NCBI GenBank assembly: GCA_017511045.1
Contig: JAFWLM010000120.1
Location: 62,001-126,000, forward strand
Source of the DNA: Lachnospiraceae bacterium
Lineage (GTDB): Bacteria; Bacillota; Clostridia; Lachnospirales; Lachnospiraceae
DNA length: 64,000 nucleotides
Reading direction: 5' to 3'
Shown here: positions 1 through 64,000 of the stretch, one piece after another
Numbering within the stretch: position 1 is the stretch's first letter
How the letters are laid out: each line of letters begins with the position of its first letter
The notes under the pieces: model-generated
What the model was told of the DNA's origin: nothing
Seen by the model: the letters and a program-made list of their open reading frames with translations, nothing else
Databases searched by the model: none
Translations under genes and position numbers: made by a program

Positions 1-2
1 TC

Positions 3-812
3 CCGAACCTGTCCATCTCTACTGAGGGATGCATGGAATCCGGCAAGGACGTTTCCGAGGGCGGCGCAAAATACAACAGCTACGGCGGAACAGCTACGGG
101 TCTCGCAACGACCGCAGACTCCCTGACCGCCCTGAAATATATTGTTTTTGATAAAAAGATCGCAACCGGCGAGGAGTTCCTTCAGGCGATCCTGGATAAC
201 TGGGAAGGCCACGAAGATCTCCGCCAGATCGTTCTGAACACCGTTCCGCATTACGGAAACGATGATCCGTATGCAGATGAAGAAATGACTTATGTCATGG
301 ATCTGTATTACAACATCACCCGCGCGTTCTCGACCTGCCGGTGCAAAACCTACAAGTGCGGAACCTTCGGAGCTTCCGACCATGTGGTTCAGGGCGAGAT
401 CACCTGGGCGACACCGGACGGACGGAAGACCGGAGAGCCGATCGCGGATGCCTGCAGTCCTGCACAGGGCCGGGATAAAAATGGACCGACCTCCGTGCTG
501 AATTCGTCCACCACATTTGACCACGGTCACTTCATGGACGGCATCGCGGTGAATCTAAAGATCCATCCGACTTCCCTTCAGGGAGACGATGGCATGACAA
601 AACTTGAGAACCTGACGAAGGGCTACTTCAATCAGGGAGGCCTTGAGGTTCAGTACAATGTAGTTGATGCGAAAACACTGCGGAAGGCGCAGGAGCATCC
701 GGAGGACTATCACAATCTGGTCGTCCGTATCGCCGGCTTCTCCGCGTACTTCGTGGATATGACCACAGAGATGCAGAATGATATTATTTCCCGTGAGGAA
801 CACAGAATGTAA
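3..812 (+). CDS. Glycyl radical enzyme, C-terminal part (5' end outside window)
   Basis: This is the last 270 codons of a PFL-like glycyl radical enzyme; the open frame already runs at base 3, so the N-terminus and active-site cysteine loop lie outside the window. The C-terminal glycyl radical loop RIAGFSAYF is intact 24 residues from the end, so the radical-bearing glycine is present. The visible part aligns residue for residue with the end of the next gene, including a GCMES motif, the ATPDGRK segment and the TLRKAQE segment. It ends 12 bases before that gene and is surely co-transcribed with it. Substrate cannot be told: dehydratase, decarboxylase and C-S/C-N lyase members share these motifs. 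The oddity is the tandem pairing with a close paralogue, since GREs usually work as homodimers of one gene product. Confidence 0.93.
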   Translation, partial: PNLSISTEGCMESGKDVSEGGAKYNSYGGTATGLATTADSLTALKYIVFDKKIATGEEFLQAILDNWEGHEDLRQIVLNTVPHYGNDDPYADEEMTYVMDLYYNITRAFSTCRCKTYKCGTFGASDHVVQGEITWATPDGRKTGEPIADACSPAQGRDKNGPTSVLNSSTTFDHGHFMDGIAVNLKIHPTSLQGDDGMTKLENLTKGYFNQGGLEVQYNVVDAKTLRKAQEHPEDYHNLVVRIAGFSAYFVDMTTEMQNDIISREEHRM

Positions 813-824
813 GAGAGGTAAGTT

Positions 825-3245
825 ATGTATCAAAATGCTCCTATTTCTGAACGCGTTCAGAACATGCGTAAGTTATACCGTAACACTTTGCCAAAGATCG
901 ATCTTAACCGTTATAAGCTGGTGACGGAATATTATCAGACTCATCCGCAGGAGATCGGTATCCTGAAGAGAGCAGGGAATCTCAAAAACCTGTTTGAAAA
1001 GATGCCGACTCCGATCAGAGAAAACGAGCGGATCGTAGGATATGCGGGAGAGGAATTCCGCTCAAGCCCGCTGTTCCCGGAAAACTCTTTTGCCTGGTTC
1101 TTGAATGAGATGGATCACCTGAGAGACCGTGATGTCGATCAGTATATTCTTGAGGATGAGGACCGTGAGTACATCCTTCAGACCGGAGAGTTCTGGGTGA
1201 AAAACTGTATGAGCGCTGCCATTGACGCGATCTATCCGGAAGAGTATTACCGAGATGTTCTGGGCAACGGTGTATTGAATTACCGTGATCATGAAAACTG
1301 CCAGAATCCGATCGGTCATTTCTGCGGAAACTTCTGGACGGTCGTAGACAAAGGTTTAGGCAGCGTGCTCGAAGAGGCAAGGCAGAAGAAGGCCGACCTT
1401 CTGGAAAAAGGAATCCGTGCGGATGATGCCCGCAGATTTGAGTTTTACCGTGCTGTGGAAATGGTTACGGAAGGCATCATCACTTATACAAAGAGATACG
1501 CGGCAGAAGCTTTGCGGCAGGCTGAGCTTTGCACCGATGAGAAAAGAAAAGCAGAGCTGCTTTCCATGGCAGACAGTCTGAACTGGATCATGGAAAAGCC
1601 ATGCCGGAATTATTATGAAGCTCTTCAGGCATGTTATATGTACCAGCTCGGAATGATCCTGGATGCACAGCTCCACGGAATCAGCTACGGAAGACTGGAT
1701 CAGTATGTCGGAAAATATGCAGAGCGTGACATTGCTGAAGGATTCCTTACACAGGAAGAAGCTCAGGAACTGACGGATCTGTTCATGCTTAAGGTTGCTG
1801 AGGTGAACCGTGTCTGGTCAGAGCGTGCTACAAGAACTGCACCAGGCTATACTTCCGGCCAGATGATCACTCTCGCCGGAGTGGATTCCGAAGGAAACGA
1901 TGCGACCAACATTGTCACTTATATGGTCCTGCAGTCTTCTGCAAGACTGAAACTGCATAATCCTCCGGTGACAGTCCGCACCCACGACGGCACTCCGGAA
2001 GAACTGTGGGATGCTGCGATCGAGACCACGAAACAGGTCGGCGGTGTTCCAATCTTTGAAGCAGATGAGGTGGCACAGGAAAGCTTAATGCGCAGAGGCA
2101 TTCCGATTGAGGATGCAAGAAACTACTGCATCATCGGCTGTGTGGAACCTTGTGTCTGCGGAAGTGACTTTGCGAACTCAGGCGGAGACGGAAATAACTC
2201 TTATACGATCCTTCCGGCGGCTTTGTGGTGCGCAATTAACAACGGAACGAACCCGTTCCAGTTCCCGGGTGGACCGGAGCCGAAAGCTACAGGCCCGAAG
2301 ACCGGATACCTTTATGAAATGGAAAGCATGGAAGACGTGCTGAATGCCTACAAGACCCAGATGGACTATTACACAAAATGGCAGGTCAGCATGGTCAGCT
2401 GCTATGAATATCTTTATGCGGAAAGAATGCCGCTGCCTTTGCTGTCGGCAACCATGACCGGATGTATGGAAAGCGGCCTTGATGTTATGTGGGGCGGCTC
2501 CAAATACAACGGAGCAGGAAACTCCAGTATCGGACATGGAAATGTGGCAGACAGTCTGAACATTATCGACCAGATCTGCTTCCGTGAAAAGAAGGCAACG
2601 ACGAGAGAACTCTATGATGCTCTTATGGCAAACTGGGAAGGCTATGAAGACCTGCACCAGTATATCTTAGGAAGATGCACACACTTCGGAAATGATGATC
2701 CGGAAGCGGACAAGTATCTGAAGTTTGTCGCTGATACCTATTCACAGGGAATCACCAGAGGACGCAGTGTCAGAAACTGTTCCTGGTCTGCAGGCTGCTG
2801 GCCGGTAACATTAAACGTAGCACTGGGCAAGATGGTTTGTGCGACACCGGACGGAAGAAAATCGGGAGATCCTCTTTCCGACGGAATCTCACCGGTACAG
2901 TCCATGGATAAGAACGGACCGTTCTCCACGATCAATTCGATCCTGAAATTTGATCAGCGTGATTATGCGAACGGAACTCTCTGCAATATGAAATTCCATC
3001 CGACGGCACTTCAGGGTGCAGACGGAAACCGCAAACTGCGCGCTGTTATGGAGTCCTATTTTAAACGGGGCGGCATGGAGCTTCAGCTGAACATCGTCTC
3101 GGCAGACACCCTGCGAAAAGCACAGGAGACACCGGAAGAGTATCAGGATCTGGTTGTCCGTATCGCCGGTTTCTCTGCTTACTTTGTGGAAGTATACAAA
3201 GAGGCACAGGATGATCTGATCCGGCGTACAGAAATGAGCGTATAA
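825..3245 (+). CDS. Glycyl radical enzyme (dehydratase/lyase type, substrate unknown)
   Basis: Full-length 806-residue glycyl radical enzyme. The catalytic loop is GCVEP with Cys439 and Glu441: the Cys-x-Glu arrangement is that of diol dehydratases, choline lyase and related GREs, not the Cys-Cys pair of true pyruvate formate-lyase. The radical loop RIAGFSAYF puts the glycyl radical at Gly782. Known family chemistry is radical elimination or lysis of a small hydroxylated or aminated substrate in the cytosol after activation by a radical-SAM enzyme; a candidate activase is encoded at 8272-9231. The ATG at 825 follows AGAGAGG at a suitable distance. It sits between a second GRE and an ene-reductase, suggesting a pathway in which its product, or a later intermediate, is alpha,beta-unsaturated. 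The specific substrate is not inferable from motifs alone. Confidence 0.95.
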   Translation: MYQNAPISERVQNMRKLYRNTLPKIDLNRYKLVTEYYQTHPQEIGILKRAGNLKNLFEKMPTPIRENERIVGYAGEEFRSSPLFPENSFAWFLNEMDHLRDRDVDQYILEDEDREYILQTGEFWVKNCMSAAIDAIYPEEYYRDVLGNGVLNYRDHENCQNPIGHFCGNFWTVVDKGLGSVLEEARQKKADLLEKGIRADDARRFEFYRAVEMVTEGIITYTKRYAAEALRQAELCTDEKRKAELLSMADSLNWIMEKPCRNYYEALQACYMYQLGMILDAQLHGISYGRLDQYVGKYAERDIAEGFLTQEEAQELTDLFMLKVAEVNRVWSERATRTAPGYTSGQMITLAGVDSEGNDATNIVTYMVLQSSARLKLHNPPVTVRTHDGTPEELWDAAIETTKQVGGVPIFEADEVAQESLMRRGIPIEDARNYCIIGCVEPCVCGSDFANSGGDGNNSYTILPAALWCAINNGTNPFQFPGGPEPKATGPKTGYLYEMESMEDVLNAYKTQMDYYTKWQVSMVSCYEYLYAERMPLPLLSATMTGCMESGLDVMWGGSKYNGAGNSSIGHGNVADSLNIIDQICFREKKATTRELYDALMANWEGYEDLHQYILGRCTHFGNDDPEADKYLKFVADTYSQGITRGRSVRNCSWSAGCWPVTLNVALGKMVCATPDGRKSGDPLSDGISPVQSMDKNGPFSTINSILKFDQRDYANGTLCNMKFHPTALQGADGNRKLRAVMESYFKRGGMELQLNIVSADTLRKAQETPEEYQDLVVRIAGFSAYFVEVYKEAQDDLIRRTEMSV

Positions 3246-3268
3246 GAGGAAGGAAAGGATTTAATCTT

Positions 3269-5284
3269 ATGAGATCAAAATATTCCCATGTATTTGAGCC
3301 GATCCGTATCCGCGGAATCGATTTTAAAAACCGTATCACTCTGGCCCCGCCTTCTCCGAACCTTGCAAGTGAAGACGGACTTGTGACCCATGACTTTGTG
3401 AACTGGTTCCGTATGTTTGCCAGAGGCGGCGTCTGTACTCTGTATGTGGGAAACTGTTCCATCGATATCACCGAGAGTAAGGATGAGGCGTTCCAGCTGA
3501 ACATGAATCAGGACCGCGCGGTCCTTCCTATGACCTGGTTTGCTGATATGTGCAAGCAGTACGGCTGCCATGCGTCTCTTGAGATCTGTCATAACGGGGA
3601 GAACACCCGATTTGAGACCGTCGGCCACGCACCGTTTTCCGCATCTCCTTATATTTCGGAAAATGAGAAGGTTGCCGCTATGATCCATCATCGTGATCCG
3701 ATCCCGAGCATTGAGATGACGAAGGAAAAGATCGATGAGACAGTGGAAAAATTCGGAATGGCTGCAGAGCGTATGAAACGCGCGGGAATGGATATTGTTC
3801 TCGTTCACGGCGGTCACGGAAATCTGATCAGTCAGTTTACCAGTCCTTTATATAACAAGCGTACTGATGAATACGGCGGAGATACCAAAGCGCGTGCACG
3901 CTTTGCGATTGAAGTCTGCGATTCGATCCGCCGTCACTGCGGAGAGGATTTTGTGATTGAGTTCCGTATTTCAGCGGATGAGATCGCGCCGGAAGGCATG
4001 CATTTTGATGAGACTCTGGAGTTGATCGGCTATCTGAAGGATCATATCGATATCCTCCATGTTTCTGCCGGACTGCATTCGGATTTCAACATGAAATACT
4101 TCAATAACTGGTGCCAGAACTATCTGACGGATCACTGCTTCAATGTGCACTTTGCACGCGATGTAAAAAAACGTTATCCGGATCTGCTCGTCAATACCGT
4201 CGGATCGATCATGAGCATCGATTATGCGGAAGAGATCATTGCAAACGGCTGGGCAGACTTCGTGTCCATGTGCAGACCGCTGATGGCGGACCCGGATATG
4301 CCGAGAAAATATGCGGAAAACCGGCCGGAAGACAGAAGGCCTTGCCTCAGATGCAACACCTGCATGAAGCATCTGTTTATTCCGAAGCCGATCTACTGTG
4401 CGATCAACCCGATCTCCGCAATGACAAATGAACTGCAGGACGGCCTTGTTCCGAAAGCACCGGTGAAAAAACGGGTTGCTGTCGTCGGCGGAGGCCCGGG
4501 CGGAATTCAGGCAATGCAGACCTTGCTTGACCGCGGTCATGATGTTACTCTGTATGAAAAGAGCGGTCAGCTCGGAGGCAATGTTGCCGGCGCAGCTGTA
4601 CCTCCGTTCAAGGTGGATGCGAAGGATTATCTGAAGTGGCTTCTTCATACTGCAAAGCAGTGCGAAGAGAGGGGTGCGGTGATCAAAATGAATACTGCGT
4701 GCACGAAAGATATTCTTGATCAGGAAAACTATGATGCGGTCGTGATCGCAGTCGGCGGTGAGCCGATCGTTCCGGAAAGTGTTCCGGGCATTCATAAACC
4801 TCATGTTTCCTGGGCACCGGATGCTGAGCTTGGAAAGGCTCCGGTCGGAGAAGAGATCGTCATTGTCGGCGCGGGCCAGGTCGGTTTAGAGGCTGCGATG
4901 GACTATGGAAAGCTCGGCAAAAAGGTTACCGTCATTGATATGATGGAGCAGCCGGATCCACGCTTCATTGCTTTGTCGACGCGTGATCTTCTGAAGAAAA
5001 AAGCAGAGGATCAGATCGAGTTTGATATTGTTTACGGAATGGCGCTGCAGGAAGTCAAAGATGACTGTGTTGTTGCCAAGGACACAAAGACCGGCGAGCT
5101 GAAGGAGTTCAAGGCTGATACGGTCCTTCATGCAATGGGAATACGGCCGAACTTTGAGCTGGTGGATGAACTTCGTCATTCCTGCGCAGAAACCAGTGTG
5201 GCGATCGTCGGTGACTGCAATAATAAAGCCGGAACGATCTCGGAAGCAGTCAACCAGGCATTCCAGGCTTGTCTGCATATCTGA
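3269..5284 (+). CDS. Old-yellow-enzyme family FMN/Fe-S/FAD ene-reductase
   Basis: 671 residues with the three-part architecture of trimethylamine dehydrogenase, 2,4-dienoyl-CoA reductase and the gut BaiCD/BaiH enzymes. An FMN TIM barrel (about 1-350) is followed by a [4Fe-4S] motif at Cys359, Cys362, Cys365 and Cys377 (C-x2-C-x2-C-x11-C), then a FAD Rossmann motif VVGGGPGG near 405 and an NAD(P)-binding GAGQVG near 530. Such enzymes pass electrons from NAD(P)H through FAD, Fe-S and FMN to reduce an activated C=C bond. It starts 23 bases after the GRE stop behind AGGAAAGG and is probably in the same operon. A second, diverged enzyme of the same type lies at 6279-8234. Physiological substrate unknown. 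Confidence 0.93.
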   Translation: MRSKYSHVFEPIRIRGIDFKNRITLAPPSPNLASEDGLVTHDFVNWFRMFARGGVCTLYVGNCSIDITESKDEAFQLNMNQDRAVLPMTWFADMCKQYGCHASLEICHNGENTRFETVGHAPFSASPYISENEKVAAMIHHRDPIPSIEMTKEKIDETVEKFGMAAERMKRAGMDIVLVHGGHGNLISQFTSPLYNKRTDEYGGDTKARARFAIEVCDSIRRHCGEDFVIEFRISADEIAPEGMHFDETLELIGYLKDHIDILHVSAGLHSDFNMKYFNNWCQNYLTDHCFNVHFARDVKKRYPDLLVNTVGSIMSIDYAEEIIANGWADFVSMCRPLMADPDMPRKYAENRPEDRRPCLRCNTCMKHLFIPKPIYCAINPISAMTNELQDGLVPKAPVKKRVAVVGGGPGGIQAMQTLLDRGHDVTLYEKSGQLGGNVAGAAVPPFKVDAKDYLKWLLHTAKQCEERGAVIKMNTACTKDILDQENYDAVVIAVGGEPIVPESVPGIHKPHVSWAPDAELGKAPVGEEIVIVGAGQVGLEAAMDYGKLGKKVTVIDMMEQPDPRFIALSTRDLLKKKAEDQIEFDIVYGMALQEVKDDCVVAKDTKTGELKEFKADTVLHAMGIRPNFELVDELRHSCAETSVAIVGDCNNKAGTISEAVNQAFQACLHI

Positions 5285-5345
5285 TACAAATGTAATTTTC
5301 AGATCCTGTTCCGGCGGCCGCGAATAAACACATTAAGGAGTACAA

Positions 5346-6278
5346 ATGAGATATGTTGTGATTGGCGCCGGCGGAACCGGTGGGATCATTGCCGCAGCGC
5401 TTTATAAATCCGGTTATGATGTTTCTTTGATTGCAAGAGGAACGCATCTTCAAAAGATCAAGGAACAGGGTCTGACGATAAAACATATGTGGGATGAAGA
5501 AGTGGAAAACTATCCGATTCCCGCCTTTTCTGAAAGCGACTTCTGCGAAACGGCGGATGTCGTTTTCGTCTGCGTAAAGGGATATTCGATCAAGGATATC
5601 GTTCCGTTTTTAAACCGGATCTCAAGAGAGGATACCCTCATCATTCCGATCCTGAATGTTTTTACGACAGGGGAGACCCTTCGTTCTTTCCTTCCGGATA
5701 AATATATTGCGGACGGCTGTATTTATGTGTCCGCAAATATTGATGAGCCGGGCTGTCTGCTTCAGCACAGCAAGGTCCTTCGCATTATCTTCGGAGCCGG
5801 AGAAGGGCAGGAGCAAAGAGAAATCCTTGACCGGGTTCAGGACGAATTGCTGGCAGCCGGGATCAAGGCTATGAACTCTTCCCATATTCGCAGGGATGCC
5901 ATGAAAAAATTCTGCTATGTTTCTCCGATCGGGGCAGCAGGATTATATTACAACGCATCCGCAGGTGCCTTTCAAAAGGAAGGCGAGGAACGCGATCTTT
6001 ATATCGGTTTAATGAGAGAAATTGAATTGCTGGCTGAGAAAATGGGATGTCCGTTTGAAGATGATGTCATTGGGAAAAACCTGAACATCCTGGATCATCA
6101 GCCTCCCGAGGCAACTACATCCCTGCAAAGGGATATAGCTGCCGGAAAATTATCTGAGATACAGGAACAGATCTATGATATTCCTGTACTTGGAGAACGC
6201 TACGGAGTGGAACTTCCGCTTTACCGGAAAGTCTCCGAGACGATGAAATTGAGAGAAGGAGGAGCTTCTCTTAATTAA
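5346..6278 (+). CDS. Ketopantoate reductase (PanE/ApbA) family protein
   Basis: 310 residues, the usual PanE length. The N-terminus begins with the Rossmann signature VIGAGGTGG, and the ApbA C-terminal helical domain follows (residues about 175-300). True PanE reduces 2-dehydropantoate to pantoate with NADPH, but no pantothenate gene is nearby. Its place 61 bases downstream of an ene-reductase in a GRE island argues for a catabolic paralogue acting on another 2-oxo or 3-hydroxy acid. The start is preceded by AAGGAG. It converges directly on the next gene: its TAA ends at 6278 and the opposite-strand stop begins at 6279, leaving no intergenic base and no terminator between them. Confidence 0.88.
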   Translation: MRYVVIGAGGTGGIIAAALYKSGYDVSLIARGTHLQKIKEQGLTIKHMWDEEVENYPIPAFSESDFCETADVVFVCVKGYSIKDIVPFLNRISREDTLIIPILNVFTTGETLRSFLPDKYIADGCIYVSANIDEPGCLLQHSKVLRIIFGAGEGQEQREILDRVQDELLAAGIKAMNSSHIRRDAMKKFCYVSPIGAAGLYYNASAGAFQKEGEERDLYIGLMREIELLAEKMGCPFEDDVIGKNLNILDHQPPEATTSLQRDIAAGKLSEIQEQIYDIPVLGERYGVELPLYRKVSETMKLREGGASLN

Positions 6279-8234
6279 TTACCAACGGGTTCCGATCTCC
6301 ATTGCCGCCTGGAATCCAAGGCGGTTTGCTTCATAAATATTTGTTGCGGCGAGGCAGTCGCCGATCTGGTAGAACTGAGGAGCAGCCTGTGCAAATGCAG
6401 CTGCTTCTTTTTGACGTCCTTTCATTCCTGCCGCGATGATCACGTGGTCCGCCGGGAAGAAGACTTCGCCTTCAGGTCCTTCGCAGACAACACCGTTCTC
6501 TTCGATGCGGAGTGCCTTTGTGGAGGTGTGGGTCGGAAGATTGATCCGGTTGATCTCTACCATGACACCCATTTCATGAACCGTGTTTCCGCTGCAGTTC
6601 AGCTTGTCTGCCATCTCAACAACTTCCACATCTTTTCCGAGATTCTTGAGATAGATGCCAAGTTCAATACCAACAAGGCCGCCGCCGAGAATAACGGATT
6701 TTCCTGTCAGCTCGTCCGCCTGGACATAGGCTTTCTCCGCGGGGAGAACATTGGCTCCGTCGACGCCCGGGATCGGCGGGACGACTGCAGACGAACCGAT
6801 CGCTGCGATGATGACATCAGGTTTCATTGCCTCCGCCTGTTCCGGAGTCAGCTCCGTATTCAAAAGAACTTTGACACCGGCTTCTCCTATACGGCGAATC
6901 TGGTTTTCAATATATTCATGCAGATGAACCTTGAAAGGAACATTTGCTTCGCAGAGCAGGACGCCGCCTAAACGGTCGCTCTTTTCTGCAAGGGTTACTG
7001 TATGGCCGCGCTTTGCAGCTGTCAGTGCTGCCTGCATTCCGGCGATGCCTCCGCCGAGGACCAAAACGTTTTTCGGATAGAGGACCTTTAAAGGCTCCGT
7101 TGCATATTCGTGCTCGCGGCCGATCTCAGGATTGATCGCACATTTATACTGGCCGGTTGCCATAACATTGGAGAAGCAGAAACTGCAGCGGAGACATTTG
7201 TTAATGTCATGCTCGTTTCCGGTCCGTGCTTTCAGCGGAAGATCCGGATCGGCGATCAGTCCGCGTGCCACGTTTACGATATCTGCTTTTCCGCTTGCGA
7301 TGATCTCTTCCATCAGTGCCGGATCGGACAGTGCGCCGACCGTTCCGACTTTACTGTATTTGATATGCGGCTTGATGGCAGCGGCATATTTCACGTTCAC
7401 GCCATCTTCTAAGAACATACTCGGGGAAGTAACGGTAAAGGCTTCGTCGAAGGTTGCATGTCCCACGGAAACATGGATGATGTCCGGATAACCGTCGATC
7501 GATTTTGCGATCTCGATTCCGGTCTCAACACCATACCCGTCTTTCACGCCTTCGCCGCCGGAGATCCTGAGCTCAATGACTAGTCCCGGCACCTGCTCAC
7601 GGATCCCTTTGCAGATCTCACGGACGATGCGGGCACGGTTCTCCTGACTTCCGCCCCAACGGTCTGTACGGGTATTGAACAGCGGGGATAAGAATTCACT
7701 TAAAAGCCAGCCATGTCCGCCATGGATCGTGACCATACCGAAACCGCAGGCCTTGGCCCACTTCGCATGTTCGATGAAGGCGTCGATCGTAGCAGTGATC
7801 TGTTCTTCCGTCATAGGCAGAACATGGATCCCGCCATATTCACCTTCTACCGGTCCGTAGATCTGGTTTCCTGCAACTGCGGACTGAACGGAAAACGCAC
7901 CGCTGTGCTGCAATTCTACAGACGGGACTGCGCCGTGGCGGCTGATGGCATTTGTGTAATAGTTGAACCAGGAGATGGCCCGGTGGTTGTTCAACAGAAC
8001 ACGGTTATCACCGTAGTTCATGCCGGATACCGGATCAACGCTTCGAACTCCCATGCAGGTGGTTGCAGCGCCGCCGATGGCTTTTCTTTCATAAAAGACC
8101 GTGACCTCCGGTGTTGGCAGCTGGTCTGAATCCAGATAGGAAGAGCCTTGCGGAGAAGCGAAGATCCTGTTACGGAAAACCGTATTTCCGATGATCAAAG
8201 GTTCAAAAAGATGCGGGAATTTTAAAACACTCAT
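6279..8234 (-). CDS. Old-yellow-enzyme family FMN/Fe-S/FAD ene-reductase (second)
   Basis: 651 residues with the same layout as the enzyme at 3269-5284: FMN barrel, [4Fe-4S] cysteines 347, 350, 353 and 365 (C-x2-C-x2-C-x11-C), then VLGGGIAGM (FAD) near 390 and ILGGGLVG (NAD(P)H) near 520. The two proteins are clearly diverged through the barrel, so they are not a recent duplication and probably act on different substrates or steps. It is on the opposite strand from the GRE pair, and the GRE activase gene lies just upstream of it (gap 37 bases), so activase and reductase probably form one transcript. Family members reduce enoates, dienoyl-CoA or steroid enones; nothing here fixes which. Confidence 0.93.
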   Translation of the reverse strand: MSVLKFPHLFEPLIIGNTVFRNRIFASPQGSSYLDSDQLPTPEVTVFYERKAIGGAATTCMGVRSVDPVSGMNYGDNRVLLNNHRAISWFNYYTNAISRHGAVPSVELQHSGAFSVQSAVAGNQIYGPVEGEYGGIHVLPMTEEQITATIDAFIEHAKWAKACGFGMVTIHGGHGWLLSEFLSPLFNTRTDRWGGSQENRARIVREICKGIREQVPGLVIELRISGGEGVKDGYGVETGIEIAKSIDGYPDIIHVSVGHATFDEAFTVTSPSMFLEDGVNVKYAAAIKPHIKYSKVGTVGALSDPALMEEIIASGKADIVNVARGLIADPDLPLKARTGNEHDINKCLRCSFCFSNVMATGQYKCAINPEIGREHEYATEPLKVLYPKNVLVLGGGIAGMQAALTAAKRGHTVTLAEKSDRLGGVLLCEANVPFKVHLHEYIENQIRRIGEAGVKVLLNTELTPEQAEAMKPDVIIAAIGSSAVVPPIPGVDGANVLPAEKAYVQADELTGKSVILGGGLVGIELGIYLKNLGKDVEVVEMADKLNCSGNTVHEMGVMVEINRINLPTHTSTKALRIEENGVVCEGPEGEVFFPADHVIIAAGMKGRQKEAAAFAQAAPQFYQIGDCLAATNIYEANRLGFQAAMEIGTRW

Positions 8235-8271
8235 AATGAAACTCCTAACGATTAATTATTATCATAGTATC

Positions 8272-9231
8272 TTAATGGATCGTGACGTGAAGGCCGTATT
8301 CTTCCATAATGCCTTTGAGTTTCTGCATGAATTCCTCAGAAGGAGGCGTTGCCTCCATGGCAGGCTCATCACTGATCCTGAGATACTTCATTGTTCCGAG
8401 ATTGTGATAGGGGAGCAGCTGGATCATAGTGACAGCATCGCCCAGCTCCTTGCAGAACTCCGCAGTCTTTCGGATGTTGTCCTCATCATCATTGAATAAA
8501 GGAATGACCGGGATCCTGATCTGCAGTTTTCCTCCGGCCTCAGCGATCCTTTTTGCATTGCTTAAGATGATCTCGTTCGGGACACCCACCGTCTCCCGGT
8601 GCTTTTTGCTGTCCATGTGCTTGAGGTCATAAAGAAAGAGATCGGTGTAGGGAAGTACCGATTCGATCGTATCCCATTTTGCAAAACCGGTCGTATCGAC
8701 TGCGGTATGGATGCCTTCTTCTTTCAGGCGCTTAAGCACTTCCAGAGTGAATTCCGGCTGGCTTAAACATTCGCCTCCCGAGATCGTGACACCTCCGCCG
8801 GATGTTTCATAAAAGCTGCGGTCTTTTAGTAGCCTTTGGACAAGTTCATCGACGGTATAGTCTTTTCCGGTAAGGTATAATGCTTCTGCGTAGCAGGCAT
8901 CGGCACATTTGCCGCAGTTATCACAGATGTCGCGTTTTACATGCACCAGCTGGAGTTCCTTTTCCGTCTGGATATCCTTACGGGTCGTTCCGTATTCAAG
9001 CGCATTTTTATCGCATGCCTTAATGCAGCGTTCTTTACATGCCTCAACTCCAAGGCAGCGTATCGACATCCAGCTCAGCTGTTTTGTGAACAGCTGGGAT
9101 TCGGGACTGTGGCACCAGGGACAGCGGAGTGGACATCCTTTTAAAAAGGCGGTCGTCCGGATTCCCGGACCGTCCTGGACGGAAAATCCCTGAATATCAT
9201 ATAATCTGCCGATCAGTACTTTTTCTTCCAT
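8272..9231 (-). CDS. Glycyl radical enzyme activating enzyme (radical SAM)
   Basis: 319 residues from the ATG at 9231, which is preceded by GGGGG at 5-6 bases; a longer TTG-initiated frame adds only four residues. The radical-SAM motif GCPLRCPWC gives Cys33, Cys37 and Cys40. A two-cluster ferredoxin-like insert follows (cysteines in CLGVEACKERC and CDNCGKCADAC), the hallmark of activases for non-PFL GREs such as dehydratases and decarboxylases. SGGE-type SAM contacts (ISGGECL) follow. The enzyme reductively cleaves S-adenosylmethionine and abstracts hydrogen from the GRE glycine. It is the only activase in view and presumably serves one or both GREs at 1-3245, although it is transcribed in the opposite direction. 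Confidence 0.94.
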   Translation of the reverse strand: MEEKVLIGRLYDIQGFSVQDGPGIRTTAFLKGCPLRCPWCHSPESQLFTKQLSWMSIRCLGVEACKERCIKACDKNALEYGTTRKDIQTEKELQLVHVKRDICDNCGKCADACYAEALYLTGKDYTVDELVQRLLKDRSFYETSGGGVTISGGECLSQPEFTLEVLKRLKEEGIHTAVDTTGFAKWDTIESVLPYTDLFLYDLKHMDSKKHRETVGVPNEIILSNAKRIAEAGGKLQIRIPVIPLFNDDEDNIRKTAEFCKELGDAVTMIQLLPYHNLGTMKYLRISDEPAMEATPPSEEFMQKLKGIMEEYGLHVTIH

Positions 9232-9344
9232 ACATTCCCCCAAAATCTTTTTTTCAGCTTTTCAGAGTTAAAGATATTATAACAAAGGGGGACCCAAAGT
9301 TTGTCGGATTTCTTGAAGAAACGTTATCGAAATAACTGATGAGG

Positions 9345-9385
9345 TGATATAATAAGCGCATTACCTGGTGAGTATGTTATGCGCT
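9345..9385 (+). promoter_or_regulatory. Extended -10 promoter with downstream inverted repeat
   Basis: TGATATAAT (TATAAT at 9348-9353) is an extended -10 element with no good -35. Immediately after it, AGCGCATTAC (9355-9364) and GTTATGCGCT (9376-9385) form a 10-bp inverted repeat with one mismatch. It covers the expected transcription start, so it is either an operator or a hairpin at the very 5' end of the mRNA for the small protein and hypB. Function is inferred from position only. Confidence 0.55.
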
Positions 9386-9420
9386 TGCCGGAATAATAAT
9401 CTTAAAGGAGGGCTGTATAA

Positions 9421-9678
9421 ATGGCATTTGCATGGAAATTTTATAACGAAACAGATAAGGAGACTGTTGAAAAATTCAACCGGACAGTTCAGAATATCGT
9501 GAAAAATCATGAAAAGCTGCATGAAGTAAAAGCGGTTGATTTATCTGATGAAGATGAAAAGGCTTTAGAAGAGCTGATGAAAAAATACAAAAAGAAACTG
9601 GAACAGGCGCTGGAAGTGGTTTCTGATTTTGATCAGGAACTGGAGGGCCTGGTTAAGAAGGTTGAAGAGAAGAAATAA
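9421..9678 (+). CDS. Small charged coiled-coil protein, unknown function
   Basis: 85 residues behind a strong AAGGAGG site. The protein is very rich in Lys and Glu; residues about 35-85 form an almost uninterrupted amphipathic helix with heptad-like leucine and valine spacing. There are no cysteines, signal peptide or membrane segment. It stops 3 bases before hypB and must be co-transcribed and probably translationally coupled with it. I do not recognise the family. Because hypB here lacks a histidine-rich tail and hypA is absent, a helper or partner role for HypB is conceivable, but that is only an inference from gene order. Confidence 0.8.
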   Translation: MAFAWKFYNETDKETVEKFNRTVQNIVKNHEKLHEVKAVDLSDEDEKALEELMKKYKKKLEQALEVVSDFDQELEGLVKKVEEKK

Positions 9679-9681
9679 GAT

Positions 9682-10350
9682 ATGGATAATATCAGGATCA
9701 TAGAAATAAAAGAAAGTATATTTGCGGACAATGATAAAGAGGCAGAGCGCATCCGGGAGCGGCTGAAGAAGGAAAGGACCTTTCTTTTGAATGTGATGTC
9801 TTCTCCGGGCAGCGGAAAGACCTGCACGCTTCTGCGGACGATCGATGCGCTGAAAGAAGATCTGCGGATCGGCGTGATGGAAGCGGATATCGACTCCTCT
9901 GTCGATGCGGAAACGATCGCTGAGACCGGCGTTAAAAGCATTCAGCTTCACACCGGCGGGATGTGTCATTTGGATGCCGGCATGACAGAGCAGGGGCTCA
10001 ATGAACTTGGAACAGAAGATCTCGATCTTGCCATCCTGGAAAATGTCGGGAATCTCGTCTGCCCAGCGGAGTTCGATACCGGAGCTGTGAAAAACGTGAT
10101 GATCCTTTCCGTTCCGGAAGGACACGACAAGCCTTTGAAGTATCCGCTCATCTTCACAGTCTGCAATGCGCTGATTATCAACAAGATCGATGTGCTTCCG
10201 TATTTTGATTTCGATATGGAGAAAGTCATCGAGTATGCGCATATGCGGAACCCGAAGCTTGAGATCTTTCCAATCTCAGCTAAGACCGGGGAAGGAATAG
10301 AAGCCTGGACCACGTGGCTCAAAGAACAGGTGGATACGTGGAACAAATAA
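9682..10350 (+). CDS. hypB: Nickel-insertion GTPase HypB
   Basis: 222 residues of the SIMIBI GTPase HypB/UreG group. Visible motifs are the P-loop SSPGSGKT, the switch segment MEADIDSSVDAE, the metal-site region GGMCHLDAGM and the guanine motif NKIDV. HypB delivers nickel to [NiFe]-hydrogenase or related enzymes with HypA. The N-terminal histidine-rich or CxxCGC metal-binding extension found in many HypBs is missing, leaving only the G-domain nickel site. No hypA, C, D, E, F or [NiFe] subunit is in the window, and the hydrogenase at 44.7 kb is of the iron-only type, so the client is elsewhere. The preceding small coiled-coil gene is three bases away. Confidence 0.92.
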   Translation: MDNIRIIEIKESIFADNDKEAERIRERLKKERTFLLNVMSSPGSGKTCTLLRTIDALKEDLRIGVMEADIDSSVDAETIAETGVKSIQLHTGGMCHLDAGMTEQGLNELGTEDLDLAILENVGNLVCPAEFDTGAVKNVMILSVPEGHDKPLKYPLIFTVCNALIINKIDVLPYFDFDMEKVIEYAHMRNPKLEIFPISAKTGEGIEAWTTWLKEQVDTWNK

Positions 10351-10371
10351 AACCGACAGGAGGAATTAGTT

Positions 10372-10815
10372 ATGTCAAAATTTCAGACACTGCAAAGTGA
10401 TATGGTAGCTGCAATGAAGGCGAAGGATAAGCCGCGCAAGGAAGCAATCTCTGCAATGATCCAGACGATCAAGAAGATGGCGATTGATGAAGGCCACAGA
10501 GATGAGATCACGGATGAGTTCGCAGACCGCATGATCTTAAAAGAGCTCAAGAGCACAAAAGAGCAGATCGACACCTGCCCGGACAGCCGTGCGGAACTGA
10601 AAGCAGAATACCAGCTGAAGTATGACATCATGAATGAATATGCTCCGAAGCTGATGTCCGCTGATGAGATCAGAACTGTTCTGACGGAGAAATTCGCTGA
10701 TGTGATCGCAACGAAAAACAAAGGCTCTATTATGAAAGCCGTAATGCCGGAACTCCGCGGAAAAGCGGACGGCAAAGATATCAGCAAGATCGTCGAAGAA
10801 TTGTGCAAGGGCTGA
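10372..10815 (+). CDS. GatB/YqeY domain protein
   Basis: 147 residues, a normal length for free-standing YqeY proteins, all helical, with the characteristic N-terminal segment (LQSDMVAAMKAKDK) and the C-terminal helical bundle ending in a K-I-V-E-E-L motif. YqeY resembles the tRNA-binding tail domain of GatB amidotransferase subunits; its role is not settled but it is usually regarded as translation-linked. A clear AGGAGG precedes the ATG. It lies 21 bases after hypB and 28 bases before the next gene, so it belongs to the same run of genes, though no functional connection to nickel is evident. Confidence 0.9.
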   Translation: MSKFQTLQSDMVAAMKAKDKPRKEAISAMIQTIKKMAIDEGHRDEITDEFADRMILKELKSTKEQIDTCPDSRAELKAEYQLKYDIMNEYAPKLMSADEIRTVLTEKFADVIATKNKGSIMKAVMPELRGKADGKDISKIVEELCKG

Positions 10816-10843
10816 AGCTGAAGGAGATTAAAGAGGAATCAAG

Positions 10844-11683
10844 ATGAAAGTAACTTTTTTTGGAACGACAACCTTATTGTTTGATGATGGGAAAGACCAG
10901 ATTTTTTTCGATGCCCACATGACAAGACCGTCACTCATGAAGTATATCTTCGGAAGTCAGCCGACAGATAAAGAGCTGGTTGATGAAATGCTGAAGCTGC
11001 ATAAGGTCGACCGGCTGAGAGCGATCTTTGCTTCCCATACCCATCATGACCATGTCATGGATGCTCCGTATATTGCAAGCCAAACGGGCGCTGTCATCTA
11101 CGGAAGCAGTTCCGCAATGAACGTTGCAAGAGGCGGGGATATTCCGGAAGAGCAGATGGTTGAGTTCAAGTCGAATGAAACATATGAGATCGGCGGCTTC
11201 CGGATCAAAGTGATCCCGTCGATCCATTCCAAGCCGACGATCATTAATAACGATCTGGGGCAGACGATCGATGCGCCGCTCAGACAGCCTTCGAAACTCA
11301 GAGATTATAAGGAAGGCGGCTCGTATGATTTTTATGTGGAAGCCGAAGGCAAGCGTATTATGATCCGCCCGAGCTTCAACTATATTGAAGGCCAGATGGA
11401 TGGTTATAAAGCGGATGTTTTATTCCTTGGCGTTGCCGGACTTCAGAAAGCAGACGAAGCCACAGAAAAGGTATTCTATGAGGAGACGATCGATAAATTG
11501 GAACCGAAACTGGTCATTCCGGTGCATTGGGACAATTTCTTTTCTCCGCTTTCAAAACCGGCTGTTGGCATGCCGAAGCTTGTGGAAAAGACGGAAATCG
11601 TTTTCTTCAAACTTGCGAAAGCGTGCGAGGCGCGGGGTGTGCCGTGTATCGTTCAGATCCCCCGTACCAGTGTGGAGATATAG
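10844..11683 (+). CDS. Metallo-beta-lactamase-fold hydrolase (UlaG-like)
   Basis: 279 residues with the MBL metal motif HTHHDHVMDAP (H-x-H-x-D-H) near residue 65, further metal ligands probably around the I-H-S segment at 125, and a C-terminal PVHWDNFF histidine. The opening sequence FFGTTTLLF matches the cytosolic UlaG/YhfI-like branch that handles small substrates (lactone, phosphodiester) rather than antibiotics. There is no signal peptide. It is followed 48 bases on by an aminopeptidase. Substrate cannot be assigned. Confidence 0.88.
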   Translation: MKVTFFGTTTLLFDDGKDQIFFDAHMTRPSLMKYIFGSQPTDKELVDEMLKLHKVDRLRAIFASHTHHDHVMDAPYIASQTGAVIYGSSSAMNVARGGDIPEEQMVEFKSNETYEIGGFRIKVIPSIHSKPTIINNDLGQTIDAPLRQPSKLRDYKEGGSYDFYVEAEGKRIMIRPSFNYIEGQMDGYKADVLFLGVAGLQKADEATEKVFYEETIDKLEPKLVIPVHWDNFFSPLSKPAVGMPKLVEKTEIVFFKLAKACEARGVPCIVQIPRTSVEI

Positions 11684-11731
11684 ACAGATAGCGGAACGGC
11701 GGTTCGAAGCTGCCGGACAGAAGGAGACAAG

Positions 11732-12961
11732 ATGGATAAACGACTTGAAGAATATGCAAGAATTGCTGTCAGAATGGGAGCCAACCTTCAGGAAGGCGAT
11801 ACCATGCTTCTTCGCGCACCGGTTGACTGTGCAGAGTTCGCACGGATGATCGTTAAGGAAGCTTATGATGCAGGCGCGAAAGAGGTCATCATGGGCTGGA
11901 GAGATGATACGATCAGCCGTCTGAATTATTTACATGCAGCTGACGAAGTGTTTGACAGCTTTCATGAATGGGAAAAAGTCCAGTACGATACATTGTCAAA
12001 GGGTAAATTCGTTCTCTTGACGATCGATGCGGAAGACCCGGAGGCGCTGAAAGGTGTGGATCCGGAGCGGATCAGACGTTCTGTGAAAGCACGTATGACA
12101 GCTCTGAAGGATTACAGTGATAAGCTGATGGCCAGCGAGTTTTCCTGGAGCATTGTTGCTGTTCCGATCCTTTCCTGGGCGAAAAAAATGTTCCCGGATC
12201 TTTCGGACGATGCAGCAATGGATGCGCTCTGGGAAGCGATCTATGAGACGATGCGCATCGACGGAAGCGGCGACGCTGTTGAAAAATGGAAACTGCATAC
12301 GGCAAGGCTTCAGGAAAAATGCGATAAGCTGAACGCGTTGGATCTCAAGCAGCTTCATTATAAAACGGAACTCGGAACGGACTTCACCGTTGACCTTCCG
12401 GAAGGCGCGATCTGGTGCGGCGGTGCGGATAAGAATAAACAGGGAATTGACTTTATTGCGAACATGCCGACGGAAGAAGTGTTCACGGCTCCGCAGAGAG
12501 ACAGCGGAAACGGCGTGATCGCAGCGTCCAAACCATTGTGTTTGAACGGAACTATGGTGGAAGGAATCCGCTTCACGGTTGAGAACGGAAAGATCGTGAA
12601 AGTAGAAGCGGACTGCGGACTTGAGGTCCTGGAAAAAACGCTTGAGGTCGATGAAGGCAGCCGCTACTTCGGTGAGCTGGCACTGGTGGATTATGATTCT
12701 CCGATCTCCAACCAGAACCTGCTTTATTACAATACGTTGTTTGATGAGAATGCTTCCTGCCATATTGCTTTTGGCGCGGCCTATCCGGACTGTGTGAAGG
12801 GTGCGGAAGGAAAAAGCACAGAGGAGCTCATGGAGATGGGATTAAACGATTCCCTGAACCATGTCGACTTCATGGTTGGAACAGAAAAGACCGAGATCAC
12901 GGGAATCACCAAAGACGGTCAGACCGTCGTGATCATGAAAGACGGCAATTTTGCATTATAA
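11732..12961 (+). CDS. Aminopeptidase, M29 (AmpS/AmpT) family
   Basis: 409 residues, the standard length for M29 exopeptidases. It opens with LEEYARIAVRMGANLQEGD, typical of the family, and metal-site residues lie in the second half: the glutamate of MVEGIR, E-L-A-L-V of the strand after RYFGELA, and the conserved NHVDFMVG segment with His and Asp near the C-terminus. M29 enzymes remove N-terminal residues from peptides with a two-metal centre in the cytosol. The ATG at 11732 has GGAG nine bases upstream. No partner is implied by its neighbours beyond general peptide use. Confidence 0.92.
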   Translation: MDKRLEEYARIAVRMGANLQEGDTMLLRAPVDCAEFARMIVKEAYDAGAKEVIMGWRDDTISRLNYLHAADEVFDSFHEWEKVQYDTLSKGKFVLLTIDAEDPEALKGVDPERIRRSVKARMTALKDYSDKLMASEFSWSIVAVPILSWAKKMFPDLSDDAAMDALWEAIYETMRIDGSGDAVEKWKLHTARLQEKCDKLNALDLKQLHYKTELGTDFTVDLPEGAIWCGGADKNKQGIDFIANMPTEEVFTAPQRDSGNGVIAASKPLCLNGTMVEGIRFTVENGKIVKVEADCGLEVLEKTLEVDEGSRYFGELALVDYDSPISNQNLLYYNTLFDENASCHIAFGAAYPDCVKGAEGKSTEELMEMGLNDSLNHVDFMVGTEKTEITGITKDGQTVVIMKDGNFAL

Positions 12962-13011
12962 AGAATTGGCAGTGAAGCCCATACGCGGCAATTAGGCTCC
13001 AATCTTTTCGC

Positions 13012-13683
13012 TCAGGTCTCAGACTCGAGTAGCTTAAAATGATTCTTCCGGAATTCGATCAGACCTTCGCGCTGCATGCGGCCAAGCTCCTTGGACATGT
13101 TGGTGCGTTCCAGATTAAGGTAGTCCGCAAGCTGCTGGCGGTTGAACGGGATATCGAACTCGGTGGAATTCCTTTGGAGGGAGATTGAGTTTAAGTAAGA
13201 AAGAATACGTGCTCTGGCGCTTTTCGGCGAGGTATGAAAGCTTCTGCCGGAGAGCGTCAGATTTTTTTGTGAAGAGATCATCAGAAGGTTCTTCATCAGG
13301 GGTTCATCCCAACGTAATTGGAGCGGATTTTTTATTAGAAGTGAGACGTTCAGGAACATGATCTTACAGTCTTCATTTGCCCGGACATCCACCAGCATGA
13401 CGGAGTCAGGGATAAGCGCATAGGTTTCTGCGAAGACCTGCCCTGGGCCGATATGGCTTAAGATCGTACGGTTTCCCCAGATGTCGTTGCTCTCTATGGT
13501 GACGCTGCCTGAAAGAACCAGACCTAATTGGCTGGTCTTGCTTCCGGCATGGAAGATAAAGCTGTCCTTCCGGAAATTTTTCTCCTTCATATCTAAAGAT
13601 TGCAGACAGCGTTCCATATCTTCTTCAGGAATTCCCATAAAGAGCTGTAAATTTGCAAGTTCGTAATAAGTATTCCTTTTCAT
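13012..13683 (-). CDS. Crp/Fnr family transcriptional regulator
   Basis: 223 residues from ATG 13683, chosen because GGAGG lies six bases upstream; the frame stays open further but without a ribosome site. An N-terminal cyclic-nucleotide-like beta barrel (about 10-125) is followed by a dimer helix and a C-terminal winged helix-turn-helix (about 150-215), where FNRQQLADYLNLERTNMSKELGRM is split around the recognition helix. I see no FNR-type N-terminal cysteine cluster. It is divergent from an Fe-S protein gene, with a palindromic site between them. This regulator group often controls nitrosative or redox genes such as hybrid-cluster protein in Clostridia. Confidence 0.92.
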   Translation of the reverse strand: MKRNTYYELANLQLFMGIPEEDMERCLQSLDMKEKNFRKDSFIFHAGSKTSQLGLVLSGSVTIESNDIWGNRTILSHIGPGQVFAETYALIPDSVMLVDVRANEDCKIMFLNVSLLIKNPLQLRWDEPLMKNLLMISSQKNLTLSGRSFHTSPKSARARILSYLNSISLQRNSTEFDIPFNRQQLADYLNLERTNMSKELGRMQREGLIEFRKNHFKLLESET

Positions 13684-13798
13684 TTCGGCCTCCATAAAAA
13701 ATCCAGTAATAGCAAGGGTTTTTGTGGTTTTTTGCGTCATTTATCCCGCAAAAACAGGTGGCGTAATTACATTGGGCGTTGTAAATTAAATCGATAAA

Positions 13799-13842
13799 AT
13801 GTGGTTCAAACCACATACTTTCCATCCGCAATATACTATACT
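13799..13842 (+). promoter_or_regulatory. Palindromic operator and -10 for the Fe-S protein gene
   Basis: ATGTGGTTCAAACCACAT (13799-13816) is a palindrome with eight paired bases per arm, the right size for a Crp/Fnr dimer. TATACT -10 candidates lie at 13832-13837 and 13837-13842 without a -35. If transcription starts near 13849, the palindrome centre is about 41.5 bases upstream, the class II activator position. This makes the divergent Crp/Fnr protein the natural activator. Confidence 0.65.
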
Positions 13843-13872
13843 GCAGACAACAAAGCAAGGAGGGAACAAACG

Positions 13873-14673
13873 ATGATCAGAAAAATTATTCATATTGATG
13901 AGGAAAAATGCAATGGCTGCGGAATGTGCGCAAATGCCTGCCACGAGGGAGCCATTGAGATGGTAGATGGAAAAGCGAAACTGGTAAGAGAGAACTTCTG
14001 TGACGGCTTTGGCGATTGCCTCCCGGCCTGCCCTGCGGGAGCGATCTCTTTTGAAGAAAGAGAAGCGCCGGCCTATGACGAGGCAGCAGTGCTCGCAGCA
14101 AAGGCAGGTAATGCACAGGGAGAAAAGAAACTGACAATGGACGAGATCATGAAGATCGAAGACGAAACACTTAGAAGAAAGACGATGATGGAAGCTGTAA
14201 AAAAAGGAGAGCTTGAGATGCCGAGCGGATGCCCGGGCTCTAAGATGATGCAGTTTAAACGGGAAGAGCAGGAAGAGCCGGCAGCAGCTGCATCCGGATA
14301 CAAACCGGTCTCAAGATTGAACCAGTGGCCATGCCAGATCAAGCTCCTTCCGACACAGGCTCCGTTCTACGATGGCGCAAAACTGCTGATCGCTGCGGAC
14401 TGCACCGCCTATGCCTATGCCAACATGCACGAGGATTTCATGAAGGGAAAAATCACTCTGATCGGCTGTCCGAAATTAGACGAGGGCGATTACACGGAAA
14501 AGCTGACGGAGATCATTGCGAACAACGATATCAAGAGCGTGACGATCGTCCGCATGGAAGTTCCGTGCTGCGGCGGTCTGCAGAGGGCTGCAGAGAATGC
14601 GCTGAAAAACAGCGGCAAGTTCCTGCCGTGGCAGGTCGTCACCATCAGCCGCGACGGAAGAATTCTGGACTGA
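13873..14673 (+). CDS. 4Fe-4S dicluster protein under Crp/Fnr control
   Basis: 266 residues from ATG 13873, which follows AAGGAGGG. The N-terminus carries a bacterial ferredoxin-type double cluster: C-x2-C-x2-C-x3-C from Cys13, then CDGFGDCLPACPAG. The remaining 180 residues form an unassigned domain with an SGCPGS segment near 117, a conserved CCGGLQ motif near 235, and scattered cysteines. Proteins of this kind sit beside Crp/Fnr regulators and often beside hybrid-cluster protein in Clostridia; here hcp is not adjacent. It probably serves as a redox carrier or sensor under low-oxygen or nitrosative stress, which is inference from context. Confidence 0.85.
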   Translation: MIRKIIHIDEEKCNGCGMCANACHEGAIEMVDGKAKLVRENFCDGFGDCLPACPAGAISFEEREAPAYDEAAVLAAKAGNAQGEKKLTMDEIMKIEDETLRRKTMMEAVKKGELEMPSGCPGSKMMQFKREEQEEPAAAASGYKPVSRLNQWPCQIKLLPTQAPFYDGAKLLIAADCTAYAYANMHEDFMKGKITLIGCPKLDEGDYTEKLTEIIANNDIKSVTIVRMEVPCCGGLQRAAENALKNSGKFLPWQVVTISRDGRILD

Positions 14674-14773
14674 TGAAAAAGCCCCGGCGTTCGTGGTCAT
14701 GCGGAATCTTTTGTGTTAATAAGCAAGCAATTAAGAAGGCGTCTTGAAAAGGCGTCTTTTTTACTAGAAGTCT

Positions 14774-14891
14774 GAATCAATGAGTAAGCCAAAAGGCTGC
14801 CTTCTCTAGGCGCCCCTTTTTGATTCAAGACCGAATCAATGAGTGAGCCAAAAGGGTGCCGTTCACAGGCGCCCTGTTTTTGATTGAAGCC
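14774..14891 (+). repeat. Two tandem 59-bp hairpin repeats
   Basis: Two head-to-tail copies (14774-14832, 14833-14891) share GAATCAATGAGT-R-AGCCAAAAGG...GGCGCCC...TTTTTGATT. Each folds as a long hairpin: outer arms TGAATCAA with TTGATTCA in copy 1, inner GGGTGCC with GGCGCCC in copy 2. In copy 1 the inner arm reads GGCTGCC and fits less well. The right end of copy 2 contributes the -35 of the macro-domain gene promoter. No protein is encoded. Confidence 0.75.
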
Positions 14892-14908
14892 CGGAAAAAT
14901 GCTATAAT
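14880..14908 (+). promoter_or_regulatory. Near-consensus sigma-A promoter for the macro-domain gene
   Basis: TTGATT (14880-14885) and TATAAT (14903-14908) are separated by 17 bases. Start is expected near 14915, giving a leader of about 30 bases. The -35 lies inside the right arm of the second hairpin repeat, so formation of that structure or binding to it could influence initiation. Confidence 0.75.
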
Positions 14909-14945
14909 ATTCACAGACTTTTTTAATGAGAGGATGGGTTTTGAA

Positions 14946-16265
14946 ATGCCGTTTAAGATCGTCAGGAACGACATTACAAAAATGAATACAGAAGCCATTG
15001 TAAATACGGCAAATGAATATCCGATCGTTGGTCCGGGATGTGACAGTGCCGTTTATAAGGCTGCCGGCTACGAGAAGCTTCTCGCATATCGGACAGAAAA
15101 GATCGGCGTCATTCCGGAGGGTGAAGTTTTTATCACTCCGGGGTTTGCGCTGTCTGCAAAATATATCATTCATGCGGTGAGTCCGCTTTATATCAGCGGG
15201 GACGAGGGTGAAGAAGAAAAACTCCGCTCCTGTTATCGGAAGAGTTTGGCGCTGGCAAAAGAGCAGGGAATCGGATCGATCGCCTTCCCACTGATCTCGA
15301 CGGGAAGCTTTGGCTATCCGAAAGAGGAAGGCCTCCGGATCGCGCTGGATGAGATCAATGCTTTTCTTCTTGGCAATGAGATGGAAATCTATCTTGTGGT
15401 TTTCGGAGAAGATACGACGGCGCTTGGCACAAAACTTTATCCGGATCTGGAAGCATATATCGACAGGAACTATGTTGAGGAAAAATTGGAAGAAGAATAC
15501 GGCATGCCATATTATGGCAACGGCAGTATCGACCGGCGGCGTCCAGACCGTATGCCGGGTTCTGTCGGTTCATATGGAATACACGCTGCGCCAGGTGCTC
15601 CGGGCGGATATAATGCCGCCGCTCCAGGTGCTCCGGGCGCATATAATGCCTCCGCTCCAGGTGCTCCGGGCGGATATAATGCCGCCGCGCCTTCCTATGC
15701 TGCGCCGCCTATGCCTGACAGGGAAAAACAGTCACGCAGAGAGTCCATCTTCCGGCGCCGCAGGAGAAAAAAAGAAGAGGAAGCATCCATCAGGGAAACA
15801 TACTCTGTGGGACAAGCCTTTGAAGAAGATGTCTGCGAGGCAGCATACGAAGCGCCGGAGGTCAAGGAGCCTGAAGAATTTGCTGAAGCGCATGAAAGCA
15901 AGCTGGAAGAGCGGATGCGGCATCTGTCCGATACCTTCTCCGAATACCTGATGTATCTGATTGGTGAGAAACAGCTGAAAAATGCAGACGTCTATAAGAG
16001 GGCGATCATTGACCGGAGAGTTTTTTCCAAGATCGTGAAAAACCCAGACTACCATCCGCAGAAGCTGACGGCGCTTTGCCTTTGCGTCGGGGCGATGCTG
16101 AACCTGGATGAATCCAAAGATCTGCTGGCAAGAGCAGGCTATGCCTTATCGCCCTGTGATAAAACGGATATCATTTTTTCCTACTTTATCGAAAACGAGA
16201 TCTATGACATGATCGAGCTGGATATCCAGCTCGAAGAGCACGGCCTCCCGTGTATTGTTGAGTAA
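14946..16265 (+). CDS. Macro-domain protein with Pro/Ala/Gly linker and helical C-terminal domain
   Basis: 439 residues from ATG 14946; an in-frame ATG at 14934 overlaps the ribosome site and is less likely. Residues 1-170 are a macro domain, which binds or removes ADP-ribose: NDITKMNTEAIVNTAN, GPGCDSAVY and the HAVSP strand are visible, and FPLISTGSFGYP is the phosphate-loop equivalent. Residues 215-247 are three 11-residue APGAPGGYNAA-like repeats, then a basic stretch RRRRRK. Residues about 325-439 form a helical domain seen appended to other Firmicute proteins (DVYKRAIIDRRVFSKI, LLARAGYALSP), looking like a cryptic XRE-like fold. The combination suggests an ADP-ribosylation-linked regulator; the partner is unknown. 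Confidence 0.87.
   Translation: MPFKIVRNDITKMNTEAIVNTANEYPIVGPGCDSAVYKAAGYEKLLAYRTEKIGVIPEGEVFITPGFALSAKYIIHAVSPLYISGDEGEEEKLRSCYRKSLALAKEQGIGSIAFPLISTGSFGYPKEEGLRIALDEINAFLLGNEMEIYLVVFGEDTTALGTKLYPDLEAYIDRNYVEEKLEEEYGMPYYGNGSIDRRRPDRMPGSVGSYGIHAAPGAPGGYNAAAPGAPGAYNASAPGAPGGYNAAAPSYAAPPMPDREKQSRRESIFRRRRRKKEEEASIRETYSVGQAFEEDVCEAAYEAPEVKEPEEFAEAHESKLEERMRHLSDTFSEYLMYLIGEKQLKNADVYKRAIIDRRVFSKIVKNPDYHPQKLTALCLCVGAMLNLDESKDLLARAGYALSPCDKTDIIFSYFIENEIYDMIELDIQLEEHGLPCIVE
15588..15686 (+). repeat. Three 33-bp tandem repeats inside the macro gene
   Basis: Copies at 15588-15620, 15621-15653 and 15654-15686 encode 11-residue units of the form APGAPGxYNAx. Copies 1 and 3 encode GG before Tyr and copy 2 GA. 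The near identity at the DNA level suggests recent expansion and probable length variation between strains. Confidence 0.9.
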
Positions 16266-16293
16266 GCCTTAAGAGCATTTGAGGTGAGTTTTC

Positions 16294-16319
16294 AGCCCGC
16301 GTGAAGCGGGCCTTTTTTT
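16294..16319 (+). terminator. Intrinsic terminator after the macro-domain gene
   Basis: GCCCGC and GCGGGC form a stem around GTGAA, followed by CCTTTTTTT. It separates the macro gene from the vWA gene, which has its own TATAAT at 16358-16363. Confidence 0.85.
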
Positions 16320-16432
16320 GTCGCTTCGCGGGAGACAGGTTTTAAAAAACAAAACTTTATAATGTGCCTGTAAGTAAAAAACAAGAGAGATCCCAAAGGG
16401 ATAAATGCTCTTTCACAGAACGGAGGTATATT

Positions 16433-17098
16433 ATGAAAAAAGGTTTAACAGAGGTTGTTTTTATTCTTGACAGAAGCGGTTCCATGAGCGGACTGGAAGC
16501 AGATACGATCGGTGGTTTCAACTCGATGATCGAGAAACAGAAAAAAGAAGAAGGAGAGGCACTGATCTCAACTGTCCTGTTTGATGACCAAAGCGAAGTC
16601 CTTTACGACAGGGTTCCGGTAAGCAAGATCGAGCCGATGACAGACCGCCAGTATTATGTGCGCGGCTGCACCGCACTGCTTGACGCAGTCGGCGGAGCGA
16701 TCCACCACATTGCGAATGTGCATAAGTACGCGAGAGAAGAAGACCGTCCGGAAAAAACACTCTTTATCATCACGACCGACGGCATGGAAAACGCGAGCCG
16801 GAAGTATGATTACAAAAAAGTCAGAGAGATGGTGGAAAAAGAGAAAGAAAAATACGGATGGGAGTTCCTCTTCCTCGGCGCAAATATTGACGCAATCGAA
16901 GTTGCCGGCAGATTCGGGATCAGCGCAAACAGGGCGCTCAACTATGAGTGTGACAGCATCGGTACACAGGTCAATTTTCGGGCAGTATCAAATGTCGTCT
17001 CCGGCCTCAGAAGATCTAAAAACCGGGAAGAGGCAGAATATGTCATGGAAGCCTGCTGCGCCCCGATCAGAGAAGATTATAAGAAACGCCATCGCTAA
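16433..17098 (+). CDS. von Willebrand factor A domain protein
   Basis: 221 residues from ATG 16433, chosen for the GGAGG site six bases upstream. The MIDAS metal motif DRSGSMSG (D-x-S-x-S) is at the N-terminus, with a conserved Thr in GCTALLDA near 82 and Asp in TTDGMEN near 118, so the metal site looks complete. No signal peptide or membrane segment: this is a cytosolic single-domain vWA, similar to those associated with stress and tellurium-type loci. It follows the macro-domain gene but has a terminator in between. The 3' end of the coding region is the first copy of a 33-bp tandem repeat that continues beyond the stop. Confidence 0.9.
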   Translation: MKKGLTEVVFILDRSGSMSGLEADTIGGFNSMIEKQKKEEGEALISTVLFDDQSEVLYDRVPVSKIEPMTDRQYYVRGCTALLDAVGGAIHHIANVHKYAREEDRPEKTLFIITTDGMENASRKYDYKKVREMVEKEKEKYGWEFLFLGANIDAIEVAGRFGISANRALNYECDSIGTQVNFRAVSNVVSGLRRSKNREEAEYVMEACCAPIREDYKKRHR

Positions 17099-17177
17099 AC
17101 AGAACGTGAACATAAGAGACGTCAATGCCAAACATAGTATTATCATAAGAAACGTCATCGCTAAACAGAACATGATT
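17079..17177 (+). repeat. Three 33-bp tandem repeats across the vWA stop codon
   Basis: Copies at 17079-17111, 17112-17144 and 17145-17177, each beginning ATAAGA-R-ACG-Y-CA. Copies 1 and 3 are close to identical and copy 2 is diverged. The vWA stop lies in copy 1. In another frame the units read as 11-residue I-R-N-x-I-A-K-Q-N-like repeats, but no start or ribosome site supports translation. Confidence 0.85.
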
Positions 17178-17181
17178 CAAC

Positions 17182-17214
17182 AAAAAGCCTCCGGACAAAA
17201 ACCGGAGGCTTTTT
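17182..17214 (+). terminator. Intrinsic terminator after the vWA gene
   Basis: AGCCTCCGG and CCGGAGGCT pair around a seven-base A-rich loop, flanked by A5 and T5 tracts, so it could work in both directions. Confidence 0.92.
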
Positions 17215-17316
17215 CAGATAGATTCGTCCTTGCATTATCTGGTATTCATTATAAAATAAAAGTGACACAAAAATGAATTTTATACACAGCTTGAATATTC
17301 AGAAAGGAGAAGTGTT

Positions 17317-17589
17317 ATGGATATCAAAGCAAAAGTGGATGAATTAATGACAAAGGTAAAAGGCGATGATGCATTCCTCGCAAAATTCAAAGAGGATCCG
17401 GTCAAGGCTGTTGAGGGTCTGGTAGGTGTCGATCTTCCGGATGAGCAGCTCAAAGGAATCGTTGATGGCTTAAAAGGCAAACTGAACTTAGATAAAGACG
17501 GTGACGGCAAACTGGATATCATCGAGAACATCGGAGATAAAGTCGGCGATCTGGGAGACAAGATCGGAGGACTGTTCAAGAAAGACTGA
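17317..17589 (+). CDS. Small acidic protein with a calcium-loop-like DKDGDGKLD motif
   Basis: 90 residues behind AAAGGAG. The N-terminal half (FLAKFKEDPVKAVEGL, LPDEQLKGIVDGLKG) resembles the helical leader segments of Nif11/nitrile-hydratase-type peptides, and residue 59 onward carries DKDGDGKLD, which fits a single EF-hand or dockerin-type calcium loop. The tail is Gly/Asp/Lys-rich (GDKVGDLGDK) and there are no cysteines, so a lanthipeptide-type core is unlikely. No modification enzyme is nearby. It lies between the vWA gene and a zinc-ribbon gene. Function unknown; the leader resemblance may be superficial. Confidence 0.78.
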   Translation: MDIKAKVDELMTKVKGDDAFLAKFKEDPVKAVEGLVGVDLPDEQLKGIVDGLKGKLNLDKDGDGKLDIIENIGDKVGDLGDKIGGLFKKD

Positions 17590-17624
17590 AACGTAAGTAT
17601 TTTGTTATTACAGGAGGAAAGAAA

Positions 17625-18191
17625 ATGTTCTGTATGAATTGCGGCAATGAAATTGATGACAATACAAACTTTTGCAAGCATTGCGGAGCTCCGGTCAAGG
17701 CAGCAAATAGCCAGGCAGCAGATCCGCAGCCTGCTGTAAGAGCAGCTGCACCGCCGGCAACACCGGGCCTCCCGAATTTCCAGCAGCTGGTTTACCGTGT
17801 AAAGTGCCCATCCTGTGGCTATGTCTATGATGCAGGATATAACAGCACCTGCAAAAAGTGCAACACTCCGCACACGATCGACTTTCAAAACAATGGTTTT
17901 ATCCAGCTTTATCGTATGGGCCATTTTTCAGGTTCCATGAATGCGCAGGGCATCTATCTGAACGGGGAACCGATGGGACATGTTGCAAATACCGGAACTG
18001 CACTGATCGAACTTGCACCCGGACGCTATACACTTCATTGCACGATCGGCATGTGCAGAAACTGCGAGGATCTTTCGCTGGTCATCGAGCCGGGTCAGAT
18101 CATCTGCGTGAAATCCCAGCTTAAAATGGGCGCGATCAAAAACAAGATCTTACTGCATGTAGTTGATCCTTCTGAGATGCCGGCAATGTAA
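17625..18191 (+). CDS. Double zinc-ribbon protein
   Basis: 188 residues behind AGGAGGAAAG. An N-terminal zinc ribbon (CMNCG...CKHCG, residues 3-21) is followed by an Ala/Pro-rich linker and a second ribbon (CPSCGYVY...CKKCN, about 63-84). The C-terminal 100 residues form a beta-rich domain (IYLNGEPMGHV, ELAPGRYTLHC) with two additional cysteines, as in proteins that wrap a small beta-sandwich behind a zinc ribbon. No membrane segment. Role unknown; it begins 35 bases after the small acidic gene and may share its transcript. Confidence 0.82.
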   Translation: MFCMNCGNEIDDNTNFCKHCGAPVKAANSQAADPQPAVRAAAPPATPGLPNFQQLVYRVKCPSCGYVYDAGYNSTCKKCNTPHTIDFQNNGFIQLYRMGHFSGSMNAQGIYLNGEPMGHVANTGTALIELAPGRYTLHCTIGMCRNCEDLSLVIEPGQIICVKSQLKMGAIKNKILLHVVDPSEMPAM

Positions 18192-18220
18192 GAGTCTTTA
18201 ACAAAACGACGGCAGATTAT

Positions 18221-18499
18221 ATGAAAGAATGGACGAGCGCGAAAAACAGACTTGTTAGCGAGATCTGTCATTTGGGATTTCCGGAGGAGCTGGGAAACGA
18301 AGTTGCCAGAAACCTTGGAAGCCCAAAGGCGATGGAGCGCATGATCTCCTATCTTCATTATGTGAAGCCGAAGAAGGCGGAACTGATCGTTGATGAGATG
18401 CTTGCGATCTGCTCGGAGATCGAAGCCTGGCGGGAAAAGAAAGAAAGCCAGCGGGCAAATGCGAAGTATAATGAATACATGAACCGGGACTGGGAATAA
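18221..18499 (+). CDS. Conserved-looking small helical protein, unknown
   Basis: 92 residues, predicted all-helical and charged, with a conserved-looking FPEELGNEVARNLGSPKAMERM segment that resembles small Firmicute proteins of unknown function. The ribosome site before the ATG is weak. It follows the zinc-ribbon gene by 29 bases and is closed by a strong terminator, so it is probably the last gene of that run. No function can be assigned. Confidence 0.75.
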   Translation: MKEWTSAKNRLVSEICHLGFPEELGNEVARNLGSPKAMERMISYLHYVKPKKAELIVDEMLAICSEIEAWREKKESQRANAKYNEYMNRDWE

Positions 18500-18508
18500 C
18501 AGGAAAAG

Positions 18509-18535
18509 AAAAGCTCCGCATCTGCGGAGCTTTTT
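18509..18535 (+). terminator. Intrinsic terminator
   Basis: AGCTCCGCA and TGCGGAGCT pair across a two-base gap, flanked by an A tract and T5. It ends the 17.3-18.5 kb gene group. Confidence 0.92.
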
Positions 18536-18554
18536 GGAATGAAAGGGAAATCGC

Positions 18555-19316
18555 ATGAATACAAACAGCATTAATGAGGTCGTGGATCAACTGCTGGAGC
18601 GCAAGTCGGTCCGAGTCTTTACGGAGCAGAAGATCGATGAGGAAATCGTACAGGCGATCTTAGAGGCAGCAGTCAATGCCCCTACCGCAGGCAACCAGCA
18701 GCTGTATTCGATCTTGCGGATCACGGATGCGGAATTGTTGAAGGCCCTCAGTGAGTCATGCGATCACCAGCCGTTTATTGCGGAAGGAAAACTTGTGCTT
18801 GTTTTCTGCGCAGACTGCCTCAAATGGTATGAGGCATTTAGGGCTGCGGGGTGCGAGCCAAGGCTTCCGGGAGAAGGCGATCTGCTTCTGGCTGTCAGTG
18901 ATGCGAATATTGCCGCGCAGAATGCGGTGACGGCAGCGTGGTCTTTCGGGATCGGCTCCTGCTATATTGGGGATATTATGGAAAACAATGAAACGCAGAG
19001 GCAGCTGCTTGGTCTTCCGGATTATGTTTTCCCGGCAGCGATGCTGGTATTTGGATATCCGACCGAACAGCAGATGAAACGGCCAAAGCCGGAGCGCGTT
19101 GCGATGGAGTATATTGTCAGTGAAAACACTTATCATCAGTTAAACGCTGAGGAACTGAAAGCAATGTTTGAGAAACGCACTGCCGGGAAATCTTATGAAG
19201 AGTGGATGCAGGCGTTCTGCAAACGCAAATACAATTCTGATTTTGCAAAAGAAATGACAAGGTCGGTGAGAGAGTATCTGAAACAGTATGCGGATTGCCT
19301 TGAGAGTGAGATGTGA
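18555..19316 (+). CDS. Nitroreductase-family flavoprotein (1 of 3)
   Basis: 253 residues, nitroreductase fold. The FMN phosphate-contact region is ERKSVRVFTEQKI near residue 16, followed by NAPTAGNQQ, and the second FMN segment is ANIAAQNAVTAAWSFGIGSCYIG. The C-terminal 60 residues, rich in charged and aromatic residues, are longer than in minimal family members. Such enzymes use FMN and NAD(P)H on nitro compounds, quinones, or unknown natural substrates. It is the first of three diverged nitroreductases between 18.5 and 26.3 kb. Confidence 0.9.
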   Translation: MNTNSINEVVDQLLERKSVRVFTEQKIDEEIVQAILEAAVNAPTAGNQQLYSILRITDAELLKALSESCDHQPFIAEGKLVLVFCADCLKWYEAFRAAGCEPRLPGEGDLLLAVSDANIAAQNAVTAAWSFGIGSCYIGDIMENNETQRQLLGLPDYVFPAAMLVFGYPTEQQMKRPKPERVAMEYIVSENTYHQLNAEELKAMFEKRTAGKSYEEWMQAFCKRKYNSDFAKEMTRSVREYLKQYADCLESEM

Positions 19317-19368
19317 TTTATAATTCAAGGCAGGAATTCCGGATGACAGGATTTAAGATGAGGGAAAA

Positions 19369-19539
19369 ATGAACTGCGAGACCTGTGTGTTTTATGATTA
19401 CGATGAAGAATATGATGAGTATTATTGCTCCGCGGATATGGACGAGGATGACTATGCCCGTCTGATGCTGGAGCCTCAAAAGTCCTGCCCGTTTTGGCGG
19501 GACGGGGACGAATACTCTGTCGTGAGGCACCAGATTTAA
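19369..19539 (+). CDS. DUF6472-type micro-protein (56 aa)
   Basis: 56 residues from ATG 19369, preceded by GAGGG. The sequence starts MNCETCVFYDYDEEYDEY and ends with WRDGDEYSVVRHQI, with four cysteines (3, 6, 20, 40) arranged C-x2-C...C...C-P, the pattern of the DUF6472 family found in Lachnospiraceae and relatives. The four cysteines probably bind a metal. It is very acidic. The family has no known role. It lies between two nitroreductase genes. Confidence 0.82.
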   Translation: MNCETCVFYDYDEEYDEYYCSADMDEDDYARLMLEPQKSCPFWRDGDEYSVVRHQI

Positions 19540-19629
19540 GCTGCAGATAAAAAAGAACGTCATGAGACCGTGTTCCCGGAAGAATGCAAAAAGGCATTTG
19601 AGATGGGTGCGGCATTGGCAGGAAGGTAG
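19540..19629 (+). pseudogene. In-frame coding relic downstream of the micro-protein
   Basis: Directly after the TAA at 19537-19539, the same frame stays open for 29 codons to TAG 19627-19629 and reads like the tail of a flavodoxin-family or NAD(P)H oxidoreductase protein (VFPEECKKAFEMG followed by AALAGR). There is no start codon with a ribosome site. It looks like the 3' stub of a deleted gene brought next to the DUF6472 gene, but the resemblance rests on a short stretch. Confidence 0.4.
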
Positions 19630-19634
19630 GAGTC

Positions 19635-20477
19635 ATGAGCAGTGAAATGATCTTAAGCAGCAATGCGGCAGAACTTGAAAAAGTGATACGGGAAAGAAGA
19701 AGCGTAAGGACATTTGAAGACAGGGAAGTCTGGAAGGAAGATGTGGAGAAGCTGCAGGCTTTTATTCAGGAGCTGGATGACCCGTTTGATAAGAAGATCG
19801 AATACCGTTTCTTAAAAGCAAAAGAGCACAAACTGACAAGCCCGGTGTTAAGTGGTGAGGATCTGTATCTTGCCGGAAAGGTGAAAAAAGGTCATCTTTC
19901 TGACGTCGCTTTTGGCTACAGTTTGGAGCAGATTGTGCTCTATGCATGGCAGCAGCGGATCGGAACGGTCTGGATCGCGGGCACGCTGAACAGAGATGCA
20001 TTTGAGAAAGCGATCGGGCTTCAGCCGGATGAGGTCATGCCGGCAGTTACTCCGGTCGGATATATCGCAAAGAAAATGGCGCTCCGTGAGACCCTGATGA
20101 GAAAAGGCGTGAAAGCGGATACGAGACTGCCTTTTGAAAAACTGTTTTTCAAAGATCGTTTTGATACTCCTCTTACGGATGACGGAAGCGATCTTTGCAA
20201 AGCGCTGGAAATGGTAAGACTCGCACCTTCCGCAGTTAATAAGCAGCCTTGGAGAGCTGTTGTCTCTGGTGACGCTGTCCACTTTTATGAGAAAAAAGAT
20301 AAAGGCTATGACCACGGAGAAGATGGTGATCTTCAAAAAGTGGATGTCGGGATCGGCCTTGCCCATTTTGTCCTGATGACAAAAGCACTTGGCCTTAACG
20401 GCAGTTTGAAAGAAGCGGATCCGCAGATCCAGCTTCCGGCAGAAACCGAGTATATTATTACCTGGACGAAAGCATAG
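19635..20477 (+). CDS. Nitroreductase-family protein, TM1586 type (2 of 3)
   Basis: 280 residues. The pattern of two half-repeats fits the TM1586-like nitroreductase group: IRERRSVRTFEDREV at the start, then a conserved EQIVLYAWQQRIGTVWIAG core and a second RLAPSAVNKQPWR motif near 200. FMN is expected. The ATG at 19635 follows AGGTAGGAG. The three nitroreductases here belong to different subgroups, which argues against tandem duplication. Confidence 0.88.
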   Translation: MSSEMILSSNAAELEKVIRERRSVRTFEDREVWKEDVEKLQAFIQELDDPFDKKIEYRFLKAKEHKLTSPVLSGEDLYLAGKVKKGHLSDVAFGYSLEQIVLYAWQQRIGTVWIAGTLNRDAFEKAIGLQPDEVMPAVTPVGYIAKKMALRETLMRKGVKADTRLPFEKLFFKDRFDTPLTDDGSDLCKALEMVRLAPSAVNKQPWRAVVSGDAVHFYEKKDKGYDHGEDGDLQKVDVGIGLAHFVLMTKALGLNGSLKEADPQIQLPAETEYIITWTKA

Positions 20478-20495
20478 TAGAAAAGAGTTCTTCAC

Positions 20496-21044
20496 ATGCA
20501 CGCATGGGCACATTTTAAAACGATAACAAAACACAGAATGCTGGTCTGTAAATACTGCTTCCGGGTGGGGCTCTATTGGCAGGGGCTGACACATGATCTC
20601 AGCAAGTACTCGCCAACGGAGTTTTTTAAAGGTGCAAAATACTTCTTAGGCCACAGAAGCCCGAATGACGCGGAACGAAAAGAGACCGGCGTTTCTCTTG
20701 CGTGGCTTCACCATAAAGGACGGAACAAGCATCATCTGGAATACTGGATCGATTACAATGTGGAGCCCGGAAGTAAAGAGAAGATGATCGGGTATAAAAT
20801 GCCGGTCCGTTACGTCGGCGAAATGTTCTGCGACCGGGTCGCTGCGTGCCGTGTTTATATGAAAGAAGAATACACTGATGCCGCCGCATACAATTACTAT
20901 ATGCGTTCAAAAGATCATCTGATCATCCATCCCGAGACGGCGGCGGAGATCGAAGGAATGCTCATTGCCCTGAAGGACAGAGGGGAAGAGGAAGGCTTCC
21001 GTTATGTGAAAGAGCGTATCCGTCAGGGTAGAAATACATTCTGA
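20496..21044 (+). CDS. DUF5662 family protein
   Basis: 182 residues with the family hallmarks: HAWAHFKTITKHR at the start, LTHDLSKYSPTEF, HHKGRNKHHLEYW and a C-terminal helical part. The many conserved histidines and the HD pair (THDLSK) suggest a metal-dependent HD-like hydrolase, possibly phage- or nucleotide-related in other genomes, but no activity is established. The ribosome site before the ATG is weak (AAAAGAG). It starts 18 bases after the nitroreductase stop. Confidence 0.85.
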   Translation: MHAWAHFKTITKHRMLVCKYCFRVGLYWQGLTHDLSKYSPTEFFKGAKYFLGHRSPNDAERKETGVSLAWLHHKGRNKHHLEYWIDYNVEPGSKEKMIGYKMPVRYVGEMFCDRVAACRVYMKEEYTDAAAYNYYMRSKDHLIIHPETAAEIEGMLIALKDRGEEEGFRYVKERIRQGRNTF

Positions 21045-21132
21045 AAAGTTCTGTGGAAAAATCATCAAAAATGAATATAATAGGGTAGGAAATCTGTTCT
21101 TATCAGAAATATGATAAAGGTGTACTTATTTC

Positions 21133-23574
21133 ATGATAGCAATGCTTCTTAAGATGTCAGGGATGGTAGTTCTTTATCTGCTGCTGTCACTGCTTCTTTG
21201 GAAATTATTTAGAGATAATAGATCAAGTATCAAAGCCAGGATCATCGTAGGTGTGGTTTTTGGTCTGGCGTCTATTTTGTCTACGCATTTCGGCGTTAAT
21301 TACAATCATATGGTCCTGAATATCCGTGATGTCGGCCCGCTGACTGCAGGTCTGTTCTTTGACCCTGTATCAGGAATCATTGCCGGTATCATTGGCGGTG
21401 TGGAACGTTATATTGCGGGAGCCTTCTGGGGCGTCGGTGTTTATACCACGTTAGCCTGCAGTATCTCGACGATGCTTGCCGGATTTCTGGCGGCGTTTAT
21501 GCATATCTTTGTTCTCAAGAAAAAGATCCCATATGCGATCCCGTCATTCTTTATGGGAGCTGTCATGGAAGTCTTCCATATGTATGCGGTTTTTATCACC
21601 CATCGGGATGATATGCGCATGGCCTTCTATGTTGTGAAAAACTGTTCCGTTCCGATGGTCCTGTTTTCCGGGGCGGCACTTGTACTGATCACGCTGTTCA
21701 TCCGGGCGATAGAAGGCAAAAAGCTATTTGTGTTCCGAAAGAAAGATAAGAGTAAGGTCCCGATCGCACAGATCTTCCAGCGAAGCCTGATCGTTGTTAC
21801 ACTGATCATTCTGGCAATCAACTTCTTCAATACCTTCTTCCTGGAGACACAGACCGCAGTTCAGGATGCGACAGAGCTGCTTGCGAAATCGGCCTCTACG
21901 ATCCGGTCAAATTATCATCAGGTATCTGAGATCAGAGAAAAAGTCAACCAGATGGCTGAGGACTCGGCGCTTGGGTCGGCATACATTATTGCCGGGGATA
22001 TCGAGGCAGCAGGCGGTGCGGAAAATATCGATGTGGATTATATAGAACGAATGCGCTCTGCGTTTGATTTGGTCTCGCTGAATGTTGTGGACTCGAAGGG
22101 TCTTTCCATTGTGGCAGCAGGCGATGCTCTGGTCTATACCTCGAGATTCTGGGACGTTATCGATGGAAAAAAAGACAGTCAGGTCGCGCTGCTTTCAGAT
22201 TCCGCCGCAGCTGTCGGTGTCCGATTCTCGGGCGGAATGGTTCAGGCGGTCGTTTCGATCGACAGTTTTGCAGATATCATGAGCCTCGGTAATATGCATG
22301 ACATCTTTTCGAATTTCCAGATTGGAAATGACGGAGCGTTTGATGTGATCAAAAATACCGGCGTCATAACAAGCGGTGACCATGAAGGCAGTACGCTTTC
22401 AAGTAAAGAAATCAAGGATCTCAAGGCACGACCGGAAAAAGAAGCATTTAAAAATACATACTTTAATGTGAAGTCCCTTTGCTGGAAAGAAACCCTGTCG
22501 AACGGGTCGACCCTTTTAGTGACACTTCCTAATTCCGAAGTCTATGAAAGCAGGGATACCCTCGCGTATGAAACGGGGCTTGCGGATATCCTTCTTTTTG
22601 CCGTGCTTTATGCGGCGATCTTCCTCATGGTGCAATACTATGTTGTCCGAAACCTGAATAAGGTAAATGTTTCGCTCGGCAAGATCACCGAGGGCAATCT
22701 GGACGAAGTGGTCAATGTCCGTACATCAAGCGAATTCAATTCTCTGTCCAATGATATCAATCAGACGGTCGATACTCTGAAGGGCTATATTACTGCGGCT
22801 GAGCACCGCATGGAACAGGAACTGGAATATGCCAGGGTCATTCAGGAGTCGGCACTTCCGAGAAACTTCGATGTTCCGAGGAGTGACTTTAATATCTACG
22901 CTATGATGGATCCTGCCAAAGAGGTCGGTGGCGATTTCTACGATTTCTTCGTTGTTGCTCCGGATGTCTTAGCGCTGGTTATCGCAGACGTTTCCGGAAA
23001 AGGAATTCCGGCAGCACTCTTTATGATGCGCAGTAAGACACTGATACAGAACCTTGCGAAGATGGGCAGAAAACCTTCCGAGATCCTGTATGTGGCAAAT
23101 AATGCGCTTTGTGAAGGAAACGATGCAGGAACCTTTGTTACTGTCTGGGTGGGCATCATGGATCTTAAGACAGGAAAAATGACCTGCGCAAATGCCGGCC
23201 ATGAATATCCGGCACTGATGCATGCCGGCGGTGATTATGAGCTTTGTCATGATAAGCATGGTCTTGTATTGGCGGGTATGCCAAATGTGAAATACACAGA
23301 GTATGAACTGCAGTTAGATCCGGGAGACCGCTTATTTGTCTATACCGATGGTGTTCCGGAGGCGCTCAATGAGCAGACAGAACAGTATGGAACGGACCGT
23401 ATGTGTGCTGCGCTTAACCGGGTAAAAGATTTGAGTGCACAAGAGACTTTGGAAACAGTCCGGGAAGATATTTCCGCTTTTGTCGGAGACGCAGAGCAGT
23501 TTGATGATATCACGATGCTGGGCTTCTTCTATAACGGATATAATGATGAGCCGATGACAAAAAACACACTGTAG
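21133..23574 (+). CDS. Membrane sensor with SpoIIE-type PP2C phosphatase domain
   Basis: 813 residues. Five or six N-terminal membrane segments (about 1-190) form a LytS-like 5TM sensor region (THFGVNYN, GPLTAGLFFDPVSG, GGVERYIAG). A further membrane helix near 220 leads into an extracytoplasmic sensory domain (about 240-490), a second helix near 500, a HAMP-like segment (SLGKITEGNLDEVV) and a SpoIIE PP2C domain (about 575-800). Metal aspartates are visible in GGDFYDF, DVSGKG and QFDDITM. Such proteins dephosphorylate anti-sigma-factor antagonists in partner-switching systems; no antagonist or anti-sigma gene is adjacent, so the target is encoded elsewhere. Confidence 0.93.
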   Translation: MIAMLLKMSGMVVLYLLLSLLLWKLFRDNRSSIKARIIVGVVFGLASILSTHFGVNYNHMVLNIRDVGPLTAGLFFDPVSGIIAGIIGGVERYIAGAFWGVGVYTTLACSISTMLAGFLAAFMHIFVLKKKIPYAIPSFFMGAVMEVFHMYAVFITHRDDMRMAFYVVKNCSVPMVLFSGAALVLITLFIRAIEGKKLFVFRKKDKSKVPIAQIFQRSLIVVTLIILAINFFNTFFLETQTAVQDATELLAKSASTIRSNYHQVSEIREKVNQMAEDSALGSAYIIAGDIEAAGGAENIDVDYIERMRSAFDLVSLNVVDSKGLSIVAAGDALVYTSRFWDVIDGKKDSQVALLSDSAAAVGVRFSGGMVQAVVSIDSFADIMSLGNMHDIFSNFQIGNDGAFDVIKNTGVITSGDHEGSTLSSKEIKDLKARPEKEAFKNTYFNVKSLCWKETLSNGSTLLVTLPNSEVYESRDTLAYETGLADILLFAVLYAAIFLMVQYYVVRNLNKVNVSLGKITEGNLDEVVNVRTSSEFNSLSNDINQTVDTLKGYITAAEHRMEQELEYARVIQESALPRNFDVPRSDFNIYAMMDPAKEVGGDFYDFFVVAPDVLALVIADVSGKGIPAALFMMRSKTLIQNLAKMGRKPSEILYVANNALCEGNDAGTFVTVWVGIMDLKTGKMTCANAGHEYPALMHAGGDYELCHDKHGLVLAGMPNVKYTEYELQLDPGDRLFVYTDGVPEALNEQTEQYGTDRMCAALNRVKDLSAQETLETVREDISAFVGDAEQFDDITMLGFFYNGYNDEPMTKNTL

Positions 23575-23593
23575 TTGAATCAGATTATAAATG

Positions 23594-23624
23594 AAAGCCC
23601 GACAGTTAATCTGCCGGGCTTTTT
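23594..23624 (+). terminator. Intrinsic terminator between convergent genes
   Basis: AAAGCCCGaCAG and CTGcCGGGCTTT pair with one internal mismatch, followed by TTTTT. A/T flanks allow use in both directions, for the phosphatase gene and the facing SDR gene. Confidence 0.9.
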
Positions 23625-23650
23625 GATTGCTGTTTGATTTATGATTTAGA

Positions 23651-24301
23651 TCACCAGATGAAATTGAAATTTAACGCTTCACCGTTATCAATCAGGAGAT
23701 TCTCTCCTGTCATGGATCTGTTGACGCATGCCAGGAAATAGGCCCAGTCTGCGATCTCTTCGGGCTCTGCCCATTTCTTCAGCAGTGACTCATCTGCGAC
23801 TGCCTGATAAAGCGTTTCATCTTTCAGAATATGTTCATTGAAATCTGTAATGACAGCACCAGGGCAAAGGCTGTTTGCAGTTGCCTTGTATTCTGCTAGG
23901 CGCATTGCCAGGTTCCTGGTATAAGTACTGAGTCCGCCTTTTGATGCTGCATAATGCGGAAACTCGGAACCGGTCAGCGCGGAAGCAGAGGAAATATTCA
24001 CGACGGACTTTATACTTTTCTGAAAAGCGTAATGCTCTGTGAGCTCAATGACGGCCGTCAGGTTTACCGCGATGTCTTCTGCTGTTTCTGTGGAAACACC
24101 TGCGCTGTTGATCAGGACTTCGATGCCCTCGATCGCAGGATAATCTGGATTCTTGATGTCATGAATGATGTGTGTATAGTTATTATCCGTGATATCCGAA
24201 GGAAGGATGTCCATCCCGTAAACAATATTGCCTTCTTCTAAAAACTTCCGGCAGATTGCTTTACCGATCCCGCCGGCCGATCCGGTAACAAGTACTTTCA
24301 T
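23651..24301 (-). CDS. Short-chain dehydrogenase/reductase
   Basis: 216 residues from ATG 24301, which has GGAG six bases upstream; an ATG at 24307 overlaps that site. The NAD(P) motif TGSAGGIGK is at residue 7, NSAG near 68, the catalytic serine in ISSASA near 105, and YAASK gives the Tyr/Lys pair near 120. It is shorter than most classical SDRs (about 250 residues) because of compressed loops in the first half. It lies 10 bases downstream of the queuosine-precursor transporter gene. Substrate unknown. Confidence 0.88.
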   Translation of the reverse strand: MKVLVTGSAGGIGKAICRKFLEEGNIVYGMDILPSDITDNNYTHIIHDIKNPDYPAIEGIEVLINSAGVSTETAEDIAVNLTAVIELTEHYAFQKSIKSVVNISSASALTGSEFPHYAASKGGLSTYTRNLAMRLAEYKATANSLCPGAVITDFNEHILKDETLYQAVADESLLKKWAEPEEIADWAYFLACVNRSMTGENLLIDNGEALNFNFIW

Positions 24302-24310
24302 CTCCATCTC

Positions 24311-25066
24311 CTAGATTCTTCCACCCTGTGCTTTGATATGATCAATGTATTCTTTTCCGACATTATTCTTTTCCCAGCGTTTGGAAATACGATATCCGAT
24401 CGGGGAAAAGATCACTTCGCAGATCAGCTCGATCACGGCTCCTGTCAGGGCACATACGACGCACTGTGTCATCGTCCATCCGAAAAAGTTGTGGGAGACG
24501 ATCAGCGCGAAGACCATGTTGTCTACAAACTGTCCGATAAACGTGGACACATATGATCTTACAGCAAAAATACCGAAATTAACATCTTTCTTTTTGGACA
24601 GCCACTTACCGACCAGCCAGTTTATCTCATTATTCACCACGGAGGAGCAGATAAAAGCAACAGAGGAGCCGAGCAGTACATACCAGGTTCCGCGGAAGGT
24701 ATTATCCAAAGCAGTATTGATGAGATCCCCGCCGGCATCCACAAAGGATTCGCCCCAGAGGCCCGGGATCACGCTGCCGATAAAGAGCATTAAGGCCATA
24801 AAAAGATTGATGATCAAAGCGATGACAGAAAGCATGGTCGCAGCCCGCGGACCAAACCGTTTAGTCACCATATCCATTAATAGAAAGATCAGCCAGGAAA
24901 AAATAATGCCGCAGTCGAGCGCCATCCAGTCAAACGGAAGAGAAATACTCTTGTTTGCTAAAAGGTTCATGGCAATGATCGATAAAATAAACAAAGCGGA
25001 AACAATGCCCGGAATACTGCGCTCAAGAAGCACAGTTTCTTTGAATAGTTTTTTGATTTTGTTCAT
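24311..25066 (-). CDS. Queuosine precursor transporter, VUT/YhhQ family
   Basis: 251 residues with six predicted membrane helices and the family-specific intramembrane MDMVTKRFGPRAA and a GQFVDNMVF motif near 180. Characterised YhhQ/VUT proteins import queuosine precursors (preQ0, preQ1 or queuine) for tRNA modification. It is the first gene of a two-gene transcript with the SDR. Its leader contains a pseudoknot with an A-rich strand overlapping the ribosome site, as in preQ1 riboswitches, which independently supports the substrate. Confidence 0.88.
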   Translation of the reverse strand: MNKIKKLFKETVLLERSIPGIVSALFILSIIAMNLLANKSISLPFDWMALDCGIIFSWLIFLLMDMVTKRFGPRAATMLSVIALIINLFMALMLFIGSVIPGLWGESFVDAGGDLINTALDNTFRGTWYVLLGSSVAFICSSVVNNEINWLVGKWLSKKKDVNFGIFAVRSYVSTFIGQFVDNMVFALIVSHNFFGWTMTQCVVCALTGAVIELICEVIFSPIGYRISKRWEKNNVGKEYIDHIKAQGGRI

Positions 25067-25123
25067 GCAAGATACTTCCTTGTTTTTTATTTTAGAAGAT
25101 GGTTGAGCAAGGTAACATCTTCT
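25067..25123 (-). promoter_or_regulatory. Candidate preQ1-type pseudoknot riboswitch
   Basis: Read on the minus strand, AGAAGATG (25123-25116) pairs with CATCTTCT (25101-25094). The 14-base loop contains CCTTG (25112-25108), which pairs with CAAGG (25082-25078) after an 11-base A-rich strand. That forms an H-type pseudoknot whose second stem takes up the AAGG of the ribosome site, 12 bases before the ATG. Small size, A-rich third loop and the downstream transporter match class I preQ1 switches; stem 1 is longer than usual and the loop consensus is only partly met. Confidence 0.6.
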
Positions 25124-25235
25124 TATACAAGCAAGAATTCTAACGTATCAATGGATAATTGGCAAGCCCGTTTTTTAGTGGTATGATACTAAAAATTCCT
25201 GCGGCTTGATGAAACCCGCGGAAAGGAGAACCGTT

Positions 25236-25802
25236 ATGCTGACATTAGAAAGAGCAAGAGAACTGAATGACACGATGGTCACGGAAGAGCATCTGATCAT
25301 TCATGCTCTCAATGTTTGTTATGCCATGGGAGCTATGGCAGAACACTTTGGAGAGGATAAGGAACACTGGCAGGCCATCGGGATGCTGCATGATTATGAT
25401 TATGAGAAATATCCGGAGGAGCATCTTCAGCACACGGAACAGCCGCTGCTTGATGCGGGTGTGGATCCGGAGGATGTGCGCGCGATCTTAAGCCACGGCT
25501 ATGGGATCTGTACCGATGTAAAGCCGGAGACCAACATGGAGAAGAGTCTCTATACGGTGGATGAGCTGACCGGTATTATCCAGGCCTGTGCAAGGATGCG
25601 TCCGCACGGTCTGACCGATCTGGAAGTGAAAAGTTTTATGAAGAAATTTAAGGACAAGCGCTTTGCTGCAAAATGCGACCGCGAGCTGATCCTGAAGGGC
25701 TGCGAGATGCTCGGGATGGAAGTGCGTGATGTGGCAGAGATCTGCATCGCAGGAATGAAAGAGCATGCAGAAGAGCTTGGTCTTTTAGGAACGGAGGCAT
25801 AA
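25236..25802 (+). CDS. HD-domain (HDIG-type) hydrolase
   Basis: 188 residues from ATG 25236, preceded by AAAGGAG; the open frame extends upstream without a ribosome site. The metal ligands of the HD superfamily are visible: His in LIIHAL, HD in MLHDYDYE, and His/Asp-rich segments EEHLQHTE and LSHGYG. Small proteins of this type are hydrolases of phosphorylated small molecules; the actual substrate is unknown. Its stop (25800-25802) is two bases before the next start, so it is coupled to the nitroreductase that follows. Confidence 0.87.
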   Translation: MLTLERARELNDTMVTEEHLIIHALNVCYAMGAMAEHFGEDKEHWQAIGMLHDYDYEKYPEEHLQHTEQPLLDAGVDPEDVRAILSHGYGICTDVKPETNMEKSLYTVDELTGIIQACARMRPHGLTDLEVKSFMKKFKDKRFAAKCDRELILKGCEMLGMEVRDVAEICIAGMKEHAEELGLLGTEA

Positions 25803-25804
25803 GC

Positions 25805-26329
25805 ATGGAATTTCAGGATGCACTCAAAAAAAGATGTTCATGCAGAAGCTTTACAAATGAAAGAGTTTCTGATGAAGATGTGAAAAAGATCATTGCGGCA
25901 GCACAGAATGCTCCGCTTGCGCTTGGTGATAACCAGACGTCTCATTTAACAGTGGTCCGTGATCCTGAGATCATGGAAGCGATCCGTGCGGCATGCATGT
26001 TAAAGAGAAAAGACGGAACTTTAATAGACCCTTTGTTTGGGGCAACGACGATGATCTTTTTCTCCGCAACAGATATTTCGGATGACCACATCGAATACTG
26101 CAATGCCGGATGTGTGATCGAGAACATGTGCATGGCGGCAGCAGATCTGGGACTCGGCAGCTGCTATATCTGGGGCTGCCTAAAGAAACTCCGCAAGAAT
26201 GAAGAGGCGCTTGCGCTTTTAAAATTGCCGGAAGGTTATGAAGTCCTTTCTGCCTTTGTTTGCGGCTACCCGACAGAACCGATCGAAGACCGCGTGGACA
26301 GAGACAACATCGCGATGGATATTTTGTAG
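25805..26329 (+). CDS. Nitroreductase-family flavoprotein (3 of 3)
   Basis: 174 residues, a compact nitroreductase. RCSCRSFTNERVSDEDV holds the FMN-binding arginines, NAPLALGDNQT is the second contact, and NAGCVIENMCMAAADLGLGSCYIW the core helix. It follows the HD gene by two bases with GGAGG ahead of the start. FMN-dependent reduction of an unidentified acceptor is expected. It resembles the form usually encoded singly in gut Clostridia. Confidence 0.9.
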   Translation: MEFQDALKKRCSCRSFTNERVSDEDVKKIIAAAQNAPLALGDNQTSHLTVVRDPEIMEAIRAACMLKRKDGTLIDPLFGATTMIFFSATDISDDHIEYCNAGCVIENMCMAAADLGLGSCYIWGCLKKLRKNEEALALLKLPEGYEVLSAFVCGYPTEPIEDRVDRDNIAMDIL

Positions 26330-26367
26330 TCCGATAAAAAGGACAGAATAGAGCGTATCCTTTCTGT

Positions 26368-26862
26368 ATGAGAATAGGGCAATATTTCACGGCGGAAACT
26401 CCATACGGTTTTTATGTCATCGGCGGGGCCGCGCTCCTGCTGATCCTGATCATCCTTCTCTCCATTGCTTTTCGTCCGCTGCCGAAAAAGATCGCGGACA
26501 GGATCCGCAAAAAAGATTATATGAGAGTAGAGGACTTTTTAAGTTCCTGGAAGGAGAGCAAGGAGGATTATCCCGGCTGTTATGTGATCCTGATCTACGA
26601 CAAAAAGCTTGTGATCAATCCAATGCATTATGACGAGATCTATGTCGGACAGTCCGTAAATGTGCGAAAGCGCCTGTTCTCACACTGCATGGGACATGGA
26701 AACGGTAATGTCTACTACAGTCTGAAAAGCGGCTGTAAGGTCTATGTCATCATTCAAAAATGCAGCAGGAGGAAACTGAACCGCGCGGAGATCGATCTGA
26801 TCGAGTATTTTAACGCGACAAAATCACTGAATATGACGCGCGGCGGAGCACCGAGCCGTTGA
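26368..26862 (+). CDS. Membrane-anchored GIY-YIG domain protein
   Basis: 164 residues. An N-terminal membrane helix (about 13-35) precedes a GIY-YIG nuclease-like domain: CYVILIYD is the first strand, EIYVGQSVNVRKRLFSH carries the YVG motif and catalytic-type arginine, and a Glu in RAEIDLIEYF is at the metal position with NxTRGG at the end. Most GIY-YIG proteins are soluble nucleases, so the membrane anchor is unusual. There is no obvious ribosome site before the ATG. It is followed by a terminator. Role unknown. Confidence 0.83.
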   Translation: MRIGQYFTAETPYGFYVIGGAALLLILIILLSIAFRPLPKKIADRIRKKDYMRVEDFLSSWKESKEDYPGCYVILIYDKKLVINPMHYDEIYVGQSVNVRKRLFSHCMGHGNGNVYYSLKSGCKVYVIIQKCSRRKLNRAEIDLIEYFNATKSLNMTRGGAPSR

Positions 26863-26890
26863 GCCGGATACTTAGTTTTTTTGTTTAAGG

Positions 26891-26917
26891 CAGCACCCTG
26901 CAGGGTGCTGTTTTTTT
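26891..26917 (+). terminator. Intrinsic terminator
   Basis: A perfect palindrome CAGCACCCTG-CAGGGTGCTG followed by T7 closes the GIY-YIG gene. Confidence 0.92.
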
Positions 26918-27000
26918 GCTCTGAAAAATGACTGGAAAGATTGAGGCGAAAAGAGTATTATGTCTCTTGCAGATTTTTTTAAAAAGAGAGGCTTGTTAAA

Positions 27001-28338
27001 ATGGAAAAAAGGGAACGCTTAGGCAGCAGACTTGGATTTATTATGCTTTCGGCGGGCTGCGCGATTGGATGCGGCAATGTCTGGAAGTTCCCGTGGATGT
27101 GCGGACAAAACGGCGGCGGAAGTTTTATGCTTGTATACTTCCTGTGCCTGATCTTTCTCGGTCTGCCTGTTCTTGTAATGGAGTTTTCTATCGGACGTGG
27201 AGCACAGACCAGTCCGATCAGAATGTATAAAAAACTGGAAAAGCCAAAACAGAAATGGGGCGGCTTTGGCATCATGAGTTTTTGCGGTAATGTTGCGCTG
27301 ATGGCTTTTTACTGCGTTGTTACCGGTTGGATCATCTACTATTTCTATAAATTTTTAGTCGGACAGAATCAGACAGTCGGATTCGGAGATATGATCTCAT
27401 CTCCGAGTATCAACGTCGGCTTTCTGTTTATCACGATCGTTATTGCATTTTTTATTTTAAGCTTTAATCTTCAGGGCGGTCTGGAAAGAGTGACTAAGAT
27501 CATGATGATCGGTCTTCTGGTCCTTTTGATCGCGCTTGCTGTTCGAAGCATCCTTCTACCGGGCGCCGGAAAAGGCCTTGCGTTTTATCTGATTCCGGAT
27601 TTCACAAAGATCAAAGGATCGACGGTCGTAGGTGCCATGAACCAGGCATTCTTTACCTTGTCCCTTGGTATCGGAAGCATGGCGATCTTTGGAAGCTATA
27701 TCGGAAAAGAACGTTCCCTGATGGGAGAAGCAGTCAGTGTTATCGTGCTGGATACAGCAGTCGCGGTAATTGCGGGTCTGATCATGTTCCCGGCATGCTT
27801 TTCTTATAATCTTGAAGTGACCGCCGGCCCGAGTCTTCTGTTTGATACGATGACAACGGTATTTAACAACATGCCGGGAGGCCGCTGGTGGGGAACCTTA
27901 TTCTTCCTGTTTATGGTCTTTGCGGCGATGTCGACGGTTCTGGGCGTATGCGAGAACATTCTGGCGATGGTAAGGGAAGTGACCGGATGGAGCAGACCGG
28001 CCGGCAGTGCGGTCTGCGGTGCGGGAATCTTTGTGCTGGGTCTGACCACGGCATTAGGCTTTAACCTGATCCATTTCCAGCCGTTCGCGGAAGGCTCCTC
28101 TTTCCTTGACCTGTGGGATTTTATCGTATCAAACAACTTGCTGCCGATCGGATCTCTGGTCATTGCCCTGTTCTGCTGTTACAAGTTCGGCTGGGGCTGG
28201 GATAGTTTCATTGCTGAGGCCAATGCCGGCAAGGGAATCAAAGTGAAGAAATGGATGAAACCGATCTTCAAGTATTTCGTCCCGATCGTGATCCTGTTTA
28301 TTTATGTCTTCGGACTGATCACCTTTAAGTGGAAGTAA
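27001..28338 (+). CDS. Sodium:neurotransmitter symporter family (LeuT/MhsT type) transporter
   Basis: 445 residues with eleven or twelve membrane helices. The first helix has the unwound sodium- and substrate-binding segment (GFIMLSAGCAIGCGNVWKFPW) and the short loop NGGGSF, both family signatures; TM6 has AFFTLSLGIGSMAIFGSY. Bacterial members import hydrophobic amino acids such as leucine, tryptophan or tyrosine with sodium. It stands as a single gene between two terminators. Amino-acid choice cannot be told from sequence. Confidence 0.93.
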   Translation: MEKRERLGSRLGFIMLSAGCAIGCGNVWKFPWMCGQNGGGSFMLVYFLCLIFLGLPVLVMEFSIGRGAQTSPIRMYKKLEKPKQKWGGFGIMSFCGNVALMAFYCVVTGWIIYYFYKFLVGQNQTVGFGDMISSPSINVGFLFITIVIAFFILSFNLQGGLERVTKIMMIGLLVLLIALAVRSILLPGAGKGLAFYLIPDFTKIKGSTVVGAMNQAFFTLSLGIGSMAIFGSYIGKERSLMGEAVSVIVLDTAVAVIAGLIMFPACFSYNLEVTAGPSLLFDTMTTVFNNMPGGRWWGTLFFLFMVFAAMSTVLGVCENILAMVREVTGWSRPAGSAVCGAGIFVLGLTTALGFNLIHFQPFAEGSSFLDLWDFIVSNNLLPIGSLVIALFCCYKFGWGWDSFIAEANAGKGIKVKKWMKPIFKYFVPIVILFIYVFGLITFKWK

Positions 28339-28363
28339 GAAACGAATCGGAATCTATATGCAG

Positions 28364-28402
28364 AAAAAGATGGCAGGAGGCTTTGGCCTTCCTGCCATTT
28401 TT
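28364..28402 (+). terminator. Intrinsic terminator after the symporter
   Basis: AGATGGCAGGAGG and CCTTCCTGCCAT pair around a short CTTTGG loop, with A5 before and T5 after. Confidence 0.92.
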
Positions 28403-28513
28403 AAGGTTTTAACTCAATGCAGTCTTGAAATCTTTTTCTTGCCCGTTCTTTTAAAATAGTGTAACATTAGACAGTTATTTTCGTAGGAAAGAGTACTTCG
28501 TGAGGATAATTAT

Positions 28514-29092
28514 ATGAATATCATGGAAATCAGATGGCACGGCAGAGGAGGACAGGGCGCAAAGACAGCGAGCCTGCTTCTTGCGGATGCTGCGTTTATG
28601 GCCGGCAAATTTGTCCAGTCATTTCCGGAATACGGTCCGGAGCGCTCCGGCGCACCGATCACGGCATATAACCGTATTTCAGATGAAAGATGTTCGATCC
28701 ATTCGAATATCTATGAGCCAGATTATGTGGTCGTTGTTGATGAGACCCTGCTGGAAAGTGTTGATGTGACTGCAGGCCTGAAAAAAGACGGCGCCATCGT
28801 GATCAACTCTGCAAAGAGCGGAGAAGAACTCAGACCGCTTTTAAACGGCTATCAGGGAAAAGTCTACACCATAGATGCAGGTACGCTTTCGAGAAAGCAC
28901 CTGGGAAATTATTTCCCTAATACACCGATGCTTGCTGCCATCGTTGCGATCAGTGAGTGTGTGGAGCCGGATGCATTTATGAAGGATATGGAGGAAGCCT
29001 ACTCTCATAAATTCGCAGACAAGCCGCAGGTGGTCAAAGGCAACTTAGGATGCCTGGAAGAGACGATGCAGAGCGTAAAAGCTCAGATGTAA
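28514..29092 (+). CDS. porC: 2-oxoacid:ferredoxin oxidoreductase, gamma subunit
   Basis: 192 residues, first gene of a porCDAB-type operon. RWHGRGGQGAKTA is the family signature, and YGPERSGAP and IYEPDYVVVVDETLL follow. The gamma subunit forms part of the complex that oxidises a 2-oxoacid (pyruvate or a branched-chain relative) with CoA to the acyl-CoA, reducing ferredoxin. The ATG follows GAGGATAA. The delta gene starts 33 bases later. Substrate preference among pyruvate, 2-oxoisovalerate and others is not obvious, so the por name is provisional. Confidence 0.92.
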   Translation: MNIMEIRWHGRGGQGAKTASLLLADAAFMAGKFVQSFPEYGPERSGAPITAYNRISDERCSIHSNIYEPDYVVVVDETLLESVDVTAGLKKDGAIVINSAKSGEELRPLLNGYQGKVYTIDAGTLSRKHLGNYFPNTPMLAAIVAISECVEPDAFMKDMEEAYSHKFADKPQVVKGNLGCLEETMQSVKAQM

Positions 29093-29125
29093 TTGATAAA
29101 TCAGAAAGTTCAAAAGGAAAAAACA

Positions 29126-29428
29126 ATGAACAAAAGAGCAAGTGAAATCAATGAGCAGTCCACGTGGCAGGAACTGACCACCGGCTGCGAGATATATGAA
29201 GCGGGAACTTCAAAGCTCACTCTGACAGGAGAGTGGAGATCGAAGGTTCCTGTCTGGGATGCAGAAAAGTGCAGGCATTGCATGCTTTGCACACCGTTCT
29301 GCCCGGATTCCTCGATCCCGGTAACTGACGGAAAACGCGGAGATTTCGACTATGACCATTGCAAAGGCTGCGGAATCTGCTACAAGGTCTGTCCGTTCGG
29401 GGCGATCGAGTGGAAGGAGGTGCACTGA
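29126..29428 (+). CDS. porD: 2-oxoacid:ferredoxin oxidoreductase, delta (ferredoxin) subunit
   Basis: 100 residues from ATG 29126 behind AAAAGGA. Two [4Fe-4S] motifs, CRHCMLCTPFCP and CKGCGICYKVCP, are the electron exit of the complex. A 45-residue N-terminal extension (STWQELTTGCEIYEAG) is typical of stand-alone delta subunits. Its TGA overlaps the ATG of the alpha gene (ATGA), giving translational coupling. Confidence 0.94.
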   Translation: MNKRASEINEQSTWQELTTGCEIYEAGTSKLTLTGEWRSKVPVWDAEKCRHCMLCTPFCPDSSIPVTDGKRGDFDYDHCKGCGICYKVCPFGAIEWKEVH

Positions 29429-30627
29429 TGAGCATCAGAGACAGAATGAGCGGTAACGAGGCGATCGCGACCGCTATGCGCCAGATCAATCCGGATGTGT
29501 TTGCGATGTTCCCGATCACACCTTCTACAGAAATCCCGCAGTACTTTGCAAAGTATGTAGCTGACGGAAAAGTGGACACAGAGTTCATCTGTGTGGAAAG
29601 CGAGCACTCTTCGATGTCTGCCTGCATTGGCGCGGAAGCTGCCGGCTGCAGAGCGATCACGGCAACTTCTTCTGCAGGCCTTTCTTTTATGAATGAGACC
29701 CTGTTTGTTGCGGCATCTGCAAGACTTCCGATTGTTCTTGCTGTTGCCTGCCGTGCACTTACCGGACCGATCAATATCAACCATGATTATTCCGACTCCA
29801 TGGCAGAGCGTGATTCCGGCTTCATTCAGATCTATGCAGAGAACAACCAGGAAGCCTATGACAATTATCTGCAGGCTCACCGGATCGCGGAAACTGCGGA
29901 CGTACGTCTTCCGGTCATGATCTGCGAGGATGGGTTTATCACCTCCCATGCACTCGAAAACATCGAACTGGAATCGGACGAGGACGTGAAAGCGTTTGTC
30001 GGAGAATATAATCCGGAGAATTATCTTCTGAAAGAAGAGAACCCGCTGGCTGTCGGCCCTTATGGTGTTTCCGGTTATTACATGGAAGCCAGAGTCGCAC
30101 AGGCTGAGGCAATGAAGAATGCAAAAAGAGCCATTCTTGATGTAGCGGCTGATTTTGAAAAGACCTTCGGCCGTAAATATGGTTTCTTTGAAGAATACAA
30201 AATGGAAGATGCCGAACTTGCGATCGTGATCATGGGATCTTCTGCAGGTACTGCAAAAGCAGCGGTTGATGAACTGCGTGAGGCAGGACAAAAAGTCGGT
30301 CTGATCAAAGTCCGCGTGTTCCGTCCGTTCCCGGGTGAGGAGCTTGCAAAGGCACTTTCCCATGTTAAGGCTGTAGCAGTCATGGATAAGAGCGAAGGCT
30401 TTTCAGCAAACGGAGGACCGCTCTTTGCAGAGACTGCTTCTGCATGCATCAACTTAAGCGAGCGCCCGAAGATGATCGATATCGTCTACGGACTCGGCGG
30501 AAGAGATTTTACGGTCGCTCATACAAAGAGAGTATTCAAACACTTAGAGAAAATCGTCGCTACCGGAGAGGTCGGCGAGACATATATTCATCTTGGTCAG
30601 CGTGATGACAGAGAGGAGGTTCTGTAA
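29428..30627 (+). CDS. porA: 2-oxoacid:ferredoxin oxidoreductase, alpha subunit
   Basis: 399 residues from ATG 29428, overlapping the delta stop, with AAGGAGG upstream. The pyrimidine-binding domain contains SGNEAIATAMRQINPDVFAMFPITPSTE and the GAEAAGCRAITATSSAGLSFM segment, and the C-terminal domain has VMDKSEGFSANGGP. Length and order match archaeal-type heterotetrameric POR. Its TAA overlaps the beta ATG (TAATG). Confidence 0.94.
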   Translation: MSIRDRMSGNEAIATAMRQINPDVFAMFPITPSTEIPQYFAKYVADGKVDTEFICVESEHSSMSACIGAEAAGCRAITATSSAGLSFMNETLFVAASARLPIVLAVACRALTGPININHDYSDSMAERDSGFIQIYAENNQEAYDNYLQAHRIAETADVRLPVMICEDGFITSHALENIELESDEDVKAFVGEYNPENYLLKEENPLAVGPYGVSGYYMEARVAQAEAMKNAKRAILDVAADFEKTFGRKYGFFEEYKMEDAELAIVIMGSSAGTAKAAVDELREAGQKVGLIKVRVFRPFPGEELAKALSHVKAVAVMDKSEGFSANGGPLFAETASACINLSERPKMIDIVYGLGGRDFTVAHTKRVFKHLEKIVATGEVGETYIHLGQRDDREEVL

Positions 30628-31556
30628 TGGCTTATAATCTGAAAGAAGAAATGAGCAAAAAGGAACGTTTTGAAGCAGGACACCGTCTCTGTGCAGGCTG
30701 CGGAGCGGGAATCGTATGCCGCGCAATGATGCGTGCGGTGGATCCGGAAGACCAGGCAGTCATCTGCAATGCAACGAGCTGTCTTGAAGTCTCTTCCTTC
30801 CAGTATCCGTTTACGGCCTGGCATGATTCCTATATCCATTCCGCTTTCGAAAATGCCTCTGCAACGGCATCCGGTGTCGAAGCGGCATATAAAGTTATGA
30901 AACGGAAAGGCAAGCTTGATAAGAACGTAAAGATCCTTGCGATCGGCGGTGACGGCGGAACCTATGACATTGGTTTCCAGTCTCTTTCCGGAGCAATGGA
31001 ACGCGGCCATGATTTCACTTATTTCTGCTACGACAATGAAGCGTACATGAATACCGGAACGCAGAGATCTTCTGCAACGCCGCGTTTTGCTTCTGCGACA
31101 ACGACGCCTCCGGGAACAGAGTCTGTCGGTAAAAAGCAGAACCAGAAAGATCTGACACAGATTATTGTCGCACACGGCAGTCCGTATGTTGCGCAGACAA
31201 CGATGATCGGAAACTTCAAGGATTTCCACGAAAAGGCGCATAAGGCGATCTACACAGAAGGCCCGACCTTTGTGAATGTCCTTTGCCCGTGTCCGAGAGG
31301 CTGGCAGTATCCGGCAGAAATGCTTCCGGAGATCTGCAAGATGGCAGTCGAGACCTGTATCTGGCCGCTCTATGAAGTAGAGGAGGGCGAGTACCACTTA
31401 ACCTACAAGCCGAAAAACAAACTTCCTGTGGAAGAGTTCATGAAACTGCAGGGCAGATTCAAACACTGCTTCCAGCCGGGCAATGAATGGACGATCGAAG
31501 AAGCCCAGAAGTATGTGGATAAGAAGTGGGAAGAGCTTCTTGAAAAATGTAATTAA
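30627..31556 (+). CDS. porB: 2-oxoacid:ferredoxin oxidoreductase, beta (TPP) subunit
   Basis: 309 residues. The thiamine-diphosphate motif GGDGGTYDIG runs on to a DNEAYMNTG segment, and Fe-S ligand cysteines are visible in HRLCAGCGAG, at the TSCLE position and near LCPCPRGW. This subunit binds TPP and one [4Fe-4S] cluster. The ATNTPRF-like SATPRFASAT loop and PCPRGW are typical of pyruvate and oxoisovalerate enzymes. The gene is the end of the operon, followed by a bidirectional terminator. Confidence 0.94.
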   Translation: MAYNLKEEMSKKERFEAGHRLCAGCGAGIVCRAMMRAVDPEDQAVICNATSCLEVSSFQYPFTAWHDSYIHSAFENASATASGVEAAYKVMKRKGKLDKNVKILAIGGDGGTYDIGFQSLSGAMERGHDFTYFCYDNEAYMNTGTQRSSATPRFASATTTPPGTESVGKKQNQKDLTQIIVAHGSPYVAQTTMIGNFKDFHEKAHKAIYTEGPTFVNVLCPCPRGWQYPAEMLPEICKMAVETCIWPLYEVEEGEYHLTYKPKNKLPVEEFMKLQGRFKHCFQPGNEWTIEEAQKYVDKKWEELLEKCN

Positions 31557-31572
31557 TAAAACGGAATGAAAA

Positions 31573-31600
31573 AGATCCCCGCCAAACGGCGGGGATTTCT
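31573..31600 (+). terminator. Terminator between por operon and convergent gene
   Basis: ATCCCCGCC and GGCGGGGAT pair around AAAC. A-rich left and T-rich right flanks suit both por (plus) and the glutamate-synthase-like gene (minus). Confidence 0.9.
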
Positions 31601-31641
31601 TATTGTTATTGATCTGGCAGTTTGTAACGGTGTGTTCCGTC

Positions 31642-32901
31642 TTACAGCTGCGGCTGGCCGGCGTGTGCAATGCCGGTATATTTTGCGATCTGATCGTCGA
31701 GCGTGATCAGATTGTCGAGCGACAGTTTGTGGACATCATCCAGACCTGAGATCCGTGCAAACGTCTTGAGTTCATCATTAGAAAGGATCAGATAATTTGC
31801 GATCCGCTGAGCTGCTTCTTCGATCTTAAGGCGCTCGCGAAGCATCGGATTCTGCGTTGCGATGCCGACCGGACAGTAACCGCTTCCGCAGATCCGGTAT
31901 TGCTGGCAGGCAGCTGCGATCAATGGAGCTGATGCAACAGCGACAGCATCGGCGCCCATGGCCAGTGCTTTCGCAAAATCAGCAGAGACTCGCAGGCCTC
32001 CGGTGATCACCAATGCGATATCGGACTGAATGCTGTCCAGATATCTGCGCGCACGGGAAAGTGCGTAGATGGTCGGAACGGAAGTCGCCTCGCGGAGGAA
32101 GAACGGGCTCGAACCTGTCGCACCGCCACGTCCGTCGATCGTGATGAAGTCCGGACCGGCAGAGACTGCGTAAGCAAGATCTTTTTCTATATTACCGGCT
32201 GCCAGTTTGATGCCGACAGGCCGGCCTTCTGAACGTTCCCTAAGCATATCGACCATTGCCTTCAGGTCTTCTTTGGAGTTGATCTCCGGGAACTTGCTTG
32301 GGCTTTGAATGTCTTCACCGACATTTTTTCCGCGGATCGCTGCGATCTCTTCCGTGACTTTACTTCCGGGCAGATGTCCTCCCATGCCTGGCTTTGTGCC
32401 CTGTCCGATCTTGATCTCGATCGCGTCCGATGTCTTCAGGTTTTCGTCCGTGACACTGTATTTATTCGGAATGTACTCAAAGATGTATTTATAGGCAGCT
32501 GCTTTTTCTTCCGGCAGGATGCCGCCTTCGCCGCTGCACATCGCTGTCTTTGCACTTGCGGATCCTTTTGCCAGAGCAGTCTTGATCTCTTTCGATAAAG
32601 CGCCGAAGGACATGTGTGAGATATAGACCGGGCTTTCCAGAATCATCGGCTGCTTTGCATTTTTGCCAATGATGGTCTGAGTGCTGACCGGGTCATCATC
32701 GTTTAACGGTGCCGGATCCAGCTGGGCACCAAGCAGCAGGATATCCTCCCATTTCGGAAGCGGGAGCAGAGTACCCATCGCTGCATGAAGGGATTCCCCC
32801 TTCACCGCCATCTCGTGGATCTCTTCCATGTATCTGGCACTTTCATCGTGGCGCACCAGAGAGGAATCGTAATCCGCGGTTGGTTTGATATTCTGATTCA
32901 T
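31642..32901 (-). CDS. FMN-binding glutamate-synthase-family protein
   Basis: 419 residues from ATG 32901, which has GGAGG seven bases upstream. This is the stand-alone FMN/3Fe-4S TIM-barrel domain of glutamate synthase: MSFGALSKE, a KIGQGTKPGMGGHLPG loop, ITIDGRGGATGSSP and the 3Fe-4S cysteines in CQQYRICGSGYC. No glutaminase domain and no gltD subunit are attached. Family members are of unresolved function, some related to archaeal GltB-like enzymes. It may use an unidentified amine donor or be a general flavoprotein reductase. The start lies just after the terminator of the upstream gene. Confidence 0.9.
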   Translation of the reverse strand: MNQNIKPTADYDSSLVRHDESARYMEEIHEMAVKGESLHAAMGTLLPLPKWEDILLLGAQLDPAPLNDDDPVSTQTIIGKNAKQPMILESPVYISHMSFGALSKEIKTALAKGSASAKTAMCSGEGGILPEEKAAAYKYIFEYIPNKYSVTDENLKTSDAIEIKIGQGTKPGMGGHLPGSKVTEEIAAIRGKNVGEDIQSPSKFPEINSKEDLKAMVDMLRERSEGRPVGIKLAAGNIEKDLAYAVSAGPDFITIDGRGGATGSSPFFLREATSVPTIYALSRARRYLDSIQSDIALVITGGLRVSADFAKALAMGADAVAVASAPLIAAACQQYRICGSGYCPVGIATQNPMLRERLKIEEAAQRIANYLILSNDELKTFARISGLDDVHKLSLDNLITLDDQIAKYTGIAHAGQPQL

Positions 32902-32927
32902 AGATATTCCTCCAATCAAAATCTATT

Positions 32928-32960
32928 ATAAAAAAAGGAGCTGCATGATCACAGCTCCCT
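32928..32960 (-). terminator. Terminator of the CobL/CbiT-like gene
   Basis: On the minus strand GGAGCTG and CAGCTCC pair around an eight-base loop, followed by T7. Its T tract runs directly into a TATAAT (32928-32923) probably used by the glutamate-synthase-like gene. Confidence 0.85.
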
Positions 32961-32966
32961 TGTTTA

Positions 32967-33869
32967 TTATTCTCCGTGACAGGTGATGAGCCATGGCGCC
33001 GGCTGAATATCAAAGGCACCTTTGGCATTCATCTTGGAGACGGTGATCTGTGTGATGTCGATTTCTTTAAGGCCCATTTCTCTGCAGATCTGATTCATGC
33101 GTCCTGCCAGATTGAAATCCAGTGTGTAGATCACGAATTCCATCTTCGGATTCAGTTTCAGAAGACATTCCATTTCCTGTTCCATGCTGGCGGAACCGAC
33201 CAGCATCGTCGTTTCCGGAACCGGAAGATCCTTCATTGTCTCATCATCTACATGATCGATGATGGTCACGTTATTGATGCCGAACTGGTTGACATTGTCT
33301 TCCAGTGTCGCGCGGTCTCTCTTGTTATATTCCACCGCAATGATGGAGCCTTCCCCGTCATTTAAAGCAGCTTCGACTGCGATGGACTCCGCAGAGATCA
33401 GGCAGAGGTTTTTGCCCTCTGTGATCTGCATTTTAGAGAGGATCACAGCACGGATCTCGGAGCCGACATAATGAACGGAACCGGAAGCAAAGGCCTGATT
33501 ATCCAGACCGAATTTATAAGTGTTCCGTGCCTTTGGATTTACGATCAGCATTCCGGCGGAAGCGTTGATGCCGCGGTTTAACATATCATAGACTTTATCT
33601 TCCTTGATCGGACCAGACGGATCGGAGCCTTCGTTATATACGACGGTACACTCACCAAGTCCTGCGTTGAACATCCGGTAGAAGATATCCGGGTGTCCTG
33701 CCTCTGTGAAGACGAGCACATGTCTGTGGGACTCTACGGTCGGGATCAGGTTTTTGTTTTTCCTTGTGATATCAAGAATCTTCACTTTTTCCAGATCCAC
33801 TTCGTAATTATCATTGAAATAATTGAGCCAGTCTAAAATATGAGAATTTGTAAAAAGATTGTTATCCAT
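32967..33869 (-). CDS. CobL/CbiT-like Rossmann protein with degenerate SAM-binding loop
   Basis: 300 residues from ATG 33869, eight bases from GGAG (an ATG two codons earlier is too close to it). The order matches the end of CbiE plus CbiT: GLGECTVVYNEGSDP recalls the CbiE tail, and GSVHYVGSEIRAVILSKMQI recalls the CbiT entry helix. Where CbiT has a glycine-rich D-x-G-x-G-x-G SAM loop, this protein has LCLISAESIAVEAA. The rest of the fold (IIAVEYNKRD, FGINNVTII) is kept. No cobalamin genes are nearby. It is probably a paralogue that lost methyl transfer or binds another ligand. Confidence 0.72.
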   Translation of the reverse strand: MDNNLFTNSHILDWLNYFNDNYEVDLEKVKILDITRKNKNLIPTVESHRHVLVFTEAGHPDIFYRMFNAGLGECTVVYNEGSDPSGPIKEDKVYDMLNRGINASAGMLIVNPKARNTYKFGLDNQAFASGSVHYVGSEIRAVILSKMQITEGKNLCLISAESIAVEAALNDGEGSIIAVEYNKRDRATLEDNVNQFGINNVTIIDHVDDETMKDLPVPETTMLVGSASMEQEMECLLKLNPKMEFVIYTLDFNLAGRMNQICREMGLKEIDITQITVSKMNAKGAFDIQPAPWLITCHGE

Positions 33870-33939
33870 ATGCATAGCTCCTTGTATTTTGATTCTTCAG
33901 CAGAGCAGCCAAACTGCAGTACTGATCATATTGATAATA

Positions 33940-35085
33940 TCATAAGTTATTATGCTGCGGGGTGACTTTTTTCATCATTCGTTTTTTATAATCTCCCGGA
34001 AAACGCCCGTATTTTTTTCGGAATGCTTCTTCGAAATTGCGTACGTTGTTGTAGCCGATCTGTTCGCTGATCTCATAGAGGCGGAAGTCAGAACCTAAAA
34101 GCAGATCCATTGCCGCATCAAGCCGGACGTCTGTCAGATAGGCTTTGCAGGTCTTTCCGGTCTCTTCTTTAAAGATGCGGCTGAAGTATCCGGGCGTGAC
34201 GCACGCGATCGCAGCAAGATCCTTCACTGTCAGATCCTCCATGTAATTGTCTTTAATATAGGTCTTTGTCTGTTCGACGATCGTCCGTTTACTGTTCGGA
34301 CTGTTGCTGTAGATGTCCGAAAGGATGGACTCATAATATTTGTGGATCGCATCCTTCACTTCTGTAAATGTTTTGGCGGAGAGAACCTTCTCCTGAAGTG
34401 CATCCTGGATCTGATAGAAATCGCCGGCTAAAAGATTATAGCGGTGAAGCTTATAGGCGGTCTCACCTGTAAAGTTCATGGCGCGCATGATGACCGCGTT
34501 TTTGTTTCCGTAATGGATCCGTTCGATCAGTTCGAGGCAGCGGTCAATTTCCTGAATGGCATCCGGCGATTTCATAAGGATCGAGCGGAATGCTTTTTCG
34601 GAATAGCTTTCATAATCCTCAAAGGAGGTCTCAAAACGCTTTCTGCTTTTTTGATATTCAAAGAAGGTCTCCTGCGAGAAAAAGAAAAACTCAAAGGCTT
34701 CTTTTGATGTGGCTAAAGACTCTTTTAAATGCAGCTGATTTGCCGCCGGGATTCCGATCCCTGTCAAAAGAGACCTGCCGGCTTTCTCTTCTGCCTGCCG
34801 GATCAAAGGCTTGATCAAAGCGTCTGCGTAATCTTCCCTGTGTTCCAGCGGAAAGCTGCACATGAAACGGACATAGCCTGCATTCCGGTCGATCTCTTTT
34901 CCTCGTTTTTTATTTTGAAAGAGTTTTGAAAGCAGATCAAACAGAGCAAGTTCCGCTGTCACTTTCTCTTCGTAGCTCATTTTCCTGAGCTCCGGATCAT
35001 TCGGAACGGGTCCGATACAGACGGCGACCGCAAAACGTTTCGAATAATCGATCTTCAGTTTGGAGAAGATGTCCTGTGCTTTCAT
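33940..35085 (-). CDS. AraC-family transcriptional regulator (YesN-like)
   Basis: 381 residues from ATG 35085. The frame is open upstream, but that extension reads through the previous gene's terminator and is rejected. The C-terminus (about 285-375) has two helix-turn-helix motifs (VKDLAAIACVTPGYFSRIFKEETG and ISEQIGYNNVRNFEEAFRKKYG, split here). The N-terminal region resembles the GGDEF-derived part of YesN-type regulators (LLTGIGIPA...LATSKEAFEFF). A TATAAT lies eight bases before the ATG with no ribosome site. It follows the beta-helix gene on the same strand and is the natural candidate to control it. Confidence 0.9.
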   Translation of the reverse strand: MKAQDIFSKLKIDYSKRFAVAVCIGPVPNDPELRKMSYEEKVTAELALFDLLSKLFQNKKRGKEIDRNAGYVRFMCSFPLEHREDYADALIKPLIRQAEEKAGRSLLTGIGIPAANQLHLKESLATSKEAFEFFFFSQETFFEYQKSRKRFETSFEDYESYSEKAFRSILMKSPDAIQEIDRCLELIERIHYGNKNAVIMRAMNFTGETAYKLHRYNLLAGDFYQIQDALQEKVLSAKTFTEVKDAIHKYYESILSDIYSNSPNSKRTIVEQTKTYIKDNYMEDLTVKDLAAIACVTPGYFSRIFKEETGKTCKAYLTDVRLDAAMDLLLGSDFRLYEISEQIGYNNVRNFEEAFRKKYGRFPGDYKKRMMKKVTPQHNNL

Positions 35086-35092
35086 TGTTTCG

Positions 35093-35098
35093 ATTATA
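35093..35098 (-). promoter_or_regulatory. -10 element directly before the AraC start (leaderless)
   Basis: TATAAT on the minus strand sits seven bases from the ATG at 35085, so transcription would begin at or within a base or two of the start codon. No Shine-Dalgarno is present. The -35 position is poor. Confidence 0.5.
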
Positions 35099-35114
35099 AC
35101 GTATTTTCCGGGCA

Positions 35115-35148
35115 GAAAAAAGATGCCGCTCCAAAACAGAAGCGGCAC
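35115..35148 (-). terminator. Terminator of the beta-helix gene
   Basis: Minus strand TGCCGCT and AGCGGCA pair around a ten-base loop, followed by TCTTTTTT. It isolates the beta-helix gene from the AraC gene. Confidence 0.9.
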
Positions 35149-35169
35149 CTTAGAAGGAGAAAGGGTTTA

Positions 35170-37407
35170 TTATTTAACTGTGATCGTTACACTCATTTCT
35201 CTTGAACCTTCCGCCGGCGCAAGAACGTTTTCATAGATGGACAGCTCTCCGCCTTCGGTGTTCTTTTCCACGCTTCCGCCTTCTGCTTTCATGGATACGA
35301 GTTCGTAGCCCTCACAAGGGGTCGCTGTGAAGTAGAGTTTTCCATCAATGTAGTTCTGACGTTTTACGGTGAAGGAATCAGAATCAAAGCTTCCGTCTTC
35401 TTTTACGCCGAGCAGAGTATAGGCAACGTTTCCGTAGGTCTGGCCCGCATCAACGATGCCGTTATCCGGGATCTCAACTTCTGTTGTATCAACAGAGATC
35501 GTTACATTTCCGTTTTTATATTCGCCGCTCTCGTATGCTTTGCCTTCTACGCAAAGAGCCTTGGTATAGATCGTTACCGGTTTCTCTGCGTTAACGTCTG
35601 TCATGGCATCGATCGTCAGAGAGTTGATGTATCCGTCTGCTGTGACATTCCATTTGGAGTTACTGAGTGTCACGTTGATCAGGTTGTTCATCATCGGGGC
35701 AGGCGAATGTTTGAAACGACCGATCAGTTTCGCATCGGAGCAGTCGCCGCCTTTTTCTGCTGCATAGTTGCAGTGGTCATATTCCTTCGATCCCATGAAT
35801 GCATTGAGGACGGTTCCGTTCGGCACAACGTTTCCTTCAAGGTCCACATGGATCGCCTGCGTAGAGGAAATCTTTCCGGTATAATCCGCGTTTTCAAAGC
35901 AGACATTCAATGCCTGACGGTAATTGTAAATGCTGTTGTAGATATTTCCTTTGTAGGTTCCGTTCTTGAATGTCGCGGAGGAATCTGCAACAGAGCTTCT
36001 TGTAAGAACAGCCTCTTCCGGTGTATCGCAGATCGTGTAGGTCGTGATGCCCGGGTTTCCGGCGTCATCGGACTCGATCAGTTCCGCGAGGATTCCGTCC
36101 TCATCTCTGGTAGAGGTTCCGGAGAAGTTGATCCTGCAGTTATCGACTACAATATTGCTGAAGCCGGTATTTGCAGCGCCTGACTTCATCTGGATCAGAG
36201 CGTCCACGGTATCAAGTGTCGTGTTCGTCAGATCAAAAGTACCGCCGCCTGTCTGCTGGGTCATGAATGCGGTATGACCGGACTGCAGATAAGAATCCAT
36301 GTAGGAAGATCCGGAACGGCCGGAGCCCATGACCTGAACATAATCAGGAGCGTAGAACTCGACGTTCTTAAACAGGTTGTGTATACCGGAGTCTGCATAA
36401 GTTACATAGCCGGAGCCGCCGACCGTGAAGCCGTATTTAACGCCGCCTACTTCTTTTGTTGCCGTGTATTCTTTTCCTTCCTGGGCAATCTCAAGGGTTC
36501 CGATTCCGCCCAGGGTGTTTTCAGCTTCAATCGCATAGGTGCCGCAGATATCGTAAGCTGTACCGGAGTCAACGGAGAGTGCGCCCCAGCCGGTGGAAAC
36601 AACGATACAGTCTTTGAATTTTCCCTGACCGTCAGCCATAACATTTAAAGAACGGATGGTGCCTTCCATTCCTAAAGCAAAGGGGACACGTTTCATCATG
36701 CCAGGGGTGAGATTCTGGAATTCCTCGTAGGTATCCGGGGTCTCTTTTGAATAAATAACGGAATCGTTTACATTTACGATCGCTCCGTTATCAACGTAAA
36801 GAGCACAGCGGATCGCCCCTTCGTTTTCCATATAGGAATGATCGATCTGAACTTCGGATTTATTATCTGCCATGATCGAAGCACCCCAGCCTGCAAGATC
36901 ATCGCCGCCGTCGCCGTAAGCATAGAATTCAGAATCTTTGATCTTATACTTAGAACCATTGTCGATCAGGATGCCGTTAAAGTGTGTTCCCAGTGCCTTC
37001 ATGGTCACATGATCAGCTTCCTGCGCATCGAGTTTTCCGCCGTCAAAGATCTGTGTGACAGAAGCCTCTTCGTTGATCTTTCCGCCGTCAACGAATAGAC
37101 CCTGACGGAAGTAGTATGTTGCTTTTTCTTCTTCTTTAGCGCCGATCCACGGAGCTGCGCTCGGACCGCCGCATCTTGTGATCTTTACCGGGACGATCTC
37201 AAAGCTGCCTTCCACTTCATAGCTTGCGCCCGGGATCAGGTCTCTCTGCGCCTTATCTACAACAAGGACAAGAACTTTGCCTTCTTCTGCGGCAATGGTT
37301 TCCTCAACACCGTCAAGTTTGTAAGTTGCAGCTGTCACGGTTGATGCGATCGCTGTTGTGGTGTAGTCGTTGATTACATTAGTACTGATGATCTCTAACT
37401 TTTTCAT
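35170..37407 (-). CDS. Large beta-helix-like protein without signal peptide, unknown function
   Basis: 745 residues behind GGAGGGAA. From about residue 90 the sequence is a series of short beta strands with recurrent Asn/Asp/Gly turns and alternating hydrophobics (ILIDNGSKYKIKDSEFY, ALYVDNGAIVNVNDSVIY), typical of right-handed parallel beta-helices of the pectate-lyase fold. The N-terminus MKKLEIISTNVINDY lacks a hydrophobic core, and no anchor, LPxTG or S-layer motif is present, so export by the usual routes is not indicated. Beta-helix proteins often bind or cleave polysaccharide, but no catalytic set is evident. It is followed by a terminator and then an AraC regulator; its promoter has TATAAT at 37474-37469 but no -35, fitting activator control. 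Confidence 0.8.
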   Translation of the reverse strand: MKKLEIISTNVINDYTTTAIASTVTAATYKLDGVEETIAAEEGKVLVLVVDKAQRDLIPGASYEVEGSFEIVPVKITRCGGPSAAPWIGAKEEEKATYYFRQGLFVDGGKINEEASVTQIFDGGKLDAQEADHVTMKALGTHFNGILIDNGSKYKIKDSEFYAYGDGGDDLAGWGASIMADNKSEVQIDHSYMENEGAIRCALYVDNGAIVNVNDSVIYSKETPDTYEEFQNLTPGMMKRVPFALGMEGTIRSLNVMADGQGKFKDCIVVSTGWGALSVDSGTAYDICGTYAIEAENTLGGIGTLEIAQEGKEYTATKEVGGVKYGFTVGGSGYVTYADSGIHNLFKNVEFYAPDYVQVMGSGRSGSSYMDSYLQSGHTAFMTQQTGGGTFDLTNTTLDTVDALIQMKSGAANTGFSNIVVDNCRINFSGTSTRDEDGILAELIESDDAGNPGITTYTICDTPEEAVLTRSSVADSSATFKNGTYKGNIYNSIYNYRQALNVCFENADYTGKISSTQAIHVDLEGNVVPNGTVLNAFMGSKEYDHCNYAAEKGGDCSDAKLIGRFKHSPAPMMNNLINVTLSNSKWNVTADGYINSLTIDAMTDVNAEKPVTIYTKALCVEGKAYESGEYKNGNVTISVDTTEVEIPDNGIVDAGQTYGNVAYTLLGVKEDGSFDSDSFTVKRQNYIDGKLYFTATPCEGYELVSMKAEGGSVEKNTEGGELSIYENVLAPAEGSREMSVTITVK

Positions 37408-37468
37408 TCATTCCCTCCAAAGTGATTTTCGTATGGCTGATGTTTTTTCTATTTGTTATCTGTTTACG

Positions 37469-37474
37469 ATTATA
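37469..37474 (-). promoter_or_regulatory. -10 element of the beta-helix gene
   Basis: TATAAT on the minus strand, 62 bases before the ATG; no -35 hexamer is visible 16-18 bases upstream, as for activator-dependent promoters. The AraC protein encoded downstream is the likely candidate. Confidence 0.5.
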
Positions 37475-37543
37475 CCGAAGGGAAGAGAATACTCCATGAT
37501 GAAACGTATCCAAAACATGATAAAAAATAATTTTTAGTATTTT

Positions 37544-37572
37544 TTCAGTTTTCCTGAAGCAAGTGGTATAAT
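37544..37572 (+). promoter_or_regulatory. Promoter of the alpha/beta hydrolase gene (leaderless)
   Basis: TTCAGT (37544-37549), 17 bases, then TGGTATAAT with TATAAT at 37567-37572. The ATG is at 37583, so the transcript would have about four untranslated bases. No ribosome site precedes the ATG. Confidence 0.6.
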
Positions 37573-37582
37573 AAGCGGCGTT

Positions 37583-38551
37583 ATGACAGCACTTATCATT
37601 GTTTTGGCCATAATCGTTATATGTCTCATCCTGTTTGGTCTGGTCATTGACTGGATGACCCGCTATGCCTATGACAGAAAGAGCCCGAAGCTTCCGAAGT
37701 TTCTGGTGAATACTCTGATGGGCCATTCCCTGGCAGATGACGAGGAGAGAAAGAGGATCCGCGGACAGGCTGTAGAACTGAAAGAACGCGCATCGCAAAA
37801 GATCATCATGACCAGTTATGACGGAACCAAGATGGCCGGCCATTTTCTTCCGTGCGAAAATGCGAAGCGGCTTGTGATCGCCGTTCATGGCTGGAGATCC
37901 GGATGGAATTATGACTACAGAACCCTTGCGCCGTTTCTTCATGATCATGAAACAGCGGTCCTGATGATCGAGCTCAGAGGGCACGGGGAAAGCGGAGACC
38001 GTTATCTGTATTACGGAAAGAAAGAACGCTTTGACATCGCGGAGTGGACAAAACTCGCCGCAGCCGAACTTGCTAAAGATCTTCCGATCTATGTGATCGG
38101 AATGTCAGCCGGTGCATTGAGCACCTTGATGAGCACAACGGCCGGACTTCACGAGAATACGAAGGGCGTGATCGTGGACAGCTGCGCAGGAAGCGCAAGA
38201 GCCTTGGGGATGAGTGTTGTTAAGAATCTGGGCGTGAATCCGCGCCTCATTTATCCATTCATCCGTTTTGATGCGAGACTGCGCCTTGGGATGGATGATA
38301 ATGCCTACACAGGTTTTGATGCCATTCAGGAAAATCAGCTTCCGATCCTTTTTATTCACGGAACCAAAGACCGCGTGGCAGATATTCACTCGATGCAGAA
38401 ACTTTACGACAATTGTAAAACAGCAAAATTCCAGCTGATCGTAGAAGGGGCGGACCACACAAAGAGCTGCTTTGTGGACCCGGAGCGGTATCAGAACGCA
38501 CTCCTTGATTTCTTCAGTTTCTGCGAGAAGGATGCTACGAATGCATCCTGA
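37583..38551 (+). CDS. Membrane-anchored alpha/beta hydrolase
   Basis: 322 residues. One N-terminal membrane helix (about 2-24) anchors a cytosolic or surface hydrolase of the YqkD-like type. The oxyanion region is VHGW, the nucleophile elbow GMSAG (Ser near 176), the acid Asp in GTKDRV, and His in GADHTK. Substrate unknown; esterases and peptidases share this fold. The gene converges with the SDR-zinc-ribbon fusion, only seven bases apart, and shares its promoter region with the oppositely oriented beta-helix gene. Confidence 0.9.
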   Translation: MTALIIVLAIIVICLILFGLVIDWMTRYAYDRKSPKLPKFLVNTLMGHSLADDEERKRIRGQAVELKERASQKIIMTSYDGTKMAGHFLPCENAKRLVIAVHGWRSGWNYDYRTLAPFLHDHETAVLMIELRGHGESGDRYLYYGKKERFDIAEWTKLAAAELAKDLPIYVIGMSAGALSTLMSTTAGLHENTKGVIVDSCAGSARALGMSVVKNLGVNPRLIYPFIRFDARLRLGMDDNAYTGFDAIQENQLPILFIHGTKDRVADIHSMQKLYDNCKTAKFQLIVEGADHTKSCFVDPERYQNALLDFFSFCEKDATNAS

Positions 38552-38558
38552 GAATCTT

Positions 38559-40085
38559 TTACTGTTCAGAAACCTTCCGGACGGAAGTCTGTCCGGTTTC
38601 ATCTATAGAGTAGAGATAGTTTTCCTCCGGCTCATGCGTGTCGTACCAGATCTGCGCAAAGAAAGGAATGTGTTTTGACAGTTCGTCGTAGTTCCATTCC
38701 TCTTTCGGGCTGCAGCAGACAGGACACCAGTGTCCGGCTTTTAAAATCGTGTAAGGGGAACTTTCAAATATATGCCCGTTGTGACACTGCCATTTCAGTT
38801 TTGTTTTTAAATCCCCTGTCTGCATGGAGTCAGAAAGAACGCTTCCTCCGCGGAAGGCAGCAGCTTTCTGCATATCGGAAAGTTCCAGTTCCGCATCCGG
38901 CTTCGATTCGTCATATCCATGGTCAAGATCATATTCTGCTTTGTGTATTTTCGTCTCTTCATAGCCTTCCCGCTCGCAGACAAGATCGACCTGATCCCAG
39001 CTCCCCGGAATCTGATCATACTTTTCCCTGCTTCCATAGACTGCCGTGATACGGGCTTCGTTGCCGCTTTCGACCCAGTAGCGCGGGGCGTTGCTGTTTT
39101 TAAGGAGTGGATGGAACAGCAGGCTTTTTAAGAGACCGGCAGGGACCAGTCTTCCGAGGCTGTAGATCCAGTGCTTTTTTGCAAAGGCATCCCAGAAATC
39201 TTTCGTGCCTTCTCTCCGGAAATGAAAACGTTCCTCTAAGATGTCGCTGTCACTGAACCAGAAACAATGGAAGTTTCTCTGGTTATGCCAGTTTGGTTCA
39301 AACATCTTTTTTGCGCTTCCGCCGATCAGTTTGAATCCGTCATCATAGGTCTCAAAGCCTGTCTGCCGGCAGGAGATCCCGCCGCCGATGTTATAGATTC
39401 CGTTCCAGAAGTCCGGATCGGCCGGGGAAGAAATAATGCCATCTAGTAAACGGGCAGTATCATTTGCTGTTACCCATTCAATAAATACGTTGACCGGCGT
39501 CTGGAACATCAGTCCGTCGGAAATGTTGTTCATCATCAGATTATCATAAAGGACGCCGGTCTCTCTTAAAATGATCCAGTGCTTTAATTCGCTTTCCAGG
39601 ATAAACCGCTCCGCACGGACCTTGCTGGCACCGTAGGCATCAAACACGCTCGGCATTAAAGGATCGCCGACGCGGCCCCAATGGTGCTGCTCCCCGCGGT
39701 GCCCGTATACGGCAACGGTGGAAAAGAAGATGAGTCTGGCGGTGTTTCCGGATTCGATGATTGCATTTACCAGGTTTTCCGTACCATTCAGATTGGTCTT
39801 CCAGGCCACAGCTTCGTCGTGATCAGCTTTTGGAGGGATCACGGCCGCAAGGTGCAGAACAAAGTCTGTATCTTCTACCAGTTTTCTGCAGCATACAGGA
39901 TCTGAGACATCACCAAAGATGACCTCAACATTTTGACTGTAACGATTCTTAAGCTTTGCAACAAGCTTCCGGTTCGGCTTGGAATCTCTCAGCAGAAGCC
40001 TGCAGGTATGTTCTTTGTTATTCAGTAAAAACGGAACTGCTGTTTTTCCGATCGATCCGCTTGCTCCGGTGACTGCAATCAACAT
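38559..40085 (-). CDS. Extended SDR fused to a C-terminal zinc-ribbon domain
   Basis: 508 residues. The N-terminal 300 residues are an extended SDR of the NAD(P)-dependent epimerase/dehydratase class: TGASGSIGK, NLNGTENLV, SSTVAVYG and YGASK (Tyr/Lys pair) are visible. A middle region (about 300-400) is unassigned. Residues about 430-490 hold a zinc-binding segment: CHNGHIFE...GHWCPVCCSPKEEWNY, similar to treble-clef ribbons of DUF4379-like domains. This attachment to an SDR is unusual. Whether the ribbon binds nucleic acid, protein or only metal is unclear. Confidence 0.87.
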   Translation of the reverse strand: MLIAVTGASGSIGKTAVPFLLNNKEHTCRLLLRDSKPNRKLVAKLKNRYSQNVEVIFGDVSDPVCCRKLVEDTDFVLHLAAVIPPKADHDEAVAWKTNLNGTENLVNAIIESGNTARLIFFSTVAVYGHRGEQHHWGRVGDPLMPSVFDAYGASKVRAERFILESELKHWIILRETGVLYDNLMMNNISDGLMFQTPVNVFIEWVTANDTARLLDGIISSPADPDFWNGIYNIGGGISCRQTGFETYDDGFKLIGGSAKKMFEPNWHNQRNFHCFWFSDSDILEERFHFRREGTKDFWDAFAKKHWIYSLGRLVPAGLLKSLLFHPLLKNSNAPRYWVESGNEARITAVYGSREKYDQIPGSWDQVDLVCEREGYEETKIHKAEYDLDHGYDESKPDAELELSDMQKAAAFRGGSVLSDSMQTGDLKTKLKWQCHNGHIFESSPYTILKAGHWCPVCCSPKEEWNYDELSKHIPFFAQIWYDTHEPEENYLYSIDETGQTSVRKVSEQ

Positions 40086-40159
40086 GTCACGCCTCCGTTC
40101 ATTTCGATTTTGTTAAAAAGAAAACAAAACTTGCCTTTCAATTAGGCATGATTTATTCT

Positions 40160-40354
40160 ACCACTATACAGAAAAAACTGTATGATTATTTACAGTGAGG
40201 ATCAACGGAAGGAATCATTCCTGACGGAAAATCCCGGAATGAATAAAATGCCCTGACGCTGAAATGAACAATTGAAGCGAAAGAACCGGCACAAACATTT
40301 GAAACAGGATGTCGTATTATGCCGTGTTCTTCCGTCAGGGGAACACGGCATTTT
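40160..40354 (+). promoter_or_regulatory. Structured leader RNA before hydF with terminator-like hairpin
   Basis: ATGCCGTGTTC (40319-40329) and GAACACGGCAT (40341-40351) form a perfect 11-bp hairpin followed by TTTTG just before the hydF ribosome site. Its loop TTCCGTCAGG (40330-40339) is exactly complementary to CCTGACGGAA (40220-40229), and CGTCAGGG (40333-40340) is exactly complementary to CCCTGACG (40251-40258). TCATTCC (40216-40222) also pairs with GGAATGA (40236-40242), placing the first copy in a loop. The region looks like a switch or kissing-loop leader. I recognise no known riboswitch class. Confidence 0.6.
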
Positions 40355-40369
40355 GATAAGGAGAACAAT

Positions 40370-41557
40370 ATGAGTTTGAATTCAACAGTTTCCGCTGAAA
40401 GACTGCATATCGCGTTTTTTGGATGCAGGAATGCAGGAAAGTCCAGCGTGGTAAATGCAGTGACGAATCAGGAGCTGTCTGTCGTATCAGATGTAAAGGG
40501 AACAACGACGGACCCGGTAACGAAAGCGATGGAGCTTCTGCCGCTTGGTCCTGTTGTGATCATTGATACACCGGGCTTTGATGATGAGGGTATGCTCGGA
40601 GAAAAGAGAGTCCTCCGTACGAAACAGGTCCTGAACCGGACAGATATTGCTGTCCTTGTAATTGATGCTACGATCGGTATGAGCGAGATCGATAAGCAGC
40701 TCATCGCGATCTTTAAAGAGAAGCTAATCCCGTGGATCGTTGTTTATAATAAGAGTGACCTGTTAGACAAAGTTCCGGACGAGAAAGAGAATGTGATCTG
40801 GACCAGTGCGGAACACGGGACCAATATTTATGAACTGAAGGAAATGATCGGCCGCCTTGCACCGGTCGAGGATCCGGAGCACAGACTCTTAAAAGGACTT
40901 GTTGATCCGAATGATGTGATCATCCTGGTCTGTCCGATCGATGAGTCGGCTCCGAAGGGAAGGCTGATCCTTCCGCAGCAGCAGGCGGTCCGCGATGTTC
41001 TGGACATGGGCGGTATCGCTATCGTCTGCCGCGAGTTTGAACTGACTGCAACGCTGAATAGTCTTGCGAAGAAACCGCGTGTTGTCATTACGGACAGCCA
41101 GGCATTTACGGAAGTGAGCCGCGATACACCGGAGTCGATCCCGCTGACCTCCTTCTCGATCCTGATGGCACGTTACAAAGGCTATCTGAAGACCGCGATC
41201 AAAGGAGTGGAAGCGATCGATTCGCTGAAAGACGGGGATGTGATCTTAATGGCAGAAGGCTGTACGCATCACAGACAGTGCTATGACATCGGAACCTACA
41301 AGATTCCGACCTGGCTTAGGAAACATACCGGAAAGCAACTCGCGATCGAGACCTGCTCCGGAAGAGAGTTCCCGGAAGATCTTTCCAAGTATGCGATGGT
41401 CATCCACTGCGGAGGCTGCATGCTCACGGAGCGGGATGTGAAATACCGCATGAAGTGCGCGGAAGACCAGAATGTTCCGTTCCTGAATTACGGCATTATC
41501 ATTGCAAAGATGAAAGGCGCATTAGAACGCAGCATTGCCTGCATCGATCAGGAATAA
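40370..41557 (+). CDS. hydF: [FeFe]-hydrogenase maturation GTPase HydF
   Basis: 395 residues from ATG 40370 with AAGGAG seven bases upstream; the longer open frame begins inside the leader hairpin and is rejected. GTPase motifs: GCRNAGKSS (P-loop), KGTTTDP, DTPGFDD and NKSD. The C-terminal Fe-S site is complete: EGCTHHRQC (Cys-x-His) and HCGGCM. HydF is the scaffold on which the two-iron H-cluster precursor is assembled before transfer to HydA. hydE follows three bases later. hydG is not in the window. Confidence 0.96.
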   Translation: MSLNSTVSAERLHIAFFGCRNAGKSSVVNAVTNQELSVVSDVKGTTTDPVTKAMELLPLGPVVIIDTPGFDDEGMLGEKRVLRTKQVLNRTDIAVLVIDATIGMSEIDKQLIAIFKEKLIPWIVVYNKSDLLDKVPDEKENVIWTSAEHGTNIYELKEMIGRLAPVEDPEHRLLKGLVDPNDVIILVCPIDESAPKGRLILPQQQAVRDVLDMGGIAIVCREFELTATLNSLAKKPRVVITDSQAFTEVSRDTPESIPLTSFSILMARYKGYLKTAIKGVEAIDSLKDGDVILMAEGCTHHRQCYDIGTYKIPTWLRKHTGKQLAIETCSGREFPEDLSKYAMVIHCGGCMLTERDVKYRMKCAEDQNVPFLNYGIIIAKMKGALERSIACIDQE

Positions 41558-41560
41558 GTT

Positions 41561-42610
41561 ATGGATAATCAATATAAAGAACTATGTGAAAAGTTGATCA
41601 AGACCCACAGTCTGTCACTGGGAGAATATGAGACGCTGATCGGACAGCGTGACGAAGAGGCTGCGAAATTCCTTGCCGGAGAGGCTTCGAGAGTCAGCCG
41701 TTCTATCTATGGGAATCAGATCTTTGTCCGCGGACTGATCGAGATCAGCAATATCTGTAAAAACGACTGTCTTTACTGCGGTATCCGCAGAAGCAACAGG
41801 AACTGTGAACGCTACCGCCTTTCTCCGGAGGAGATCTTAGAATGCGCCGATGTCGGATATCAGCTCGGCTATCGGACGATCGTAATGCAGGGCGGAGAAG
41901 ACGGCTTCTTTACGGATGAGGTCGTCTGCGGTCTGATCAAAAAGATCAAGGAAGCACATCCGGATGTCGCGGTCACGCTTTCTTTGGGCGAGCGGAGCAG
42001 AGAGAGCTATCAGGCCATGTTTGATGCTGGCGCTGACCGTTATCTGCTGCGCCATGAAACCGCCGACGAAGAACACTATAAAAAACTGCATCCGGATTTC
42101 ATGAGTTTTCAGAACCGGATGGAGTGCCTTAAGAACTTGAAGGAGATCGGCTATCAGGTCGGCTGCGGCTTTATGGTCGGATCGCCTTACCAGACGAATG
42201 CGCATCTTGCAAAAGATCTGAAATTTATCGAGGAATTCAAACCGGATATGTGCGGGATCGGCCCGTTCATTCCGCATCATGATACGCCGTTTAAAGATGA
42301 GCCGCAGGGGACGGTGGAACTGACCTGCTTTTTATTGAGCGTGATCCGCCTGATCTATCCTCCGGTCCTTCTGCCTGCAACAACAGCCCTCGGAACGATC
42401 GATCCGATGGGAAGAGAAAAAGGAGTTCTTTCCGGCGCCAATGTCATCATGCCGAACCTCTCTCCTGTCGATGTCAGAAAACAGTATGAGCTATATGACA
42501 ATAAGATCTGCACCGGCGAGGAGTCTGCAGAATGCAGAGGCTGCCTCGAAAACCGGATGAGATCGATCGGATATGAGATCTCTCTTACGCGGGGGGATAT
42601 TCAGAAATAA
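41561..42610 (+). CDS. hydE: [FeFe]-hydrogenase maturation radical-SAM enzyme HydE
   Basis: 349 residues, standard length. The radical-SAM cysteines are in NICKNDCLYCGIR (C-x3-C-x2-C); GGEDGFFTDE and CGFMVGSPYQTN are typical of HydE. HydE processes the HydG-derived iron-cysteine complex during assembly of the H-cluster. It starts three bases after hydF and is the last gene of that transcript; a terminator follows. Confidence 0.95.
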   Translation: MDNQYKELCEKLIKTHSLSLGEYETLIGQRDEEAAKFLAGEASRVSRSIYGNQIFVRGLIEISNICKNDCLYCGIRRSNRNCERYRLSPEEILECADVGYQLGYRTIVMQGGEDGFFTDEVVCGLIKKIKEAHPDVAVTLSLGERSRESYQAMFDAGADRYLLRHETADEEHYKKLHPDFMSFQNRMECLKNLKEIGYQVGCGFMVGSPYQTNAHLAKDLKFIEEFKPDMCGIGPFIPHHDTPFKDEPQGTVELTCFLLSVIRLIYPPVLLPATTALGTIDPMGREKGVLSGANVIMPNLSPVDVRKQYELYDNKICTGEESAECRGCLENRMRSIGYEISLTRGDIQK

Positions 42611-42674
42611 CGCTCTGAACGATTCTGTTCCGGCAACAGATTCCCCTGTAAATCATTCAATCATTCCAACTAAG

Positions 42675-42706
42675 AAACGGTTACAGCACGCTAACCGTTT
42701 TTCTTT
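42675..42706 (+). terminator. Intrinsic terminator after hydE
   Basis: AAACGGTTA and TAACCGTTT pair around an eight-base loop, followed by TTCTTTG. It separates hydFE from the hydrogenase structural genes. Between this and 42860 I see only AT-rich leader sequence with GGAG before the start. Confidence 0.88.
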
Positions 42707-42859
42707 GTTTTTCAAGGCTTTTGTACGGTTAAAGTGCTTGCCAATGTCCCTTTTCATCCCTTAAAATTAAATAGAAACTTTAAATGGTTTCAACTGTTAA
42801 AAACCTGTCTCAAGATACACCATCGATGCAGACAGAATTTTTTTTCAAAGGAGAAAACT

Positions 42860-44692
42860 ATGAGCAGATTATCAGTAGTGACTACGGGTAAAATGCGCAC
42901 AACAGGAATTGAGCTCAGAGAGCAGCTCGCTCGCAGAATTGCGGCGAACCCGCCGGGTGTCTGTCCGGTCGAGCAGCAGCTTGCTTTCTTAAAGACCTGT
43001 CATGCGCAGACCTGTGGAAAGTGTGTTCCATGCCGGGAAGGCCTTGGACAGCTTGCGGAAATGCTGGAAGAGGTTCTCGACAACAAGGCAACAATGAAAG
43101 AACTCGAACAGATCGAAAACCTGGCAAGAAGCATCAGCAATTCCGCTGACTGTGCGATCGGTTTTGAAGCTGCAAATATGGTCCTTCGCGGACTGGAAGG
43201 CTTCAGGGAAGACTATGAGTCCCATATCAAAGAACACAGATGTGTCAGCATGTATGAGCAGCCGATCCCCTGCGTTACCCTCTGTCCGGCGAGTGTGGAC
43301 ATTCCGGGCTACATTGCGCTTGCAGGTGCCGGAAGATGTGACGACGCGATCCGCCTGATCAGAAAAGATAATCCGTTCCCGACCGCCTGCGCATTGATCT
43401 GTGAGCATCCGTGCGAGGCACGCTGCCGACGTATGATGATCGATGATGCGGTCAATATCCGCGGGCTGAAACGTTATATCGTAGATAACGCATCTGCAGA
43501 TTCCATTTCCACACCGCCATGCAATCCTGCCACAGGAAAGAGAGTGGCTGTCGTTGGAAGCGGTCCGTCCGGCTTGACAGCGGCTTACTTCCTTCAGCTG
43601 ATGGGCCATCAGGTCACAGTATTTGAAGAAAAAGCAAAACTTGGCGGAATGCTCCGTTATGGTATTCCGAATTACCGTTTCCCGAGAGAACGTCTTGAGC
43701 AGGATCTTGCTGCTATTCTTTCTACGGGAATCGAAGTTAAGACCAACACTCCGATCGGCACAGATGAAGTGAAGAAATTAAGAGAAGAGTATGATGCCGT
43801 TTATCTGGCAATCGGTGCGCATACAGATAAAAAACTCCGTATTGACGGTGAGGATGCATCGAACGTGATCTCCGCAGTTGAGATGCTGCGTAAGATCGGT
43901 GATGACGAATATCCGGATTTCACCGGTAAAGAAGTCATCGTGGTCGGCGGCGGCAACGTTGCAATGGACTGCGCGAGAACCGCGATCAGATGCAAAGCAA
44001 AATCCGTCGGCATCGTCTACAGAAGACGCCAGGAGGATATGACGGCACTTGCATCTGAAGTGGAAAGCGCAATGGCAGAAGGCGTTGAGATGATCACGCT
44101 GAAAGCTCCTGTCCGTATCGAGAAGGATGAGAACGGAAATGCCACCGCACTGATCGTTCAGCCTCAGGTCATCGGAAAAGTGAAAGACGGCCGTCCGGCT
44201 CCGAGCAATGCAGATAAACCGGAGCAGAGGATCACAGCAGATGTGATCATCGTAGCAGTCGGACAGGATATCGTCGCTAAACCGTTTGAAGAAGCCGGCA
44301 TTCCGGTCAACAGAAACAAGATCGTTGCTGATGCAAGCGGTGACGTTGGTGTAACCGGTGTCTTTGCAGGCGGCGAGTGCGTCTTAGGACCGGCAACGGT
44401 TATCCGTTCCATCGAAGGCGGAAAAGTTGCGGCAGCAAATATTGATGAGTATCTTGGATACCATCATCCGATCTCCGTGGATATTGAGATTCCGGAACCG
44501 CTGCTGAACGATAAGATCGCAAGCGGCCGTGTCAACCTGCATGAAATTGAAGCCAGCACGAGAAAGCTTTCCTTTGACGGCGTAGAAGAGCCGATGAGCG
44601 AAGAAGAAGCGCTGCGCGAATCCAGCAGATGCCTGCGTTGTGACAAGCATGGCTGCGGATCACTGAGAGGAGGGCGTGTACACTTATGGTAA
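42860..44692 (+). CDS. NuoF-type Fe-S domain fused to GltD-like NAD(P)-binding flavoprotein
   Basis: 610 residues from ATG 42860, which has AAAGGAG upstream. Residues about 45-135 are the NADH_4Fe-4S domain of NuoF/HydB (CGKCVPCREG, then SADCAIG), but the preceding FMN/NADH-binding domain of NuoF is absent. Residues about 140-580 are GltD-like: cysteines in CVTLCPAS and CALICEHPCEARCRR, a FAD motif VVGSGPSGL and an NAD(P) motif VVGGGNVAMDCAR. The C-terminus has another small cysteine set (CLRCDKHGCG). The stop overlaps the hydrogenase ATG by seven bases, so this is its electron-input partner, using NAD(P)H through GltD-type chemistry. Confidence 0.88.
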   Translation: MSRLSVVTTGKMRTTGIELREQLARRIAANPPGVCPVEQQLAFLKTCHAQTCGKCVPCREGLGQLAEMLEEVLDNKATMKELEQIENLARSISNSADCAIGFEAANMVLRGLEGFREDYESHIKEHRCVSMYEQPIPCVTLCPASVDIPGYIALAGAGRCDDAIRLIRKDNPFPTACALICEHPCEARCRRMMIDDAVNIRGLKRYIVDNASADSISTPPCNPATGKRVAVVGSGPSGLTAAYFLQLMGHQVTVFEEKAKLGGMLRYGIPNYRFPRERLEQDLAAILSTGIEVKTNTPIGTDEVKKLREEYDAVYLAIGAHTDKKLRIDGEDASNVISAVEMLRKIGDDEYPDFTGKEVIVVGGGNVAMDCARTAIRCKAKSVGIVYRRRQEDMTALASEVESAMAEGVEMITLKAPVRIEKDENGNATALIVQPQVIGKVKDGRPAPSNADKPEQRITADVIIVAVGQDIVAKPFEEAGIPVNRNKIVADASGDVGVTGVFAGGECVLGPATVIRSIEGGKVAAANIDEYLGYHHPISVDIEIPEPLLNDKIASGRVNLHEIEASTRKLSFDGVEEPMSEEEALRESSRCLRCDKHGCGSLRGGRVHLW

Positions 44693-46419
44693 ATTTAAAG
44701 ATCAATAATAAAGAAATATGCGTCCCGGAAGGAACTTCGATCTTAGAAGCTGCAAAGCAGAACAAGATCAAGATCCCGACACTGTGTTATCTGAAAGATA
44801 TCAATGAGATCGGCGCATGCCGGATCTGTCTTGTCGAGATCAAAGGAAAAGAGACCCTTGTCGCTTCCTGTAATACAGAAGTCGAAGAGGGAATGGAAGT
44901 ATTCACAAACACAAAGAAGGTTCAGATGGCCCGGATGACAAACATCCAGCTGATCCTTGCAAGACATAATACGAACTGTCCGGCATGCACAAGAAACGGA
45001 AACTGTGTATTACAGGATCTCGGAAATGAACTTGCAAGAGGACCGCTTCCGTTTAAGAGAAGCTATACCCATGAGCCGTGGAACAGAGAGTTCCCGCTGA
45101 TCCGTAACTCCAGTAAATGCGTTAAATGCATGCGCTGTGTACAGATCTGCGATAAGGTACAGACCCTTGGCATCTGGGATATCGTTAATACAGGATACCG
45201 TACAGCAGTTAATGTTGCTGACGACAGATCCATCGAACAGACCGATTGTGCTGCATGCGGACAGTGCATCACACATTGCCCGGTCGGAGCTCTTCATGAA
45301 AGAGATGATATCGTGAAGTTTGAAGAGGCGCTTTATGACGAGGATAAGATCGTTGTCGTACAGATCGCGCCGGCAGTCCGTGCTGCATGGGGCGAGGGCC
45401 TTGGACTTACGAGAGAGCAGGCAACTGAAAAGAGAATGGTTGCTGCTGTAAGAGCAATGGGCGTTGACTATGTTTTCGATACCAACTTCACAGCCGATCT
45501 TACGATCATGGAAGAGGGCAACGAGTTTATTGAGCGTATGAAGAATCCGGAGAAGCATCAGTGGCCGATGTTCACTTCCTGCTGCCCGGGCTGGGTACGC
45601 TTCCTCAAAGGACAGTATCCGGAACTGATCCCGAACCTTTCCACTGCAAAATCACCGCAGCAGATGTTCGGTGCAGTTACGAAGTCATATTACGCAAAAC
45701 TGCTTGATGTAGATCCGAACCGCATCTTCTGCGTATCGATCATGCCGTGTATCGCAAAGAAAGCGGAGTGTGAGATCCCTGTTATGAATGATGCAGGTGC
45801 AGGTCCGGATGTTGATATGTCCCTGACCACCCGTGAGCTTGACAGACTCGTGAAGCTTCATCTGATCGATGCAGCAGAGCTCGAGGAAGAAGAGTTTGAT
45901 ATGCCGCTCGGTGTTGGAACCGGTGCAGCCGTGATCTTCGGCGCAACCGGTGGTGTTATGGAAGCAGCATTAAGAACGGCATCCTTTGTCCTTGAAGGAC
46001 ACAATCCGGATCCGGATGCATTCAAAGTCGTTCGTGGACTTGACGGCATTAAAGAAGCAGAAGTTGAGATCGCAGGAATCAAGGTGAAGGCAGCTGTTGC
46101 GAGCGGCCTTGGAAATGCAAGAAAGATCTGTGATATGATTAGAGCCGGTGAGGCAGACTATCATTTCGTTGAGATCATGGCATGTCCGGGCGGTTGCGCA
46201 GGCGGCGGCGGTCAGCCGATCAAAGACGGCGAAGAGCTGGCAGGCGTCCGTGGTGAGAACCTGTACGCATTGGATAAGGCCAACACCCTTCGTTTCTCCC
46301 ATGAGAACCCGTCTGTAATCGCAGCTTATAATGATTACTTTGAGCATCCGCTGTCTCATGTATCTCATAAGCTCCTCCATACAGACCACAGTGCATGGAA
46401 GATGCCGAACGAGAAATAG
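44686..46419 (+). CDS. hydA: [FeFe]-hydrogenase, group A, multi-cluster
   Basis: 577 residues. N-terminal [2Fe-2S] domain (about 1-75), His-Cys [4Fe-4S] motif (ARHNTNCPACTRNGNC), two ferredoxin clusters (CVKCMRCVQIC, CAACGQCITHC), then the H-cluster domain. All three signatures are intact: TSCCPGW with Cys299/Cys300, MPC with Cys355, and ACPGGCAGGGG with Cys500/Cys504. It is soluble, with no export signal. In such two-subunit arrangements the enzyme exchanges electrons between H2 and NAD(P)H, possibly with ferredoxin by bifurcation. Start overlaps the upstream gene by seven bases; a strong terminator follows. Confidence 0.97.
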   Translation: MVNLKINNKEICVPEGTSILEAAKQNKIKIPTLCYLKDINEIGACRICLVEIKGKETLVASCNTEVEEGMEVFTNTKKVQMARMTNIQLILARHNTNCPACTRNGNCVLQDLGNELARGPLPFKRSYTHEPWNREFPLIRNSSKCVKCMRCVQICDKVQTLGIWDIVNTGYRTAVNVADDRSIEQTDCAACGQCITHCPVGALHERDDIVKFEEALYDEDKIVVVQIAPAVRAAWGEGLGLTREQATEKRMVAAVRAMGVDYVFDTNFTADLTIMEEGNEFIERMKNPEKHQWPMFTSCCPGWVRFLKGQYPELIPNLSTAKSPQQMFGAVTKSYYAKLLDVDPNRIFCVSIMPCIAKKAECEIPVMNDAGAGPDVDMSLTTRELDRLVKLHLIDAAELEEEEFDMPLGVGTGAAVIFGATGGVMEAALRTASFVLEGHNPDPDAFKVVRGLDGIKEAEVEIAGIKVKAAVASGLGNARKICDMIRAGEADYHFVEIMACPGGCAGGGGQPIKDGEELAGVRGENLYALDKANTLRFSHENPSVIAAYNDYFEHPLSHVSHKLLHTDHSAWKMPNEK

Positions 46420-46443
46420 TATTTGAATAACAAGTAAGTTTAT

Positions 46444-46480
46444 AAAAAAGCAGGAGCCGGTTTTTGGCTCCTGCTTTTTA
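46444..46480 (+). terminator. Bidirectional terminator after hydA
   Basis: AGCAGGAGCC and GGCTCCTGCT pair around a seven-base loop, with A6 before and T5 after. It also serves the facing MFS gene. Confidence 0.93.
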
Positions 46481-46528
46481 CAGAGGGGTTTATTCTGCGA
46501 GTGCTAATTCGTGTTCATCTGTTTCTAC

Positions 46529-47842
46529 TTATTCTTCTGTCTTTGTCTCATCTTGAGGAGCAGCTTCAGCAGGTGCTGCCTGAGGAATGTCCGCTGACGG
46601 AGCTTCTTTGAGGTTCTTCGGAACGATCGGAAGAACGAAGATCAGGCAGAGAACGACTGCGATCAGGAACATCCACATAACACCGGAGGAAGCGTTTCCG
46701 AATTTGCCGCCGAGTGAGATCGCCACGAAGCTGAAGGATTTGATGACCTGGGTCAGCGGATGGATCACGCGGTTGACGGCGTTGTATTCGCGGGCTCCGA
46801 AGATAGAGATCGCAAGTGACGGACACATGTTAAAGCATCCACCTGAGAAGAAGGTGTTCAGGCAGATCATGCAGATCGTGACAGTCGGATTCATGACGGT
46901 TGCAAGGACAACGAGGGAGATAATGAAAACGATGCACATGAGCACGGTCGTCATTCTGGTACCGATCTTTTTGTCGATGAAACCGGTTACGATCGATCCG
47001 ACAAAACCGAACGCTGCGGAGTACATCATAACGGTCGGAGCATTTGCGATGCCGCGGCTGAACATCAACGGAACTAACTGTGCCGGCATACCGGAACTCT
47101 GAAGGAGCAGGAATCCGAAAGCAATAACGAAGAACCATACGATCGGAGTCTTGAGAAGCTTCTTGACCGTCCATTTGGATTTATAGTTCTTAGCTGCTTC
47201 CTGCATTGCCCTAAGCTGCTCAATGCCTTCTTCCTTGTTGTCCGGGAACAGTCCCATAGCTTCCGGTCTTTCCTTGATCCAGAAAATGGAGAGGATCGCC
47301 ATGACAGCCATGATGATCGCCAGAACAAGCATCGGTGATTTCAGTTTTAAACCTTTTGCAAGCATGCCGGAGAAGATTGGAGTAAAGATGATATTTGCAA
47401 GGTAAGTACCTGTAGTGGTGATACCTAAGATCTCCGCTTTCTTTCTCGGAAACCAGTTTGCCATCAAGGTGTTTGTGACAACGAAACCATAGCCCTGTGC
47501 AAATGCGAACATCAGGATAACGCCGATGACGTAAACGACCATGTTCGTTGCATAGCCGGCCAGGATAACGCCGATCGCACTGATGATCAATGAAATGATA
47601 GTTACGATCCTGACACCTTTCTTTAAGCACCACTGTGCAAGAAGGAAGGCAGCGACCACGCCGACCAGAGATGCGATCGTATTGATCGTGTATAAGATAT
47701 CCGTACCGCATCCTAAGTTTCCTGCTGCCTGCGGAACCACGAAGTTTGCAGACAGGCCGATAACGAAACTACAAAGGATATACATGATGATCGAATGGAT
47801 CACCAGAGAGTATCCTATCGCAAAACTTTTTTTCTTTTCCAT
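46529..47842 (-). CDS. MFS transporter, oxalate:formate antiporter-like (OFA)
   Basis: 437 residues with twelve predicted membrane helices. The first loops and YGFVVTNTLMANWFPRKKAE are the signature after TM4 in OFA-type MFS carriers, and the C-terminal tail is Ala/Pro/Glu-rich. Members exchange small carboxylates. It lies 14 bases downstream of the amidohydrolase gene on the same transcript, so it probably imports or exports the carboxylate that enzyme uses. Confidence 0.9.
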   Translation of the reverse strand: MEKKKSFAIGYSLVIHSIIMYILCSFVIGLSANFVVPQAAGNLGCGTDILYTINTIASLVGVVAAFLLAQWCLKKGVRIVTIISLIISAIGVILAGYATNMVVYVIGVILMFAFAQGYGFVVTNTLMANWFPRKKAEILGITTTGTYLANIIFTPIFSGMLAKGLKLKSPMLVLAIIMAVMAILSIFWIKERPEAMGLFPDNKEEGIEQLRAMQEAAKNYKSKWTVKKLLKTPIVWFFVIAFGFLLLQSSGMPAQLVPLMFSRGIANAPTVMMYSAAFGFVGSIVTGFIDKKIGTRMTTVLMCIVFIISLVVLATVMNPTVTICMICLNTFFSGGCFNMCPSLAISIFGAREYNAVNRVIHPLTQVIKSFSFVAISLGGKFGNASSGVMWMFLIAVVLCLIFVLPIVPKNLKEAPSADIPQAAPAEAAPQDETKTEE

Positions 47843-47856
47843 AATTCACCTTTCCT

Positions 47857-48849
47857 TTATTTTATACCTAACACACGTTCTGCGTTTTTGTGACAGATCA
47901 GTTCTTTCTCCTCTTCGGTCAGATCTTTGCACGCGTTGAAGCAGGCAAAGGAATCCTCCAGAGAAACAAAGGGGTAATCCGTTGCGAAGAAGATCCGGTC
48001 GGCACCGACGGAGTCAATGGCACAGCGCATAGCAGCCGGATGATACTTTCCGCTTGTTGTTATATAAATGTTGGATTTGAAATACTCGGACGGGGTTTTC
48101 TTCAGTGTCTTTGTAATATGAGCTCTTCCTGTCTCATAGCCTTCATCCATTCTTCCCAGATAATACGGAAGCCCTTCGCCCATGTGACCGGCAATAAACT
48201 GTGCCTTCGGGAAACGGTCAAAGATGCCGTTGATGATCAGGCGCATCACATGTGTTGCAGCTTCCATGTTCCAGGTCCAGATCGGTCCGCACAGTTCTTC
48301 ACATCCATTCAGCATGAGCATGCCTTCGGGAAGTGTGTCGATAACATGCAGGGAGACAGGGACATTCAGCTCACATACCTTCTCCCAAAGCGGATAGTAG
48401 ATTTCTTCGTCCAGATAATGGAAATACTGGTGGCCCTGCACGATCGCTCCGCAGAAACCGAGCTCTTTCACACAGCGCTCCAATTCTTCTGCAGCGCCTT
48501 TGGGATCTGCAAGCGGAAGAGCGGCAAATGCCTGAAAACGGTCGGGATATTTATGTACGGCTTCTGCAAGGAAGTCGTTGCTTTCCCGCGCGATACGGAC
48601 AGCCTCTGCCGGATCATCGATTGCCTGAACAGAAGGGGAACCGCTGGAAAGGACCTGCATATCCATGCCGAACGCATCCATTTCCGGAAGCCGGAAAGCT
48701 TCTACAGGAGATGCCAGGCGCGGGAACACATTTTTGATCATAAGATCCATGTCCATCATTTCCGGACGTTTGGTCTTTTCCGCCCATTCCATACGGATCG
48801 GTCCCATCATCTGAGGCTGATAATGTTCTTCGATACCAATGATTCTCAA
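47857..48849 (-). CDS. Amidohydrolase-family (ACMSD/gamma-resorcylate decarboxylase-like) enzyme
   Basis: 330 residues if translation starts at TTG 48849, which has AGAGGTGA five bases upstream; other TTG and GTG codons exist up to 48882 but have weaker sites. The first strand ends IGIEEHYQ, the E-x-H variant of the amidohydrolase metal motif found in non-oxidative aromatic decarboxylases. HVIDTLPEG, FIAGHMGEGLPY and the ATDYPF aspartate complete the site. The expected reaction is metal-dependent decarboxylation (or hydration) of an aromatic or enoic acid. It is divergent from a LysR regulator and followed by an OFA carrier. Confidence 0.86.
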   Translation of the reverse strand: MRIIGIEEHYQPQMMGPIRMEWAEKTKRPEMMDMDLMIKNVFPRLASPVEAFRLPEMDAFGMDMQVLSSGSPSVQAIDDPAEAVRIARESNDFLAEAVHKYPDRFQAFAALPLADPKGAAEELERCVKELGFCGAIVQGHQYFHYLDEEIYYPLWEKVCELNVPVSLHVIDTLPEGMLMLNGCEELCGPIWTWNMEAATHVMRLIINGIFDRFPKAQFIAGHMGEGLPYYLGRMDEGYETGRAHITKTLKKTPSEYFKSNIYITTSGKYHPAAMRCAIDSVGADRIFFATDYPFVSLEDSFACFNACKDLTEEEKELICHKNAERVLGIK

Positions 48850-48932
48850 TTTCTTCACCTCTTTTCCTTTCTCTATTGTCAATTTCTATTTTAACGGGTT
48901 TATTCCGAAGCGGTATTACGGCTTTTTTATGG

Positions 48933-48966
48933 TTGTCATAACGATTTTGTATGCCTTATAATCGTT
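48933..48966 (+). promoter_or_regulatory. LysR promoter overlapped by inverted repeat
   Basis: TTGTCA (48933-48938) and TATAAT (48957-48962) with an 18-base spacer drive the LysR gene. AACGATT (48940-48946) and AATCGTT (48960-48966) form a 7-bp inverted repeat that covers the -10, a plausible LysR binding or autoregulatory site between the divergent genes. Confidence 0.65.
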
Positions 48967-48986
48967 GAAAGGGGAGTGAGGTTTTT

Positions 48987-49862
48987 ATGGATATTTATAG
49001 TTTAAAAATATTCCTGAGTGCTTCCGAGACATTGAATTTCACTAAAACCGCACAGGAGTTTTATCTGGCGCAGCCCGTGATCAGCAGACGTATCCGTGAA
49101 CTGGAAACAGAATTCGGCTGCCAGCTTTTTATACGCAACCGGCACGGAGTACAGCTCACCGAAGAGGGCAGACTCCTGGTTCCTGCCGTGAAAGCTTCTG
49201 TCACCGAACTGGAAAAAGGCATGGAACAGGTGAAAGAGAGGATCCGCTCCCGGACCGGCGAGATCAGTATTGCGGCGATCACTCCTGCGACCAACTCCTT
49301 TCTGCCATCGATCATCGGAGAGTTTTCACTTTCCCATCCGGGAGTTAAGATCGATGTTCAGAGAATGGTGCCGAAGCAGCTGAAGGAAAGCATAGAACTC
49401 GGCAGCCATGATATTTATATTGCTTCGGAGGATGATCTGAACAATTGCACAGACTGGGAAAGCTGTCTGCTGCGTTCCGATGAGATCGGGCTGATCGTCC
49501 GGAAACAGGAGCCGCTCTACTCGAGGGAGGATGCGATCCAGTTTCTTTCCGAAAACAAGATCCTGAAGGTTCCTTTTGAAGATTCCCCTTCACTGACTGC
49601 AAGGGCAAGAGTGATCCTGGATAAACTCCAATTGGATAATTTCGAGGTCGAGGAAGTACGGCCGATCGAATCACTGCTGTTCAATATCGCATCCGGGCTG
49701 GGCGTTGCGATCCTTCCGGATAATGTTGCGAATCTTGCTGCGTTCGACCTGAAGTTTGTGTCGATCGATCCGGAGAGCAGAATGCATATGCAGATGGTAT
49801 GGAGGGCGGACGCTCCGACGCAGGTGAAGGAATTTGCGGAACTTGTGAAAACCCGCATTTAA
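48987..49862 (+). CDS. LysR-family transcriptional regulator
   Basis: 291 residues. The N-terminal winged helix (FLSASETLNFTKTAQEF..QPVISRRIRELE) is followed by the substrate-binding domain of two alpha/beta lobes. The ATG follows GGGGAGTGAGG. It is divergent from the amidohydrolase/OFA pair and probably controls it in response to the substrate or product. No cysteine or metal features stand out. Confidence 0.93.
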   Translation: MDIYSLKIFLSASETLNFTKTAQEFYLAQPVISRRIRELETEFGCQLFIRNRHGVQLTEEGRLLVPAVKASVTELEKGMEQVKERIRSRTGEISIAAITPATNSFLPSIIGEFSLSHPGVKIDVQRMVPKQLKESIELGSHDIYIASEDDLNNCTDWESCLLRSDEIGLIVRKQEPLYSREDAIQFLSENKILKVPFEDSPSLTARARVILDKLQLDNFEVEEVRPIESLLFNIASGLGVAILPDNVANLAAFDLKFVSIDPESRMHMQMVWRADAPTQVKEFAELVKTRI

Positions 49863-49865
49863 AGG

Positions 49866-49894
49866 TTAAGAAAAACACAATCTTGTGATATGAT
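49866..49894 (+). promoter_or_regulatory. Promoter of the GH2 gene (leaderless)
   Basis: TTAAGA (49866-49871) and TATGAT (49889-49894), 17-base spacer. The ATG at 49903 is eight bases after the -10, so the transcript would start two or three bases before it; no ribosome site is present. Confidence 0.5.
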
Positions 49895-49902
49895 ATACAA
49901 TT

Positions 49903-52239
49903 ATGATACGACTGAATAATAAATGGGAATTTGTATATGAGTGGTCCGATGATTTCATGAAGTATTTCATCGACGGCGAAGCGGTCCGCCTTCCGCATAA
50001 TGTCGGCGAAATCCCGCTTCATTACGCATCCCCTGAAAACTATAATACGATCTGCGGCTACCGCAGAGTCTTAGATATTCCGGAGGAAGTGATCGGAAGC
50101 AAGATCTTTCTTCAGTTTGACGGCGCTGCACATATTGCGGAGATCTTTATCAATCAGCAGTCCGTTGCAAAGCATTACTGCGGCTATACTTCCTTCCGCG
50201 TAGATATTTCAGATCTGGTCCATGCAGGTAAGAACCATCTGGCGGTGAAGCTCGACTGCCGGGAAAATCCGGAGATCCCGCCGTTTGGCTTTGTGATCGA
50301 TTATCTGACATACGGCGGCCTTTATCGTGATGTCTGGATGGATATCCGTCCGAATACCTATATCGAAGATGTATTTGTTTACACGAAGGATAAGAATACG
50401 ATCCACGTGGATGTCAGCTGTGTCGGCAATCCGATGATCACTGACGTCGAGATCTTCAGCCCGAACGGCAGCCTGGTCGCAACGGCAAAAGACTGCCAGA
50501 ACAGCACGGACATCTATATCTCCCAGCCGAAGCTCTGGTCGATGGATCATCCGAATTTATATAAGTGCGTGGTTACGATCAAAAATGAGGATTATATCGA
50601 TACTCTGGAAACCACGTTTGGAATGCGTGTTGCGGAATTCCGTGAGGACGGCTTCTACCTGAACGGCACAAAGGTGTTCGTTCGCGGTTTAAACCGTCAT
50701 CAGTGCTACCCATACATCGGCTATGCGCTTCCGGAACATCTGCAAAGGGAAGATGCAAGGATCCTGAAAGAGGAGCTTTGCGTGAATGCTGTTCGCACCT
50801 CGCATTATCCGCAGAGCCACTATTTTATCGATGAATGTGATAAGATCGGACTCTTTGTCTTTACCGAGTTCCCGGGATGGCAGCATATCGGAGATGAGAA
50901 GTGGAAAAAGCAGGCTCTTGAAAACCTGAAGGAAATGATCCTCCAGTACCGGAACCATCCGTCCATTATGCTCTGGGGCGTCCGTATCAATGAGAGCGTT
51001 GATGATGATGAGTTCTATACAAGGACGAATGAACTGGCGCACAAGCTGGATCCGTCCCGTCCGACCTCAGGCGTCAGATATCTGGAGAAGAGCCATCTTT
51101 TAGAAGATGTTTATGCATTTAATGATTTTTCCCATGACGGAACGAATGTCGGATGCCGTCCGAAACATGCAGTCACACCAGATACAGACAAAGCATATCT
51201 GATCAGTGAAAGCAACGGTCATATGTATCCGACCAAGCCGTTCGACAGTTGGAGCCACCGTCAGGAGCAGGCGCTGCGCCATGCAAGGGTCCTGGATGCC
51301 GCAATGTCCAACGGCGATATCGCCGGATGCTTCCAGTGGTGCATGTTTGACTATGCGACCCATAAGGATTTCGGCTCCGGCGACCGCATCTGCTATCATG
51401 GTGTCATGGATTCTTTCCGAAATCCGAAACTGGCAGCAGTAACCTATGCCAGCCAGGGAGAAGAGGAAGTTGTTTTGGAACTTGGATCTTCGTTTGATAT
51501 CGGCGATTATCCGGCAGGCCAGAAAGGTTCGGTGTTTGCCTTTACCAATGCAGATGAGATCCGTCTGTATAAGAATGATAAATTCGTAAAAAGCTTTGAA
51601 CCGGCCGACTGGGATGCCCTTGCGCACGGGCCGATCGAGATCGATGATATGATCGGAGATCTGCTGGAAAGTGAAGAGGGCTTTGAGCCGAAGAAAGCAG
51701 CGCTTCTCAGAAACTGCCTTCTGTCTGCGGAAAAACACGGCTTCCAGACGATGCCGTTGATCGATAAGCTGAAAATGGGATATGCGATGCTGAAATATAA
51801 GCTGAGCTACGAAGACGGTGTTGCCCTCTACGGCAAGTATGTCAGCAACTGGGGCGGAGAGTCGACCGTCTGGAGAGTGGACGCGGTCCGTTATGGCGAA
51901 GTGGTTAAAAGTAAGATCTTAACACCCGGAAACCAGCTGCATATCGAAGCGACAGCATCCAAACTCAATCTGGTCGAGGGCGACTGCTACGATATGGCCC
52001 TGGTCCGTATCCGCATCGTGGATGAAAACGGAAACCTGGCTCCGTATGCCCAGCTTCCGATTGCACTGGCAACGGAAGGAATGATCCATGTGGAAGGTCC
52101 GCAGGTCATCACGGCGGAAGGCGGAATGTGCGGATGCCTTGTAAAAACCGATGGCTGGGGCGGTGACGGACGCCTGATCATTTATACAGAAAGCGGCCTG
52201 GAAACGGCGATCGACTTCAATGTATATGTGGAAGATTAA
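49903..52239 (+). CDS. Glycoside hydrolase family 2 protein
   Basis: 778 residues. GH2 order: jelly-roll sugar-binding domain (about 1-170, GYRRVLDIPEE, LQFDGAAHIAEIFIN), immunoglobulin-like domain (about 170-265), then the TIM barrel (VRGLNRHQCYPYIGYALP, NAVRTSHYPQS). The acid/base Glu is in GVRINES near 367 and the nucleophile Glu probably in ISESNGH near 438. A C-terminal beta domain follows. There is no signal peptide: a cytosolic beta-galactosidase- or beta-glucuronidase-like enzyme. It is not obviously linked to its neighbours; it has its own promoter and no ribosome site. Confidence 0.92.
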   Translation: MIRLNNKWEFVYEWSDDFMKYFIDGEAVRLPHNVGEIPLHYASPENYNTICGYRRVLDIPEEVIGSKIFLQFDGAAHIAEIFINQQSVAKHYCGYTSFRVDISDLVHAGKNHLAVKLDCRENPEIPPFGFVIDYLTYGGLYRDVWMDIRPNTYIEDVFVYTKDKNTIHVDVSCVGNPMITDVEIFSPNGSLVATAKDCQNSTDIYISQPKLWSMDHPNLYKCVVTIKNEDYIDTLETTFGMRVAEFREDGFYLNGTKVFVRGLNRHQCYPYIGYALPEHLQREDARILKEELCVNAVRTSHYPQSHYFIDECDKIGLFVFTEFPGWQHIGDEKWKKQALENLKEMILQYRNHPSIMLWGVRINESVDDDEFYTRTNELAHKLDPSRPTSGVRYLEKSHLLEDVYAFNDFSHDGTNVGCRPKHAVTPDTDKAYLISESNGHMYPTKPFDSWSHRQEQALRHARVLDAAMSNGDIAGCFQWCMFDYATHKDFGSGDRICYHGVMDSFRNPKLAAVTYASQGEEEVVLELGSSFDIGDYPAGQKGSVFAFTNADEIRLYKNDKFVKSFEPADWDALAHGPIEIDDMIGDLLESEEGFEPKKAALLRNCLLSAEKHGFQTMPLIDKLKMGYAMLKYKLSYEDGVALYGKYVSNWGGESTVWRVDAVRYGEVVKSKILTPGNQLHIEATASKLNLVEGDCYDMALVRIRIVDENGNLAPYAQLPIALATEGMIHVEGPQVITAEGGMCGCLVKTDGWGGDGRLIIYTESGLETAIDFNVYVED

Positions 52240-52277
52240 AAAATGCTTAAAATAAGGAAAAAACGATCAATTATTTC

Positions 52278-52306
52278 TTGACACTGCCACGTTAAAGTGC
52301 TATAAA
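52278..52306 (+). promoter_or_regulatory. Consensus promoter of the ilv-leu operon
   Basis: TTGACA (52278-52283) and TATAAA (52301-52306) with a 17-base spacer. Start is expected near 52313, about 225 bases before ilvB, leaving space for the leader peptide and attenuator. Confidence 0.85.
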
Positions 52307-52350
52307 ACAAAGAAATACTGCACAATTATTTATTTGGAGTTTTAGGAAAA

Positions 52351-52428
52351 ATGTTCAACAGCAAATTAGTCAATGACATCGTCCTCGTCGGCATTATTCT
52401 TCTACTCGGTGACAACGAGCAGAAATAG
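52351..52428 (+). CDS. Branched-chain amino-acid leader peptide (25 aa)
   Basis: ATG 52351 to TAG 52428, preceded by GGAG and AGGA. The product has 25 residues; eleven are Ile, Val or Leu, most of them clustered in DIVLVGIILLLG. This is the composition of classical ilv leader peptides, where slow translation of these codons signals shortage of the amino acids. The stop is about 60 bases before the terminator hairpin. Translation is inferred from composition, ribosome site and position between promoter and terminator. Confidence 0.85.
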   Translation: MFNSKLVNDIVLVGIILLLGDNEQK

Positions 52429-52486
52429 TGCTAAAGGTTATGCCTGTTTGCAAGATTGAATCCTAATAAAAACTCGATTTGCAGAT

Positions 52487-52520
52487 CCTATGGCCAGCTT
52501 TTAGCCATAGGGTTTCTTTA
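52487..52520 (+). terminator. Attenuator terminator of the ilv-leu operon
   Basis: CCTATGGC (52487-52494) and GCCATAGG (52504-52511) pair around a nine-base loop, followed by GTTTCTTTATTT. The T run is interrupted, as in conditional terminators. CTCG and CGAG segments between the leader peptide and this hairpin could make an alternative pairing, but I could not define an antiterminator clearly. Confidence 0.75.
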
Positions 52521-52536
52521 TTTCAGGAGGTTACTT

Positions 52537-54243
52537 ATGAAGATGACAGGAGCACAAATCGTAATGGAATGTCTGCTCGAACAGGGTGTGGATACCATCT
52601 TCGGTTATCCGGGCGGCACGATCTTGAATATCTACGATGCTTTGTATAAGTACAGTGACAAGATCAAGCACATCTTAACATCCCACGAGCAGGGCGCATC
52701 ACACGCAGCAGACGGCTATGCAAGAAGCACCGGAAAAGTCGGTGTCTGCTTTGCAACCAGCGGTCCGGGAGCAACCAACCTGACAACAGGTATTGCGACC
52801 GCGTACATGGATTCCTCGCCGGTGGTCTTTATCACCTGCAACGTCGGGGAAAGCCTGATCGGAAAAGATTCCTTCCAGGAAGTCGATATCACAGGAATCA
52901 CCATGCCGATCACAAAGAGCAATTTTATTGTCCGTGATGTTGATAAACTGGCAGATACGATCCGTGAGGCATTCGCTATCGCAAGAAGCGGACGTCCGGG
53001 TCCTGTCCTTTTAGATATTCTGAAAAACGTTACGGCAGCAGAAACAGAGTATGAGCCGCTTCCGAGAGAGCAGCACTACAGCAGCGGACGTCTTGCTCAG
53101 CTGATGAAGAGAGCATCCGAAGACTTCCGTACTCCGAAGCCGAACGAGGAAGACGTAGACAAACTGGTTCAGATGATCTATGCGTCTGAAAAACCGATGA
53201 TCATCTGCGGCGGCGGTGTTGTAAGAAGCCGTGCGGACAAAGAACTGAATGAGTTTGCCGAGAAAGTGGACGCTCCTGTTGCTATCACCGTTATGGGCGG
53301 CGGAGCTCTTCCGGGAAGAAGCCCGCTTGCAACCGGTATGATCGGTATGCACGGTTCCCAGGCTTCCAATATGGCAGCAGACGGCTGCGACCTTCTGATC
53401 GCTTTAGGCTGCCGTTTCTCTGACCGTGTTGCCTTGGATCCGGAAACATTTGCGAATAACGCACAGATCGTTCAGGTCGATATCGACCGTTCCGAGATCA
53501 ATAAAAACGTACCGACGGATCATCACATCATCGGAGATGCAAAAGTCGTTCTGAAAATGCTGAATGAAAAGCTTGCTCAGCAGCATCACGCTGAATGGAA
53601 AGACTATGTTTTCTCCTTCGCTACAGAAACCGAATATGATGAAAATAAAGATAAACTGACACCGAAGCAGGTTCTTCGCACAATTGCTGAGATGATGCCG
53701 CAGGATACGATCGTATCCACTGACGTCGGACAGCATCAGATGTGGGCGATCCAGCATTTCCACTTTGACTATTCCGGACAGCTGTTAACCAGCGGTGGTT
53801 TCGGAACCATGGGCTTCGGACTCGGAGCTGCAATCGGAGCAAAGGTCGGAAATCCGGATAAGGCAGTTATCCATATCACCGGTGACGGAAGTTTCCGTAT
53901 GAACTGCAACGAGCTTGCAACGGAAGAGCACTATGACGCTCCGGTCATCACCTTTGTCTTTAATAACGGAACCCTTGGTATGGTCCGGCAGTGGCAGTCT
54001 TTGATCTATGATCATCGTTATGCTGCAACTACGCTGGATCGAGGTCCGGACTTCGTAAAACTGGCTGAAGCATATGGCCTTAAGGGCGCACATGTCAGTA
54101 CAGAAGAGGAACTTCGCACAGCAATTCAGGAAGCACTCGACAGTGGACGCGGATATGTGGTCGACTGCATCATCGATCTCGACGAGATGGTTCGTCCGAT
54201 GGTTGAAGGCGGAAAACAGATCACAGATTTCCTGGTGAAATAA
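52537..54243 (+). CDS. ilvB: Acetolactate synthase large subunit
   Basis: 568 residues from ATG 52537, with AGGAGG seven bases upstream. Catalytic Glu in SHEQGASHAADGYARS near residue 48, the FAD-region GGGALPGRSP and the TPP motif GDGSFRMN...NN are present. It is the biosynthetic, FAD-containing form: it joins two pyruvates to acetolactate, or pyruvate and 2-oxobutyrate to acetohydroxybutyrate. First structural gene of the operon. Confidence 0.97.
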   Translation: MKMTGAQIVMECLLEQGVDTIFGYPGGTILNIYDALYKYSDKIKHILTSHEQGASHAADGYARSTGKVGVCFATSGPGATNLTTGIATAYMDSSPVVFITCNVGESLIGKDSFQEVDITGITMPITKSNFIVRDVDKLADTIREAFAIARSGRPGPVLLDILKNVTAAETEYEPLPREQHYSSGRLAQLMKRASEDFRTPKPNEEDVDKLVQMIYASEKPMIICGGGVVRSRADKELNEFAEKVDAPVAITVMGGGALPGRSPLATGMIGMHGSQASNMAADGCDLLIALGCRFSDRVALDPETFANNAQIVQVDIDRSEINKNVPTDHHIIGDAKVVLKMLNEKLAQQHHAEWKDYVFSFATETEYDENKDKLTPKQVLRTIAEMMPQDTIVSTDVGQHQMWAIQHFHFDYSGQLLTSGGFGTMGFGLGAAIGAKVGNPDKAVIHITGDGSFRMNCNELATEEHYDAPVITFVFNNGTLGMVRQWQSLIYDHRYAATTLDRGPDFVKLAEAYGLKGAHVSTEEELRTAIQEALDSGRGYVVDCIIDLDEMVRPMVEGGKQITDFLVK

Positions 54244-54260
54244 GAAAGGAGGACAGAAAG

Positions 54261-55812
<1,552 letters not shown>

Positions 55813-55823
55813 TATCTGTATTC

Positions 55824-55903
55824 GCGCCGTGAACCTCGGCTGCGGGTTTCTCTCGAAAAGCTTGAAACGCTTTTCTCGTAGAAACCGCTTGCCATCCCGG
55901 CGC
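55824..55903 (+). repeat. 80-nt intercistronic hairpin between ilvC and ilvD
   Basis: GCGCCG (55824-55829) pairs with CGGCGC (55898-55903), GCGGGTTTCT with AGAAACCGC (one bulge), and AAAAGC (55856-55861) with GCTTTT (55869-55874) around TTGAAAC. The result is a long hairpin with internal loops. No T tract follows, so read-through and an RNA stability or processing role are more likely than termination. Confidence 0.8.
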
Positions 55904-55938
55904 TAAGTCAACATCAGTAACTAATTAGGAGAATGAAT

Positions 55939-57600
55939 ATGAGATCTGATAATGCGAAACTTGGTGTTGCAAGAACACCGAATAAAAGTTTGATGTATGC
56001 ACTGGGCATGACGGATGAGGAGATCAACCGCCCGCTGATCGGTGTTGTTAACTCTTTCAATGAGATCGTTCCGGGCCATATGCACCTGCGCCAGATCGCG
56101 GATGCTGTTAAGGCCGGCGTTCGTGCTGCAGGCGGAACTCCAATCGAGTTTCCGGCAATTGCTGTCTGCGATGGTATTGCAATGGGACATGTCGGAATGA
56201 AATATTCTCTGGTAACCAGAGACCTGATCGCAGACTCCACAGAAGCTATGGCGATCGCGCACCAGTTTGACGGACTCGTTATGATCCCGAACTGCGATAA
56301 GAACGTTCCGGGACTTCTGATGGCAGCTGCAAGATTAAATATCCCGACGATCTTTGTAAGCGGCGGCCCGATGCTGGCAGGACACTTAAAAGATGGAAGA
56401 AGAACCTGCTTAAGCCATATGTTTGAAGCAGTCGGCGCATATCATGCTGGTACGTTAGACGAAGCAGGCGTGGAAGAGTATACCGAGAATGCATGCCCTT
56501 CCTGCGGATCCTGCTCCGGTATGTATACCGCAAACTCCATGAACTGCCTCTGCGAAGCAATCGGTATGGCACTCAAAGGAAACGGAACCATCCCGGCTCC
56601 GCTTTCCGGAAGACTTCGTCTTGCCAAGAAAGCAGGAATGCAGATCATGGAACTGGTAGAAAAGAACATCTGCCCGAGAGACATCATGACAGAGAAAGCA
56701 TTCGAAAATGCGGATGTTGTTGATATGGCACTCGGATGCTCCACCAACACGATGCTTCACCTTCCTGCTATCGCACATGAGGCAGGACTTGAGATCAGCC
56801 TGGATATGTCCAATGAGATCAGTGAGAAGACTCCGAACCTCTGCCATCTGGCACCGGCAGGAGATACGTTCATGGAAGATCTGGACCTGGCTGGCGGCGT
56901 TCATGCTGTCATGAAAGAGCTGACAAAGAAGGGCCTTCTTCATACAGACGTTATGACCGTAACAGGTAAGACGCTTGCTGAAAACTTAGAGGGCGTTGAG
57001 AACCGTGACCCGAATACGATCCGTCCGATCGATAATCCGTATTCTGCAACAGGCGGTATCGCTGTCCTGAAGGGCAATATTGCTCCGGATGGATGCGTTG
57101 TTAAGAAGAGCGCTGTTGCTGACGAGATGATGGTTCACGAAGGACCGGCAAGAGTCTTTGACAGTGAAGAAGATGCGATCGAAGCAATCTATGCACAGAA
57201 GATCAAAGCCGGAGATGTTGTTGTCATCCGCTATGAAGGACCGAAGGGCGGCCCTGGCATGAGAGAGATGCTGAACCCGACTTCCGCGATCGTCGGAATG
57301 GGACTTGGCGCAAGTGTTGCTCTGATCACTGACGGAAGATTCTCCGGCGCAACCCGCGGTGCTGCAATCGGCCATGTCAGCCCTGAAGCTGCATCCGGCG
57401 GAAACATCGGCCTGATCAATGAAGGCGATATCATTTCCATCGATATCCCGAACTGTAAGATCAACGTCAATGTTTCGGATGAAGAACTGGAAGCAAGAAG
57501 AGCAAACTGGGTATGCCCTGAGCCGAAGATCAAGACTGGTTATGCTGCACGTTATGCAAAACTGGTAACTTCTGCAGACAAGGGTGCTGTATTAATGTAA
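55939..57600 (+). CDS. ilvD: Dihydroxy-acid dehydratase
   Basis: 553 residues from ATG 55939, which is seven bases from AGGAG; an ATG at 55933 abuts that site. Fe-S ligand cysteines are in NCDKNVPG and [18 protein letters not shown]. It dehydrates dihydroxyisovalerate and dihydroxymethylvalerate to the oxoacids. Followed by the large structured element before leuA. Confidence 0.97.
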
Positions 57601-57615
57601 TTATTTATATTTAAC

Positions 57616-57860
57616 GCGACATCCAGTCATACATTTTGAATTTGTTCCGATTTCGTGGTGCTCATTCTTCTATCGGATTCGCGTAATATTTTCCTCGGCC
57701 GGCATACGAAAATATTTTTCAGATGAAAAATTTTTCTTCCGCCTAAAGGCTTTCCGGACTTGAAGTCCGAAGCCTTTGCCTTGAAAATCTCACGCAATCC
57801 TAAGGACGAAGAATGGCACACTCCATAGTCACAAATCCAAAATGTATGGCTGGGTGTCGC
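57616..57860 (+). ncRNA. 245-nt multi-stem structured element between ilvD and leuA
   Basis: Outer arms 57616-57644 and 57832-57860 pair over 29 positions: 26 Watson-Crick, two G.U wobbles and one mismatch, the wobbles being pairs only in plus-strand RNA. A second stem joins 57658-57684 to 57792-57819. Inside are AATATTTTC/GAAAATATT (57685-57716) and AAAGGCTT...CGGACT-TGA-AGTCCG-AAGCCTTT (57745-57777). It lies 22 bases before leuA and encodes nothing credible. It could be a processed operon RNA, a regulator of leuA or an inserted MITE-like element; I recognise no known class. Confidence 0.6.
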
Positions 57861-57882
57861 CTGAATTAGAAAGATAAACATA

Positions 57883-59433
57883 ATGAGACAGATTAAAATT
57901 TTTGATACGACTTTAAGAGATGGTGAGCAGTCTCCGGGCTGCACCATGAACCTGAAAGAGAAAATTGAAATTGCGAAGTGCCTCGAAAAACTGAAAGTAG
58001 ATGTTATCGAGGCCGGTTTTGCGATTTCTTCTCCCGGAGATTTTGAATCGGTAAATACGATCGCGAAGAATATCAAGGAGTGCGAGATCGCATCCCTTGC
58101 AAGATCAACGGAAAAAGATATCGACGCAGCCTGGGATGCTGTCAAGGTTGCGGCCAATCCGAAGATCCACCTCTTTATCGCGACATCCAAGCTCCATATG
58201 GACTACAAGCTGAAGATGACGGAAGAGGAAGTTCTTGAGCGCATCAAATATATGACAGCTTATGCAAAGAAGTATTGTTCCAGCATCGAGTTCTCCGCTG
58301 AGGATGCAACGAGAAGTGATCTGGAGTTTTTAGCAAAGGCAACTGAGGTCGCCATTGCAAACGGTGCGACGGTCGTGAATCTTCCGGATACCGTTGGATA
58401 TTCCACACCGGATGAGATGAAACGCATGATCTCTTATGTATTAGAGCATGCGGAAGGTGCACAGGACATCGAGCTTTCTGTTCACTGCCATAATGACCTT
58501 GGAATGGCAACTGCCAACTCCCTTGCAGGTGTACAGGCAGGTGCAAGACAGATCGAGTGTACGATCAACGGACTCGGAGAGCGTGCGGGTAATACGGCGC
58601 TTGAAGAAGTCGTCATGGCGATGAAGACCAGAGCGGATTCCTTCACGGATATGGACTGCCGTATCGATACGACACAGCTGTATCGCGCAAGCAAGACCGT
58701 CTATAATGTCATCGGACAGCACGCTCCGCTGAATAAGGCGATCGTCGGCCAGAACGCTTTTAGCCATGAGTCCGGTATCCACCAGCATGGCGTACAGGCT
58801 AATAAACTGACGTATGAGATCATGACACCGGAATCCATCGGTATTCATGTCAATAATATCGTTCTCGGAAAGCATTCCGGAAAGCATGCTTTCCAGGAGC
58901 ACATCGAAGAGATGGGCTATCAGCTCAGCGAAGAAGATCTGCTTAAGACGTTCGATGCATTCAAAGCGCTCTGCGATAAAAAGAAGAATGTCAATGACGA
59001 TGATATCACGGCGATCATTCTGGATAATACCGGCGCTGAGGTGGAAGTGAACGAAGATGATTACAGACTTGACTGGTTTGCGGTCCATACCAGCAACTTT
59101 ACCACCAGCACATCGACGGTCTGCCTGAGAAAAGGCGAAGAAAAATTTGAGCAGGTGGCACTTGGAGACGGTCCTGTTGATGCGGCGATCGCGGCGATCG
59201 ACAAGATCATGAACCCGGGCGAGCATATCTTCGGAAAGTTCAGTATCAACTCTGTTTCCGAAGGAAAGGATACGTTAGGAAGCGTTTCCGTCACACTGGA
59301 GACCCCGAATCAGAAGTTTATCGGCCGTGGTCTTTCCACGGACGTGATCGAAGCAAGTATCCGGGCATATATCAATGCTGCAAACAAGATGATTGCGTCT
59401 GATAAAAAAGCGAAGATCACAGCTCAGGATTAA
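57883..59433 (+). CDS. leuA: 2-isopropylmalate synthase
   Basis: 516 residues. DTTLRDGEQSPG is the catalytic start, SVHCHNDLG holds metal histidines, and the C-terminal LeuA-dimer regulatory domain (about 390-516) is present, implying leucine feedback. Condenses acetyl-CoA with 2-oxoisovalerate. The ribosome site is weak (AGAAAGATAAACATA), and the large structured element ends 22 bases upstream, so translation may depend on it. Confidence 0.96.
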   Translation: MRQIKIFDTTLRDGEQSPGCTMNLKEKIEIAKCLEKLKVDVIEAGFAISSPGDFESVNTIAKNIKECEIASLARSTEKDIDAAWDAVKVAANPKIHLFIATSKLHMDYKLKMTEEEVLERIKYMTAYAKKYCSSIEFSAEDATRSDLEFLAKATEVAIANGATVVNLPDTVGYSTPDEMKRMISYVLEHAEGAQDIELSVHCHNDLGMATANSLAGVQAGARQIECTINGLGERAGNTALEEVVMAMKTRADSFTDMDCRIDTTQLYRASKTVYNVIGQHAPLNKAIVGQNAFSHESGIHQHGVQANKLTYEIMTPESIGIHVNNIVLGKHSGKHAFQEHIEEMGYQLSEEDLLKTFDAFKALCDKKKNVNDDDITAIILDNTGAEVEVNEDDYRLDWFAVHTSNFTTSTSTVCLRKGEEKFEQVALGDGPVDAAIAAIDKIMNPGEHIFGKFSINSVSEGKDTLGSVSVTLETPNQKFIGRGLSTDVIEASIRAYINAANKMIASDKKAKITAQD

Positions 59434-59485
59434 GAAACTGCATCGCAGCAGGTTTGATTTTCAAGTAATGAAAGGATAAAAAGTT

Positions 59486-60745
59486 ATGAAGATGACGATG
59501 ACCCAGAAGATCCTGGCATCTCATGCAGGTCTTGAACAGGTGAAACCGGGAGATCTGATCGAAGCAAAACTGGATCTGGTTCTCGGAAACGATGTGACGA
59601 CGCCGGTTGCGGTCGATGAATTCCGCAAGGCCGGTTTCACAAAGGTTTTCGACAAGGATAAGATCGCGATCGTTCTTGATCACTATACACCGTGCAAAGA
59701 TATTAAATCAGCTCAGCTCTGCAAGAAGGCAAGAGAATTTGCGATCGAGCATAAGATCACAAATTTCTTCGATGTCGGAAAAGTCGGCATCGAGCATGCA
59801 CTGCTTCCGGAGCAGGGACTGGTTGGTCCCGGAGATGCGATCATCGGAGCGGATTCCCATACCTGTACGTATGGAGCGCTCGGTGCGTTTGCAACGGGCA
59901 TCGGCTCTACTGATATGGCTGCAGGAATGGCAGGCGGCTTTTCCTGGTTTAAGGTTCCGGCAGCGATCAAAGTCAATCTGACAGGCAAGTTCCAGCCGTA
60001 TGTATCCGGCAAGGATGTTATCTTACATCTGATCGGACTGATCGGCGTGGATGGAGCCCTTTATAAATCCTTAGAGTTTACCGGAGAAGGCGTAGCAGAG
60101 CTTTCTATGGATGACCGTTTTACGATCGCAAATATGGCAATCGAGGCAGGCGCTAAGAACGGCATTTTCCCGGTTGACGAGAAGACGTTAGAATATGTAA
60201 AAGACCGTTTCAAAAGAGAAGTGAAGATCTTTGAAGCGGATGAAGATGCTGAATATGAAAGTGTTGTGGAGATCAATCTTTCCGAACTGAAACCGACGGT
60301 GTCCCTTCCGCATCTTCCGTCCAATACGAAGACGGTGGATGAGGTCAAAGGCATGCATATCGATCAGGTCGTGATCGGATCCTGCACGAACGGACGTATT
60401 TCCGATATCCGCGATGCGGCAAGTGTGCTGAAAGGCAGAAAAGTGGCTGATCATGTACGCTGCATCATTATTCCGGCGACCCAGGAGATCTACAAACAGG
60501 CGCTTCAGGAAGGTCTGCTTGAGGCTTTCATCGATGCGGGCTGTTCTGTTTCAACTCCTACCTGCGGACCTTGCCTTGGCGGACATATGGGCGTTATGTG
60601 TGAAAATGAAAGAGCAATTGCAACCACAAACAGAAACTTTGTCGGACGTATGGGACATACTTCAAGCGAAGTTGTTCTGGCAAACCCGGAGATCGCAGCT
60701 GCATCTGCAGTGAAGGGCGAGATCTGCACACCGGCTGATCTGTAA
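59486..60745 (+). CDS. leuC: 3-isopropylmalate dehydratase large subunit
   Basis: 419 residues, the shorter LeuC type found in Clostridia and archaea. Aconitase-type [4Fe-4S] cysteines are in GSCTNGR and [10 protein letters not shown], and DSHTCTYG is the substrate motif. AAGGAT precedes the ATG. With LeuD it isomerises 2- to 3-isopropylmalate. Confidence 0.96.
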
Positions 60746-60754
60746 AGAAACTCT

Positions 60755-60781
60755 GCTGATGCCGTTGGTATGCGCATCAGC
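60755..60781 (+). repeat. Intercistronic hairpin between leuC and leuD
   Basis: GCTGATGC (60755-60762) and GCATCAGC (60774-60781) are perfect complements around an 11-base loop. No T tract follows. It ends six bases before the leuD ribosome site. Confidence 0.75.
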
Positions 60782-60797
60782 AATATCGGAGGAAATT

Positions 60798-61283
60798 ATG
60801 GTTACAGGAAAAGTATATAAATTTCAGGATAATGTGGATACCGATGTTATCATCCCTGCAAGATATCTGAACAACACGGATCCTGCGGAACTGGCAAAGC
60901 ATTGTATGGAAGACATCGATGACAGCTTTGCATCCAAGGTTCAGCCCGGTGATATCATGGTTGCGGGCGCAAACTTCGGATGCGGCTCTTCAAGAGAGCA
61001 CGCACCGATCTCCATTCGTGCATGCGGCGTTTCCTGCGTGATCGCGGAAAGCTTTGCAAGGATCTTCTACCGCAACTCTTTAAATATCGGCTTCCCGATC
61101 TTAGAGTGCCCGGAGGCTGCAAAGAACATCAATGAAGGAGATCAGGTCTCCGTTGATTTTAAAAAGGGACTGATCATAGACGAGACGACCGGACAGACCT
61201 TCCAGGCAGTTCCGTTCCCTGCATTTATTGAGAACATCATTAACTGCGGCGGACTGATGGAGTATATTAAGTCAAAACAGTAG
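60798..61283 (+). CDS. leuD: 3-isopropylmalate dehydratase small subunit
   Basis: 161 residues from ATG 60798, preceded by [18 protein letters not shown] and [10 protein letters not shown] are the swivel-domain motifs. It pairs with LeuC. Length matches the short stand-alone form that accompanies the 419-residue LeuC. Confidence 0.96.
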
Positions 61284-61309
61284 ACCCGGAATAATATAGG
61301 AGTAGCACT

Positions 61310-62389
61310 ATGGAATTTACAATTGCATTAATCAAAGGTGACGGAATCGGTCCGGAGATCGTAGACAGTGCTGTCAGAGTTCTTGACGCAGTGTCGGAAA
61401 AGACAGGAGTAAAGTTTAACTTCAAATCTTATCTTGCTGGCGGATCTGCGATCGACGCTGTCGGACAGACCCTTCCGGAAGAGACCGTCAAAGGATGTTT
61501 GGAAGCAGACAGCGTTCTGCTTGGCGCCGTTGGCGGAGAAAAGTGGAACAGCCAGCCGCCGGAGAACCGTCCGGAGAAAGCGCTCCTCGGAATCAGAAAA
61601 GAGATGGGTCTCTTTACCAACCTGCGTCCGGCAAAGATCTATGAGTCTTTGTCAGATGCCTGCCCGCTCAGAAAAGAAGTGGCAGAACAGGGCTTTGATA
61701 TGGTGATCGTTAGAGAACTGACCGGAGGTATCTATTTCGGAGAACGCGGAAGAAGAGAAGGCAAGTTCGGTCCGGAAGCATATGACACTGAGGCATACAG
61801 CGTCATGGAGATCGAGCGGATCGCAAAGGTTGCTTTTGAAACCGCGATGAAACGCAAGAAAAAAGTGATCAGCGTCGATAAGGCAAATGTTCTCGAAACA
61901 TCCAGACTCTGGAGAGAAACGGTTCACCGTATCGCCGAGGATTATCCGGAAGTCGAAGTTGAGGATATGCTGGTCGATAATGCAGCAATGCAGCTGGTCC
62001 GTGCGCCGGGAAGATTTGACGTTATGGTAACTTCCAATATGTTCGGCGACATCCTTTCTGACGAAGCGTCCCAGATCACAGGATCGATCGGTATGCTGCC
62101 GTCAGCATCTCTCGGTGAGACGACCCGCGGAATGTATGAGCCGATCCACGGAAGTGCTCCGGATATCGCAGGACAGAATATTGCAAATCCGATCGCGACG
62201 ATCCTTTCTGCAGCAATGATGCTTCGTTATTCCTTCGATCTTCCGAAGGAGGCAGACATGATCGAAAAGGCGGTGAATGACACTTTAAATGCCGGCCTTC
62301 GTACTGTTGATATTTATGATAAGGATACCTGCGAAGGTGAGCCGCTCGGCACGGTAGAGATGACTGACGAGATCATCAAACGTTTATAG
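61310..62389 (+). CDS. leuB: 3-isopropylmalate dehydrogenase
   Basis: 359 residues. GDGIGPEI opens the protein; VRELTGGIYFG and the metal-binding NMFGDILSDEASQITGS (Asp residues) are intact; NAD is favoured by the GSAPDIAGQ region. It oxidises 3-isopropylmalate to 2-oxoisocaproate. Preceded by AGGAGTAG. Confidence 0.96.
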   Translation: MEFTIALIKGDGIGPEIVDSAVRVLDAVSEKTGVKFNFKSYLAGGSAIDAVGQTLPEETVKGCLEADSVLLGAVGGEKWNSQPPENRPEKALLGIRKEMGLFTNLRPAKIYESLSDACPLRKEVAEQGFDMVIVRELTGGIYFGERGRREGKFGPEAYDTEAYSVMEIERIAKVAFETAMKRKKKVISVDKANVLETSRLWRETVHRIAEDYPEVEVEDMLVDNAAMQLVRAPGRFDVMVTSNMFGDILSDEASQITGSIGMLPSASLGETTRGMYEPIHGSAPDIAGQNIANPIATILSAAMMLRYSFDLPKEADMIEKAVNDTLNAGLRTVDIYDKDTCEGEPLGTVEMTDEIIKRL

Positions 62390-62402
62390 TATCAATACAC
62401 CC

Positions 62403-62430
62403 GGAACCGCGCATTCTGTGCGCGGATTCC
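62403..62430 (+). repeat. Intercistronic hairpin between leuB and ilvE
   Basis: GGAACCGCGC and GCGCGGATTCC pair with one bulged base around ATTCTGT. No T tract follows, so not a simple terminator. Confidence 0.75.
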
Positions 62431-62478
62431 TCGTGAGAAATAGAACAATGCAGTTATATTAAGAACGAGGGTAAAAAA

Positions 62479-63540
62479 ATGTTGGATATCAAAATTACAA
62501 AAACAGAAACACCGAAGGCAAAACCGGAACATGTGACTGGTTTTGGAAAGATTTTTACAGACCATATGTTTGTCATGAATTATGAGACAGGCAAAGGCTG
62601 GTTTGATCCGCGTATCGTTCCTTATCAGAACCTTTCCCTTTCTCCTGCAAGCATGGTCTTCCATTACGGACAGGAAATGTTTGAAGGTCTGAAAGCTTAT
62701 AAGGGCGATGACGGAAAAGCATATCTCTTCCGTCCGGACATGAACGCTAAGAGAACGAACAAGACGAATGAGCGTCTGGTCATTCCGGAGATCCCGGAAG
62801 AAGACTTTGTTCAGGCGATCAGAGAGCTTGTCGCAGTGGATCAGGATTGGATCCCGACAGATCCGGGAACCTCTCTTTATATCCGTCCGTTCATCATTGC
62901 AACGGATGATTTCCTGGGCGTTGCTCCGTCTGATACGTATCTCTTTATCATCATTCTTTCCCCAAGCGGCGCTTACTATGCAAGCGGACTGGATCCGGTC
63001 GGTATCTGGATCGAAGATGAATATGTCCGTGCGGTACGTGGCGGCATGGGCTTTGCAAAGACCGGCGGAAACTATGCAGCTTCCCTGATCGCACAGGTCA
63101 AGGCACATGATGCAGACTATGCACAGGTCCTCTGGCTGGATGGTGTTGAAAGAAAATATATCGAAGAAGTTGGTTCCATGAACATCTTCTTCGTGATCGA
63201 TGACGTTGTTGTTACCCCGATGCTGAACGGAAGTATCCTTCCGGGTATCACCAGAGATTCCACACTTTTCCTCTGCAAACAGTGGGGATTAAAGACCGAA
63301 GAGAGAAAGGTCTCTGTGGATGAACTGATCGCAGCACAGAAAGAAGGAAGACTGAAAGAAGTCTTTGGAACCGGTACGGCAGCTGTCATCTCTCCTGTTG
63401 GAAAGCTTCGCTATGAAGATGAAGTCTTCACCATCGGAGACGGAGGAATCGGACCGATCACCCAGAAACTGTATGATACGATCACAGGCATCCAGACCGG
63501 AAAACTTCCGGATGAGTACGGCTGGAGAGTGGAAGTTTAA
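62479..63540 (+). CDS. ilvE: Branched-chain amino-acid aminotransferase
   Basis: 353 residues, PLP fold type IV. The cofactor lysine is in FAKTGGNYA (Lys194); YGQEMFEGLKAY and the VGSMNIFFVIDD segment are family features. Transfers the amino group from glutamate to the branched-chain oxoacids as the final step of the operon's pathways. AGGG lies before the ATG. A terminator follows. Confidence 0.96.
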   Translation: MLDIKITKTETPKAKPEHVTGFGKIFTDHMFVMNYETGKGWFDPRIVPYQNLSLSPASMVFHYGQEMFEGLKAYKGDDGKAYLFRPDMNAKRTNKTNERLVIPEIPEEDFVQAIRELVAVDQDWIPTDPGTSLYIRPFIIATDDFLGVAPSDTYLFIIILSPSGAYYASGLDPVGIWIEDEYVRAVRGGMGFAKTGGNYAASLIAQVKAHDADYAQVLWLDGVERKYIEEVGSMNIFFVIDDVVVTPMLNGSILPGITRDSTLFLCKQWGLKTEERKVSVDELIAAQKEGRLKEVFGTGTAAVISPVGKLRYEDEVFTIGDGGIGPITQKLYDTITGIQTGKLPDEYGWRVEV

Positions 63541-63622
63541 TCCTGTTGATTCCGTACTTAAAAGCAGTCTGTATTTCGTCTTTGAAGACCGGAAATAGGC
63601 TGTTCCAATTTCAATAATAACG

Positions 63623-63655
63623 ATCCGCTGCGTGTTTCATGCAGCGGATTCTTTG
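63623..63655 (+). terminator. Terminator-like hairpin after ilvE
   Basis: ATCCGCTGC (63623-63631) and GCAGCGGAT (63641-63649) pair around a nine-base loop, followed by TCTTTGG. The short T run suggests partial read-through into ilvA. Confidence 0.75.
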
Positions 63656-63691
63656 GAAAAAAAGACTGAAAGATTAGTTTGGGAGAAAACT

Positions 63692-64000
63692 ATGCTGACA
63701 CTAGACAGAGTTTATCAGGCGGCTTTCGCTCTGAAAGATATCGCAAGAAAAACCGATTTGATCTATTCCGATAAACTTCCTTCTGAAGGGGAACTCTATT
63801 TAAAAACGGAGAACCTGCAAAGGACGGGAAGTTTCAAGCTGCGCGGAGCCTATTTTAAGATCAGCCAGCTTTCGGAGGAAGAAAGATCCCGGGGCATCAT
63901 TGCCTGCAGTGCAGGTAACCATGCACAGGGCGTCGCTTTAGCTGCATCCAGAATGGGGATCAAGAGCATCATCTGTATGCCGGACGGTGCGCCGATCAGC
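63692..64000 (+). CDS. ilvA: Threonine dehydratase, N-terminal part (continues past window)
   Basis: 103 codons from ATG 63692, preceded by GGGAG, then cut by the window end. The PLP-lysine motif GSFKLRGA and the SAGNHAQGVA phosphate loop identify a fold type II threonine/serine dehydratase. In this context it supplies 2-oxobutyrate for isoleucine, though a catabolic TdcB type without the regulatory tail cannot be excluded since the C-terminus is missing. Confidence 0.93.
   Translation, partial: MLTLDRVYQAAFALKDIARKTDLIYSDKLPSEGELYLKTENLQRTGSFKLRGAYFKISQLSEEERSRGIIACSAGNHAQGVALAASRMGIKSIICMPDGAPIS

Follow-up and report, generated by a model that had tools for sequence, protein, structure and literature searches.

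Transcription-terminating riboswitches and attenuators place a conserved sensor, a mutually exclusive antiterminator and an intrinsic terminator before a coding region. We analyzed a window of 64,000 nucleotides from a Lachnospiraceae bacterium (contig JAFWLM010000120.1, positions 62,001 to 126,000), in which the leader of two hyd genes resembles these systems in having a candidate sensor, antiterminator and intrinsic terminator. Unlike known riboswitches, the hyd sensor is very small, and it had no match to the 4227 families of Rfam 15 in scans covering 19 of the 45 members of its family. Comparison of sequences makes it very probable that the region is the transcription-attenuation leader of a conserved and apparently undescribed RNA class controlling [FeFe]-hydrogenase maturation operons in Clostridia. 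Devices of this kind are known already; it is the sensor that appears to be new.

A short hairpin interrupted by two small internal loops is a form typical of protein sites, as in the RAT of BglG-type antiterminators. The hyd hairpin is like the RAT hairpins of BglG, SacY and LicT in being short, having two internal loops and standing beside a terminator, but it differs in sequence and loop symmetry, and would compete with an antiterminator rather than being one. By eye, no BglG-type antiterminator or PTS genes were recognised among the neighbours of members. The PyrR attenuators (RF00515) would be analogous if the hyd leader answered to a small protein encoded in the same operon; unlike them, it has no family match and serves other genes. 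A match to RF00515 in one member locus, L170, was at chance level (18.2 bits against a cut-off of 54).

At gathering score, cmscan with Rfam 15 gave no matches in the window or in 20 loci, 13 of them members, and lax scans of the window leader, of all of L012 and L013 and of stretches of L124, L140, L149 and L170 gave matches below cut-off only. The original prediction that the leader fits no known riboswitch class agrees with these scans. In the open-access literature searched, we found no hydrogenase-linked leader RNA, and no mechanism either for setting the level of [FeFe]-hydrogenase maturation or for the 'hydrogenase system regulator' TM1266, a small and widespread putative regulator. Excerpts of PMC8632094, PMC6429828 and PMC2864571 likewise held no hydrogenase-linked leader RNA, the passage found there concerning another enzyme.

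All window features below are on the + strand. The first gene after the leader (40370..41557, 395 aa) we take from family knowledge to be hydF, and the second (41561..42610, 349 aa) is presumably hydE on the same grounds. HydF had matches in 98 of 98 genomes searched (E ≤ 0.001), many full-length and others to the GTPase part alone; HydE, used as reference, matches genes beside other members of the RNA family. Upstream of the hydF ATG at 40370 and its ribosome-binding site (AAGGAG, 40358..40363) stands a perfect 11-bp hairpin, as originally described, with its 5′ arm ATGCCGTGTTC at 40319-40329 and its 3′ arm GAACACGGCAT at 40341-40351; the loop (TTCCGTCAGGG, 40330-40340) measures 11 nt, not the 10 first given. 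An alternative register lengthens the stem by G-U pairs. The 3′ arm is followed by TTTGAT, and UUUU at 40351-40354 lies immediately 5′ of the ribosome-binding site. The U-tract is short, and the hairpin (40319..40351) is best read as an intrinsic terminator. A possible promoter, TTGCCT-17-TATTCT (40131..40159), scores 8/12 by eye, below the cut-off of our promoter scan, and is also found in one close relative (G011).

Attention had been drawn to this leader by two upstream segments complementary to the hairpin loop, and both complements are exact: CCTGACGGAA at 40220-40229 with the 10 bases TTCCGTCAGG of the loop, and CCCTGACG at 40251-40258 with the 8 bases CGTCAGGG. The 10-mer match is rare as claimed, at odds that our shuffles move from near 1 in 10,000 to between a few in 10,000 and ~1 in 1,000, with no correction for having picked this site out of 64 kb. 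When the 110 nt upstream were shuffled 20,000 times under a first-order Markov model, the loop-complement 10-mer turned up in 5 shuffles, and a match to any 10-mer of a 16-nt loop region in 18. The 2.04-Mb genome holds 16 copies of CCTGACGGAA (11 on one strand, 5 on the other), two of them in this leader, against 6 copies of the reversed control (6 and 0); 10 of the 14 copies outside the leader were inspected by eye and lacked a second element. The leader did not prove to be a repeat or mobile element, as its 161 nt match its own genome strongly only once (itself), ten other matches having E of 0.28 or worse. None of 200 shuffles folds as well as the region 40160-40380 (z −4.4). The case for an RNA comes from conservation in relatives; the complementary pairings by themselves are weak evidence.

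Thirty hydF loci were opened, the window being one, and an obviously related leader was seen in two close relatives, the named MAG Parasporobacterium RGIG5696 (G010, locus L065) and CAMODY010000131.1 (G011, L066). A covariance search model built from five hydF leaders (R1) found no match at E ≤ 0.01 in the 27 other hydF loci (L014-L040). A short motif search added L124 (Lachnospiraceae RUG14788, HydF 71% identical) and L140 (Clostridia RGIG5601, 65%). The part common to these first relatives reads CCCCUGACGCCGAAAC..CUUGAGGCGRAAG, and in L124, L140 and G010 it lies between a TM1266-like gene and hydF. A pattern with both CTGAC segments matched 11 of 397 genomes of the family, ten of them, all besides the window, without the AAA that follows in the core; a longer pattern allowing ≤3 mismatches found G010 and G011 only among 14 genomes of the genus.

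R1 also picked up further members close to hyd genes. Over 392 genomes of the order, it gave 20 non-self matches, and we kept 9 convincing ones; six were dropped as lying in or beside unrelated coding sequence (L151, L153, L154, L155, L160 and L163) and five on their letters alone (L156, L157, L162, L164 and L165). A second model (R2), built from 20 members, matched in 22 of 391 genomes of class Clostridia, one being the window's own. Of the 21 non-self matches 19 adjoin TM1266, hydE, hydF or hydG; the other two (L174 and L185) lie inside unrelated genes and were dropped. One of the 19 kept, L177, is of the same genus as the training member L149. The genome scans scored 15 candidates per genome, so these genome counts are lower bounds. 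The original prediction had staked itself on conservation upstream of other hydF genes, and R2 at E ≤ 0.01 bears this out at 10 of 80 hydF flanks, the other 70 having no match. At 90 TM1266 loci, the best-scoring 30 each of the phylum, class and order samples, the RNA was found at 13 (1, 6 and 6 respectively), 6 of them already members, and was absent from 77 at the same threshold; all 13 share the TM1266 strand and lie 58-146 nt 5′ of the TM1266 match. The RNA is widespread in Clostridia yet far from universal. The final alignment (A5) took in 45 of 46 candidates, L278 (E 0.009) having missed the alignment-stage threshold; the weak matches L265, L272 and L282 were left out.

The conserved core, a hairpin that the original prediction had missed, occupies 40253..40283 of the window (CUGA-CGCU-GA-AAU-loop-AUU-GA-AGCG-AAAG; R1 match 40242-40293, R2 match 51.7 bits), and the predicted fold of the full window leader contains its pairs. 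Its consensus across members is CUGA-CRYY-NAAA-loop-UUGA-RRYG-RAAG. Two invariant C-G/U-A pairs form the base of the hairpin; above them come a GA/RA internal loop, a 4-bp stem that covaries, an NA/GA internal loop and A-U pairs capped by a variable loop. Tandem purine pairs could form in both internal loops. A5 shows no variation at positions C13, U14, A16, A22, A97, A98 and G102, and no C at position 21. The terminal loop carries inserts in 4 of 39 members (L086, L093, L128 and L176), so it is free to vary.

The stem CACC/GGUG of G010, against CGCU/AGCG in the window, was the first sign of covariation. Over the 45 members, in an alignment fitted to the model's own helix and therefore leaning toward it, 98.9% of cells in the counted pairs (CU/AG, CRYY/RRYG and AA/UU) are standard pairs, and two-sided changes number 42 cells, against 11.9 in shuffles and ≤6 in slid controls. 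Compensatory change was seen in 6 of the 8 base pairs, the two outer pairs being invariant; earlier counts from 39 and 20 members agree. The sensor domain is conserved and covarying, and the covariation proposed as a check on the leader is found within this core hairpin. Typical aptamers would also have an outer closing helix P1 overlapping the switching strand; support for one here is weak (z −2.3 by energy, 1.0 by helix score).

Terminators were sought 3′ of 40 members (A4 plus L195) and found for 38, 36 by script and 2 bulged ones by eye; the script count of 36/40 compares with 6.4 expected in shuffles and 11/40 on the opposite strand. The script found none for L140 and L178, of which L140 has by eye a strong hairpin without a U run. 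In 38 of the 40 members we measured the pairing of the flank that runs from the 3′ end of the core with the 5′ arm of the terminator. Own pairs averaged −15.22 kcal/mol and permuted pairs −11.29 (sd 0.46, z −8.5, 0/5000), and with one member per genus the result was z −5.6 (n=25); three control pairings were null (z 0.0 to 0.6). Single members were less distinct: 9/38 beat 95% of swapped pairs and 17/38 beat 90%, and for L124, L128 (from the named draft genome of the isolate Lachnospiraceae bacterium NK4A144), L152 and L176 the pairing was no better than the swapped mean. In the window, the antiterminator 5′ strand (GCGAAAGAACCGGCA, 40277..40291) overlaps the 3′ end of the core, and its predicted pairing with its own terminator 5′ arm, at −19.1 kcal/mol, was equalled by 10.8% of swapped pairs. 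An alternative pairing that would exclude the terminator is thus predicted, more clearly for the group than for single members.

In 33/38 members the antiterminator pairing takes in two or more nt of the conserved RRYG/RAAG, so sensor hairpin and antiterminator would compete. Comparison among members brings out the hairpin, the terminator and the match between flank and terminator arm. We infer that hairpin and terminator work together as a switch, and that the signal, when sensed, would turn the genes off, a direction read from the overlap alone. As long as the sensor hairpin stays closed, RAAG at its end would not be free and the antiterminator would be blocked; the terminator would then fold and transcription stop 5′ of hydF. 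Were the hairpin to open, the flank could capture the terminator 5′ arm and transcription would continue. Promoter-like sites (≥9/12) lie ≤70 nt upstream in 9/19 members that stand before TM1266, fdhD or hydG (3.0 expected) and in 7 of 21 other members (1.4 expected), and some transcripts may therefore begin near the sensor.

Two arrangements recur around the RNA, TM1266-RNA-hydF/E/G and RNA-TM1266-hydE/G. In G406 the RNA heads a run of fdhD, genes for a FecCD permease and (by eye) an ATPase, and NifH- and nitrogenase-component-1-like genes, followed by a periplasmic binding protein, TM1266, hydE and hydF; in G863 the genes behind it are TM1266 and those of a FecCD permease and of an ATPase that carries a TM1266-like domain. 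From these gene sets the regulon seems to be one of cofactor assembly and metal transport around [FeFe] hydrogenase. We lean, by a little, toward seeing in these members the first of a new RNA class whose signal is the state of H-cluster or metal-cofactor assembly, read either as a tiny riboswitch or via TM1266. If so, the RNA would act on hydE/F/G operons, on an fdhD operon and on FecCD-type transporter and nitrogenase-like genes linked to TM1266; in the Clostridia of rumen and gut it would tie hydrogen production to metal or cofactor supply, and having a defined RNA sensor whose terminator switch can be tested would offer a direct route to the signal. As to what holds the sensor hairpin together, we give a direct ligand and the TM1266 protein about the same odds.

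As a riboswitch, the hairpin would bind in its internal loops a metabolite or metal of H-cluster assembly or metal supply, candidates being iron, a [2Fe] precursor, molybdate or tungstate, and SAM-related compounds. We rate this as quite possible, if somewhat short of even. The platform is switch-like, A16, A22 and A97 are invariant in 45/45 members while lying outside the counted pairs, and one RNA-bearing genome (G740, 97% complete) has no TM1266 match. The core is small for an aptamer, however, at ~30 nt, with both of its internal loops symmetric and little support for an outer helix; no terminator was found for the member in G740, and no Rfam riboswitch class reached cut-off or a convincing lax score. 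A hint at ligand sensing comes from the G863 operon, where an RNA-led ABC transporter ATPase gene (L228, 3766-4821) encodes a C-terminal TM1266-like domain (Pfam PF21699), which suggests that this domain senses the transported metal or complex.

Alternatively, the hairpin could be the site of a regulatory protein, most simply TM1266 acting on its own operon, an attenuator of a kind that we hold to be a real, if tentative, possibility. TM1266 is encoded in 29/31 RNA-bearing genomes, against 92/148 in the class sample, 65/146 in the order and 98/199 in the phylum, and is a near neighbour of 18/19 kept class matches. The hairpin also has the shape of protein sites such as RAT. Adjacency is expected in any case, however, since TM1266 sits with hyd genes, and most TM1266 loci (77/90) lack the RNA at E ≤ 0.01; the two RNA-bearing genomes with no TM1266 match are that of the window (G000, 81% complete) and G740, and nothing in the literature searched points to RNA binding by TM1266. 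If sensing does run through TM1266, the family would gain a mechanism. The solved structure 2nzc, labelled hypothetical protein, is that of a relative of the TM1266-like protein. We also noted TM1266 beside NifH- and nitrogenase-component-1-like genes in L227 (G406, C6 30000-44500) and, by eye, in L229 (G011).

The original prediction made the hairpin loop itself the receptor of a kissing loop, or of a three-way competition with the two upstream copies. Its placing of a cis RNA before H-cluster maturation genes is upheld, but the hairpin reads as a terminator, and we now think a loop switch very unlikely. It would explain the exact 10- and 8-base complementarity in the window. The first copy (40220..40229) is lineage-specific: among the 30 hydF upstream regions it has counterparts in G010 and G011 only, none was seen in the parts of the wider RNA family that were read, and by eye its match to the loop falls from 10 bp in the window to 7 in G011 and 4 Watson-Crick pairs in G010. 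The second copy fares better, as it overlaps the conserved core and could plausibly pair with the terminator loop. Across 38 members the 5′ flank pairs more strongly with the loop and 3′ arm of its own terminator than with permuted partners (z −2.8, 17/5000; 0/5000 for narrower segments), a weak group signal against the z −8.5 of the antiterminator, and only 4/38 members beat 95% of swapped pairs. When the terminator 3′ arm is withheld, the window leader is predicted to fold with CCCUGAC:GUCAGGG, the antiterminator and part of the sensor hairpin (−32.4 kcal/mol, against −36.8 for the terminated fold), the terminator loop (GUCAGGG) taking as partner the 5′ flank plus CUGACG at 40250..40258, which includes the second copy. 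That pairing plausibly belongs to the antiterminated fold of the attenuation leader. An extra CCTGACRGRARATCC segment 5′ of the core (40220-40245; counterparts in L012 and L066), seen only in the window's genome and in two of its close relatives, looks like the beginning of the core.

An ordinary constitutive terminator between operons, with the hairpin conserved for some other reason such as mRNA processing, would suit the several members that sit between TM1266 and hyd genes, but it is scarcely probable, given that flank and terminator arm match better than permuted pairs, that other members precede all hyd genes of their locus, some behind promoter-like sites, and that a full stop would silence hydE/F/G.

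Two further observations concern HydF outside this group. Rumen MAGs of Atopobiaceae and Coriobacteriaceae (L067-L081, L083 and L084) encode a HydF 62-71% identical to the clostridial HydF studied here, which may reflect horizontal transfer. In seven of these loci (L068, L069, L076, L077, L079, L080 and L081) a doubled stretch, TCCGACCGAGAGG..TCCGACCGAGAGGAGC, lies directly 5′ of the hydF start; the hosts of this type are again rumen Atopobiaceae and Coriobacteriaceae MAGs.
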